Virus record (IMG/VR): IMGVR_UViG_3300033153_008173
Location: 1-40,853 of that record
Direction: 5' to 3' (one strand)
Source of the DNA: a virus
Length of the DNA stretch: 40,853 bases
Both the position numbers and the translations under genes were made by a program. The notes below the pieces were generated by a model, which was given only the letters and a program-made list of their open reading frames with translations, searched no databases and was not told the origin of the DNA. This document shows positions 1 to 40,853 of this stretch, in pieces (the stretch's first letter is position 1; each line of letters begins with the position of its first letter).

Positions 1-114
1 CAATACCCTATTCTCTGTCAGTTTTGATTTATAAAAGCCCTTAAAATCATCCACAATAAGATAATCAGATAACAATTGTGTCTTTGTTTTGCCAAACACA
101 TTGAGTTTTGAGTT
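1..114. repeat. Terminal overlap of a circular genome, left copy
   Basis: These 114 bases are identical to the last 114 bases of the window (40740-40853). Joining the two copies restores one continuous SbcC-like reading frame, so this is best read as the overlap left when a circular or circularly permuted genome was assembled. A true short terminal repeat inside a coding frame is less likely. Confidence 0.93.
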
Positions 115-1614
115 AAGTGATTCAATCTTTTTAGCCAGCCTGGAAGAATAAATTGCCAAGTCACTCGAACAATCTCCTATCCTCAAGTCAATATCGATCA
201 AACTGGCATCAACAATTTTTATCGCTGTTTCTATTTCCTTGATACTGATATCGAGTTTTGTCTTGATATCTGCCTCTGCTTTTTCAAGAATCGGTAAATT
301 TTCCTTTGCCTTGGCAACCATTTCAAGAGCCGGACATATTGTGCTTTCGCAGTCAGGATCAATTGACAACGAAATTTTCTCTTTACATTCCGCAACATCC
401 CTGGATGCCTGCATCAATGAAAAATCATTTTGTGCTGATTTAAGTTTACTGTTTAAGATAGAATGGTTGCTGTCAAAATCAAACTTTCTTGATTCAAGAT
501 AGTTTAATGTTGTTTTTAAACCATCAAGGATTGGATCATCCACCATTGATCTGATCTGCTTGGTTACAGCGTCAATACTGATATCCATTATTTTGATATC
601 TTTATCAAACCGGTCCTGTTCTTCTATCGAGCATTCAAAACAATCTGAGAAATATTTTTCCAATCTTCCAAGATTTTTTATCCTGGATGATGCTTTCAAG
701 ATTTTATTTTTGTCTGCCAGAATAGTATCAATTGATACTATATCCTTATCAAGTAAGGCTTTCTTTTTCATGAACGTATATGTTTCAAGCTCTATTTTTA
801 TTTTGATTTGACCCCGGTCATGCTTCAGTTTTTCAAGCTCAGATTCAAGTTCTTTTTTTCTGACGATATCAGCCTTTTGTTTTTCAGATTTAGCATTTAG
901 AACATTTATTCTTGTATCAAAACCTTTGATCGCTGTCTCTTGACGGCCAAGTGACAGCACATTACTGTCAATGTCCGCATTGATATCAATAAGCTGATCA
1001 TCAATATCATTAAATTTCAATAACTCATCCTGACAGGTTTCTATTTTTCCGGAAAGAACATCAAGTTTTTTGTTATTGTATGCAACTCCTTGTTTGCATT
1101 GCTTTTCATATTCAGCAAGCCTTTCAATTTGCAGAAATTCGACAAACAATTCTTTTATTTTTCCAGTTGTCATGGTTGAAAGATTGCCACTGCCCTGGGC
1201 GCAAAATACTGAATTATAAAAAAGAGTTTGTGAACCAAATTTTTCATTGATAAATTTATCGTATTCGGTATTTTTTCCATTAACAATAGACTCACCGTTT
1301 ACCAGGATAAACGCTTCGCTCCGATCAGAACCAGAGTCGATTTTCCAAATCAAATGGTATTCATCACCATCATAAATAAATTTATGCTCAACTCTGGAAT
1401 CTCTCAAAAAGAAATGATGTTTTAATGATCCTTTTCTTGATGCCAGGGTGCGGTATAGGCTCATTAATTCAAGGAAAGTCGTTTTTCCCTTTCCATTTGG
1501 CCCGGCCAATGCAACAAGCCCCGTTTTATTTCTTAGATCGAACTCTATTTCATCACGGCCCAAGCCTTTTTTGATTCCGATTGCGCCCCTAATAAACATT
1601 GAAATGTTTTTCAT
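1..1614 (-). CDS. sbcC: SbcC/Rad50-like SMC ATPase, N-terminal 538 codons (continues at 40739)
   Basis: This is the ATPase subunit of an SbcCD/Mre11-Rad50 type DNA-end processing complex. The start is the ATG at 1614, behind the SD GAAGGAGAG. Walker A is GPNGKGKTT at about residues 38-46, followed by a long charged coiled-coil region. A CFEC motif at residues 325-328 has the CxxC form of a Rad50 zinc hook; a second Cys pair lies at residues 422 and 427. The frame is open at base 1 and resumes at 40739 in the same phase. The joined gene is 2505 bp, 834 aa, and carries the ABC signature and Walker B in the part at the far end of the window. The SbcD-like nuclease lies upstream in the same operon and the helicase overlaps its stop. 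It has its own operator-bearing promoter just upstream. The split is only a result of where the circle was opened. Confidence 0.92.
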   Translation of the reverse strand, partial: MKNISMFIRGAIGIKKGLGRDEIEFDLRNKTGLVALAGPNGKGKTTFLELMSLYRTLASRKGSLKHHFFLRDSRVEHKFIYDGDEYHLIWKIDSGSDRSEAFILVNGESIVNGKNTEYDKFINEKFGSQTLFYNSVFCAQGSGNLSTMTTGKIKELFVEFLQIERLAEYEKQCKQGVAYNNKKLDVLSGKIETCQDELLKFNDIDDQLIDINADIDSNVLSLGRQETAIKGFDTRINVLNAKSEKQKADIVRKKELESELEKLKHDRGQIKIKIELETYTFMKKKALLDKDIVSIDTILADKNKILKASSRIKNLGRLEKYFSDCFECSIEEQDRFDKDIKIMDISIDAVTKQIRSMVDDPILDGLKTTLNYLESRKFDFDSNHSILNSKLKSAQNDFSLMQASRDVAECKEKISLSIDPDCESTICPALEMVAKAKENLPILEKAEADIKTKLDISIKEIETAIKIVDASLIDIDLRIGDCSSDLAIYSSRLAKKIESLNSKLNVFGKTKTQLLSDYLIVDDFKGFYKSKLTENRVL

Positions 1615-1632
1615 ATTCTCTCCTTCATATTA

Positions 1633-1677
1633 TTAATCATCTAATGATTAATAGCTTTGTTTTGGATTATTTGTCAA
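1633..1677 (-). promoter_or_regulatory. Promoter with palindromic operator upstream of sbcC
   Basis: On the minus strand, a -35 TTGACA (1677-1672) is followed after 18 bp by TATTAA (1653-1648). Overlapping the -10 is a perfect palindrome, TTAATCA-TCTAA-TGATTAA (1633-1651), ending 19 bp before the sbcC ATG. The same palindrome, at the same 19-bp distance from an ATG, lies upstream of the gene at 3365-4384. A protein bound here would cover the -10, so repression is the simplest reading. Confidence 0.72.
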
Positions 1678-1711
1678 GAGATATTATCTTTTAGTAAGCG
1701 TAATGAGATTT

Positions 1712-2065
1712 TTAATTATCCCACCAAAGCTTTCTTAATCTTTTTGTTTCATCGGACACATATACATAACCACCTTCTTTAAACTTTTTAGACTCAAGGA
1801 TATTGTGAAGTTTTAAGGTGTACTGATTTATTTGAGTGTTTGAAACCTCTGGCATATTGCCACGGTCTAACGGTATACCTATCCATATATCAAGGTTATC
1901 AGTTATTAGTTTAAGATCCATTGGGTTGCAATCATACTGTTCAATCACAGCATCATGTGCGGATCTTCTTTTGTCCTCGTGACTGCCATACATCCCTTGT
2001 GGGATACTCCACCAATCAATAACAGACTCAATATATTTTTTAACAGCTTTGATCTTTTCTTCCAT
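1712..2065 (-). CDS. Hypothetical protein between sbcD and sbcC
   Basis: A 117-aa protein that I do not recognise. The start ATG follows AGGGG at a normal distance. It is soluble in appearance, rich in Lys, Asp and Trp (WW near residues 18-19 and 114-115), with no signal peptide, membrane segment or Cys cluster. It lies 36 bp after the SbcD-like gene and about 100 bp before sbcC, in the same direction, so it is probably co-transcribed with the nuclease. A role near DNA-end processing is inferred from position only. Confidence 0.75.
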   Translation of the reverse strand: MEEKIKAVKKYIESVIDWWSIPQGMYGSHEDKRRSAHDAVIEQYDCNPMDLKLITDNLDIWIGIPLDRGNMPEVSNTQINQYTLKLHNILESKKFKEGGYVYVSDETKRLRKLWWDN

Positions 2066-2100
2066 TATTTACCCCTAAATTCATTAAAGTATTTATATTG

Positions 2101-3363
2101 TTAAATTGATTGAGGTTTCCAAGGTTCTTTGTCTAAAGCCTCAATTGCCTTGGCTTTCTCTATGATACCATACGAAAGTTTTTCACCTCTTAATTCTGCC
2201 ATGGCTTCAATTTTCCCATGCAACGTATCAGCTTCAAGGACTCGTTTAGCTCTCACAGTTTCTCGCGGCTTTCTGATTATGGATAGTTTTAAATCCTTCG
2301 CACCTGCAGAAAAAAAACAGCGCTCAATCTCAGATTGATTAATATTGTTCGCATCATCTTGCCACATTGTTAAAACCATTTTCACGTGACAGCCAAGATA
2401 TAGGTCAACCTGAAAATCTTTCATTGACTCAATATAATCAAGGATGGGGATGTCTTGACTATTGTCCGTAAAATCAATTTTTATATTTACCATTTGTCTC
2501 GCAGGTGTTTTTATGAAAACAGATTCAATAAGACATGGCTCATAGTCGTCAGTATTTGCATTTATCATTTGATCTATCTCATGGACATAAAACCCTTTCG
2601 CCTCAGTCTCTCCGTAGTTCATCCTGGTTGGTGAACCGGAATAATATACACCATCGCCCATGGCCTGAGCTTTGTGAATATGCCCATAGCAAACTAAATC
2701 AGCATTTAAGGTTTTTAACTGGGCCTTTGATACCTCGATATCATGACCTATTAACTGTTGAGTCTCGGATATAAAAGCGCCACCTATTTGCCCGTGACCA
2801 TTTGCTATGCGCGGTACATCATTAAATAATTTCGCCTTGTGTCCGAACGCAGCGAACATGTTTCCCATTGCATCACCGATAGCATTTTCAGTATCTTCAA
2901 TGGAAAGATCATTTATAAAATATTGTTTGGTCGGTTGCGGGATCTGAGTTAGAATGAACGATGGCTTAAAAGCTTCAGGAAAAGATCTGGCTCCCAATTC
3001 ATCTAATAGATGCCACTCATAATAATTTCTTTCATAGAAATATTGCCCCGGAATATCAGATACCAAGACAGGATATTTGCCCTTGCATTCCCTGAGAGCA
3101 AGAGCCGCCTTTCCGTCATGAGATGGTGTCCCGATAACAATAGCAACCGGAGCTACCTCTAACATTGAATTGATAATATTTAGTATCGTCCTGGACGAAC
3201 GAGAATCGAAATTAAGACTTCTCGAATCTGTTATATCGCCAGAAATACAGATCAAATCCGGCTTTTCATGGACTGCACACCCCAAAATAAATGCCACGCA
3301 TTTCTCAATTTCATCATGATCTTTTTCTCTGAAATGCCAATCTGCCGTGTGTAAAATCTTCAT
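2101..3363 (-). CDS. sbcD: SbcD/Mre11-like metallophosphoesterase nuclease subunit
   Basis: A 420-aa partner nuclease of the SbcC/Rad50-like ATPase. The calcineurin-like metal-binding motifs are visible in order: ADWH (D8, H10), GDITD (42-46), a GTPSHD block near 78-83 in place of the usual GNHD, an NGHG block near 190, and CYGHIH near 226-231. The family cleaves DNA ends and hairpins with Mn2+. The start follows AAGGAG, and the gene begins one base after the stop of the upstream gene. The Asn-to-Thr/Ser change in the third motif is a real difference from the textbook consensus, but its His-Asp pair is kept. Confidence 0.88.
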   Translation of the reverse strand: MKILHTADWHFREKDHDEIEKCVAFILGCAVHEKPDLICISGDITDSRSLNFDSRSSRTILNIINSMLEVAPVAIVIGTPSHDGKAALALRECKGKYPVLVSDIPGQYFYERNYYEWHLLDELGARSFPEAFKPSFILTQIPQPTKQYFINDLSIEDTENAIGDAMGNMFAAFGHKAKLFNDVPRIANGHGQIGGAFISETQQLIGHDIEVSKAQLKTLNADLVCYGHIHKAQAMGDGVYYSGSPTRMNYGETEAKGFYVHEIDQMINANTDDYEPCLIESVFIKTPARQMVNIKIDFTDNSQDIPILDYIESMKDFQVDLYLGCHVKMVLTMWQDDANNINQSEIERCFFSAGAKDLKLSIIRKPRETVRAKRVLEADTLHGKIEAMAELRGEKLSYGIIEKAKAIEALDKEPWKPQSI

Positions 3364-3364
3364 A

Positions 3365-4384
3365 TTATTTTTTCTCCTTTTCTTCTTTAAGCCATCCGAA
3401 AAAATCGTCCCGCCATTGCTGTTCAGCTTTTACGATGCCACCTTTCGCCTGTTTGTCATAATGTTCGAAATCTTGTCCGCAATCATCACACATCTTTTTT
3501 AATACCTTGACCTGTTCATCAACCGGGATGTTTTGGAAATCCACAAGATTGCTATTTCCATCGCTTTTATCTGGCTTGAATTTGCTTTTTTCCGGTCCTG
3601 AATCTGGTTCAGGTTCATCAACTGGGATATCAATAACTTCATTATTGTTATGTTCAATGTGTGCTATTTGCCCGGTGTCTTTAACTCCTCCATATATCAT
3701 GTGCTGAGAATCGGACAGCGATCCCATTAAAGCCTTTCTAACGTCTGGATGGTTCGGGTTCAATGCATAATGGACCATGACAAAATTAATTCCAAGCACA
3801 TCATTTTTATTACTGTACTGGCTTTGTAATCCAAGAACGAATCTTATAACCCTGGCCTTTGCTCCTGACTCAACCAGCATGAGTTTATTTTTTCGCTTTT
3901 GGATTATATCACGCCGGACCATGGCGCCAACATATTCCGATTCATTCTGATAGTCTTTATAGGGCCACTTCCTTTTATCGCCTTTTTTCCATCCATTTGT
4001 GTATTGGTCGGTTAATTCCATTTCGATTATCTCAAGATCAATATCTTTTTCAGCTTTGTGAAAATATATTTTACCATCAGCCTTTCTAACTCCACCCACG
4101 GCACGGAAAGAACAATATAGTCTATCGTTCATGAGATCTGTCCGACAGGTATCAATTGCAGACCACTCCATAGCGGATGCGAGGGCCAGCCTCAATAGTC
4201 CATTGTAATGTATCCTATGCTTCCCCTGTGCCGAATAAACTTCGTCCTCTCTCAGCCTAACAATTTCAATAATCGGCTGATAATAACTGTTGGATTGATC
4301 CATGATTGGTGACGGGAGGAAAAGAAAAGAACCCTTTTTCCTTTCCTCTTCCAGTTTTTGCTTAATTTCTTTGTAATCTGACAT
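3365..4384 (-). CDS. Putative phage recombination protein (SSAP-like)
   Basis: A 339-aa protein, first gene of the DNA-metabolism operon and directly upstream of sbcD. The stretch around residues 180-215 (RVIRFVLGLQSQYS, then an Asn-Pro-Asn-His-Pro-Asp-Val-Arg block) resembles the core of phage proteins annotated as RecT/Rad52-like or single-strand-annealing helpers, which often have LGLxxxYT followed by a DPxVR-like segment. The C-terminal 90 residues are acidic and Lys-rich and look disordered (around 245-275 rich in P, D, E, S). Annealing recombinases often sit beside exonuclease genes, as here. I cannot confirm the family without a profile search; a generic DNA-binding protein is the alternative. 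Confidence 0.45.
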   Translation of the reverse strand: MSDYKEIKQKLEEERKKGSFLFLPSPIMDQSNSYYQPIIEIVRLREDEVYSAQGKHRIHYNGLLRLALASAMEWSAIDTCRTDLMNDRLYCSFRAVGGVRKADGKIYFHKAEKDIDLEIIEMELTDQYTNGWKKGDKRKWPYKDYQNESEYVGAMVRRDIIQKRKNKLMLVESGAKARVIRFVLGLQSQYSNKNDVLGINFVMVHYALNPNHPDVRKALMGSLSDSQHMIYGGVKDTGQIAHIEHNNNEVIDIPVDEPEPDSGPEKSKFKPDKSDGNSNLVDFQNIPVDEQVKVLKKMCDDCGQDFEHYDKQAKGGIVKAEQQWRDDFFGWLKEEKEKK

Positions 4385-4402
4385 GCCACACTCCTTTTAT
4401 AG

Positions 4403-4446
4403 TTAATCATGTTGTGATTAATATATTAATTATTTTGGTGTGTCAA
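4403..4446 (-). promoter_or_regulatory. Promoter with palindromic operator for the recombination operon
   Basis: Minus strand: TTGACA (4446-4441), 17-bp spacer, TATTAA (4423-4418). The palindrome TTAATCA-TGTTG-TGATTAA (4403-4421) overlaps the -10 and ends 19 bp before the ATG at 4384. It is the twin of the site at 1633-1651, with identical arms and a different 5-bp centre. That pattern is expected for an operator rather than for chance sequence. Confidence 0.75.
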
Positions 4447-4562
4447 CTATTTTTATTAAAAATGTATTGATTTTGTTTTTGTTTTGTATTATCCATCTAT
4501 GGAGTAATTAAACATTTCAATATATAATCAGCAATGAACAAAAAGGCGTGGAACAAGAGAAA

Positions 4563-5285
4563 ATGAAAAAATATCTATCATTCGGAGGCGGTGTCAACAG
4601 TGTTTCAATGATGTTGATGCTACTCGACCAGGGCGATGAATTTGAAGCAATTTTTGTGGATCATGGCACAGATTGGCCCGAAACTTATGAATATTTTGAA
4701 ATGTTTCAGGGGTGGCTTAAAGATCATGGGCATAATCTTATTACGGTTTTAAAACCAAATGTTGAAGGAATTGCAAATCTTTATAATTTTTATTGGGAAA
4801 AACAATGGGTCCCATCTTTTATGGCCAGAATATGTACCGATAAATTTAAGATCCGGCCCATTCACAAGCATGTCGAAAAACCTTGTTTTATGCTTTTAGG
4901 TATAGATTTCGGAGAAATTAAAAGGGCCAAGATATCAACAAACAAGGGGATTGAAAACAGATATCCTTTAATTGAGCATGAAATTGACCGGGATGGATGT
5001 AAGAAAATAATTGCTGATCACGGGTTGCCAGTCCCAATGAAATCAGGTTGCTACATTTGCCCATTCCAACGAATTGGACAATGGATAGAGCTTAGGAAAA
5101 TCCATCCTGAATTATTCTGCAAAGCTGAACAACTTGAAATAAGAAATATGGATTACAGAAGATCAATTGGTAAAAAGGCATTCACCTTGAACAACAGCGG
5201 GAAAAAGTTGAAATCGGTGATTCAAGAGGACCAAATGCACCTGTTTGAACAGGACAATTACCCACCGTGTCAGTGTGGGTTGTGA
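4563..5285 (+). CDS. PP-loop ATPase, PAPS-reductase-like family
   Basis: A 240-aa protein of the adenine-nucleotide alpha-hydrolase superfamily. The PP-loop is SFGGGVNS (residues 6-13), followed by FVDHGTDWPETYE (31-43) and a RICTDKFKIRP segment (C91), all typical of phage phosphoadenosine-phosphosulfate-reductase-like proteins. Extra cysteines at C163/C166 (CYIC) and C236/C238 (CQC at the C-terminus) could hold an Fe-S cluster or metal. Family members activate a substrate as an adenylate, in sulfur assimilation, tRNA thiolation or DNA phosphorothioation (DndC). Which of these applies cannot be told here. I chose the ATG at 4563; a GTG at 4548 is in frame but has no usable SD. It is the first gene of a plus-strand operon. 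Confidence 0.8.
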   Translation: MKKYLSFGGGVNSVSMMLMLLDQGDEFEAIFVDHGTDWPETYEYFEMFQGWLKDHGHNLITVLKPNVEGIANLYNFYWEKQWVPSFMARICTDKFKIRPIHKHVEKPCFMLLGIDFGEIKRAKISTNKGIENRYPLIEHEIDRDGCKKIIADHGLPVPMKSGCYICPFQRIGQWIELRKIHPELFCKAEQLEIRNMDYRRSIGKKAFTLNNSGKKLKSVIQEDQMHLFEQDNYPPCQCGL

Positions 5286-5329
5286 AACATGAACAATAAT
5301 TCAGACAACTTTATAAAAGATAAAGGCTC

Positions 5330-5641
5330 ATGAAAAAAGAAACAAAAATAGACATATACTTCTCAGCACTCCCAAATGATGATCTGGAAATATTAGGGTC
5401 TTTTATTGTTGGGGAATCATGGGAGAGAATAAAACGATTAAACTTATGTAAACCCAAGAAAAGCGACAAGAACATTGTCATAATTGATCTTAAAGAAAGA
5501 AACGGAGACATTACCGACACTGAATTTGTTTCTTTAGGAACTGCAAAATGGTTGATCGGAAAATTTTGGAATGTGCCAGAAGCCGTAAAAGGATTAGAAA
5601 AAATGGTGTCTGCCGCGAAGATTCAGCAGGCAGGGTTATGA
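5330..5641 (+). CDS. Hypothetical protein
   Basis: A 103-aa protein that I do not recognise. The start ATG follows AAAGG. It is Lys-rich, with no membrane segment or Cys cluster. It lies between the PP-loop ATPase and the endolysin candidate in one plus-strand operon. The 44-bp gap before it holds a 14-codon frame (5289-5333) whose stop overlaps this ATG as ATGA; I do not claim that peptide as a gene. Confidence 0.65.
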   Translation: MKKETKIDIYFSALPNDDLEILGSFIVGESWERIKRLNLCKPKKSDKNIVIIDLKERNGDITDTEFVSLGTAKWLIGKFWNVPEAVKGLEKMVSAAKIQQAGL

Positions 5642-5669
5642 TGTAAAACATTTAATAAGGAGAAAAACA

Positions 5670-6170
5670 ATGGCAATAATAAACGGTGTTTATATGAAAA
5701 ATTTCTCACACAAAGAAATACCAATCAACAAAGCAAAATTTATAGACAAAGATATATTAATAGACGTACAGGCATATAGAAATATTCTTGGATGTCCGTT
5801 TCGAATCTCGTTAGCAGACGGCGCTTTAATTAGATTTGATGGCCGCAAAACGTCAGAGCACCATGTAATAATAGATTCTATTTCCGGAAAGACAACCAAA
5901 CTATCAAGGGCAATTGATGGGTTCCCGGATTGCAATATCTTTGAGGCATGGACGAAAGCACTTTCATCTAATCTGTTCCGTGGGATAGGTGTTTATTTCG
6001 ACACAAACAATAATTATGGTAGGCCACAACCAATGTTGCATCTTGATCTAAGGTCGCTGTCTTTGATCTGGTATAGGGATGACGGAGAATATTTTTATCC
6101 TCATAAAGATAAAAACTTTTTTAATAATTTAAGAACTTTAATGAATCTACATACTATTATGAAAGGATAA
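5670..6170 (+). CDS. Peptidase M15-like endolysin candidate
   Basis: A 166-aa protein, the best candidate for the lysis enzyme. In M15/DUF882-type D-Ala carboxypeptidase endolysins the zinc ligands lie in SxHxxGxAxD and a later HxD. Here SEHH (62-65) and AID (81-83) would form the first motif with an insertion between its halves. GIGVYFD (105-111) and HLDLR (124-128), then a Trp, match the C-terminal block. The start follows AAGGAG. There is no signal peptide, so a holin would be needed; small TM proteins are encoded elsewhere in the genome. The insertion in the first motif is unusual and leaves some doubt about activity. Confidence 0.6.
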   Translation: MAIINGVYMKNFSHKEIPINKAKFIDKDILIDVQAYRNILGCPFRISLADGALIRFDGRKTSEHHVIIDSISGKTTKLSRAIDGFPDCNIFEAWTKALSSNLFRGIGVYFDTNNNYGRPQPMLHLDLRSLSLIWYRDDGEYFYPHKDKNFFNNLRTLMNLHTIMKG

Positions 6171-6172
6171 TC

Positions 6173-6397
6173 ATGCAAGAAAGTATATTAAAGTTTGAAA
6201 TCAGAACAAGGCTGTCATTGAATATATCTGAATTTTGCAAAGAACATGGAATCAGCAGGTCTACTGTATCCGGTTGGATAAATAAAAAGAGGCATATTTC
6301 ATCAAGGCACATAAGGACTTTGAAGTTTCTTGGAATATCTCAGGACGCTTTAGAGGCCCCATATAAGAAAATAAATAAGCTACAATTAAAACAATGA
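6173..6397 (+). CDS. Small helix-turn-helix DNA-binding protein
   Basis: A 74-aa protein with an HTH at about residues 16-40: FCKEHGISRSTVSGWINKK has the turn Gly, small residues and recognition-helix pattern of Cro/C1-type regulators. The basic segment KKRHISSRHIR follows. The start is 2 bp after the endolysin stop, behind AAAGGA. Its stop codon lies in the 6-nt loop of a perfect inverted repeat. It is one of two HTH proteins in the genome that could bind the palindromes at 1633 and 4403. Confidence 0.75.
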   Translation: MQESILKFEIRTRLSLNISEFCKEHGISRSTVSGWINKKRHISSRHIRTLKFLGISQDALEAPYKKINKLQLKQ

Positions 6398-6415
6398 TTT
6401 TAATTGTAGCTTATT
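6374..6415. terminator. Bidirectional terminator, perfect 18-bp inverted repeat
   Basis: The arm AATAAGCTACAATTAAAA (6374-6391) pairs without mismatch with 6398-6415 across the 6-nt loop CAATGA. It lies between two convergent genes: the HTH gene stop is in the loop, and the late-operon gene ends at 6432. The A/T-rich arm bases supply a U-run in both directions. The stem has few G/C pairs, but its length makes termination in both directions likely. Confidence 0.8.
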
Positions 6416-6431
6416 GGCTATTATTATAATT

Positions 6432-6833
6432 TTATTTCAACAATTCGATAGTAATCTTTTCAAAAATAATCTCACATTTATTTATGAGCGCATCGAGTTT
6501 TAAAGTATCCGTAGGCTTTTCCCTTATTGCATTAAAAATAGTATCGATTTTATCTTTAGCACTCTGGACTGTATCCAGCTTCATGTCTGATATATTCTGT
6601 TCGGCTTTAATGTCGAATGACCTACTCTTTTCAGAACTCTTAGCCGTTATATAATCAGGATTTAAAACAACTTCTGATCCATTATAAATATGAGAATAAA
6701 AACCATATTCAAATTTAAACCCTGCTTTGTTTTCGATCCCATGAACCCATGTCAAGCCGGATGGATCTTTCTTTTTCCTATTTCCGGCATAGACAATGCT
6801 ATTTTTTGTATCAATATATATTCCGATACCCAT
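6432..6833 (-). CDS. Last late gene, possible tail fibre assembly protein
   Basis: A 133-aa protein. The ATG at 6833 is chosen because AAGGAGG lies just upstream and the preceding gene's TAA overlaps it as TAATG; an in-frame codon at 6854 has no such support. I do not recognise the sequence. The N-terminus GIGIYIDTKNSIVY and the Lys/Asp-rich helical C-terminus give no family. Its place directly after the tail fibre at the end of the late operon is where contractile-tail phages often keep a fibre chaperone, which is inference only. Confidence 0.6.
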   Translation of the reverse strand: MGIGIYIDTKNSIVYAGNRKKKDPSGLTWVHGIENKAGFKFEYGFYSHIYNGSEVVLNPDYITAKSSEKSRSFDIKAEQNISDMKLDTVQSAKDKIDTIFNAIREKPTDTLKLDALINKCEIIFEKITIELLK

Positions 6834-7972
6834 TAAGACACCTCCTTGGCACAATCAAACCAACCCTCAGTTTTAATTGTAATACTATTTAATGTAACAT
6901 CCGTTGAAATTTTATATTTTAATTGTGAATTTGAATCAACATGGAAAATCCAAAGATCGCCAAGCTGAAAAGCACCGGCCCCGCCATTTGATAATTTATG
7001 ATCATTGACCCTATTTCCACCTACATCAGCAATTGTTATAATAATAACAGTTGATCCGGTAGCCGCGCCAAGGATATTCATCTTTGCCATTTGATTTTTT
7101 GGCACAGATATTGTCCCGGTTTCGTACGTGTCATTTGTCAGTGTGCTATCAAATACGTCTGTTAAGCTCGAAAGATATTCCACGAAATCATTATCATGAT
7201 GCTTAAACGCTACGATGTTACTTGACCCATCTGTTTTTATACTCAAGCGACGTCTATACCAAGTGTAGTCAGTCGCGTCCGCTAAGAGATTGGCAGCGTT
7301 TGACCCTTCCGTATCCCATCCGGCATCGAGCGTACCATCGTCTTTCCCTATGATATAATAATCATAGATAGTACTTGCCGAAAGGGTTAAGCCAGACGGA
7401 AAACCGCCTTGATTATTGCCTTCCACCCAGTTGGCATCGATTTGTTTTACAGGAGGCGTATCATCTGAGAATAATTTAAAGTTACCGGCTCCATCAGCAA
7501 GACCAATGGCCCCGGCTGTTAGATTAATATCATGGTCTGAATCGGTTCCGTTCGATAAAATGAAACCATTTAAAAACCCCCTTGATAATCCACTCTCACC
7601 AAAAATTGATGAGGCAGTCACCCATGTTCCGGTGCTATCGCCTACAGGATCAACTATGGTGCTGGCCGGACCGTTTGCAATTTTACATATATAAAAGTCG
7701 CTATCAGATCCTTTTACGCCAGCGCCTATTTCGTAATCTGGTCCTTCCGGGTCAGTACCATCCCAATCCAAAAATGGACCCTTCGAGTTCAATTCAACGC
7801 CCAGAGCCGACAAATATCTAAATAGCTGATTGAATTGAATCCTCTGTGGAAATGGTCCGCCTGGAGTAGAATATGATATAGGCCACAATTCTTCAATGTC
7901 AAGGCCACCAAGCCCAACATCGCCAGACTCCGCATATTTTTGCTTTATAATTCCGTCCGCATCTCTTGACAT
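6833..7972 (-). CDS. Tail fibre-like protein
   Basis: A 379-aa protein at the distal end of the baseplate cluster. The N-terminal 60 residues (IEELWPISYSTPGGPFPQRIQFNQLFRYLSAL in two parts) are proline/aromatic-rich, as in fibre attachment domains. The rest is rich in Gly, Asp, Thr and Ser with beta-type repeats. The order DUF2612 protein, fibre, small chaperone fits contractile-tail phages. It probably binds the host surface. No enzymatic motif is seen. Confidence 0.65.
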   Translation of the reverse strand: MSRDADGIIKQKYAESGDVGLGGLDIEELWPISYSTPGGPFPQRIQFNQLFRYLSALGVELNSKGPFLDWDGTDPEGPDYEIGAGVKGSDSDFYICKIANGPASTIVDPVGDSTGTWVTASSIFGESGLSRGFLNGFILSNGTDSDHDINLTAGAIGLADGAGNFKLFSDDTPPVKQIDANWVEGNNQGGFPSGLTLSASTIYDYYIIGKDDGTLDAGWDTEGSNAANLLADATDYTWYRRRLSIKTDGSSNIVAFKHHDNDFVEYLSSLTDVFDSTLTNDTYETGTISVPKNQMAKMNILGAATGSTVIIITIADVGGNRVNDHKLSNGGAGAFQLGDLWIFHVDSNSQLKYKISTDVTLNSITIKTEGWFDCAKEVS

Positions 7973-7983
7973 TTATATCTCCT

Positions 7984-8634
7984 TTATAAAATCAAATCGT
8001 CCAATGTTCTAACAAATAATCCTTGATCAAAACCAATACCATTTCCATCAAAACCGAATGTGCCAGAAGAATGGGCGATAAAAAAAACAGACAATCTAAC
8101 GCCTGCTGGCTTTGTCACCAGACCGGAATCAACAAGGGCCTGAATAATGATATCCGGTTGTGTGTCATCGACTATAACATCCATAGTCATGTCGCCATTG
8201 TCAATATAATGGCCATTTTCAAAAGCACCCTGTAATGTATTGTCAAGGGACGGAATCGAACAATCAGTAATAAGTTGACCACCACGGACAATCAAAAGCG
8301 CTCTATATGATTCGTCATCAATTCCAACTTTATTTGTACCGCCAGGCGTAAAGTTTACCTGATCAAAACCAAATCCATTCCCATCAAAACCAAACCAAAG
8401 AAAATCATCCGGAGCAATTAATGGGCGTGGGTATTTTAATCTATCCCCTATATAATCAAGCCATATCCCGGTAGCCGTCAAAATAGACGATTGCTTTTCG
8501 ATATCACATGCAGGCCTAATAAGATTCGTCTGTATGATCGAATTTATAGAATCTATCAATGTTCTAAGCGTTGTGCTGCCACGTGGCTTACCTTCAAGCA
8601 AATCGCTGTTATTCGTTATATTAGGACATGTCAT
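7984..8634 (-). CDS. DUF2612-like baseplate/tail protein (gpI position)
   Basis: A 216-aa protein overlapping the stop of the J-like gene as ATGA. It resembles the DUF2612 family found between baseplate J and the tail fibre. The N-terminal helix region (LRTLIDSINSII, IWLDYIGDRL) is typical of this family. Unusually, a motif of the form FGFDGNG-x-GFDQ occurs twice, near residues 81-91 and 193-203, each followed by a beta-like stretch. This suggests a duplicated short adaptor element, perhaps a metal-binding loop. Confidence 0.7.
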   Translation of the reverse strand: MTCPNITNNSDLLEGKPRGSTTLRTLIDSINSIIQTNLIRPACDIEKQSSILTATGIWLDYIGDRLKYPRPLIAPDDFLWFGFDGNGFGFDQVNFTPGGTNKVGIDDESYRALLIVRGGQLITDCSIPSLDNTLQGAFENGHYIDNGDMTMDVIVDDTQPDIIIQALVDSGLVTKPAGVRLSVFFIAHSSGTFGFDGNGIGFDQGLFVRTLDDLIL

Positions 8635-9824
8635 GATATAACCACATTTATATCATCAATGCTAAGAAAATTAATCTTTTCATTAAGATCAGCCGTTATC
8701 GAATCAACTCCGCCTGGGCTCGCTTTATCCTCAAGAGTTAAATCAGTTACGATATGCCCGACAACGGAATTTATAGGTGTGAACAATCTTGTCTTTTGCA
8801 AATCTTCTGATATTTTCATGCCATCTAACTCAAAGAATCCGGCACCTGAATCTATAGATGTCCCACCATTAATATAATTTAACGTTCTATCTTTTAATTG
8901 CTGTATACCATCAGCCGGGAATGTCGGGCCTGCTGTAGTTGTGATAGTAACCTCAATATCAATAAATGATGGGCGGAAAAAATTTATATCAGTATTAGGC
9001 AAATCTGTAACGGACGTTGTTCCGGTTGTCCCAGTTCCACCTGTTTTTTTAAGACGTATGGCATCTGCAATATCCTGATCAAGTCCACCCTCAACCACCA
9101 TGGCGATTGAATGGGCATCAATGGATATGTTCTGCACTGTTATGGGTGCGTCTGTATCATTCTCATATCCAATAACTTCGATAACATTGTCCTGTTCAGA
9201 GATAACAGATTCCATTGCATCAAGAACAGACAAGGCATTTCTAAAAAGCTCTGTAAAATATCGTTGGCGGTATTCAGAATCTGGTTCAATATTCCTTCCG
9301 GTTGCACCATCAGACGGGTTATTAACGGTCTCCCATCCTGGAACAACATCGACAACGCTCGTTAGATCACCGGCCAATAATTCTATAGGCCCCGTTTCGA
9401 CAGCCGACATGGTTGTCGACACTACGCCGGAACCATCGAGTTGAACATCTTCATCAAGGGCATACAAATCACCAGCATCACTTCTTGCCCTGGACCCTGC
9501 CGTAATGATAACGCCGGGAGTTCCACCAAGGTCAACGCTGACGATAGTGCTTACTGCTTTTTTCTTAGGGATACCAAGCAGTGCGGCCAACCCTTCTAAC
9601 TGAGATTCAAAGGCCCTGAATATATTTACAGCACCCGCAACGCTTATGATAGCATCATCTGACTGAGACATGGAAAAAGCTATACTATCAATGAACTGAC
9701 CCTGTGGCGATTTTGCCCCAACGTCAATGCTCTCACCAAAAGCAGCCTTGAACGCAGTCCTTAATAATTCCTGATATTCGGATAACGATGTTTGAACTAT
9801 TCCAGTATCATCTATAATTGCCAT
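8631..9824 (-). CDS. Baseplate wedge protein, gpJ/gp47-like
   Basis: A 397-aa baseplate J-like protein, matching P2 gpJ, Mu gp47 and T4 gp6. Characteristic features are the N-terminal segment with SPQGQFIDSIA (about 40-50), the LEGLAALLGI block near 76-85, the region around RQRYFTELF, and a C-terminal beta-rich domain with a repeated Asp/Thr pattern. It forms the wedge ring that triggers sheath contraction. The start overlaps the stop of the gp25-like gene (TAATG). The length is usual for the family. Confidence 0.88.
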   Translation of the reverse strand: MAIIDDTGIVQTSLSEYQELLRTAFKAAFGESIDVGAKSPQGQFIDSIAFSMSQSDDAIISVAGAVNIFRAFESQLEGLAALLGIPKKKAVSTIVSVDLGGTPGVIITAGSRARSDAGDLYALDEDVQLDGSGVVSTTMSAVETGPIELLAGDLTSVVDVVPGWETVNNPSDGATGRNIEPDSEYRQRYFTELFRNALSVLDAMESVISEQDNVIEVIGYENDTDAPITVQNISIDAHSIAMVVEGGLDQDIADAIRLKKTGGTGTTGTTSVTDLPNTDINFFRPSFIDIEVTITTTAGPTFPADGIQQLKDRTLNYINGGTSIDSGAGFFELDGMKISEDLQKTRLFTPINSVVGHIVTDLTLEDKASPGGVDSITADLNEKINFLSIDDINVVIS

Positions 9825-10171
9825 TACACAGCTACCTCCAAAGATCCAAAAATAGAATTGATTGTAGCATCATATTTAAAGCCTCTTGTGTTTCTGTCAA
9901 GATCTACCGACACGCTCCCAATACTTTTAACCTCTGGTTCTTTTAATATCTCAGCGTTTAAAATTGATGCAGCCAAACCAGGGTCAACCGGTTTTTTTAT
10001 TATGTCTTCAAAATATGGAATGCCTGCGGTTGTATCCATAAAATATTTTCCCTTAAATAATTGCAGTCGTTGATCAATATTTTCGGAAAGAGATTCGACA
10101 CCCTCAATTATTTTAATATTTCCGCTTGGGTCAAGGATCGGCTCACCGTCTTTAAAATACCATGTCCGCAT
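9824..10171 (-). CDS. Baseplate protein, gp25/gpW-like
   Basis: A 115-aa protein of the T4 gp25 / P2 gpW type. The EGVESLSENIDQRLQLFKGKY region (split across 23-43) and the downstream DTTAGIPYFEDI match this family, which links sheath and wedge. It lies directly before the J-like gene, as in most contractile tails, and is coupled at both ends by overlapping stop/start codons. Confidence 0.82.
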   Translation of the reverse strand: MRTWYFKDGEPILDPSGNIKIIEGVESLSENIDQRLQLFKGKYFMDTTAGIPYFEDIIKKPVDPGLAASILNAEILKEPEVKSIGSVSVDLDRNTRGFKYDATINSIFGSLEVAV

Positions 10172-10794
10172 TATTTAGGGTCCCCTGTATCTTGCTGAAT
10201 ATTTCCATCACTATCAATACCCTGCGCGTGAGTGTGTGTGTCACTATCAGGCCCATTGAATACATTTGGGCCTGTGATAACGCCATCTATCATTTCAAGA
10301 TCACCTTTTATAGCTACCTTATCATCTTCAATGCAAAGAAATATTGATCCATCTTCTTTTTGCAAGCACATGCCGGTTGATGAGGCAGGCGTTATGGACA
10401 ATGCGCCGTATGAAGGAATCACATGAGCGTCCTCTTTGTCAAGGATTCCGTTTCCTGGATCTTCTTGGGAAAAAGTTTCTTTAAATTTTGTTATCCCGCG
10501 CTGGCTAAATTTTATTTCTACAGGTGTCCCGGCTGGCAATGGGGAAATCATTGTGTAACCTCCGCCACTGGGCCATATAACAGGGACATTAACAATAGAT
10601 GATTGTGGCTCCGTTTCTCCATTCGTAAAAAGAATATTAATAGCAGGTTTCACCCGGCATCTTTTATTTGCCTGATCATAGGACTCAATTATACCAGGGA
10701 TTGACACAAAAATTGTCTTTAACATTTGATCAAAAACAAATTGAAGTACATCTGTTAAATTGCTGTAATCTTTTTCAGTATTAAGATTGCCCAA
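10171..10794 (-). CDS. Baseplate spike protein, Gp138/gpV-like
   Basis: A 207-aa membrane-piercing spike. The N-terminal 100 residues have the OB-fold look of Gp138-type spikes (KRCRVKPAINI, VPVIWPSGGGYTMISPLPAGTPVEI in parts). The later stretch forms a Gly/Asp-rich beta-helix. Near the C-terminus, DTHTHAQG carries the HxH pair that in P2 gpV and phi92 gp138 binds an iron ion at the tip of the trimer. Translation appears to begin at TTG (10794), overlapping the hub gene; an internal start cannot be excluded. Confidence 0.8.
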   Translation of the reverse strand: MGNLNTEKDYSNLTDVLQFVFDQMLKTIFVSIPGIIESYDQANKRCRVKPAINILFTNGETEPQSSIVNVPVIWPSGGGYTMISPLPAGTPVEIKFSQRGITKFKETFSQEDPGNGILDKEDAHVIPSYGALSITPASSTGMCLQKEDGSIFLCIEDDKVAIKGDLEMIDGVITGPNVFNGPDSDTHTHAQGIDSDGNIQQDTGDPK

Positions 10795-11584
10795 TCCCTG
10801 TCCCTATGCCTTCTGTTACAAATTCACCGTCCCGGTTATCACCCTTGTGCAATATCTGTATCACTTTATAAACTCCGTTGACAAGCCTTGACTCGATTTT
10901 AACTTTTTCGTTTAAAACAATTCGGCCATTCAAAACGGATTTGAATTTGGTCCCTTTATCCGTTACGGATGGGGAACCTATCAGGCCCGTGTCTTTATTT
11001 AGCAATACAACATTTTCAAAAGCCCGTTTCCCCAATGAAAACTTTATCAAATTATCATTCTCAAACCATTGAACTTTGATAGGATTCAAAATTTTATCGA
11101 GCAAATCACTTGTTTTCCCGGTAAAAGAAAAATCGTACAAAAAGGCTGAATCTGGGATCTGATCCAAATCAGTTGCATCTATATTAAAAGATGGGATGGC
11201 ATCAATTACAATCTGCTTTACCGATACCTGTCCTATATAACTTTTATTAAAGAAGGCTTGTGATAATTTTATGGTATTCCCACCAAGGCCAATAGTAACT
11301 ATCCTATCAACATTGGTTCTATCTCTATCGACACGCCGTATATCCCCGTCATGGATCAGAGCCGGGCGATTGTCGTACCCGGCAAATACTCTGATCCTAA
11401 TACCTTTGTCTTTTATTTGATTTTCGGTGGCATCGGATAGATTATAAATTTTTACCGTTCCCTCATTGGGCTTTGCACTGATCAATTTTTTAATTTCAAT
11501 CTGCATGTAAAGATCATCTATTTTCAAGGCGGTGTCATCTTCTTGACCTATGACAATCTTAATAATCCTTTTATAAATTCTCAA
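10781..11584 (-). CDS. Tail hub protein, gp27/gpD-like
   Basis: A 267-aa protein between the spike and the plug genes. The beginning (KIDDLYMQIEIKK, GTVKIYNLSD in parts) and the RVFAGYDN and GDIRRVDRDRT region are typical of phage tail hub proteins that join tube and spike. The start is TTG at 11584, chosen because GAGGT lies 6 bases upstream; no ATG exists in the early frame. It overlaps both neighbours by 14 bp. Confidence 0.72.
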   Translation of the reverse strand: MRIYKRIIKIVIGQEDDTALKIDDLYMQIEIKKLISAKPNEGTVKIYNLSDATENQIKDKGIRIRVFAGYDNRPALIHDGDIRRVDRDRTNVDRIVTIGLGGNTIKLSQAFFNKSYIGQVSVKQIVIDAIPSFNIDATDLDQIPDSAFLYDFSFTGKTSDLLDKILNPIKVQWFENDNLIKFSLGKRAFENVVLLNKDTGLIGSPSVTDKGTKFKSVLNGRIVLNEKVKIESRLVNGVYKVIQILHKGDNRDGEFVTEGIGTGIGQS

Positions 11585-11909
11585 TTCCGACCTCGATTAA
11601 TTCATCTATGGTTAAATAAATTAACAAATGTGTATTGTTCCACGGTTGGTCCTTGCCTGGTTCAGCAGTTTTTTCGATAGATGGAATGCAAATAATGTCA
11701 CCGATAAAATCAGAAGAAATACTTTTTAAGATGGGAGATCCATTATTGATTCTGTATCCTGAGACTATTTTAATCCCCGTAGAAGATTGCATTGAAAAAA
11801 ACCATCCATCCCCTATATCTTGATACCAAATTCTTATATCGACTTCTTGGTTTGCTAATATAGTTCTAAAAACTTGAGAAAAGTCATTTGTCAATGGAAG
11901 TATTTGCAT
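11571..11909 (-). CDS. Baseplate plug-like protein
   Basis: A 112-aa protein between hub and Dit-like genes. The pattern MQILPLTNDFSQ, then a beta-rich core with WFFSM and GYRINNG, resembles small baseplate plug proteins of simple contractile phages. It is coupled to the gene before it (TAATG) and overlaps the hub gene. The assignment rests on position and general resemblance. Confidence 0.6.
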   Translation of the reverse strand: MQILPLTNDFSQVFRTILANQEVDIRIWYQDIGDGWFFSMQSSTGIKIVSGYRINNGSPILKSISSDFIGDIICIPSIEKTAEPGKDQPWNNTHLLIYLTIDELIEVGIENL

Positions 11910-12523
11910 TAAAAAATCCCCGATACGCCTGAAACAATATTTTGCAATACAGTCTTTTTCTCTGCTGCCGGCTGTTCTGCTTGCTTTGTCCCGCCTTTTA
12001 CGTCTGACCCTTTTGTTTTTGCAGGTCCGGATAGTTTTGAGGAAGCCAGTTGGACTATTTCTGTCTCCGCAAATTTTTGCTGATCCAGAGTTATTGTAAA
12101 AAAAAGAGCCTGCCCGGTATCATCGTTTATGGTCGCGTCAATATTAGTTACCATCATGCTTTCATACATTCCTAATAGTGTGACTACCGTAACGACTTCG
12201 CCGCTGTTTTTGAGCGCTCTAAGCCTTCCCCACGCTTCCTTTGATCTTGACTTATCTGCTATGCTCACTAATCCGAATAATATAGGCTGTAAATTCGAGA
12301 CAAGGCCCCTCAAAACTAACTTCTCATCCTCAACAACAAAATTGTCCGACCGGGTAGATCCGTCCTCGACAGAATATTTTGTTTTGGTTACTGGAAGGCT
12401 ATGACTTTCTTCTGGATATAAATCTATAACACCGGATAATGCATCGATATCAGTGGATGCAGATCCGAACAAACCAAAATTTATATTTTCAAGAATGCCA
12501 TCTATCCCTGGGTTAAATTCCAT
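11909..12523 (-). CDS. Dit-like / hub-associated tail protein
   Basis: A 204-aa protein directly after the tape measure. The central region (DNFVVEDEKLVLRGLV, then AWGRLRALKNSGEVVTVVT in parts, then YESMMVTNI) fits Dit-like phage baseplate domains that join tube and hub. The last 50 residues are Lys/Ala/Gly-rich and probably flexible. The start follows GAGGGATAA. Confidence 0.62.
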   Translation of the reverse strand: MEFNPGIDGILENINFGLFGSASTDIDALSGVIDLYPEESHSLPVTKTKYSVEDGSTRSDNFVVEDEKLVLRGLVSNLQPILFGLVSIADKSRSKEAWGRLRALKNSGEVVTVVTLLGMYESMMVTNIDATINDDTGQALFFTITLDQQKFAETEIVQLASSKLSGPAKTKGSDVKGGTKQAEQPAAEKKTVLQNIVSGVSGIF

Positions 12524-12525
12524 AT

Positions 12526-14064
12526 TTATTTATCCCTCGTAGAATCGAAATCTTCAACCGTATTCTTTAATTGATCACTCAATGCTGAATTTACATTTTG
12601 TGCTATTTCTTTTGAGTCTCCGCCTCTGGCATCAATATTGATATCCCCGACTTTTAAATTAGTCGACTGCTTTACAATTCTATTATCACTATTGAACGCA
12701 TGGCTTGCCGGGGACAATGCCCCAACTGGTAAAGGCTGTAATGGCTGCAACTCTACTTGTCCGATACCCAAAAGCTTGCCGATTTTTCCACCGATTTTTC
12801 CACCGAAAGAAGATACTTTTCCGATTGCCTCCATGACTGATTTCATAGGGTCTAACAAAAATTCATTTATGCCTTCGCTGACTTTCAAAAGCCAATCCAA
12901 AATTGTCGAAAAGGTCGCGCCTGCTGCATCAGATAAGGAGTCAAATATTTTAGAGCCGTCTTCTATCGGCCCGAAGAAAAATTCGACTATATCTTTTCCA
13001 ACATCTAAAACGAGCTTTTTTAAGAGCTTGAAGCCAGCCGAAGCGACACTAAACAGGATCTTGAAAATTTCAACCCATACTTTTATTATATCGCCAAGAA
13101 CAGGCCATTTTTTTATCATGTCACCAATAGCGGAGCTTTGCCCATTAAAGAATGCCCTAAAATCATCGATCAATAATGCCAGGGCTGCTATTATTAATGC
13201 AATCAAGGCCGGAAGCACCAAAGCTGGACCCAACGCAATCACCCAAGCTAAAGCCGCCCTGATTGCCATGGCTTTATACGCCAGGCCAATGGCTGCAATG
13301 ATACCGATCAGGGTTAGGAAAAAGCTTTTATGTTCTCTCATATAAGCGATTCCATTTGCTACTACCTTAAAAAAATCTGCAATCGGTTTAAAGAAAAAAC
13401 CCCCTATTTCAAATTTAATTGCATTGATAGACTGAGCGATGTTAGTCATGCCATCGACAAACTCTGCCGCTTTCACCGCATCCTGTCTTGACAGTACCCC
13501 AAGCCTTGCAGCCTCCATTCGTAACCTTGCTATTTCATCAGGGGCCGTCTGTAAAAGTCGAATCGTTCCCTTATCAATGCCCATTTTCATAGCTAAATCA
13601 AATTGCTGAGCTTTTGAAAGGGTCGCAAATTTTTTATTAAGGTCTATCAATAATTCATCTGCTGTCTTGACTTGTCCGTTTGCCTTATAGATAGATAATC
13701 CATAGTCCTCAAAGGCAAGCTTGGCCCTTCCTGTCCCGCGCTGGACCTCACCGATTGATTTGTTCATGTTCGATAAGGATGCTCGTAAACCGTCAACTGT
13801 TCCGCCCTGTCTTTGTACTGCAAATTCTAACGTTCCAAGTGATTCTATCACTATCCCGTTAGCATCAGCCCACTTCAATGTTTCGTCTGCCGCCTCTGCA
13901 ATAGCCTTGAGGAAAAAACCACCGGCAATAACAGAACCAACCGCAGCCGCTACCTTAATCGCCGCGCCTTTAAAATCAGACAGCCCCTTTTCAGCTTTAT
14001 TAAGTCCTGTTTTATCAGTCTCAAAGCCAAATTTGGTTATCAGCGTATCGATTACAGTTGCCAC
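12526..14064 (-). CDS. Tail tape measure protein
   Basis: A 512-aa protein. Evidence is its place between the tail chaperones and baseplate genes, an N-terminal alpha-helical part rich in Lys, Ala and Gly, and two hydrophobic stretches around residues 245-300 (LTLIGIIAAIGLAYKAMAI and a later LVLPALIALIIAALALL). A Phe/Gly/Lys-rich C-terminus follows. At about 0.15 nm per residue the tail would be roughly 75-80 nm, short for a contractile tail. Start is GTG, overlapping the chaperone stop as TAGTG, with GGAGA upstream. A long antisense frame lies across this gene and is a composition shadow. Confidence 0.85.
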   Translation of the reverse strand: MATVIDTLITKFGFETDKTGLNKAEKGLSDFKGAAIKVAAAVGSVIAGGFFLKAIAEAADETLKWADANGIVIESLGTLEFAVQRQGGTVDGLRASLSNMNKSIGEVQRGTGRAKLAFEDYGLSIYKANGQVKTADELLIDLNKKFATLSKAQQFDLAMKMGIDKGTIRLLQTAPDEIARLRMEAARLGVLSRQDAVKAAEFVDGMTNIAQSINAIKFEIGGFFFKPIADFFKVVANGIAYMREHKSFFLTLIGIIAAIGLAYKAMAIRAALAWVIALGPALVLPALIALIIAALALLIDDFRAFFNGQSSAIGDMIKKWPVLGDIIKVWVEIFKILFSVASAGFKLLKKLVLDVGKDIVEFFFGPIEDGSKIFDSLSDAAGATFSTILDWLLKVSEGINEFLLDPMKSVMEAIGKVSSFGGKIGGKIGKLLGIGQVELQPLQPLPVGALSPASHAFNSDNRIVKQSTNLKVGDINIDARGGDSKEIAQNVNSALSDQLKNTVEDFDSTRDK

Positions 14065-14324
14065 TATTTTTTCTCCTGAGCTTTCATGGCCCGGTATTCG
14101 TTCTCGTTTTTGACGGTAAGTAATTCATTCAAATCAAGGATATCGTCAAACCCGATACCCCTTTTATAAAGCTGATCAATCGTTACAAGGCCGTTTAGCA
14201 AGGGGCCAGCAAATATAGGATCTATGTTTTTTGTTTCAACTGCTGAAAAATCTTGTCCACGCCTGGGAAGGCTAATGATATCTCTGAAAAAGACCCGGAA
14301 AAATTTACAAACAAGGCTCTCCAC
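14064..14324 (-). CDS. Tail assembly chaperone, downstream (T) frame made by -1 frameshift
   Basis: The downstream half of a G/GT chaperone pair. It has no SD of its own in the overlap and probably is not started independently. A -1 slip at A-AAT-TTT (14306-14300) in the upstream frame would join 138 residues of the upstream protein to 78 residues here, giving a fusion of about 216 aa ending at 14064. In tailed phages the fusion and the short form together coat the tape measure during tail assembly. The C-terminal part is charged and helical (VKNENEYRAMKAQEKK). Confidence 0.75.
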   Translation of the reverse strand: MESLVCKFFRVFFRDIISLPRRGQDFSAVETKNIDPIFAGPLLNGLVTIDQLYKRGIGFDDILDLNELLTVKNENEYRAMKAQEKK

Positions 14325-14713
14325 AGAACCTCATAAATGTTTATCACTTCAAAATTAACGAAAGCTGAATCCTCCGAACCGCTTAGAATCTGCCAACCTT
14401 TTTCCTGTCCTGTATCCTTTCCGGTGTACTGTATACACTCAAACATTTTTGACATAAGGCCATCTATAAAATCAGGAGAAAGACCCAAGATTGCTTTGAA
14501 AAACAATGTTGCATTTTCTGTATCGGAACCTTCTTTTACATCGAACTTATCACCGGCCTCAACAATATTAACCCTGATTTCTTCGGCAACACGGAATCCA
14601 CTCATTGGTGGCAATTTTTCAATGCTGAATTTAGTGCCTTTTATTTTAAACTTAGTGTCACCAAAGCTTTTAATTTTTTTTATCAGCGATTCGAAATTAT
14701 TTTTTTCTATCAT
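14222..14713 (-). CDS. Tail assembly chaperone, upstream (G) frame
   Basis: A 163-aa short product of the chaperone locus, between tail tube and tape measure as in most contractile and non-contractile long tails. The start is taken as ATG 14713, since a GTG at 14722 has no better SD. The sequence has a SxEISLAFPG-like end after the slippery site. The slip site is about 26 codons before this frame's stop. Both frames are open across 14222-14324, as programmed frameshifting needs. Confidence 0.75.
   Translation of the reverse strand: MIEKNNFESLIKKIKSFGDTKFKIKGTKFSIEKLPPMSGFRVAEEIRVNIVEAGDKFDVKEGSDTENATLFFKAILGLSPDFIDGLMSKMFECIQYTGKDTGQEKGWQILSGSEDSAFVNFEVINIYEVLWRALFVNFSGSFSEISLAFPGVDKIFQQLKQKT
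14300..14306 (-). promoter_or_regulatory. Slippery heptamer for -1 frameshift, A-AAT-TTT
   Basis: On the minus strand the upstream frame reads GTA AAT TTT TCC, so the heptamer is A-AAT-TTT with the correct X-XXY-YYZ phase. After the slip the next codons are TTC CGG in the frame of the downstream chaperone part. Both tRNAs can re-pair in the -1 frame. It is the only heptamer of this form I found in the 103-bp overlap. Confidence 0.75.
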
Positions 14714-14733
14714 GATTCTCACTTTATTTTTCA

Positions 14734-14768
14734 GCGGCCACGGTGTAGAGTCCTACATCCGTGACCGC
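14734..14768. promoter_or_regulatory. Strong imperfect hairpin between tail tube and chaperone genes
   Basis: GCGG, CACGG and TGTAG pair with CTACA, CCGTG and CCGC around the 4-nt loop AGTC, with one mismatch and one bulged base. It is GC-rich against an AT-rich background and fills the 71-bp gap between the tube stop and the chaperone start. No U-run follows on the minus strand, so a standard intrinsic terminator is unlikely. A stability or attenuation element that separates a highly expressed gene from a weakly expressed one is plausible. Confidence 0.5.
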
Positions 14769-14784
14769 CCTGGGGTATTAAAGA

Positions 14785-15210
14785 TTAAAGAGTTGATGCA
14801 AGATAGTCCGGAGTGATTCTTTCAAACTCAATCGTAAACTCTGCATTCTTGGCGCTGCCCTTGCCTATAGTTTGGCCTATGGGCGCATTTGTAAGTGTGC
14901 CATTTGTTAAGAAAAAATTAATCTGGTTCAATGAATCTCTTACCAGGCCATTCCATTTAACCGATCCACCATTTATCTGTGCGGCCACGGCATTCATCAT
15001 GAATTTGACTGATTTACTATTTGGCAATAGCTTAAGTAAAAACGGTCCGCCCTTATCACCGGTGCTAACCGCGACCATCTTACCATCAGCGCCACGTACC
15101 ACGGTGGCAAGATCAATATTCGGAAAACTGATAGCATCGGAATCATCAGAGAAACCAGTGAAAGTGTGACCATTTATAACCACTACTGTTTGTTCAAGAG
15201 AAAAATCCAT
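14785..15210 (-). CDS. Tail tube protein, DUF3277-like
   Basis: A 141-aa protein directly after the sheath. It resembles the DUF3277 tube family: an early VVVINGHTFTGFSD, then ISFPNIDLATVVRGADGKM (in parts), GGPFLLKLLPNSKSV, and a C-terminal EFTIEFERITPDYL. It would polymerise into the inner tube inside the contractile sheath. The start follows AAAGGAG. A strong RNA hairpin follows its stop, which may protect this abundant message. Confidence 0.82.
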   Translation of the reverse strand: MDFSLEQTVVVINGHTFTGFSDDSDAISFPNIDLATVVRGADGKMVAVSTGDKGGPFLLKLLPNSKSVKFMMNAVAAQINGGSVKWNGLVRDSLNQINFFLTNGTLTNAPIGQTIGKGSAKNAEFTIEFERITPDYLASTL

Positions 15211-15234
15211 TATTGATATCTCCTTTTTATATTA

Positions 15235-16740
15235 TTAATTTTCAAAAATCAGTGCAATATCAACTTCCTGGATCGCTCCGCTTCCCTTCATCCAAACTTT
15301 GAAAGGCGGTGCTTTTCTCTGATTTCTATCACTCTGAGATTGTGTAAAAATACCAGGCGCATAGATCATATACCCGGTTGTAAGGAATCCGTCAAAATCG
15401 GAATTGCCAGTTGATTGCTGGATGTCAAGAATTGTTGCGGCTGACATTTGACCGGGTGCAATACCACCATTTCTAACGGCCTGAACCATTACATTTTCAA
15501 TCACGCCCTGAATAGCTGCAACACCGGCTTCTGTCTGTGGCACCTTGTTTGAGTTTAAGAGTAAGTTAAAAACATCCACCCTGACCGCATTGACAGCCCA
15601 ATCAAGGAAATATCTAACGTCTGTCCATACGCTTGGCTTCATGGTTGTTCCATTAAAGACACCATTTGCAGGCGGGGAACCGGTGCTGAAAAAAGGTGCA
15701 AAATAATTTGTATACTTTTCTTCGAGCGCACCCTGTTCTGTGGTGGTAAGATCGTCGGGTGTCGTGCCAGGTAAATTTTTCAAAAACCCGGTTATAAGCG
15801 TATTGGCTCCGGCAAAGTTTACAGAAGAATATCGGCCGGCAAAAGATAGGGCTTTATAGTCCAAAGTTTCTGACCACATGGCCGTAACTCGTTCCGGCTG
15901 CAAAGTAAAAAATTGTGCAAGAACGCTGGTTGACTCACCAGGGCTCAATGAAATAGCTTCAAAATTGTCCATAAAAAATGAATATGCACGGGATGATACC
16001 CACGTTCGGACCTCATCCAATGTATCAAAATCTGTAATCGTATTCTCAACGGTAATAAAATACGGGCTATCATTTAAGGCAATAATGGCTTCAATGGCTT
16101 CCGTAATTGTTTCCTCATCAGCGCCCTGATTTAATTCTGCACTGTCATCAAGGCCAAGTAGTTCGGAAACGTCCGTACCAACCAATGGATCAGTGGTCGA
16201 GAATACTGTCAGAGTTGCGCCTACACCTACTTCTGTGCCGGTAGTCACTTCAAAACGACCTTCCGTAACATTATAGAGACAGGTTGCATCTGCAAAATCT
16301 GGATCAGATCCGGTTCTCAATTCGACTTGGACCAATGCCGCTATTGCTGCAAGGTCTGCCGCTCCGGTTAAATCAAGGGCCGTGAAATCTTCACCCTTAC
16401 ATTCAAAGCTTGCGTCAGAAATAGCACTCAAGATAGCAAAGGTTGAAGGATCTGCGCCGATTATATTCGCTGGAATATCCGAATTGATCCATCTGCCGAC
16501 AATCGTATTTTTAGGAAAAGGAACCTGCTGATATAATATATCAAGTGCCGTTCTGGGTTCCGTATCTAATGCAAAAATACTGGCATCATCAGAATCCGCA
16601 ATCTCTCTTATTCTATTAGGACCGGTTCCCAATACGGAATCATCGGTCGTAACAAACATCATGATACCAAACTCCCGGCGCAAAACACCGCCACCGGTTA
16701 TTTGGCTTGTAACCCTTATCACCTTACTTATTTTAGGCAT
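15235..16740 (-). CDS. Tail sheath protein, DUF3383-like
   Basis: A 501-aa contractile sheath protein. The N-terminus (ISKVIRVTSQITGGG, then FGIMMFVTTDD) and the C-terminal segment (FTQSQSDRNQRKAPPFKVWMKGSGAIQEVDIAL in parts) are typical of the DUF3383 sheath family. The middle (around 110-215) is an inserted, acidic, Thr/Gly-rich domain that probably faces outward. The ATG at 16740 is preferred to the GTG at 16743 because GGAGG lies at a better distance. Its presence is the main evidence for a contractile tail. Confidence 0.87.
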   Translation of the reverse strand: MPKISKVIRVTSQITGGGVLRREFGIMMFVTTDDSVLGTGPNRIREIADSDDASIFALDTEPRTALDILYQQVPFPKNTIVGRWINSDIPANIIGADPSTFAILSAISDASFECKGEDFTALDLTGAADLAAIAALVQVELRTGSDPDFADATCLYNVTEGRFEVTTGTEVGVGATLTVFSTTDPLVGTDVSELLGLDDSAELNQGADEETITEAIEAIIALNDSPYFITVENTITDFDTLDEVRTWVSSRAYSFFMDNFEAISLSPGESTSVLAQFFTLQPERVTAMWSETLDYKALSFAGRYSSVNFAGANTLITGFLKNLPGTTPDDLTTTEQGALEEKYTNYFAPFFSTGSPPANGVFNGTTMKPSVWTDVRYFLDWAVNAVRVDVFNLLLNSNKVPQTEAGVAAIQGVIENVMVQAVRNGGIAPGQMSAATILDIQQSTGNSDFDGFLTTGYMIYAPGIFTQSQSDRNQRKAPPFKVWMKGSGAIQEVDIALIFEN

Positions 16741-17281
16741 CACTAACCTCCACTTGCTCGTTTAAATCTGATTCTGCCGACAATGTTAAACCAATATTGA
16801 CAGACCCTATTGTATTTATATCAACCTGCCGTTTAGACTGGTATCTTAATGTTATATCCACCGATCTTCTCTGTTCATATTTTGAACCCATAACCGTATC
16901 AAGATTTACAATATCGCCAGCAATGCCCCATGTCAAATCATTTTCAGCAAGATATATTTGACCTGCTGTTGTTGATGGATAAGACAAAAGCCCCTTGGCA
17001 TTATCGGCCGCACCGTCTTTATAAAATTGTACTGAATAAGTTATCGATCTTCGGCCCTGCTGTTTTAAAGTTTTTTGCAATTCTGGGTCCGGCCCTTCAA
17101 TTGCAACTTCCTGATCTACTCCGCTTCCTATCTCAATGATTTCAAGAACAGAAGCATATGGGACAATCGGAGCCGGATTTGAATCATTACCAGGAATAAC
17201 AAATTTACTATCAAGGCCGGAAGCCAAAGCTATAAATTTTCTGACTTTTATATCAAGATCATTTTGCAATGGATCAGCCAT
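16733..17281 (-). CDS. Neck/tail terminator protein (LIC_12616-like)
   Basis: A 182-aa protein before the sheath. I chose ATG 17281, behind GGAG, rather than a longer frame starting at 17338 with no SD. The order of connector, neck proteins, this gene and sheath is that of DUF3383/DUF3277 phages, where this slot holds the tail terminator capping the tube. The segment RSITYSVQFYKDGA and RSVDITLRYQSKRQVD in the beta-rich C-terminal half fits this family. Confidence 0.68.
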   Translation of the reverse strand: MADPLQNDLDIKVRKFIALASGLDSKFVIPGNDSNPAPIVPYASVLEIIEIGSGVDQEVAIEGPDPELQKTLKQQGRRSITYSVQFYKDGAADNAKGLLSYPSTTAGQIYLAENDLTWGIAGDIVNLDTVMGSKYEQRRSVDITLRYQSKRQVDINTIGSVNIGLTLSAESDLNEQVEVSDA

Positions 17282-17681
17282 CTTGATTCTCCAATCTTGT
17301 TGCATAGATTTCGAGATGACCAAAAGTCGCCATATCATGCACGACCCTTACTGCCCAATTCAAACCATTATAGATAATAATATCAGATTCGGTTTGAACT
17401 ATTCCGATCCTTAAAGGACTTATGGCATCATGATTAAGCGTCTCAAATAAAATACAAATAGCATCGAAAATCCGCTCACCTTCTGGTAATTCATTCCGGC
17501 TTTTTCCGTCAAGAGGCTGGATACTTCCCTTAAGATCAGAGAAAATAGTCTCAGTACCAGGAATATAAATACCGTCCGCACTTCGATCACCTGGGGCCTG
17601 TTTTTTTAAAGTGAACGATTCTATAAATGCCGGGTTTCTTAAAACAGAAGCCGCCGCATTTTGGCCTATTTTATAAGCCAT
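17274..17681 (-). CDS. Head-tail joining protein
   Basis: A 135-aa protein between the gp10-like and terminator genes, overlapping the next start by 8 bp. It has beta-rich blocks (LKGSIQPLDGKSRNELPEG in one piece, then YNGLNWAVRVV, HDMATFGHLEIYATR) like stopper-type head completion proteins. The function is from position and general shape. Confidence 0.6.
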   Translation of the reverse strand: MAYKIGQNAAASVLRNPAFIESFTLKKQAPGDRSADGIYIPGTETIFSDLKGSIQPLDGKSRNELPEGERIFDAICILFETLNHDAISPLRIGIVQTESDIIIYNGLNWAVRVVHDMATFGHLEIYATRLENQDG

Positions 17682-18127
17682 TATTGATTCACCTTAAATG
17701 TGATTGAATTTTTATATATATTGTCTTTCCCTATCAATGGATTGCTTGATTTTTTCGCTTTTTTTGTGCTCTCTGCGTTGGCAGGAGAAGATAATCTTAT
17801 TATTGATTGCTGCGTAGCTCCTTGGTGATTAATGCCAATTTCTTTACCGATTTTAGGAGTAATCACCATCGTCTCAGGATCAATCATTATTTTAATCAAT
17901 CTCAACAAAGTTTTTTCATTCTCTTTATTCGCAATTCTAATGGCCGGCCGTTCTGGTATTGTTGCTGTCCCAAATTCATTCCAAGCCTCCACCGCTGCAA
18001 CCGGTGTCCCGTCATTGTATTTAGCACTGGCAAAAACCCCGATATCAACGGAAGAAATACCGCCTTTCCCGGCCTTCTCAAAAATGGCTTTTAATTTCTC
18101 ACCGCCTATGAATTTAACGTCTGCCAT
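17681..18127 (-). CDS. Neck/tail completion protein, HK97 gp10-like
   Basis: A 148-aa protein with the family signature around residues 28-64: VGVFASAKY-like DIGVFASAKYNDGTPVA, AWNEFGTATIPERPAIR. The NEFGT...IPxRPxxR pattern is the hallmark of HK97 gp10-like and P2 gpS-like completion proteins. The C-terminus is Lys-rich. The start overlaps the next stop. Confidence 0.75.
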   Translation of the reverse strand: MADVKFIGGEKLKAIFEKAGKGGISSVDIGVFASAKYNDGTPVAAVEAWNEFGTATIPERPAIRIANKENEKTLLRLIKIMIDPETMVITPKIGKEIGINHQGATQQSIIRLSSPANAESTKKAKKSSNPLIGKDNIYKNSITFKVNQ

Positions 18128-18504
18128 TATGCGACTCTCACAGAAAATTTTTTACCAGGACAGCTATTCCTTAAGACAATATACATCCGGCCATAGGGCG
18201 TGGATGTATAAAAAGAATCGTCAGTACCATCCTGGGCCATAGACTTAAAAGAAGCGGATACGCTTTTAGCCGTCTCGCTTGCTGTTTCTCGCATACCGCC
18301 ACCGTCAACACTTCCACCCGAACCACCGACACCGCTTTCAATGTCTATGGTCAATATATGGGCAGCAAGATAAACCGTTGCCATCCCACATATTGCATGG
18401 ATCAACAAAGCGTTATTCAAATAGATCAAAATATTGCTATCATCTTTTGAATTAAATTCGTGGAATTGCTCCCTGAAAACTGGCAATAGCTGTTCTGCGG
18501 TCAT
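18127..18504 (-). CDS. Head-tail connector, DUF4054-like
   Basis: A 125-aa adaptor protein. The hydrophobic core helix CGMATVYLAAHILTID matches the LLAAHxL block of DUF4054. The Gly/Ser linker near 58-70 and the STPYGRMYIVLRN segment (about 100-112) match its C-terminal TPYGxxYxxLR block. It lies between capsid and neck genes as expected for the ring under the portal. Confidence 0.78.
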   Translation of the reverse strand: MTAEQLLPVFREQFHEFNSKDDSNILIYLNNALLIHAICGMATVYLAAHILTIDIESGVGGSGGSVDGGGMRETASETAKSVSASFKSMAQDGTDDSFYTSTPYGRMYIVLRNSCPGKKFSVRVA

Positions 18505-18506
18505 AA

Positions 18507-19034
18507 TTATTCAGCCTTTTGCATGGCTTCAAATTCGGTTTTCTCATCTTCTGTCAATGGGCCATAAAGTTTTTTATCTTCAAGATCCATGACAAAATAT
18601 TTTCCGGCACCACGATGTTCAACTGTATGATTCTCAGGGTCAAAAACAAAAGTATCTTTTACATCGACAGGATCAGAAACAAGATTATCAACGGTTTCAA
18701 TTTTCTTTTTAAGATCTGAAATAATTGATTCAAGACCATCAATTTTTTTGGCATATTCTTTTTTAAGTTTTGCTCTGATTTCTTTTTCAAGGACCGGGGC
18801 AAGTTCTTGCCGGGCTTTTGATTCTGCCTTTTGTTTCAAAGCAATCTGAGAGGCAGCTTTTTGCTTTTGAAAATCTTCATCATAAATAAATAATGATGTG
18901 TCAAGCAAGGCCGCGCCGCCGGGTGTTTTGCAAAATGCTTCTAAATCTTTTTCATCAACAGTGGTTATCTTACCATTCGGACAAAGTTTCTTACCAATAA
19001 AAATTTGGTTTCCTTTATTCTTAACCTTAGTCAT
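18507..19034 (-). CDS. Hypothetical head-region protein with coiled coil
   Basis: A 175-aa protein. Residues about 55-120 are a long Lys/Glu/Ala helix (many heptads, KQKAASQIALKQKAESK and on), probably a coiled coil. The C-terminal DPENHTVEHRGAGKYFVMD segment is beta-like. The start follows AGGAG. It lies between the capsid terminator and the connector. A head-completion or scaffold-related role is possible; I do not recognise it. Confidence 0.6.
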   Translation of the reverse strand: MTKVKNKGNQIFIGKKLCPNGKITTVDEKDLEAFCKTPGGAALLDTSLFIYDEDFQKQKAASQIALKQKAESKARQELAPVLEKEIRAKLKKEYAKKIDGLESIISDLKKKIETVDNLVSDPVDVKDTFVFDPENHTVEHRGAGKYFVMDLEDKKLYGPLTEDEKTEFEAMQKAE

Positions 19035-19072
19035 GCTGCTCTCCTTTTCCTTGTAATCTCATTTGCTTACCT

Positions 19073-19111
19073 AAAAAAACGCCTGAAAACCAGACCATTG
19101 ATGATCAGGCG
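19073..19111 (-). terminator. Rho-independent terminator after the major capsid gene
   Basis: On the minus strand CGCCTGA (19111-19105) pairs with TCAGGCG (19086-19080), followed by seven T residues (19079-19073). It lies 32 bp after the capsid stop and before the next late gene. Partial termination here would make much more capsid message than message for the neck and tail genes downstream. Confidence 0.8.
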
Positions 19112-19142
19112 CTTTAGTCGGGGAACAAAACATCAAAGCACC

Positions 19143-20234
19143 CTAAATCGAATCAGCGTATCTCATTGCAGATCCACGTTTAATATTCAGACCGGAAATT
19201 TTATATTCCATGGGAGCATCAACGCCAAAGTGGGTATTGATTGTCTGGATAACTCGTGGCTGGATCGGCATAGCCATTTCCATAATTCTTTCATGATTAA
19301 AACCGAAAAGAGCACGATCAGTAGCGCCTGCTCCGGCACCGGCAAGTTCTGCAACCGTGGTCATTTTTAATTCTTGACCTGTGCGCCTGGTCCACTGGTT
19401 ATTGACCTTTACAAATTCCCAAACGGTCTTGCTTGCATCATCAGCCAGCTTGGTATCTCCGATCAAAGTTTCTTGGGCAAGAGGCAAATAAAGAGTCAGG
19501 CCGGTTTTGATTACACGGGACATAACTTCTGCTGTCTGGGCAATAATTGCGGAAACATTTCTCTGGATAAATTCAACCATTTCATCCGGTGTCATGTTGG
19601 CAATCGTTTTAACTTCATTCGCTGCCGGGATATCTGCGCTATTCGTAAGCCCAACCAGGCCACGACTTGCATCACCAAGCAGACCAACAATTTCAATATG
19701 ATCAAGGCAACCCTCTGTTCCGGCCGCAATGGTTTTGGTGTCAAGGGGTATTCCGGTAAAGGAAGCTGCTCTTAAATCCTCAAGGGTCCATGACGGAATG
19801 ATACCGGCATAGTTAAGGCCATAGGCAATGTTCTCAAGGGAAACGGACGCATTGTTTGCATCCTTTCCGGAATTGTCGATAAATTTACCACGGCCATATG
19901 AGTTCGTACGTTTGAAAGAATATGTCGTGGCACCTTCAGGGATGGTGGTCAGGATCGGGAAATATTCATCGAGCCTGAAATCAGTATATAGGATCTCTTC
20001 AACGAACGATTGAATGGCCTGTAAATTATTCGTCAAGAATGTCATGGCCTGTGCGTTTGCTTCAACATCTGAAAAAGGCATCTTGACAGGATTGTTAGCG
20101 GATGGCAGGGCATCAAAGTTATGAACTCTACCACGGGTTGCAAGCTGTTGCATATGGGCATCAAACAGCTTTCTTTTTGCCATAGCTTGATAAAGCTGAT
20201 AGTCATTTTGTTCTCGACCTAAAATATCCGGCAT
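19143..20234 (-). CDS. Major capsid protein, DUF2184-like
   Basis: A 363-aa HK97-fold capsid protein of the DUF2184 type. It follows the protease and cement genes. The Ala-rich N-terminal part, the RLDEYFPILTTIPEGATTYSFKR region (in parts near 99-121), NIAYGLNYAGIIPSWTLEDL and the C-terminal INTHFGVDAPMEYKISGL fit this family. A strong SD (AAGGAG) lies upstream and an intrinsic terminator follows, consistent with high expression. Confidence 0.82.
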   Translation of the reverse strand: MPDILGREQNDYQLYQAMAKRKLFDAHMQQLATRGRVHNFDALPSANNPVKMPFSDVEANAQAMTFLTNNLQAIQSFVEEILYTDFRLDEYFPILTTIPEGATTYSFKRTNSYGRGKFIDNSGKDANNASVSLENIAYGLNYAGIIPSWTLEDLRAASFTGIPLDTKTIAAGTEGCLDHIEIVGLLGDASRGLVGLTNSADIPAANEVKTIANMTPDEMVEFIQRNVSAIIAQTAEVMSRVIKTGLTLYLPLAQETLIGDTKLADDASKTVWEFVKVNNQWTRRTGQELKMTTVAELAGAGAGATDRALFGFNHERIMEMAMPIQPRVIQTINTHFGVDAPMEYKISGLNIKRGSAMRYADSI

Positions 20235-20288
20235 TTTTATAACTCCTTTTTAAATTAATATTTATTGCTTATCATTAAACATTAATGC

Positions 20289-21251
20289 CTAAGATAAATC
20301 AAGTATTCTGTACGTGATGTAAACATCAAGAATAGCATCATCACTTGCATTTCCGGCAAATTCACCATCACCGGTATTGACAATGGCAAGATTTTTGTTA
20401 ACCACATCGGCATTGGCATCGATGGCATCGGCAACCTGAATTGCATTTATAAGAGTATCAGCAGCCTGATCGATAAAACCGGTCATTTCAATTGAACCAG
20501 TTACCGGAACCGCCGAACCACCATCATATTCAATAGCCAGGTTATCTGCCGATTCGGTCAACACTTCCGTGCCTGCTGTCAAAACGAGCATTGCAGAAAT
20601 AAACTGAATCAAGACATTTGCGCCCTGGGCTGCGACAAGTTCAACAGGTGTCGCTCTGAGCGTTTTAATTTCAGTAGCCGGAATACTTACCTTGATCGTA
20701 TTGGCTCCGATCTGACCAAGAGATGTAAAGCTGTAATTTTCGGTATTGATTCTAACCTCAACCAGCTCACCATCATCAGCCGTAACGCCGGGAGGAAGAT
20801 AAAAAGTGAAAGCCTTTTTTCTCAAGTCACTTGCATCAGGGGCAGACGGATTATATTTAATCCATTTGCCTGTTGATTCGTTATAAATTGCAGAATCCTG
20901 GGACTCTACTGTCTCACCGGCAAGAACCCAGACTGAACCAAATTCAATAAGTTTAACAATATCACCGATTGCAAAAACCACTTCGGTGCTATTGTTTGTG
21001 GATGGAACAGCGATTGCCTGGTTGACCGAATTTGCATTAAACCCAACAATGTGTGTCACAAGTTTTCTTGTGGAATCGTCAACCGGCTTGATCCAATCAG
21101 AACCCGATACATAGTAAACACCGTCACCCGGTTTCAATTCGACACCGGCAATTCCCTGGTCAATATTACAGGGCGCGATAGGACGCGCAATATCACCGAC
21201 CTGTCCAGCCTGTTGATGATATGCATAATCAGTTTGAATTTGTGTAACCAT
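20289..21251 (-). CDS. Head decoration/cement protein
   Basis: A 320-aa protein between the protease and the major capsid genes. The N-terminal 45 residues (YHQQAGQVGDIARP, then GVELKPGDGVYYVSG) resemble the structural cement proteins (gp24-type) that lock capsid joints. The rest is beta-rich and Ala/Val/Asp-rich. The start follows AGGAG. It is longer than simple cement proteins, so an extra C-terminal domain (from about 190) probably projects from the shell. Confidence 0.65.
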   Translation of the reverse strand: MVTQIQTDYAYHQQAGQVGDIARPIAPCNIDQGIAGVELKPGDGVYYVSGSDWIKPVDDSTRKLVTHIVGFNANSVNQAIAVPSTNNSTEVVFAIGDIVKLIEFGSVWVLAGETVESQDSAIYNESTGKWIKYNPSAPDASDLRKKAFTFYLPPGVTADDGELVEVRINTENYSFTSLGQIGANTIKVSIPATEIKTLRATPVELVAAQGANVLIQFISAMLVLTAGTEVLTESADNLAIEYDGGSAVPVTGSIEMTGFIDQAADTLINAIQVADAIDANADVVNKNLAIVNTGDGEFAGNASDDAILDVYITYRILDLS

Positions 21252-21312
21252 CTTATATTCTCCTAAAATATATAAAAATAATTTGGCTTAATAGTTTTGT
21301 ATGTTTAAACTA

Positions 21313-22554
21313 CTATTTTAAAGCTTTCCTGGCTCCGATACCTGTCATAGGTTTCGACAACGACTGACCGTAATTATTATCATGTGTTTTTGACATGAAT
21401 GCACCGGCTTTTTTCCTATCATCAGAAATAGAGTCAAGCAATCCTGTCAAATAGTCGTCAGATTGATCTTTCATGGTTTCCGATTTTACGCCAACAGCCA
21501 AAAGTGCTTTTTCAAGAATGTCACGATTTTTGGCTTCATAGACATTGAAATCTTTTGAAGATTTAATAAAAGGCATTGCCTTATCAATCAGCTTTGATCT
21601 TACCATGGCTTTGTCTTTGATAGCAGCATCCATCATTTCTGGGGTCATTTCTTCCTCTTCTTCGCCTTCTGCATCCACGCCTTCTGTTGTTGTTGCAGCA
21701 CCGCCAGACATGCCAGCAGCGATCTCCTTGGCAAGCATTGTAGTAAATTCAGGGCTCTTGACAAGTTCTTCCATCTGCGGCTTTAGCTCTGCAACAAGAG
21801 CGGGAACCAGGGCACCCATGTCAATGTCTTTTCCAGAAAGAAGCAATTTCGTATACTCTTTGAAATCGCCCGAATCATCATCCTTTGCATCTACCATAAA
21901 TAGTTTGATTTTGTCCTCGGAGACACCTGCGTCCCTCAAGGCTCTAACCATTTGTTTCTTTTTCACTTTTTTGCCTCCTTGATCAAGTATTTTCACGGAA
22001 TCACCGCATCTGCCTTCCGGCACAATCGCTAAGTGATTATTTATCATTGGGCCATCCATCCTGTAAAGGTATTTCTGACCATTAAAATTCCCTTCCTCTG
22101 ATACAACGAACGTATCATATCCTAAACTAAGTTCCTCAATCTCTCTTGCAAGTATGCCCTTGACGACAGCTTCATCCGTGATTTGTATAGATGCGCCAAG
22201 TCTATCGGCATCTATGGGCGTTACTCTCTCACCGACCGAACCAACAGCCAGCCTTGAATGATTTGTAGCATCGACATCCTGTTCGGGATGCATTAAAACA
22301 ATCGGTTTCATCTTAAGGCTATCAATAGTTTCAGGATGAAAAACAGTTTCAGCAGGCCGATAAACACCAATCGGCTCATCAGATTCAATCCCGAACTGTC
22401 TTGCTGGATACATCTGAACGCCTACTTTTGTGACTGCTGCTGTTGCCTTGAGATATCCCTCTTCTGTCAATGTGCGTGTTGACATGGTAGGTAACTCAAC
22501 GTCATCAGAAAATCTAAATTTTATATTATTAAAATCTCTGAGTCGCTTTTTCAT
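21313..22554 (-). CDS. Prohead protease with scaffold-like C-terminus, DUF2213
   Basis: A 413-aa protein. The N-terminal 200 residues match DUF2213-type proteases: YPARQFG near 52-58, GVYRPAETVFHPETIDSL, PIVLMHPEQDV (about 84-94), ELSLGYD and the MINNHLAIVPEGRCG block. His and Ser residues in these blocks would form the active site. The C-terminal 200 residues are acidic and helical (EGEEEEEMTPEMMDAA) and probably act as scaffold, removed on maturation. The start overlaps the preceding stop (ATGA). Confidence 0.83.
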   Translation of the reverse strand: MKKRLRDFNNIKFRFSDDVELPTMSTRTLTEEGYLKATAAVTKVGVQMYPARQFGIESDEPIGVYRPAETVFHPETIDSLKMKPIVLMHPEQDVDATNHSRLAVGSVGERVTPIDADRLGASIQITDEAVVKGILAREIEELSLGYDTFVVSEEGNFNGQKYLYRMDGPMINNHLAIVPEGRCGDSVKILDQGGKKVKKKQMVRALRDAGVSEDKIKLFMVDAKDDDSGDFKEYTKLLLSGKDIDMGALVPALVAELKPQMEELVKSPEFTTMLAKEIAAGMSGGAATTTEGVDAEGEEEEEMTPEMMDAAIKDKAMVRSKLIDKAMPFIKSSKDFNVYEAKNRDILEKALLAVGVKSETMKDQSDDYLTGLLDSISDDRKKAGAFMSKTHDNNYGQSLSKPMTGIGARKALK

Positions 22555-22871
22555 TTCTTAGCCTCTTTTATGACTTTGGTTATTTCCTTGGCAAGCATAG
22601 TCATTTCAGCCTGGCTGCTGTATTTATCCTTTGGCCCGATAGAATTTACATATATTCCGGCAATCCCAGTTAAGAAGCACATCAAAATCCCAAGCAACAT
22701 AGCTATTGTGCTTTTTGATGATGAATTAACATGCTCGCTAAAATCAGCTCTCAATTTTTCAATAGCACCTTCTAATCTTTCCATGCAATCCCTTCCAGCA
22801 TTCAAGTCTTTAACAACTCCACTATGCTCCAGACAATCCGTACATCTTCTTAGATGTTCTGAATCGTTCAT
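22551..22871 (-). CDS. Small membrane protein, XhlA/holin-like architecture
   Basis: A 106-aa protein with a Cys-rich start (CTDC at about 10-13), an amphipathic helix around 28-48 and one transmembrane segment near 55-76 (AMLLGILMCFLTGIAGIYV), then a basic tail. This helix-then-TM plan resembles XhlA-type proteins linked to lysis, but also other phage membrane proteins. It is coupled to both neighbours by ATGA overlaps. It sits in the head operon, not beside the endolysin candidate, so its role is open. Confidence 0.6.
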   Translation of the reverse strand: MNDSEHLRRCTDCLEHSGVVKDLNAGRDCMERLEGAIEKLRADFSEHVNSSSKSTIAMLLGILMCFLTGIAGIYVNSIGPKDKYSSQAEMTMLAKEITKVIKEAKK

Positions 22872-23074
22872 ATTTTAATGGCCTTATGAATCTTGATAGT
22901 ATCATGAAATTTTTTCCCAACACTATCAGCAAATAATAGATTGCAGACAATGGCAGGGTTCATATTTTGATACGAATATGATGTTCCATTTTTGAATGTG
23001 ATAATCAGTTCTTTTGATTTTGAACCGTATGCAACTGAATCAATGTTTGAACTCTCAACTTTGTAAGTCCTCAT
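22868..23074 (-). CDS. KTSC domain protein
   Basis: A 68-aa protein covering one KTSC domain: SSNIDSVAYGSKSKELIITFKNG (in parts), YSYQNM, and ADSVGKKFHDTIK. The family is often found alone in phages or fused to Lys-tRNA synthetase or nucleic-acid proteins. Its function is not known. The match is good along the whole length. Confidence 0.82.
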   Translation of the reverse strand: MRTYKVESSNIDSVAYGSKSKELIITFKNGTSYSYQNMNPAIVCNLLFADSVGKKFHDTIKIHKAIKI

Positions 23075-23083
23075 AATCTCCGC

Positions 23084-23413
23084 CTATATCACGTTAGGAT
23101 CATCAGTTAAACTATATTTGATAGGCTGGTAAGTATCCTCACCGTTTTTTATCGAGTGAACCGTCACAATCCTATCACGCATTCCTCTGTTTTTTATTAT
23201 ATTATCAGAGCCATTTATAATTATTTCGCCGGGTGAGTTCGGCGGGATGATTTCAGTCCAATCTTTTATGATGTTCACGCCATCAGATATTTTGTATTCT
23301 GCGAAATCAGCAGAAGAAATAGGAACGCCGTCCTTATCCTTAAAGGAATAATTTATGGTGATAGCCGTTCCTTCTGTTTTACAACCTGAATTTATTATTT
23401 GACATTGAATCAT
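23084..23413 (-). CDS. Hypothetical protein
   Basis: A 109-aa protein, Ig-like in composition with alternating hydrophobic and polar residues and the segments INYSFKDKDG and YKISDGVN. Two Cys residues lie at the N-terminus. It is probably a beta-sandwich virion protein because of its place in the head operon. I do not recognise the family. Confidence 0.55.
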   Translation of the reverse strand: MIQCQIINSGCKTEGTAITINYSFKDKDGVPISSADFAEYKISDGVNIIKDWTEIIPPNSPGEIIINGSDNIIKNRGMRDRIVTVHSIKNGEDTYQPIKYSLTDDPNVI

Positions 23414-23418
23414 TTTTA

Positions 23419-23784
23419 TTAAGACGGATCTAATACTTCATGGTCCCACGCAGGGAAGGTTACTGTACCACCGGAGGTAAGGGCCTGACTTGTGCATGTG
23501 GTTATATCTATGATCACAGCCGCAAGGGACAATATGATATGCAATGCTGTTCCGGTTCCGGTTATAGCAACACCTGTTTTTTGTGCCATAGTGACTTTAC
23601 GACCGGACACATCGCCATCAGCAATGGTATAGTCATTTGTATCGCCTGGGGTCATGGCCGTATTAGCAAGTGTATTCGTCAAATCGGTTGGGGTTGAAAC
23701 GTCGCTCGTTACATCCATCCTGGAAGATGTTGCGACCTCTGTCAATAATTTATCAATTGTATTATTAGGAACAAATTTCCCCAT
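23419..23784 (-). CDS. Hypothetical structural protein
   Basis: A 121-aa protein rich in Thr, Ala and Gly with little Lys, like small head decoration or fibre-linked proteins. The C-terminal half has a hydrophobic stretch (LHIILSLAAVIIDITT) that looks like a beta-strand pair more than a TM helix. No family recognised. It lies in the segment between protease and head-fibre-like gene. Confidence 0.55.
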   Translation of the reverse strand: MGKFVPNNTIDKLLTEVATSSRMDVTSDVSTPTDLTNTLANTAMTPGDTNDYTIADGDVSGRKVTMAQKTGVAITGTGTALHIILSLAAVIIDITTCTSQALTSGGTVTFPAWDHEVLDPS

Positions 23785-23785
23785 A

Positions 23786-23968
23786 TTATTTAACCTCCTG
23801 TATCTTTGGATCTAAAATCAAAGTCAATTTTATATTTCCGTTTTCAAGCAACTCTTCTTTTTTGTCGATAATCATAGATGATAGTTTTTTCCCGACTTCA
23901 CCCATCTTGACATCATCAACGCTAATATCCTGGGTTACATTTTGAATTTCAAGAACGGTGTCTTTCAT
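23786..23968 (-). CDS. Small hypothetical protein
   Basis: A 60-aa protein, charged, with one helix (MGEVGKKLSSMIIDKKEELL). It overlaps the upstream gene by ATGA and ends just before the next. No family recognised. Tight packing on both sides and a normal codon pattern support it as a real gene. Confidence 0.55.
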   Translation of the reverse strand: MKDTVLEIQNVTQDISVDDVKMGEVGKKLSSMIIDKKEELLENGNIKLTLILDPKIQEVK

Positions 23969-24213
23969 ATCTTCATTACGCCTATATCTTCAACTGAGGT
24001 AACTGCTGATTGTACGAGCCTTTTTAAGCGACCGAATTTTGGATCAGTGAGCAAGTTATCAGAAACCATAAAATCAAGAGTATCACCGTCCGAATCTTGA
24101 GGATGGACAATAAAAAGGACTCCACGATCAAAAGTTTTCTGAACGGACACCCTAAATTCTTTGACAGGTTTTCCGTCTTTTTTCGTTTTCAAAAGTTGTT
24201 CCAATGTAATCAT
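23965..24213 (-). CDS. Small hypothetical protein
   Basis: An 82-aa protein with basic residues (LLKTKKDGKPVKEFR) and a beta-like core (VLFIVHPQDSDGDTLDFMV). It lies directly after the LamG-repeat protein. No family recognised. Confidence 0.55.
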   Translation of the reverse strand: MITLEQLLKTKKDGKPVKEFRVSVQKTFDRGVLFIVHPQDSDGDTLDFMVSDNLLTDPKFGRLKRLVQSAVTSVEDIGVMKI

Positions 24214-24214
24214 C

Positions 24215-25990
24215 TTAAAACTCCTTATTTATTTCAAGATCAATGCTTGACGATTTTAATCCAAGGTCAATCTTATTTGATGTCAATTCTAATTCTATAA
24301 AAATCCTACCCCCGACTATTGACAAGGTAACATTGCCAATAGTCTGTCCCTGTAATAATCTATCTATTGCAATAATAGATGTCTGTGTCAAGTTAAGGCT
24401 TTCAATAGATTGATTTTGTATGATATCAGCAATGGCAAGAATCACACCGGAATCAAGCGTTATCTGTTCCAGCGCTTGACCCTGATCAATGCCGTCTATT
24501 GTTATCGTATTTTGCTGTATTAGATTTACTTTATCAATGCTTTGGCTTTGGATCAAATCAGCAATAGAAAGGATTGTCGATGTACTCAGGGTTATGTTAT
24601 CAATTTGTTGAGCCTGCGATAAATCGGATATTATAAGATCAGATTGCTGGATTAAATCTATATTATCAATATCCTGTGACTGATCAATTTTGTTAATAGA
24701 TAAAGAATTTGCAAGTATAAGGTCTATATTCTCAATTGATTGATTTTGATTTATACCATTTGCTGATAAATTATTTGCTTGCGTAAGATCTAAATTCTCA
24801 ATGCTTTGGGTTTGATTTATATCATTGGCAATAAGTATATTGGACTGAACAAGACTGAGACTGTTGATAGATTGAGATTGATTTAATGGGGAAATTGATA
24901 AGACATGCTGTTGAATTAAATCAAGATTTTCGATTGCTTGACTTTGATTCAACTTTGTAGGCAATAAAGTTGAACCCGCTATCTGTTCATCGCTAACAGA
25001 ATAAAATGTACTTGGTGATGATTGATTGTTGCATTCCGCAGCTTCCCAAGTTAAGGATATTTCAACACTTGATACCCTAAATTCATCCACAAGACCATCA
25101 AATGACCTTGCTAAATCCTGCCTATTACCTAAGTACAAGGTGTTATTTAAACCAGTAAAGTTTGACCCTGTAAGTGTTGCAATAGACACCCCACCCAAAA
25201 TCAACTCTCCGTTACCAGATGAATCATGATTTAATAGACTTTTATTCCATTGCTGTCTGGTGACTGGTGGATTACCGCTACCAGCCGCAAAGGAAGTCTC
25301 ACCAATACCGCCATTATATTCATTTGTCGAAACTGCCCCGCGCCTTAAAAATAAGTTTAAGACATCATCAGAATCACTACAAAAATACCCGCTATTCGTT
25401 GTCCCATTTGAGTATTCCCAAAATTGAATAGCAAACTCTGCTTGCGCTATTACTGCGGCTGGAAATGATATATACTCTATTGTTGGATCAAAGTCTTGAG
25501 CCTGACCAATCTTCCCTGTTCCCTCGCTTGGCTGGTTTGCTGCGGCCTTTGTACCATCTCTTCCGTGTGATGTAGAGTCTTTCACTGTTGAAGTTGTTAG
25601 ATCGTTCATGTGACAGACTAATTCATAATCTGAGTTCCACGTATTCTCTTTACCATAGGTGGAATCTTCTGCTGGTTCTGTGTCTGTGCCGTTGTACCAG
25701 ATACGAATAATCGTATCTACCGAACTCGATAACGATGGAATTTTTACATAGAGTTCACCAGTCTTTGCGCTTGTGTCAATCGAAACGACTTCTCTGGCAA
25801 GTTGAGTTGTGCCGTTCGATAGTGTGACACGGATATCGCCACCGTCTGAGCGGCAAGTATCGAATATGTCAATAATTTTATCTAAATCAGACAAATCAAT
25901 CAAACATGGGTAATCAGTTAATGTCGCATCAACCTTATCCTTGTCAATCGTCACATTCTGATACTTAGTATATCCGGTAGGGAAAGCCAT
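24215..25990 (-). CDS. Head fibre/adhesin candidate: DUF2341, LamG and tandem repeats
   Basis: A 591-aa protein with three parts. Residues about 5-115 match DUF2341 (YQNVTIDKDKVDATLTDYP, IRIWYNGT). Residues about 120-340 look like a concanavalin/LamG domain (DYELVCHMND, DEFRVSS at the end). From about 346 to 566 come ten tandem repeats of 22 residues with the core xINQSQSIENLDLIQ. A beta-strand-rich C-terminus follows. LamG domains bind glycans or proteins. The gene lies in the head operon, so a fibre or decoration projecting from the capsid is more likely than a tail fibre. The repeats may set its length. A 73-aa helical protein is encoded just upstream. Confidence 0.62.
   Translation of the reverse strand: MAFPTGYTKYQNVTIDKDKVDATLTDYPCLIDLSDLDKIIDIFDTCRSDGGDIRVTLSNGTTQLAREVVSIDTSAKTGELYVKIPSLSSSVDTIIRIWYNGTDTEPAEDSTYGKENTWNSDYELVCHMNDLTTSTVKDSTSHGRDGTKAAANQPSEGTGKIGQAQDFDPTIEYISFPAAVIAQAEFAIQFWEYSNGTTNSGYFCSDSDDVLNLFLRRGAVSTNEYNGGIGETSFAAGSGNPPVTRQQWNKSLLNHDSSGNGELILGGVSIATLTGSNFTGLNNTLYLGNRQDLARSFDGLVDEFRVSSVEISLTWEAAECNNQSSPSTFYSVSDEQIAGSTLLPTKLNQSQAIENLDLIQQHVLSISPLNQSQSINSLSLVQSNILIANDINQTQSIENLDLTQANNLSANGINQNQSIENIDLILANSLSINKIDQSQDIDNIDLIQQSDLIISDLSQAQQIDNITLSTSTILSIADLIQSQSIDKVNLIQQNTITIDGIDQGQALEQITLDSGVILAIADIIQNQSIESLNLTQTSIIAIDRLLQGQTIGNVTLSIVGGRIFIELELTSNKIDLGLKSSSIDLEINKEF
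24296..24955 (-). repeat. Ten tandem 66-bp units encoding 22-residue repeats
   Basis: Protein consensus is roughly x-Leu/Ile-Asn-Gln-Ser-Gln-Ser-Ile-Glu-Asn-Leu-x-Leu-Ile-Gln, then about seven variable residues. Eight of the ten copies keep the Q-x-Q pair at the same place. The DNA copies have diverged, so most codons differ, which shows selection on the protein pattern. The even spacing of Ile/Leu suggests a beta-solenoid or similar stacked fold. Confidence 0.75.
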
Positions 25991-26211
25991 TAAATAGTTG
26001 CAATCTCAGCAAGCAATGAGTCAATAACTGCCTGTACTGCTGTTGAATCTTCGGTTGTGTAATCAGCCTCGGAGTCAACCGAAGATTTCAAAGCAACTAT
26101 GTTAATCTTAATCTGTTTTAATTGGTTAATTGCATTCATTGCTTGATTATTGATATCAGTTAATGACTGTCCTGCTTTCACTCGTTTTGCTTCAACTGTA
26201 AAATCTGACAT
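25990..26211 (-). CDS. Small helical protein paired with the LamG-repeat gene
   Basis: A 73-aa protein, mostly one long helix with heptads (SLTDINNQAMNAINQLKQIKI). It could be a trimerisation or chaperone partner of the protein encoded next. The stop overlaps the next ATG (TAATG). The start follows AGGAG. Confidence 0.6.
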   Translation of the reverse strand: MSDFTVEAKRVKAGQSLTDINNQAMNAINQLKQIKINIVALKSSVDSEADYTTEDSTAVQAVIDSLLAEIATI

Positions 26212-26254
26212 TTTAATATCTCCTATTTAAAATACGGTTTATTCCTCAGAGTGT

Positions 26255-26386
26255 TTAATCTCTTATAACAGCAGCGAGAGCAACGCAAGAGGAGGTCACT
26301 ATTTCACTTGCATAAGTCGTTTTAAATACAATACACATTGCCGCAACGATTGCCATTAACACCATGCCAAGATATTTATCCTTCAT
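26255..26386 (-). CDS. 43-aa membrane peptide
   Basis: A 43-aa protein (132 bp) starting behind TAGGAGC with 8-nt spacing. Residues about 5-21 (YLGMVLMAIVAAMCIVF) are a strong membrane segment, possibly a signal anchor. The second half is mildly hydrophobic (SCVALAAVIRD). It begins 14 bp after the UAA that would end the extended Mu-F-like frame. This tight spacing argues that the upstream gene really runs to that UAA. Function unknown; a holin-like or inner-membrane role is possible. Confidence 0.6.
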   Translation of the reverse strand: MKDKYLGMVLMAIVAAMCIVFKTTYASEIVTSSCVALAAVIRD

Positions 26387-26400
26387 TTTTATAGCTCCTA

Positions 26401-27204
26401 TTATTGATTATTTTTATTTTGTTCCTGTAACTCAGGAATAACAGGTATAGCCACTCAACGTCAATTAAAAGCTTCCCCTGGATGTCCATCGGGCGGTGGG
26501 GCTATCCACATAAATTCTACGCCATTCCTGGAATAATGATCCATATGGCCAGGAGTTCCGTCTGGATATTCTCCGCCAGGCGTCCCGACGACCCTTTCAT
26601 CTTCCGACGTTTGCCATATATAAGATTTAATACCCAAATCGGTTTGCCTAACCTGATTCAATTTTCCGATTATCTTTTCGGTCTGATCACGGGCAATAAA
26701 CCTGGCCCGATTTTTTGCTACCTTGAACCTTGTTTCAAGGGCCTGAACCATAGCCTGCTGATCAAAACCTTTTTGAGTAAATATTTTATCAAACTGACCT
26801 ACAATCTGTAAATTTAATTTTTGAGGAATACTTTTTATTAATGCAACATTATCAAATAGAGCCTGAGTCATAAGGGGCCTTATATTAAGATCAGACATAA
26901 ACGGATTTATATTGACACCAAGCGCAGATTGGAATGCTTTAATCATTTGGGCTTTGTGAACGCGCCGAATATTATCAAGGGCCCCCTGGACGGTTGTAAT
27001 CCCGAATGCATCACCGGATGTCATAAAAGCAAATTCGGCATCAACAGCCCTTTGGTACGCGGACTTTATTTTAGGGACTGATTCAAGCCTGGCTTTAGTA
27101 CGGGATAAAAGAGGATCAAGGATATCTTTTTTGATTGCTTTAAAATAGGCGGATTCATCTTTTCGCCTTGGACTTATGCCCTTTGGTGTTCTGGGCTTTG
27201 GCAT
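26401..27204 (-). CDS. Mu gpF/SPP1 gp7-like minor head protein with two in-frame UGA codons at the CRC motif
   Basis: A minor head protein of the Phage_Mu_F family. The hallmark DQTEKIIGKLNQVRQ, then GIKSYIWQTSEDERVV, then NGVEFMWIAPPPDGHPGEAFN, are clear. In this family HPGExxN is followed by Cys-Arg-Cys and then a V/A-x-P-V ending. Here the codons after Asn are TGA CGT TGA (26463-26455). The same frame then reads VAIPVIPELQEQNKNNQ before TAA at 26401. The conventional frame stops at the first TGA (247 aa, 26461-27204); the extended one is 267 codons. The tail after the UGAs matches the family and no other gene fills the gap. UGA is an ordinary stop elsewhere in this genome, so any reading through is local. 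Selenocysteine is the leading explanation, Cys or suppressor reading the alternatives. Confidence 0.78.
26424..26445 (-). promoter_or_regulatory. Hairpin downstream of the two UGA codons, possible SECIS-like element
   Basis: On the mRNA a 22-nt stem-loop (CCUGU pairs with ACAGG, then one U-U mismatch, three more pairs, and a CCUG loop) begins 9 nt after the second UGA. The apical loop lies about 18 nt after the second UGA and 24 nt after the first. Both fit the 16-37 nt range reported for bacterial SECIS. Neither of the first two loop bases is G, unlike the usual rule, so support is only partial. Confidence 0.3.
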
Positions 27205-27758
27205 TATTTGCCTACTTCAGCTTCAAATATGGTCATAGCAAAAGAACATTGAGCTGTTGCATTCTCGGTATTTATTAGACGAAACATGTATTTACCGTCA
27301 AGCCGGGGTATAAAAATCAAATCATCCTTAGCTTCACCGCCTAAGGTTGCGACCGCCGCAGTTCCATTCGACATTAACAAAAATTCAAAAGGCAGCTTAG
27401 TCCCATCGTCATTGATCGTCGGAGACAATCTAACAATTGTATTTGTGGTCGTTGACGACCGATTGTCTCGATTCCCTCCATCCCATAACGTACCGTCATC
27501 ATCGGAGTCAGTACCGAAATAAAAGTCTATATTTATAGGCCCGGCACCAATGGCTTTAAATGTTATTGGTAAAACCACACCAATCTTAGGCGCTATGGCC
27601 TGCGGATCAATGACAATATCAACCGTATCAAGACCGGAAATGCTGAAACGTTTAGACCAGGAAAAAGCCACATCTCTAAAAACTTTCTGACTATTAATAT
27701 CTACTGTAGCAATAGCATCAAATTCAAAATTCCCTATGCCCTTTGCATTGCCTATCAT
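27204..27758 (-). CDS. Hypothetical virion protein
   Basis: A 184-aa beta-rich protein (DINSQKVFRDVAFSW, INIDFYFGTDSDDDG, LPFEFLLMSN). Together with the next two genes upstream, it lies between portal and Mu-F-like protein. It begins with MIGN, as does the gene upstream of it. They share no other obvious similarity. A virion surface or adaptor role is possible. Confidence 0.55.
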   Translation of the reverse strand: MIGNAKGIGNFEFDAIATVDINSQKVFRDVAFSWSKRFSISGLDTVDIVIDPQAIAPKIGVVLPITFKAIGAGPINIDFYFGTDSDDDGTLWDGGNRDNRSSTTTNTIVRLSPTINDDGTKLPFEFLLMSNGTAAVATLGGEAKDDLIFIPRLDGKYMFRLINTENATAQCSFAMTIFEAEVGK

Positions 27759-28303
27759 TTTACATATTCCTGTCTACTTCCATCACCATCCTTCTGAAAA
27801 TGGAAATCAATGAATTTAACAAGGACATCGCCAGAAATAATATTATCATCACGATAGAAAATAAGATCTATATTCGACGATACATTCTCATCAGCAGGAG
27901 CAGGTATTTCAGGAAAATCTATTATTTGAAGCATATCCCCACTGCCAGGATAAGTTAACTTTCCGACTCCAAGACTTGTTATGCTTGTCCAACCTGGAAC
28001 AATATCCCCATTATTATAAAATCTATAATCAGCTTTAAAAACCGGCAGCAATGCACTTGTCTGGATAAAATGAAAGTGCAAATCCAATGGAGTACCAAAT
28101 TTCTTTTCGTGTAGCATCTGATCAAGTATGTATATTTTTTCAGAAGGATCATTCTGTGGGAACAATAACCCTAATTCAGTAAAATCAAAATCAGGCTTTT
28201 GTGTCTGGCCTTGCTTTGCTCTTGTTGCCGACACAGATCTATCTGTCCACCTGACACCTGCTAAGAAACCTGAATCAAGACCTTTTGGGACATTGCCAAT
28301 CAT
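27755..28303 (-). CDS. Hypothetical virion protein
   Basis: A 182-aa protein starting MIGNVPKG. It has beta-like stretches (LDLHFHFIQTSALLPVFKADYRFY in parts; IDLIFYRDDN; VLVKFIDFHFQKDGDG). It overlaps its neighbours at both ends by 3-4 bp. I do not recognise it. The run of three unassigned genes between portal and Mu-F-like is unusual, since these two genes are commonly adjacent. Confidence 0.55.
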   Translation of the reverse strand: MIGNVPKGLDSGFLAGVRWTDRSVSATRAKQGQTQKPDFDFTELGLLFPQNDPSEKIYILDQMLHEKKFGTPLDLHFHFIQTSALLPVFKADYRFYNNGDIVPGWTSITSLGVGKLTYPGSGDMLQIIDFPEIPAPADENVSSNIDLIFYRDDNIISGDVLVKFIDFHFQKDGDGSRQEYVK

Positions 28304-28575
28304 AGGTCAATCCTCACTCTTCCATTATCTTTAACACAAAATATATAGAGATCAATACCAAAACTGAATGAAATTGTTTCAGAAAATCCATTATTTATAA
28401 AAATTATTATCCCTTCCTCAAATCCACCCGTTGGAGGTGGATCGCCTGACGTACGATAAGTATGAAGGTAGGAAAATGGTTCCTCATTGGCCTTATGAAT
28501 TTGCCCTGTCGTAATATCCTCTGCAACTTTTGTCCACACCCCTTTCAAACAATCAACAAAAACAGGATTTGCCAT
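28300..28575 (-). CDS. Small hypothetical virion protein
   Basis: A 91-aa protein. I chose ATG 28575 because GGAGG lies 7 bases upstream; the in-frame ATG at 28581 is only 1 base from that SD. The sequence (VDCLKGVWTKVAEDITTG, GGFEEGIIIFINNG, FSFGIDLYIFCVKDNGRV) is beta-rich and compatible with a small capsid decoration protein. No family recognised. Confidence 0.55.
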   Translation of the reverse strand: MANPVFVDCLKGVWTKVAEDITTGQIHKANEEPFSYLHTYRTSGDPPPTGGFEEGIIIFINNGFSETISFSFGIDLYIFCVKDNGRVRIDL

Positions 28576-28577
28576 TT

Positions 28578-29993
28578 TCATTCCTCCGTAATATTTTTTT
28601 GAATCTGTATATTAGCTAAACTTTTCTTAAAGCCATCGGCCGGTTCAATTAATCCATCCATATCGTCAAGGTTGCCAATAATTGGATCACCATCTAAAAC
28701 ATTCCTGGCTTCATCCTCATCAATAACGTTTCCCGTTACACCAAGAACAGATAATTGCATTTTTTTAGCTGCAATTTCTACTTGATCTTTTTCCGACAGA
28801 TCTAATATAGATGGAAATTTATAACAAATCTTTTCAGACAGTCCGGCATGCTTTTGAATAACTGAGTCAATTTTTTGCAATGGATCTGGAAGAATATTGT
28901 TCTGATCAGTGGCAACCTTCAGCGCATAATTCCGCTCTTCACCTTCTCCGGTTGAATTAAGACCTGACATAGACTTCGACCAGAATCTTGTTTCTGGGAT
29001 GTCTGCGGCTGCGGCCAGCCGGTTTGCATTCCTGTCCATCACTTCTGGCAGACCTGAAAAAGTTACCTCACTCCTGGAAAAATCATCCTCAGCATCCATA
29101 AAATATGTTCGATAAACAGACCTAAACAAATTTACGTGTTCCATCCTTTGTTGGACACTCATCCCTTCTGGATCACTCCCAGAAATAGCGTCCTCAAAAT
29201 CTGTAATCTTTTGAATTGCAACGCTTGCTTCGTTGACCAAGTGCGCGACACCTTTTGAAACATTTGAGTCCTGAAAAATCTCTGTCATTACAGGAACGAT
29301 GGATGGAACACCCCAGTCTTGGTCATAAGATTGCCATGAGTTATCCGTCATTGGCTCAATTCCATCAAACCGGATAACGCGGGAATGATGAACCACGAAC
29401 GATCCGCCTTGTTTCATAGTGATATTATAAAATATCGGGCGACCAAAATTTTTAGAGAAAGGATTCTTTTCTTTACTTACAATATTAGCATCAAATCTAT
29501 CGACTGTGAGTATATTGGACAGATCACCTGGGAGCATTCGATTGATATTCAACGGCACTTCCGGTCTGGCTTCTTTTGTCATTATAATAAAAAGACCGGT
29601 GCCATAAAGCCTGCCGTTTTTCATGGATTTTGAAAGCTTAGTTTTAATCTGAAATTCTTTTTCTATTTCCTGAACGGCTTCCATCGTTGAGTTATCCATG
29701 TCACAAAATTCGCGCCATTTCAAAAACATGTCATCAACAGGGATATTAATAAATTTTGCTGCCGCCCATGATTCAACATAAAGAATCTCATTAAAATTTT
29801 TCGATTGTAATCTGGTAGGGGCAAAAAAGGAAAGATGATTTTTGTCAATACTGGTTCCGGCTCCTGATATTGGATTTACCAGACCACCATTGAAGCCACC
29901 GGAATTATATGTATCGCTGGTATTATCTTTTACTCTTCTTTTAGCCGGTACTCTTTTGCGCCTGGATATAGGTCTTTGAAAGCGTTTTTTCAT
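28578..29993 (-). CDS. Portal protein, DUF1073-like
   Basis: A 471-aa portal. Clear blocks are YVESWAAAKFINIPVDDMFLKWREF (in parts, about 71-95), KNGRLYGTGLFII (124-136), the region before PFSKNFGRPIFYNI, VHHSRVIRFDG, and the Gly-rich EFRAWSKSMSGLNSTGEGEERNYAL-like segment (RFWSKSMSGLNSTGEG). It forms the dodecameric ring for DNA entry. The N-terminus is very basic. It is the first gene of the late operon, with AAGGGG before the ATG. Confidence 0.83.
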   Translation of the reverse strand: MKKRFQRPISRRKRVPAKRRVKDNTSDTYNSGGFNGGLVNPISGAGTSIDKNHLSFFAPTRLQSKNFNEILYVESWAAAKFINIPVDDMFLKWREFCDMDNSTMEAVQEIEKEFQIKTKLSKSMKNGRLYGTGLFIIMTKEARPEVPLNINRMLPGDLSNILTVDRFDANIVSKEKNPFSKNFGRPIFYNITMKQGGSFVVHHSRVIRFDGIEPMTDNSWQSYDQDWGVPSIVPVMTEIFQDSNVSKGVAHLVNEASVAIQKITDFEDAISGSDPEGMSVQQRMEHVNLFRSVYRTYFMDAEDDFSRSEVTFSGLPEVMDRNANRLAAAADIPETRFWSKSMSGLNSTGEGEERNYALKVATDQNNILPDPLQKIDSVIQKHAGLSEKICYKFPSILDLSEKDQVEIAAKKMQLSVLGVTGNVIDEDEARNVLDGDPIIGNLDDMDGLIEPADGFKKSLANIQIQKNITEE

Positions 29994-30077
29994 ACGTCCC
30001 CTTTTTATTATCCATTCAACATTATGATAAAAAATATAAAATAAAAAGTATTTTCTTTTAAATATGCATTTTAGTCC

Positions 30078-30106
30078 TTGACACTCACAGTATATTACTG
30101 TATTAT
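30078..30106 (+). promoter_or_regulatory. Strong sigma70 promoter with embedded operator
   Basis: TTGACA (30078-30083), exactly 17 bp, TATTAT (30101-30106). The spacer holds a perfect palindrome, ACAGTA-TAT-TACTGT (30087-30101), which overlaps the -10. A dimeric repressor bound there would block polymerase. Transcription would start near 30113 and serve the plus-strand small-gene operon from 30152. The late operon starts 85 bp away on the other strand. Confidence 0.82.
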
Positions 30107-30151
30107 TCTTACATGATCAAAACAACAACACATAAAACAAGGGGACACAAC

Positions 30152-30502
30152 ATGCAAGTACAAATTAAAGAAACTAATGAAATCAAAGAACTGACGCTTA
30201 ATGACCCTAAAACAAATACCGATTATGTAGTTGATTTTATTGGTAACACCGGCGCATTGGACGACGGTCAATTTTTTGATTACGACGATGATACTGAGAC
30301 TTACACAGCGACTCGCGAGACTTTTGATTGGTGGGAAACGGTTGTGGGTGATAATCAGGCGCTTGAGGACAGATTACACGAACTGAGACAAGAGCATGGA
30401 ATTGAATCTGTACATAATGCAATCGGTGAGGCCGGAAATTGTGACCTTGAGGATATGGCAGCAAATATGAACACCGCTCTTGACGAAAATTTTAGTGAAT
30501 AA
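30152..30502 (+). CDS. Acidic small early protein
   Basis: A 116-aa protein. The ATG at 30152 is chosen because AAGGGG lies 7 bases upstream and the promoter's start site is about 40 bp before; an in-frame ATG at 30113 lies at the transcription start. It is strongly acidic (many Asp/Glu, DDGQFFDYDDDTETYTATRE in part). No family recognised. Strong acidity is seen in anti-restriction and nucleic-acid-mimic proteins, but also in many others. Confidence 0.6.
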   Translation: MQVQIKETNEIKELTLNDPKTNTDYVVDFIGNTGALDDGQFFDYDDDTETYTATRETFDWWETVVGDNQALEDRLHELRQEHGIESVHNAIGEAGNCDLEDMAANMNTALDENFSE

Positions 30503-30541
30503 AGTGATAGAAAATAAATAATTAAAACAAGGAGACACGCC

Positions 30542-30796
30542 ATGATGAATTTAGCAGAAATAGCAAAAGCGACACAAAAAGCAAGTAAAATAGAAATATT
30601 TGAAAATCAATATAAGAATATGATGGTCTGCAAGGGTAGATTCGAAATTGAAATTTTTAAAAATCACAAAACATTCGACGATAGTACAGTAAAAGAGTTA
30701 GAAGAAAATTTTTTCTTCGAATTTTCAAACACAGACGAATCAAAACAAGCATGGAAAACAATAATAACTGAAGCTAAAAAAGAAAACTTAATATAA
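30542..30796 (+). CDS. Small hypothetical early protein
   Basis: An 84-aa protein behind AAGGAG, with 7-nt spacing to the first of two ATG codons. Helical and Lys/Glu-rich, with EENFFFEFSNTDES in the middle. No family recognised. The SD and spacer (AAGGAGACACGCC) closely resemble those of the preceding gene (AAGGGGACACAAC). Confidence 0.58.
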   Translation: MMNLAEIAKATQKASKIEIFENQYKNMMVCKGRFEIEIFKNHKTFDDSTVKELEENFFFEFSNTDESKQAWKTIITEAKKENLI

Positions 30797-30805
30797 AGGG
30801 GAAAA

Positions 30806-30892
30806 ATGAAAACATTTCAAGGAATAATTTACGGTAGCATTGTTTCAATAGCAATGTGGGTAATAATAATTAAGATAATTAAATTTTTATAG
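30806..30892 (+). CDS. 28-aa membrane peptide
   Basis: An 87-bp frame with a good SD (AAGGGG, 5 nt before ATG). The peptide is one TM helix (IIYGSIVSIAMWVIIIKII), with one Lys near each end. It lies in the early operon between two better-supported genes. Such peptides can act on membranes or partner proteins, but function is unknown. Confidence 0.5.
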   Translation: MKTFQGIIYGSIVSIAMWVIIIKIIKFL

Positions 30893-30905
30893 GATAAATA
30901 AAACA

Positions 30906-31574
30906 ATGACAACTCTTAAAAGTTTTAAAAAGTCAAATAAAAATAAAAAAGTTAGTGCCTGTAAAAAAGGATCAGCATCAGAGGCAATTGGTATCATTGA
31001 AAAAAATACTGACACTTTTGTTTTAACTTTCGGTCAATTTTCGTTAATCGATGCCCTGGTAGCCGTCTTGGACCAGACCGGTCCGGCTCATGTTATAATG
31101 TCAACCTGGACAGCATCTTACGCACATCTTGATAGATCAATAGAACTATTAGGTTCTGCCGACATTTTGTCAATGAAATTTATTATTGATAGATCGTTCA
31201 AGACAAGGAAGCCAAAAGATTTTAATCATTTAATGGATCTTTTTGGAAACGAGAGTATCCGACAAATGAATACGCACGCTAAATTTATAACGATCAGGAA
31301 TAATGAATGGGATATCGTAATCCGCACATCTATGAATTTAAACAGAAATCCAAGACTTGAAAATATTGAAATATCTGAGAATAAGGATTTCGCTATTTTT
31401 TTTGATCAGATAGCTACTGATATTTTCAATGAAATAGAGCAAGATTTTTCTCAAATAAAAAACCCTGAATTAAAAAATATAAAAGAGGCCAGTTTATTTA
31501 AAGAAGTTTCAGCAAATTATATAAAAAGAAAGAATTTAAAAGAGGCCACTTTTACCCATGAACTTAGAGAATAG
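30906..31574 (+). CDS. Phospholipase D-like superfamily protein
   Basis: A 222-aa protein. The pattern NTHAKFITIRNNEWDIVIRTSMNLN (in two parts, about 119-143) holds a single HxK motif (His-Ala-Lys) followed by Thr/Ser-Met-Asn residues, as in PLD-like nucleases and related phage proteins. Only one HKD-like half is seen, so an active enzyme would be a dimer. The N-terminus is Lys-rich. The order PLD-like gene, small protein, HTH protein is a compact plus-strand unit. A nuclease or DNA-binding role is possible. Confidence 0.65.
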   Translation: MTTLKSFKKSNKNKKVSACKKGSASEAIGIIEKNTDTFVLTFGQFSLIDALVAVLDQTGPAHVIMSTWTASYAHLDRSIELLGSADILSMKFIIDRSFKTRKPKDFNHLMDLFGNESIRQMNTHAKFITIRNNEWDIVIRTSMNLNRNPRLENIEISENKDFAIFFDQIATDIFNEIEQDFSQIKNPELKNIKEASLFKEVSANYIKRKNLKEATFTHELRE

Positions 31575-31803
31575 AAAAAAAGCGCTTAAAAACCTTGGAA
31601 TTAATCCACCTGAAATAATTATTGAATTAATGGCAAGTCAAATAGGAATAGCAGAGGAAGCCAGGGATAGAATTAAAAAAGAGGGGATAGTTGTCAGAGA
31701 TATGAAGGGATCAGTTGTAGCTCATCCGGCTATAAAAATTGAACAAGATGCCCTAAAGAACATTGAAATACTTATTAATAAAAAAAGGAAAAAGCACCGA
31801 TGA
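31558..31803 (+). CDS. Small protein resembling the C-terminus of P27-type terminase small subunit
   Basis: An 81-aa protein overlapping the PLD-like gene. The VVRDMKGSVVAHPAIKIEQDALKNIEIL stretch (in parts) resembles the central GxxVxNPxxxIxxxA block of P27-type small terminases. A separate TerS candidate lies beside TerL, so this one may be a paralogue or unrelated protein. The C-terminus is strongly basic (NKKRKKHR). Confidence 0.5.
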   Translation: MNLENRKKALKNLGINPPEIIIELMASQIGIAEEARDRIKKEGIVVRDMKGSVVAHPAIKIEQDALKNIEILINKKRKKHR

Positions 31804-32021
31804 CACCAGAAGAATTAAACTGCCTTAGAAATTCATTCAGCTTCACTCAAAAACAAATGGCCGAAGTTTTAGGAATCCATCCAAACGCTTTGCAAAACAT
31901 GGAATATGGGAAGAATCCAATTCCAAGGTATATCAAGAACTATGCCAAGTCGTTAACTTTGTTGAATGAGAATCGACTACTTAAGAAACATATTGAGATA
32001 ATTGAGGTTGAGCTTGATTAA
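31800..32021 (+). CDS. XRE-family helix-turn-helix protein
   Basis: A 73-aa protein with an XRE-type HTH: FTQKQMAEVLGIHPNALQNMEYGKNPIP, with Gln and Gly at the usual sites (about 15-42). It ends with a helix that could form a dimer. It overlaps the upstream stop (ATGA). The convergent terminase gene overlaps its stop by 4 bp. It is a second candidate for binding the phage operators. Confidence 0.75.
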   Translation: MTPEELNCLRNSFSFTQKQMAEVLGIHPNALQNMEYGKNPIPRYIKNYAKSLTLLNENRLLKKHIEIIEVELD

Positions 32022-33406
32022 TAATTTGACTTTAAACCTTTTTTTATATCATTGGCATAAGCCAAAATTATTGCATCTGCTAAGTTCGGTGACGGGGCTC
32101 CATCAGGAGCCTTGTCAACTTTTATCTTTCCGCTTGAATCGTCATAAACACACTGGCATAATTCTGTTAAAATCTTATCAAAATTATCTATCTTCGAATC
32201 AATGAAAAAGCATTTTGATAAAACTATTTTCTCACCGTCCAAAGCCTTCAAGGTGTTCTCAACTCTTAATTTTATATTCCACCAAAGTTGTGAGTTTGCC
32301 CTGAAAAAGTAATCTTTATTTCTTACCTTAAGCGTTTTATGTTTGATATAATATTTATTTGGACCCTTCACCGATCCGCCAAAAAGGAATGGAACAAATC
32401 TTTTTATGCCTGGCCCGGTCCCGGTATGTGGATTGCTTTTGATCCTGGAAAGATCTGACTTGATCCCGGCACCCAGACCGCCGGCATCAAAATGCATTTG
32501 GGAAACGTTGAAAGTATTATTCATGAAATCGGCTTTTTTCGCTGTCATGTGAAGATACTTTACTTTCCATTCACGGACGATTGAAAGTAAAGGGCCTTGC
32601 CGGAATGCCCATGCATTTGTGTCATTACCCTCATCTGCAACATCAAGGCCAGACTGACCCATTCCAGACGGTTTATATTTTAATTTGATATGAGCATCCA
32701 CGCATTTCAATAGATTCTCATAGGTCAAGATTTTACTGGCACCCGAACTATCATCCGGTTCACCTTCCCATATGTGTTGATATCTTTCAGGCATAGTCGC
32801 AAGGCAGGCAAGTCTTTCTATTTCTAATTCTTTCGGATGGTGGACATTTTCCCACCACCAAGTTTGGATTAATACCGTGCCTGTCAAATCCACACCTTTG
32901 GCAAGGAATCTTTTATAGATCGGATCGGATCTTTTCCCGGTGTTCATCGATATTATAATTTTTGATCCTGGTTTTCTGATAGAAGGAAATAAAATCTCAA
33001 TCGTTCGCCGCTTTAATACCTCACCTTCTTCAATCCACAAGATATCAACTTCGTCCCAACCCTTAGACGATTCAATATTTCTTTCCAGACCTTTGAACTT
33101 AAAGCTGGTTCCGGTTATCTTATGGACAATTTTTGTTTCAAATGAATGATATTCGTCACCCAAGCCAAGCTGTTTTATCTGGGCTTCTAACTTAGATTTT
33201 ACAGAATCTTCAATGGAATTTTGGAATTGACGACCGCATATTATATTTAATTTTTTTTTTGCACCACGTAAAACAAGGGCGCGCGAAAACTCATAGGTTT
33301 TCATTCCGCCCCTGCCGCCATGCGCTACAAAAAACCGATAGTATTTTTCATCATGAAAATAAAGCGGTTTAAATTTAAAATAATATTCTACTTGACTTAT
33401 ATCAAT
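32018..33406 (-). CDS. terL: Terminase large subunit; probable AUU start
   Basis: A DNA-packaging motor protein, 462 aa if begun at ATT 33406. Walker A is HGGRGGMKT (residues 29-37), and its Met is the first ATG of the frame (33304); a start there would delete the motif. Walker B is DILWIEEGE (about 120-128). The nuclease part has GLDVADEGNDTN and DAGG, and NLADAI near the end. Upstream of the ATG the frame is open only to a TAA, with no ATG, GTG or TTG. ATT at 33406 overlaps the TerS TGA as ATTGA, with AAGGA 9 nt before. AUU initiation is known but rare (infC). A sequencing error or +1 frameshift from TerS are alternatives. Confidence 0.85.
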   Translation of the reverse strand: MDISQVEYYFKFKPLYFHDEKYYRFFVAHGGRGGMKTYEFSRALVLRGAKKKLNIICGRQFQNSIEDSVKSKLEAQIKQLGLGDEYHSFETKIVHKITGTSFKFKGLERNIESSKGWDEVDILWIEEGEVLKRRTIEILFPSIRKPGSKIIISMNTGKRSDPIYKRFLAKGVDLTGTVLIQTWWWENVHHPKELEIERLACLATMPERYQHIWEGEPDDSSGASKILTYENLLKCVDAHIKLKYKPSGMGQSGLDVADEGNDTNAWAFRQGPLLSIVREWKVKYLHMTAKKADFMNNTFNVSQMHFDAGGLGAGIKSDLSRIKSNPHTGTGPGIKRFVPFLFGGSVKGPNKYYIKHKTLKVRNKDYFFRANSQLWWNIKLRVENTLKALDGEKIVLSKCFFIDSKIDNFDKILTELCQCVYDDSSGKIKVDKAPDGAPSPNLADAIILAYANDIKKGLKSNY

Positions 33407-33902
33407 CTTTCTTTTTCCTTATGTCTACTTGCCCTTTTTCTATAAATTCAAAGCGCCTGTCTTTTACATTTACATTTAATTCACCGACATCTTTTACCTT
33501 TCCTTCAACCCTGTCAAGGAACGTATCAGCAGCACCTTTGTTCGGTGGATATCGCTTGATTATTGGCGTGATTGTGACCTCCCCTTCGTACACAGATATA
33601 TGACTTTCTGCATGATGATAACCGATAGCACTTTCATACATAGCATTCAAGACATTAGCTCTTTGTTTAACGCAAGCTTTTTTCCTATTGTCGTAAGCTT
33701 CATCTTCAAGCTCTAATAATTCGTCAGGGGAAAAATGGTCATAGACTACTTTCCTTACTTTCCCTATAATATCCCCATACTTAGAGCGAATCGGAAATGG
33801 CATTTCGGGGTTGGAAAGATAGGCAAGTAAGGTAGCCCTATAACTTTTCTTTATAATTGATTTGTCACATTTTTGTAACTTATTTTTTTTATCTTTTTTC
33901 AT
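33402..33902 (-). CDS. terS: Terminase small subunit
   Basis: A 166-aa protein directly before TerL. The ISVYEGEVTITPIIKRYPPNKGAADTFLDR stretch (in parts, about 100-130) is typical of small terminase subunits with the KxYPPNxxAA block. The N-terminal region is basic and helical. I chose ATG 33902; an in-frame TTG at 33920 is possible. The C-terminal end overlaps the proposed TerL start. Confidence 0.75.
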   Translation of the reverse strand: MKKDKKNKLQKCDKSIIKKSYRATLLAYLSNPEMPFPIRSKYGDIIGKVRKVVYDHFSPDELLELEDEAYDNRKKACVKQRANVLNAMYESAIGYHHAESHISVYEGEVTITPIIKRYPPNKGAADTFLDRVEGKVKDVGELNVNVKDRRFEFIEKGQVDIRKKKD

Positions 33903-33912
33903 ATTTTTTTTC

Positions 33913-34008
33913 TCAATCAATTAAAAAATCTTCTATCACCCACAACAACCATCTTGCCACAAAAGCACCGTACACCGCAAGCGTGATAGAAATTAATATT
34001 ATATTCAT
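33913..34008 (-). CDS. 31-aa membrane peptide
   Basis: A 96-bp frame whose ATG overlaps the RusA stop as ATGA. It encodes IILISITLAVYGAFVARWLLWVI, one TM helix, and an acidic end (EDFLID). The overlap supports translation by coupling. Such peptides may modify lysis or membrane events. Function unknown. Confidence 0.5.
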   Translation of the reverse strand: MNIILISITLAVYGAFVARWLLWVIEDFLID

Positions 34009-34415
34009 AATTTTACCAATGTTTCATCCAAAAAGGTTTCTATCCAATCAGTCTCAATCCCGGTGATTAAAATAATTTTCCCGGCATCACCCCACACCTT
34101 CGTAGCCCGGCAATCCCAAATATGAGCATCTTCTTTAAATATCGCATCAAAAAGAGCTTTGGTCAAATTATCAACATCCGGCCTGGATTGATGTGGTTGA
34201 TGCCGCATTTTATCTTTCTTTTTCTGCGACCATGATTTGGGCATTTTTAGCACGAATAAGACATGGCAACCCGATTCCGGTACAACCACCTTAGAAAATC
34301 TTATAGCGTCTTTAAAAGAATAGTAGCGCTCGTCTGACGGCGTTTTTTTCCAATGTGCTGATCGCGTTTGCCTTGGTTTTGGAACCGGGTTGATATCGAA
34401 TACTTGAAAATTCAT
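34005..34415 (-). CDS. rusA: RusA-like Holliday junction resolvase
   Basis: A 136-aa protein. The RPDVDNLTKALFDAI block (78-92) holds the catalytic Asp residues (D80, D82, D90), with a Lys at 94. An N-terminal PVPKPRQTRS matches the usual PxPKxRxR start. It resolves four-way junctions before packaging. It sits between a holin-like peptide and TerS genes and is preceded by a 1-nt gap. Confidence 0.9.
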   Translation of the reverse strand: MNFQVFDINPVPKPRQTRSAHWKKTPSDERYYSFKDAIRFSKVVVPESGCHVLFVLKMPKSWSQKKKDKMRHQPHQSRPDVDNLTKALFDAIFKEDAHIWDCRATKVWGDAGKIILITGIETDWIETFLDETLVKL

Positions 34416-34416
34416 A

Positions 34417-34596
34417 TCAACCTTTGCGTAAATTTTTATTGATAGAGCTTGATATCAGGAGAAAGAATAAAGCCGTCATTGCGTACGGTATAGCCCCAAG
34501 CATGCCCCATGTGAATAAATCTTTAAGGCTCAATAGTGCGAACCAACCCGACAAACAAGCGAACATAATCATAAATAAAATTTTAATCATTTTCAT
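34417..34596 (-). CDS. 59-aa two-TM protein, holin-like
   Basis: A 180-bp frame behind GGGAG with two hydrophobic segments (KILFMIMFACLSGWFALL, about 5-22, and YAMTALFFLLISS, about 38-50) joined by a short Lys/Asp loop, and a basic C-terminus (NKNLRKG). This is the size and plan of a class II holin. It is the best holin candidate in the genome. Its neighbours are a replication gene and RusA, not the endolysin, so the assignment is tentative. Confidence 0.6.
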   Translation of the reverse strand: MKMIKILFMIMFACLSGWFALLSLKDLFTWGMLGAIPYAMTALFFLLISSSINKNLRKG

Positions 34597-34598
34597 TT

Positions 34599-35642
34599 TT
34601 AAAGTCTCCCGATTAAGCCAGCAGTTAATTCTAAAAGCTGGTCGTTATTATAATTTTCCTTAAGGTCTTCATGAATAGCAATTGCTTCAGCTTCATTAAA
34701 ATTTCCATTAAATTTCTTAAGATTGCTTGTGCAATATCCCCACGGATCTCCTGTTGTATCCCAAAACATTAACAAACCATCAAGACACTTCAAAATAGCC
34801 CCTGGATGCTTTGAAGAATTTATCATCTTCTGAGCCCATGCTTTAGGATTGAATGTTGATTTTTTGCTTTCTTTTTTTACGGGAAGCGACAAGACCTTTT
34901 CACAAGCCTGATTTATTTTTAAAAATACTTCTGATAAATTATTGCTGAAGTCTGAATTTTTGACGTTTTTGTTTTTCGTTTTAAAAGTCCCTGCGTTTTT
35001 TGCAGGGGTTTGTTTTTTTTGTATCGGTTTGAATATGTCTTTTGTTTTGGCTTCTGTGGGGTTCTTTTTAAGTGGTTTAGGATAATGGTTAACGGATAAC
35101 GGATAACGGAGCAGGGCATTGGGCTTAAATTCGCTTGAGTTTTTTGAAGCATCGCTTAGAGCGTTGCTTAAGCGTTGCTTAAAATCTTCTAAGCGTTGCT
35201 TAAGCGGTGCTTTATTATCTGTAAGCAATTCATAATCCGCCCTATTTATTGATTTTATATTTAATGCCTGTAGTTCCTTAAATATCCTGTTATTTTTCTT
35301 TGACATGATGTTTAGTCTCGAAATATTTGACCGTTCTTCAGACTTAGAAACCCATACTTGATGTTTACCCCAATTATGAAGTGAAAAACCTTTCTCTGTT
35401 TTATCAAGGAAACCAATATCAAGGATTGCTTTAAAGAAAACGCCTACATCACCACACCACCCGGAATCAATTTCAATATCTTCTTTTGTATAACCTTTTA
35501 GGCAACCATCTGGATATTGTTCAGCCGCCATACACCAGAGATCAATCAAAGATATAAGGCCATCTGACCCTAATCTATGGAACAACCTTTTCCTTTTTCT
35601 ATGATGTCTAAAAGTCAATGCTAATCTTATATCATCATTCAT
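34599..35642 (-). CDS. Replication initiator-like protein with internal iterons
   Basis: A 347-aa protein. The N-terminal winged-helix-like part (RLALTFRHHRKRKRLFHRLGSDGL, in parts, then GCLKGYTKEDIEIDSGW, GFLDKTEKGFSLHNW) matches phage replication proteins of the O/DnaD type. The middle is a Lys/Ser/Asn-rich linker that coincides with the repeats at 35080-35214 in DNA. The C-terminal helix region (NPKAWAQKMINSS, MFWDTTGDPWGY) is a candidate helicase-loading part. As in lambda O, the DNA repeats that the protein would bind lie inside its own gene. Confidence 0.7.
   Translation of the reverse strand: MNDDIRLALTFRHHRKRKRLFHRLGSDGLISLIDLWCMAAEQYPDGCLKGYTKEDIEIDSGWCGDVGVFFKAILDIGFLDKTEKGFSLHNWGKHQVWVSKSEERSNISRLNIMSKKNNRIFKELQALNIKSINRADYELLTDNKAPLKQRLEDFKQRLSNALSDASKNSSEFKPNALLRYPLSVNHYPKPLKKNPTEAKTKDIFKPIQKKQTPAKNAGTFKTKNKNVKNSDFSNNLSEVFLKINQACEKVLSLPVKKESKKSTFNPKAWAQKMINSSKHPGAILKCLDGLLMFWDTTGDPWGYCTSNLKKFNGNFNEAEAIAIHEDLKENYNNDQLLELTAGLIGRL
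34991..35017 (+). terminator. Antisense hairpin with T-run inside the replication gene
   Basis: CCCTGC (34991-34996) pairs with GCAGGG (35004-35009) across a loop of six T and one G, followed by a T-rich stretch. This is terminator-like for transcription on the plus strand, antisense to the replication gene. It could limit antisense RNA that starts upstream, but no promoter for one is evident. Coding constraint could also explain it. Confidence 0.4.
35080..35107. repeat. Four 7-bp direct repeats, GGATAAC type
   Basis: The units are GGATAAT, GGTTAAC, GGATAAC, GGATAAC, with no spacing between them, in the replication gene and just beside the 11-bp iterons. They may be part of the origin. The encoded segment has no repeated amino-acid pattern that would demand them. 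Confidence 0.5.
35149..35214. repeat. Five iterons, GCGTTGCTTA type, in the replication gene (candidate origin)
   Basis: The copies start at 35149, 35161, 35172, 35193 and 35204. Three copies are exact GCGTTGCTTA and two are variants (GCATCGCTTA, GCGGTGCTTT). Spacing is about 11 bp, or about 21 bp across one gap, so all lie on the same face of the helix. This is the arrangement of initiator-binding iterons. It is the best replication origin candidate. Confidence 0.65.
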
Positions 35643-35643
35643 A

Positions 35644-35808
35644 TCAGTAATCTTTTATCCTTCTGATTTTATTTTTTTCTATAATACTCTTCCAATATGG
35701 CGTCAATTCCTTCTGCCAATACGGAGACTTGCATGCCGGACACGTTTTTGGTTTTTTATCAAACTTAGACATCCACTCATTCCGACATCGTTTGCATTTT
35801 AGTTTCAT
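35644..35808 (-). CDS. 54-aa zinc-ribbon protein
   Basis: The peptide has CKRC at 5-8 and CPAC at 23-26, a classic four-Cys zinc ribbon, and a Lys/Arg-rich C-terminus. ATG at 35808 follows AGGG. Its stop is one base before the replication gene start (TGATATG), so the two are co-translated. It may bind nucleic acid with the initiator or act as a small regulator. Confidence 0.65.
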   Translation of the reverse strand: MKLKCKRCRNEWMSKFDKKPKTCPACKSPYWQKELTPYWKSIIEKNKIRRIKDY

Positions 35809-35854
35809 TTTAAAGACCCTATATGATTATGTTTTGTTTACTTTACTTATGTGA

Positions 35855-35883
35855 TCAATACAAAACAAAAAACCACCTGTCAA
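35855..35883 (-). promoter_or_regulatory. Sigma70 promoter for the replication/packaging operon
   Basis: Minus strand: TTGACA (35883-35878), 17-bp spacer, TATTGA (35860-35855). It begins the operon zinc ribbon, replication, holin-like, RusA, TM peptide, terminase. The -10 region TATTGATCA resembles the TATTAATCA of the other two minus promoters, but only one half of their palindrome is kept. Confidence 0.65.
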
Positions 35884-35893
35884 CACATTTAAT

Positions 35894-35922
35894 TTGACAA
35901 GCCATAAAAAGAATAATAGATA
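35894..35922 (+). promoter_or_regulatory. Weak divergent promoter-like sequence
   Basis: TTGACA (35894-35899), 17 bp, TAGATA (35917-35922). It lies back to back with the minus promoter, 10 bp apart. Any transcript would be about 65-75 nt before the terminator at 35958-35998, so it could only be a small RNA. The -10 is poor. Confidence 0.3.
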
Positions 35923-35957
35923 TTGAATGTAGATTTTATTTCTTTTTGTTTGGTTGG

Positions 35958-35998
35958 AAAAAGGCGGCTCTGAATAGTTCAGATAACCGCCTTTTTTT
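35958..35998. terminator. Bidirectional intrinsic terminator
   Basis: AAAGGCGG (35960-35967) pairs with CCGCCTTT (35987-35994); inner TCTGAA pairs with TTCAGA. T-runs lie on both strands. On the minus strand it ends the operon that includes the lipase; the stop codon of the 59-aa gene is part of the A/T run. On the plus strand it would stop transcripts from the weak promoter. Confidence 0.85.
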
Positions 35999-36176
35999 AT
36001 GCTATATATTTAGAAATTATATCTTTTAAATCCGGCCGCATAGAATCCGGTGTATTTATCTGCCGGATAAAATAATTATATTTATAAAGCTTTCCAACAA
36101 ATTTCCCGTGCCACCACTTTAAAGTCCGTCTATCGTCTTCAAGATTCTTTCTAAAATTTTCAATCAATTCTTCCAT
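35997..36176 (-). CDS. 59-aa hypothetical protein
   Basis: A 180-bp frame, ATG at 36176, stop inside the terminator. Charged and aromatic (DDRRTLKWWHGKFVGKLYKYNYF). It starts 31 bp after the stop of the next gene upstream, behind AAAGGATAA. The tight fit to the terminator supports it as the last gene of its operon. No family recognised. Confidence 0.55.
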   Translation of the reverse strand: MEELIENFRKNLEDDRRTLKWWHGKFVGKLYKYNYFIRQINTPDSMRPDLKDIISKYIA

Positions 36177-36207
36177 TTTATTATCCTTTCTTTTATAAAG
36201 TTGATTA

Positions 36208-36477
36208 TTAATAATATGTAATATTCATTATTTCCTTCTCTGTAATTGTTCCATTTTTATTGATATACGCAAGAACATCACACAGGGATGCAGAATCATC
36301 ATTCTCATTTTTTTCAAGACACACACAGATCCCATCACCTGGAAGATAGTGGACCTTAAGCTCTTTTATCCCGGTAATCTTTCGGAGTCTAATTGCTATT
36401 TCTGTGTGTAGTTGGAACTCTATTTTTCTGTTCTGCTCAGCTTCTTTAGCTAATTTTTCGATTATTTTAATACCCAT
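36208..36477 (-). CDS. Hypothetical protein
   Basis: An 89-aa protein, helical then beta (LAKEAEQNRKIEFQLHTEIAIRLRK, ELKVHYLPGDGICVCLE in parts), behind AAGGGATAAAAC. No family recognised. Neighbours are small zinc-binding and lipase-like proteins in the same operon. Confidence 0.55.
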   Translation of the reverse strand: MGIKIIEKLAKEAEQNRKIEFQLHTEIAIRLRKITGIKELKVHYLPGDGICVCLEKNENDDSASLCDVLAYINKNGTITEKEIMNITYY

Positions 36478-36518
36478 GTTTTATCCCTTTCTATATTACA
36501 GATAATATATTGTAACCG

Positions 36519-36740
36519 TTAATTCATCCCATTCGCAAGACTCCACAACGTACTCCTGATCGCTTTTTTATTATCTCTTTCAGGATTCATAGTCCTAAAA
36601 ATGTCAAGCCGACTTTGCAGCAAAGAAAATGCATTGTTTAATTCCCTGCATCTTTTATGAAACTGCCTTGGTCTACCTGTCGTCTGCTTTCCAGAACCAT
36701 CAATTTTAAGCCCGCAAGTCATACATGTGACATCTTCCAT
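36519..36740 (-). CDS. Small zinc-finger-like protein
   Basis: A 73-aa protein with CMTC (6-9) and HKRC (28-31), a CCHC-like set that would bind zinc: MTCGLKIDGSGKQTTGRPRQFHKRCREL in parts. It resembles small phage proteins with a Cys-Cys/His-Cys knuckle. Behind AGAGG. Function unknown; nucleic-acid binding is likely. Confidence 0.6.
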   Translation of the reverse strand: MEDVTCMTCGLKIDGSGKQTTGRPRQFHKRCRELNNAFSLLQSRLDIFRTMNPERDNKKAIRSTLWSLANGMN

Positions 36741-36816
36741 ATATAAACCTCTTTAATTAGATTAAAACATAGTTTAGACATACATAACTATATTTAAGCA
36801 TATAATCAAGAGATTA

Positions 36817-37404
36817 TTACATATTTTCACAGAACATAACCCAATTATCAATATAGTGATCACTGATCTTAAACCCAAAATGATTGTTGTCAGATTTGAA
36901 ATGCTTACAAATTGGATGCCCAAAACTGACCCGACCGAAGAATGACACCGGGTCGTCTGGATCTGTAAAGATAAAAGTATTTTCCATTTTCCTGTTAGCC
37001 CAATATCGCATACACCTGGCAGGCGCAAACGCTATGCAATAAGATGACCCGACAGCCCTTTTTTGATATAGACGATGGAAAGCAATAGCAGTAGCACCTG
37101 CTTTTGAATGACCTATTACAATCAATGGGACACTCACAGCCCTCATGTCGTGAAATTCTTTTGATGCCATGATTTGTCTGGCAGCATCCAAGGCCGGTCG
37201 TTTTATTCCATTCTTTGAAAATAAGTTTAGATTTTTACCCCAATCTTTTAGCTCATTGGTGCCAGCAATAGAAAGCACTTGGAATGCAATTAAGTCATCG
37301 ATATATAAAAGGCTCAAATCAAATTCCGTGGTACCAAGATCAATGTTTCTTTCATAGACTTCTTTACATTTAATGGCACATTCCTTAAAAATTTCTTTTT
37401 TCAT
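36817..37404 (-). CDS. Class 3 lipase-like alpha/beta hydrolase
   Basis: A 195-aa protein. Serine nucleophile elbow is GHSKAG (98-103, Ser100); an Asp near 149-151 (TDPDDPVS) and His183 (DHYIDNW) complete a likely triad. An upstream SIAGTNELKDWGKNL block (45-59) matches the oxyanion-hole region of class 3 lipases. Lipase-like proteins occur in some phages and may act on membrane lipid at lysis or on host polymers; which is not known. Start behind AAAGGA. No signal peptide. Confidence 0.75.
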   Translation of the reverse strand: MKKEIFKECAIKCKEVYERNIDLGTTEFDLSLLYIDDLIAFQVLSIAGTNELKDWGKNLNLFSKNGIKRPALDAARQIMASKEFHDMRAVSVPLIVIGHSKAGATAIAFHRLYQKRAVGSSYCIAFAPARCMRYWANRKMENTFIFTDPDDPVSFFGRVSFGHPICKHFKSDNNHFGFKISDHYIDNWVMFCENM

Positions 37405-37424
37405 AGCATTTTCCTTTATAAAAT

Positions 37425-37550
37425 TTATTTATTTTCAGACGTTTGACATTCACATTTACAATCAGGACACTTCCAATAATATAAAATATGAATAGAAAAT
37501 TCTTTCCAGTGTTTAATCTTCATCATAGCCCCGCATTTTCTGCACTTCAT
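37425..37550 (-). CDS. 41-aa zinc-ribbon protein
   Basis: A 126-bp frame with CRKC (3-6) and CPDCKCEC (28-35), so two or three Cys pairs with an aromatic core (HWKEFSIHILYYW). The short length is that of a one-ribbon protein. It lies upstream of the lipase in the same operon. The Cys codons are normal TGC and TGT. Confidence 0.6.
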   Translation of the reverse strand: MKCRKCGAMMKIKHWKEFSIHILYYWKCPDCKCECQTSENK

Positions 37551-37552
37551 AA

Positions 37553-37702
37553 TTAATCCTTTAAGTTTTCATAAAAGTAAATATAATCGTCATCCGTCCA
37601 CGTCTCATCATCTTGGATTCCATCGTCAACGTCTCCTGATAAAGTTCTTTTTAATCCTTGTTCTGTAGATAATATTTCCCATAAATCTTCATTATCAGAC
37701 AA
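37553..37702 (-). CDS. Very acidic small frame, start uncertain
   Basis: A 49-aa frame from TTG 37702 (with GAAGG just upstream) to TAA at 37553. The frame is open upstream to 37796 but has no ATG, GTG or TTG there. It has about 17 Asp/Glu against 3 Lys/Arg (DVDDGIQDDETWTDDD in the middle). Such acidity is found in DNA-mimic anti-restriction or anti-CRISPR proteins, but also in other small proteins. Moderate evidence only. Confidence 0.4.
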   Translation of the reverse strand: MSDNEDLWEILSTEQGLKRTLSGDVDDGIQDDETWTDDDYIYFYENLKD

Positions 37703-37776
37703 CCAGCCTTCAGACCTTAATTCTATTTCGATGATATCCCATGGTAATCCTTTGTTGGAGAAAAGACATTGACCAC
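37703..37776 (-). other. Intergenic region with very short frames
   Basis: Two or three short frames overlap here, including one of 10 codons from an ATG behind AAAGGA, and a 35-codon one from an ATG upstream. None is supported by similarity. I see no promoter or terminator. Confidence 0.4.
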
Positions 37777-37914
37777 TTACACATAGTAAACCGATTTAAC
37801 CACGATATCTTTTCCATGGTTTACAAGATATTTTATCTTTCCGTATTCTTTGCCTTAGCGAAGTCATTTCACAACCAGCTTTCCATGTCTATCTATTCCA
37901 TAATCACCGAACAT
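37777..37914 (-). pseudogene. Small zinc-knuckle-like frame with stops at both Cys positions
   Basis: From ATG 37914 the frame reads MFGDYGIDRHGKLVVK, then TGA (37866-37864), Leu-Arg, TAA (37857-37855), then GKEYGKIKYLVNHGKDIVV and on to TAA at 37777 (45 codons). KxLRxGKEY has the look of the CLRCGKEY knuckle, with both cysteines replaced by stop codons. The UGA could be recoded, but the UAA makes decay more likely. Other small zinc proteins nearby have normal Cys codons. Confidence 0.4.
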
Positions 37915-37921
37915 CCTTTCT

Positions 37922-38092
37922 CTATCCTCTATCCTCAATTCTCAACGCGCACATTCCATCAGGTATGTTCCTATAATTCAAAGATGGGTGAGTGTGGTAA
38001 TTACAGGGTTTCTTCTCCATTTTCTTCCGGCCTGCAAAATTACATTTTACACACAATTTTAATTTATGCGCTTCTTTGATAAAAATTAGCAT
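37922..38092 (-). CDS. 56-aa small protein with CVKC
   Basis: A 171-bp frame. ATG 38092 lies inside the end of the helicase gene (ATGCTAA overlap) with AAAGGG 6 nt before it. CVKC (14-17), Cys30 and two His (HTH) could bind zinc. Basic first half. No known family. The coupling and SD support it. Confidence 0.58.
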   Translation of the reverse strand: MLIFIKEAHKLKLCVKCNFAGRKKMEKKPCNYHTHPSLNYRNIPDGMCALRIEDRG

Positions 38093-39849
38093 TTTTTACC
38101 CTTTAAATATTCAAAAATATCATAATTTGATTGCTTTATAATATCACTACTCCCAAAAAAAGGCTTAACTTTGTTCGATACCCTTATGCTTTTTCCACGC
38201 CGAATACTAATGCCCTTAATATCCCTTATAGTCTCCGTTTTTTCGACAGGATAATATTCAATAAGGTATGTCATAAGCGTTTTTAATTCAGGCAAGGTCA
38301 TAAGCTTCCTGGCCTTTCCAAATTTTAGCTTAAGCTCATGATTTATACGCTCTTGCCGATATCTATTTTTAAAACAATATTGGTTGACATGGTTATGGAC
38401 CGTTTTTCTTGTGAATAACTCCTGTTCTTTTATTGTCATCACAGGGATATTTATTTCAGTTTCTTGGTTTACGCTACCATTATTCTCAAGGCCCATGAGA
38501 AAACTATCTTTCCCGGTTATTTTTGATGATATCGGAATTATCTCACCTTTTTTTATTGCATCAGGGTCCAGTTCTTTATCTTGTTCTATATCAATTTCTT
38601 TTTCTTCTTTAATTTTAGAGAAAAATTCAATTGCAGAAACCTGTTGTTTCCTGATCATATCAACGACTTTTTTAAATTGCCTATCCATCGGTGCAAATAC
38701 ATAACATCTTTGAGATTCATATGGGCCAGCAGCCCTATTTTTATCAATCCTTACTCCCCTGGCAAGCATCTGCTCTATCCATTCCCTTGATCTGATATTA
38801 GTAAGAACGCAAATATGGGTTATACCAGGAACATCGAGCCCCTCATATGCCATGGCAATAGTCACAAGGCAACAACACTTACCTGACTTGAACCGTTTGA
38901 TTGACTTAATAGCTTTTTTTGATTCGTGCGATATTGCTATTTCTGCTTTTATACCTACGCCACGATTAAGCATAAAGACTGCATTTCCAGCCTGTTTTCT
39001 GCCAGCCGTTACAATCAAAAGTTTTGCATTGCTATTCTTCTTTTTAAGGCTTTGCCATGATACCACACACGATCTAAGTAAACCGGTCGCAAACTCAGAG
39101 TTAATGGCAGTAAACAAAGCCTCTGACTTTTGTTGTGGAGTATATGCCTGTTTGAATGATTTAACGCTGGCATGCTCCCCATTTCTTTTCGCCCATTCAA
39201 ATTCACCATCCGACAAATGGAACTCAATAGGAAGAATAGCTTTTTCTTTTAATGCGTCAATCCGTGAATAAACAATTAAAGCTTCTTCGCCACAATTTTT
39301 AAAATATGGCATCTTGTTTTTGTAATTAATATAAGCAATTTCTTTCTTATCACCACGACCAAGGGTGCCGGTCATCTTTATTAGGAAATGACCGGCCATG
39401 ACTATTCTATTAATTGCTTCATGCCATACACCATCCTTTTCAAGATGATGAAATTCATCCAAAATGATTATATATCTTTTTGATTTAACCTCATTGAGAA
39501 CAGTGTTTTTGGTATCTACACCAATCGCCTGATATGTCGTTACAAAGCCATTTGTTCCACGGCACGGATTATACTCGTTTGTTGATTCACGGATTTGGAA
39601 ACTATGATTAAAAAGATCCATAAAAAAGGGATCTATAAAACCGTGCTCCCCCTGGTTTTGCAATGCAGACCGTGGCACAATCCATAAAACGGCATCAGCC
39701 AAACCAGCTTTGATTAATTCACACGCCTGGATGGGGATGGTGCTTTTCCCCGCGCCAGGTGTGCCAAGTATATCAATGATTTTTACGCCGGACCCTGATA
39801 TAATACCGGAAATAACATACTTGAAATCTGCTTGCATTTTTCTTAGCAT
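38086..39849 (-). CDS. Superfamily 2 DNA/RNA helicase
   Basis: A 587-aa helicase. Walker A is GTPGAGKST (29-37), DExH box is DEFHH (131-135), motif III is MTGT (about 157), and motif VI is IEQMLARGVRID (near 360). It resembles phage SF2 helicases of the ResIII/UvsW type used in replication or recombination. The last 190 residues are charged, with no recognised domain. The start overlaps the SbcC stop (TAATG), so the pair is co-translated. Confidence 0.83.
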   Translation of the reverse strand: MLRKMQADFKYVISGIISGSGVKIIDILGTPGAGKSTIPIQACELIKAGLADAVLWIVPRSALQNQGEHGFIDPFFMDLFNHSFQIRESTNEYNPCRGTNGFVTTYQAIGVDTKNTVLNEVKSKRYIIILDEFHHLEKDGVWHEAINRIVMAGHFLIKMTGTLGRGDKKEIAYINYKNKMPYFKNCGEEALIVYSRIDALKEKAILPIEFHLSDGEFEWAKRNGEHASVKSFKQAYTPQQKSEALFTAINSEFATGLLRSCVVSWQSLKKKNSNAKLLIVTAGRKQAGNAVFMLNRGVGIKAEIAISHESKKAIKSIKRFKSGKCCCLVTIAMAYEGLDVPGITHICVLTNIRSREWIEQMLARGVRIDKNRAAGPYESQRCYVFAPMDRQFKKVVDMIRKQQVSAIEFFSKIKEEKEIDIEQDKELDPDAIKKGEIIPISSKITGKDSFLMGLENNGSVNQETEINIPVMTIKEQELFTRKTVHNHVNQYCFKNRYRQERINHELKLKFGKARKLMTLPELKTLMTYLIEYYPVEKTETIRDIKGISIRRGKSIRVSNKVKPFFGSSDIIKQSNYDIFEYLKGKKC

Positions 39850-40853
39850 TACAATGCCCCAAAATCAATAACATGATCAGCCATGGCAACCACATCGGGA
39901 TTATGGGAAATAAAAAAGCATGTTTCGAAATCCCCGGTTGACATCATAGACCTATATAATTTTATAAACTCAAGAGCCTTTTCACCGTCAAGGGCACCAT
40001 CTTCTTCATCGGCATATAATGTCATGAAATTGCGACCAGACTTATGTTTTGATACAAGGGTCATGCCAAGACTCAGCGCTTTAGATATCCATACTTTTTG
40101 ACCGCCTGACAGATTAGAAAAATCATCTTCTGATCCGTCCTCACGAATAACTTTAATCCAAAAAACTTCCCGGCCCGATTCAGGATCTTGAGTGATTATT
40201 TTTATTTGTGACTCAAGACCGAACGCTTTTTCGAGCAAAGTGTTTGCCTCTGCTGTGATTAATGGGGCGGCTCCATCTATCTCAAGTGCTTGTAAGCCGG
40301 TCTTTGAACATGCCAACCGCAAATATTCCCATTCAGATAATTCTTTTTTAATGGTTTTTTCATCAGATTGCTTTGATTCAAGATCCTTTGAGATTGTTTC
40401 TTTCCTGATCCTGTTGTTTTTCAAGACGGCTTTGTCTTGTTTCAATTTATTGAGTTTTTCTGAAAACTTAAGTTTTTCAGCAACTGAAAATGTTTTTGAT
40501 ATCTCAGTGTCAGTTATTTTTGCAAGAATTTTTAAATCAATACCTTTTAAAATTTTTGATATTGCCTTTTCTTTTAAAAGAATATTTTTCGCAGACACGG
40601 AAATATTTTCTGTATGATCTTTTTTCCTGATATCATAATCAGATTCAAGCTGCTTTGTCTGTTTTCCAATGGAAAGTTTTTTCTCTTCCGCAACTTCAAT
40701 CTGTGATTTTCTAGAAGACAGGTCCTTAAGATCAGCGATCAATACCCTATTCTCTGTCAGTTTTGATTTATAAAAGCCCTTAAAATCATCCACAATAAGA
40801 TAATCAGATAACAATTGTGTCTTTGTTTTGCCAAACACATTGAGTTTTGAGTT
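39849..40853 (-). CDS. sbcC: SbcC/Rad50-like ATPase, C-terminal part (joined to 1-1614)
   Basis: The C-terminal 297 codons lie at 39849-40739; bases 40740-40853 repeat the window start. It carries the ABC signature LSGGQ (about residue 750 of the joined protein), Walker B with a Glu-Glu-Asp (LYADEEDGALD), and the D-loop/H-loop region FISHNPDVVAMAD. An internal ATG at 40838 is not a real start. The long Lys/Glu helical segment before it is the returning arm of the coiled coil. Confidence 0.92.
   Translation of the reverse strand, partial: NSKLNVFGKTKTQLLSDYLIVDDFKGFYKSKLTENRVLIADLKDLSSRKSQIEVAEEKKLSIGKQTKQLESDYDIRKKDHTENISVSAKNILLKEKAISKILKGIDLKILAKITDTEISKTFSVAEKLKFSEKLNKLKQDKAVLKNNRIRKETISKDLESKQSDEKTIKKELSEWEYLRLACSKTGLQALEIDGAAPLITAEANTLLEKAFGLESQIKIITQDPESGREVFWIKVIREDGSEDDFSNLSGGQKVWISKALSLGMTLVSKHKSGRNFMTLYADEEDGALDGEKALEFIKLYRSMMSTGDFETCFFISHNPDVVAMADHVIDFGAL
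40740..40853. repeat. Terminal overlap of a circular genome, right copy
   Basis: Identical over 114 bases to positions 1-114. Joining at this point gives a circle of 40,739 bp. Confidence 0.93.

Follow-up and report, generated by a model that had tools for sequence, protein, structure and literature searches.

How is a phage head protein made when two in-frame UGA codons interrupt its gene at a motif that reads Cys-Arg-Cys in the rest of its family? The window, meaning the whole stretch of DNA analysed here, is a 40,853-base IMG/VR virus record with genes including portal, head maturation protease, capsid, tail sheath-like DUF3383 and terminase, and the interrupted gene, muF, is located in the head module of this phage. 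The features on which the argument rests are listed below.

26401..27204, minus strand: muF-like minor head protein gene, 267 aa plus UAA if read through both UGAs (translated with TGA = U)
26461..26463, minus strand: UGA no. 1, codon 248, first Cys of the Cys-Arg-Cys motif, proposed Sec
26455..26457, minus strand: UGA no. 2, codon 250, second Cys of the Cys-Arg-Cys motif, proposed Sec
26401..26454, minus strand: conserved tail VAIPVIPELQEQNKNNQ and natural stop UAA; synonymous and non-synonymous differences were compared over codons 251–260
26422..26438, minus strand: candidate bacterial SECIS hairpin UUCCUG-AGUUA-CAGGAA, within the coding sequence, present in four of four UGA lineages
26255..26386, minus strand: next small gene, 43 aa, sequence read directly; outside the proposed mechanism, it marks the true end of muF

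The muF gene starts with an ATG at 27204, and its standard open reading frame up to the first UGA spans 26461–27204 (247 aa). The codons ahead of this UGA are CAT CCA GGG GAA GCT TTT AAT (HPGEAFN), followed by the motif itself, TGA (26463–26461), CGT, TGA (26457–26455). Seventeen in-frame codons then separate the second UGA from the UAA at 26403–26401, namely GTG GCT ATA CCT GTT ATT CCT GAG TTA CAG (VAIPVIPELQ) and GAA CAA AAT AAA AAT AAT CAA. The small gene begins at an ATG at 26386, 14 nt past the muF UAA, and has its own Shine-Dalgarno sequence (AGGAG, 26399–26395). The sequence-only reading of this locus had claimed two UGAs exactly at the Cys-Arg-Cys of a Mu-F-like protein, with a family-like tail, a UAA and, 14 bp on, an ATG with a Shine-Dalgarno sequence, and all of this held.

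The encoded protein is a MuF/SPP1-gp7 head protein according to Pfam PF04233 (E 6.6e-10), PHROG 324 (E 5.2e-47) and TIGR01641 (E 1.2e-12), with scores above the curated cut-offs for PF04233 (40.2 vs 29.6 bits) and TIGR01641 (48.1 vs 39.65). It has in common with the Phage Mu F/SPP1 gp7 family (PF04233, TIGR01641) the domain, the gene position in a portal-protease-capsid head module and the His...His-Pro-Gly...Cys-x-Cys tail. It differs in that UGA replaces Cys of the Cys-Arg-Cys motif, which occurs in this phage group only, whereas all other members examined have Cys. Across 15 MuF sequences, with UGA read as Cys/Sec, His223 and position 248 were invariant, and His241, Arg249 and position 250 nearly so. 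A confident AlphaFold model of MuF based on 15 sequences (pLDDT 89.7, pTM 0.84) has a helical N-terminal part and places the motif before a short C-terminal strand; no solved structures resembling MuF by sequence or fold were found. A function for the motif as a metal site (His223, His241, Cys/Sec248, Cys/Sec250) or as a redox pair is plausible and no more than a possibility, being inferred without any measured metal-site geometry. Sec usually occurs in catalytic redox sites, and this motif is not known to be one, which counts against a Sec reading. As a separate observation, the head protein of a distant MuF relative (L018:1312–2784) extends at its C-terminus into a segment containing FTHNHPSG, which resembles a fused JAB/MPN-type metalloprotease-like domain.

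Close relatives of muF, with 57–84% identity in alignments over the whole length, were present on IMG/VR contigs from several metagenomes, and all four combinations of Cys and UGA occur. The window and L001 (84% identical) carry UGA-Arg-UGA, L004 and L005 (77% identical) carry UGA-Arg-TGC, and L002 (79% identical) carries TGT-Arg-UGA. Cys-Arg-Cys is found in L003, L006 and L008 and also in the more distant members L009–L018, L033 and L045–L047; the L007 contig is cut after the first Cys of the motif. The MuF of L030 (IMGVR_UViG_3300017963_003973), from a second metagenome, matches that of L002, the Cys-Arg-UGA type, and this contig ends ahead of the motif. Separate exchange at each site between UGA and Cys only is the classical diagnostic mark of selenocysteine, and as an exchange it is shown here.

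The muF-only tree was unresolved, hence a tree of nine genes was used, which placed L003, L004, L006 and L008 together against the window, L001 and L002 (support 100/96). As UGA is present at site 1 in the window, L001 and L004 but not in L002 or L003, this tree implies at least three separate changes between Cys and UGA, involving both sites (site 1, at least two; site 2, at least one). The four UGA lineages are nevertheless related and not fully independent. The reach of the trait was addressed by scanning 2.9 million viral contigs for two patterns, N-UGA-[RS]-TGH-x-A-I-P and N-Cys-[RS]-UGA-x-A-I-P. The two scans returned 44 stretches, and a MuF frame upstream (253–254 open codons) was seen only in this phage group; all other matches had 0–87 open codons upstream and no MuF sequence, and show what accidental matches look like. 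UGA-specific motif scans thus found no UGA in MuF outside this phage group, while a MuF with a different tail would escape them, and the trait is confined to the group as far as this viral collection and this tail motif show.

The region behind the UGAs is translated. Over tail codons 251–260, the four UGA lineages show 24 synonymous vs six non-synonymous pairwise codon differences, with pS of 0.39–0.78 vs pN of 0–0.13, and pS in the muF body is 0.72–0.82. Synonymous sites are near saturation, with only 25 of 148 amino-acid-conserved codons identical in all four UGA lineages. The tail is therefore under purifying selection despite near-saturated synonymous sites, and a frame ending at the first UGA would not keep such conservation, which shows translation past both UGAs.

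These data bear on the simplest alternative, that the gene is decayed or that the UGAs are sequencing or assembly errors. In its favour, a single base separates UGA from the Cys codons. Against it, several distinct UGA alleles occur across several metagenomes, and L004 and L005 are identical over 10,780 nt and carry the same allele in two separate metagenomes, which argues against sequencing error. The purifying selection behind the UGAs and the intact gene in syntenic head modules also contradict decay, and we consider this explanation all but excluded.

A second alternative is genome-wide reassignment of UGA in the host, to Cys, Trp or Gly. Nothing favours it beyond the two codons themselves. 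The 48 genes of the window end in TAA (28), TGA (13) and TAG (7), and Cys is encoded by TGT or TGC at 102 codons; at 17274 and 28578, UGA was confirmed to act as a normal stop. When the genes of the window were read through TGA and compared with the relatives' contigs, a comparison restricted to coding frames, an in-frame TGA that aligned with Cys and had conserved sequence on both flanks was seen at the muF motif alone. The remaining TGA alignments fall beyond gene ends or starts, in stretches that we interpret as overlapping neighbouring genes. Reassignment is already contradicted by these counts and can be practically ruled out; UGA is recoded at one place only in this phage, since it is a normal stop elsewhere and no other TGA aligns with Cys. 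Separately, muF itself ends naturally in UGA in L001, L002 and L004, and conservation stops there; this provides an internal control for the dependence of UGA decoding on context.

Two further claims of the sequence-only reading can be judged at this point. Its argument that decay is unlikely held, as relatives show all Cys/UGA combinations with a conserved tail, and so did its claim that UGA serves as a normal stop without a global code change. It had also proposed checking for relatives that end at the first UGA with no similarity in the tail; this is not what they show, as tails are conserved and exchange is separate at each site.

An element that could direct such recoding, and that goes beyond what had been claimed earlier, is a SECIS-like hairpin common to the UGA lineages and broken in two testable Cys lineages. 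It has a 6 bp stem and a 5 nt AGUUR loop with G at loop position 2, and the loop lies 22 nt after the second UGA and 28 nt after the first. Its counterparts at the same place are UUCCUG-AGUUG-CAGGGG in L001 and UCCCUG-AGUUA-CAGGGA in L002 and L004. Published rules for bacterial SECIS elements specify a loop of 3–9 nt, a stem of 4–16 bp, G in the first two loop positions and 16–37 nt from UGA to loop (PMC13188914), and the hairpin meets the limits on loop size, stem length, loop G and spacing in four of four UGA lineages. With ribosome-covered bases masked, folding predictions return it for all four. In L003 and L006, the two testable Cys-Arg-Cys relatives, the stem is absent or broken, so that restriction of the hairpin to UGA lineages is shown as far as these two relatives allow. 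L003:1800–1851 keeps CCT GAG TTG of the 5' half with the 3' half broken, possibly a remnant of a former SECIS.

Stability is the weaker side of this evidence. The published free-energy limit is at or below −7.5 kcal/mol (PMC13188914), and values over 52 nt were −7.5 for the window, exactly at the limit, −10.7 for L001 (an alternative fold), −19.2 for L002 and −12.9 for L004. The hairpin alone ranges from −5.2 to −8.7 kcal/mol, with weak values for both the window (−6.3) and L001 (−5.2), and in L001 the alternative fold beats it unless ribosome-covered bases are masked. When synonymous codons were randomised, 1.2–2.3% of the versions of each sequence formed such a hairpin at that place, and 0 of 100,000 trials produced it in all four at once. 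This treats the lineages as independent, which the near-saturated synonymous sites make reasonable, not exact. One pair of the hairpin has changed on both sides, a compensatory change, among the four UGA lineages; pair covariation did not exceed that of shuffles (258 of 500 reach it), and with only four sequences formal counts are uninformative. The hairpin was also considered as a terminator or another known RNA, and this was rejected, with no terminator-like site and no Rfam match at E ≤ 5.

A third alternative is programmed or leaky readthrough, in which near-cognate tRNAs read the UGAs, so that most of the product would be the 247-aa form and a smaller share the extended one. A C directly after UGA makes the stop leaky, and this is the base that follows the first UGA in the window, L001 and L004, which speaks for readthrough. 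However, the second UGA of L002 is followed by G, and the long form would be very rare, as it requires readthrough of two UGAs six bases apart. Readthrough also leaves unexplained why UGA appears only at the two Cys codons and is exchanged for Cys in relatives, and why the hairpin is lost in Cys lineages. We regard it as very unlikely.

The best explanation, to which we assign a probability of roughly 0.76, is SECIS-directed insertion of selenocysteine at both UGAs by host machinery into a phage minor head protein. The inserted amino acid has not been shown directly and the Sec machinery of the host is inferred. During infection, a host SelB-GTP-Sec-tRNA(Sec) complex would bind the in-frame hairpin (26438–26422), and a single SECIS would serve for selenocysteine insertion at both UGA codons, which lie six nucleotides apart. 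The predicted full-length product would end ...Sec-Arg-Sec-VAIPVIPELQ..., with Sec-Arg-Sec where the family has Cys-Arg-Cys. Four points are inferences, made without peptide, 75Se or read-level data: the identity of the residue as Sec, the action of a single hairpin on both codons, Sec decoding by the host, and the metal- or redox-active nature of the motif. The earlier proposal of Sec at both sites is supported as the best reading, with UGA read as Cys through selC*/SelB* still possible. It had further been claimed that a short and a long form could both be made; a productive 247-aa form has no conservation evidence behind it and is at most possible, and it may be a by-product of incomplete recoding.

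The machinery required would have to come from the cell. ARAGORN detected no tRNA or tmRNA in the window, eight phage records gave no match to RF01852 (tRNA-Sec), and no SelA was found in the window; a phage without its own tRNA-Sec would depend on a Sec-decoding host. Two genome scans gave no match to a host genome, and phage and plasmid collections gave distant protein matches or nothing. Bacteria rich in Sec belong mainly to the delta-proteobacteria, Clostridia and Synergistetes, and most are anaerobes (PMC5029168).

The main rival to selenocysteine is SECIS-dependent recoding of UGA to Cys, always or in part, by the selC* tRNA-Cys(UCA), SelB* and CysRS* of Desulfobacterales. A tRNA-Cys(UCA) with extra selB* and cysS* genes has been reported for anaerobic delta-proteobacteria (PMC7609411), and this system would likewise read UGA with a SelB-like factor, but inserts Cys. 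The family residue is Cys, so that Cys would be functionally neutral, and the hairpin and the Cys/UGA exchange fit equally well. Against it, there is no host assignment, and such systems have been described from few groups only. Carriers of selC* also probably have or had Sec machinery, and we infer that Sec would compete at the same codons. On balance we consider Cys insertion unlikely.

Selenocysteine at this motif would be both like and unlike known systems. As in bacterial selenoproteins (formate dehydrogenase, CxxU/UxxC families; PMC13188914), UGA aligns with Cys of homologues and a hairpin lies directly downstream inside the coding sequence, with 16–37 nt spacing and a loop G. The difference is that the protein here is a phage virion protein and not a redox enzyme, with a U-x-U arrangement in which both sites are exchangeable and one hairpin accompanies two UGAs. 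The glutathione peroxidase selenoproteins of poxviruses (molluscum contagiosum, fowlpox; PMC8310308) are similarly virus-encoded and use host Sec machinery. In contrast, they are redox enzymes that eukaryotic viruses captured from their hosts, they use a eukaryotic SECIS, and they are neither structural nor bacterial (PMC8310308). Basilisk-like Bacillus phages also link phages to Sec decoding, through a tRNA-Sec gene (PMC6145125), but that gene comes without a reported phage selenoprotein, whereas no tRNA-Sec match was obtained in the phages described here.

Nearly all known selenoproteins are cellular redox enzymes. A 2026 review and catalogue of the prokaryotic selenoproteome (PMC13188914) contains no phage, virus, capsid, PF04233, TIGR01641 or UxU. 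The open-licence full-text literature that we searched held no phage selenoprotein, only the tRNA-Sec gene (PMC6145125) and the poxvirus glutathione peroxidases (PMC8310308), and absence from this literature is not proof. Within it, MuF would be the first known selenium-containing phage structural protein if the inserted residue is Sec, as is inferred to be likely. If true, a new kind of protein would join those that carry Sec, and both the assembly and the host range of the phage would be tied to Sec decoding. Because standard gene callers cut such genes short at the UGA, other viral selenoproteins may have been missed.

A bolder reading is that virions of phages infecting Sec-decoding anaerobes contain a Sec-Arg-Sec pair in a minor head protein, made with one compact SECIS for two UGAs. 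Capsid assembly would then hinge on the host's selenium status and on its Sec machinery, restricting the phage to Sec-decoding cells. We favour this only by a narrow margin. The four natural alleles (U-R-U, U-R-C, C-R-U and C-R-C) form a ready series for asking whether one SECIS serves two adjacent UGAs and what kind of selection acts on the exchange of Cys and Sec.

Two observations concern the window outside its head module. A PAPS-reductase-domain gene (4548–5285, plus strand) lies on the opposite strand, has no counterpart in the relatives' contigs and is possibly a cargo or modification gene. An SbcC-like subunit (39849–40838, minus strand) and an SbcD-like calcineurin-like phosphoesterase (2101–3363, minus strand) lie near opposite ends of the record, which may be a circularly permuted or wrapped genome, bringing the two genes close together.
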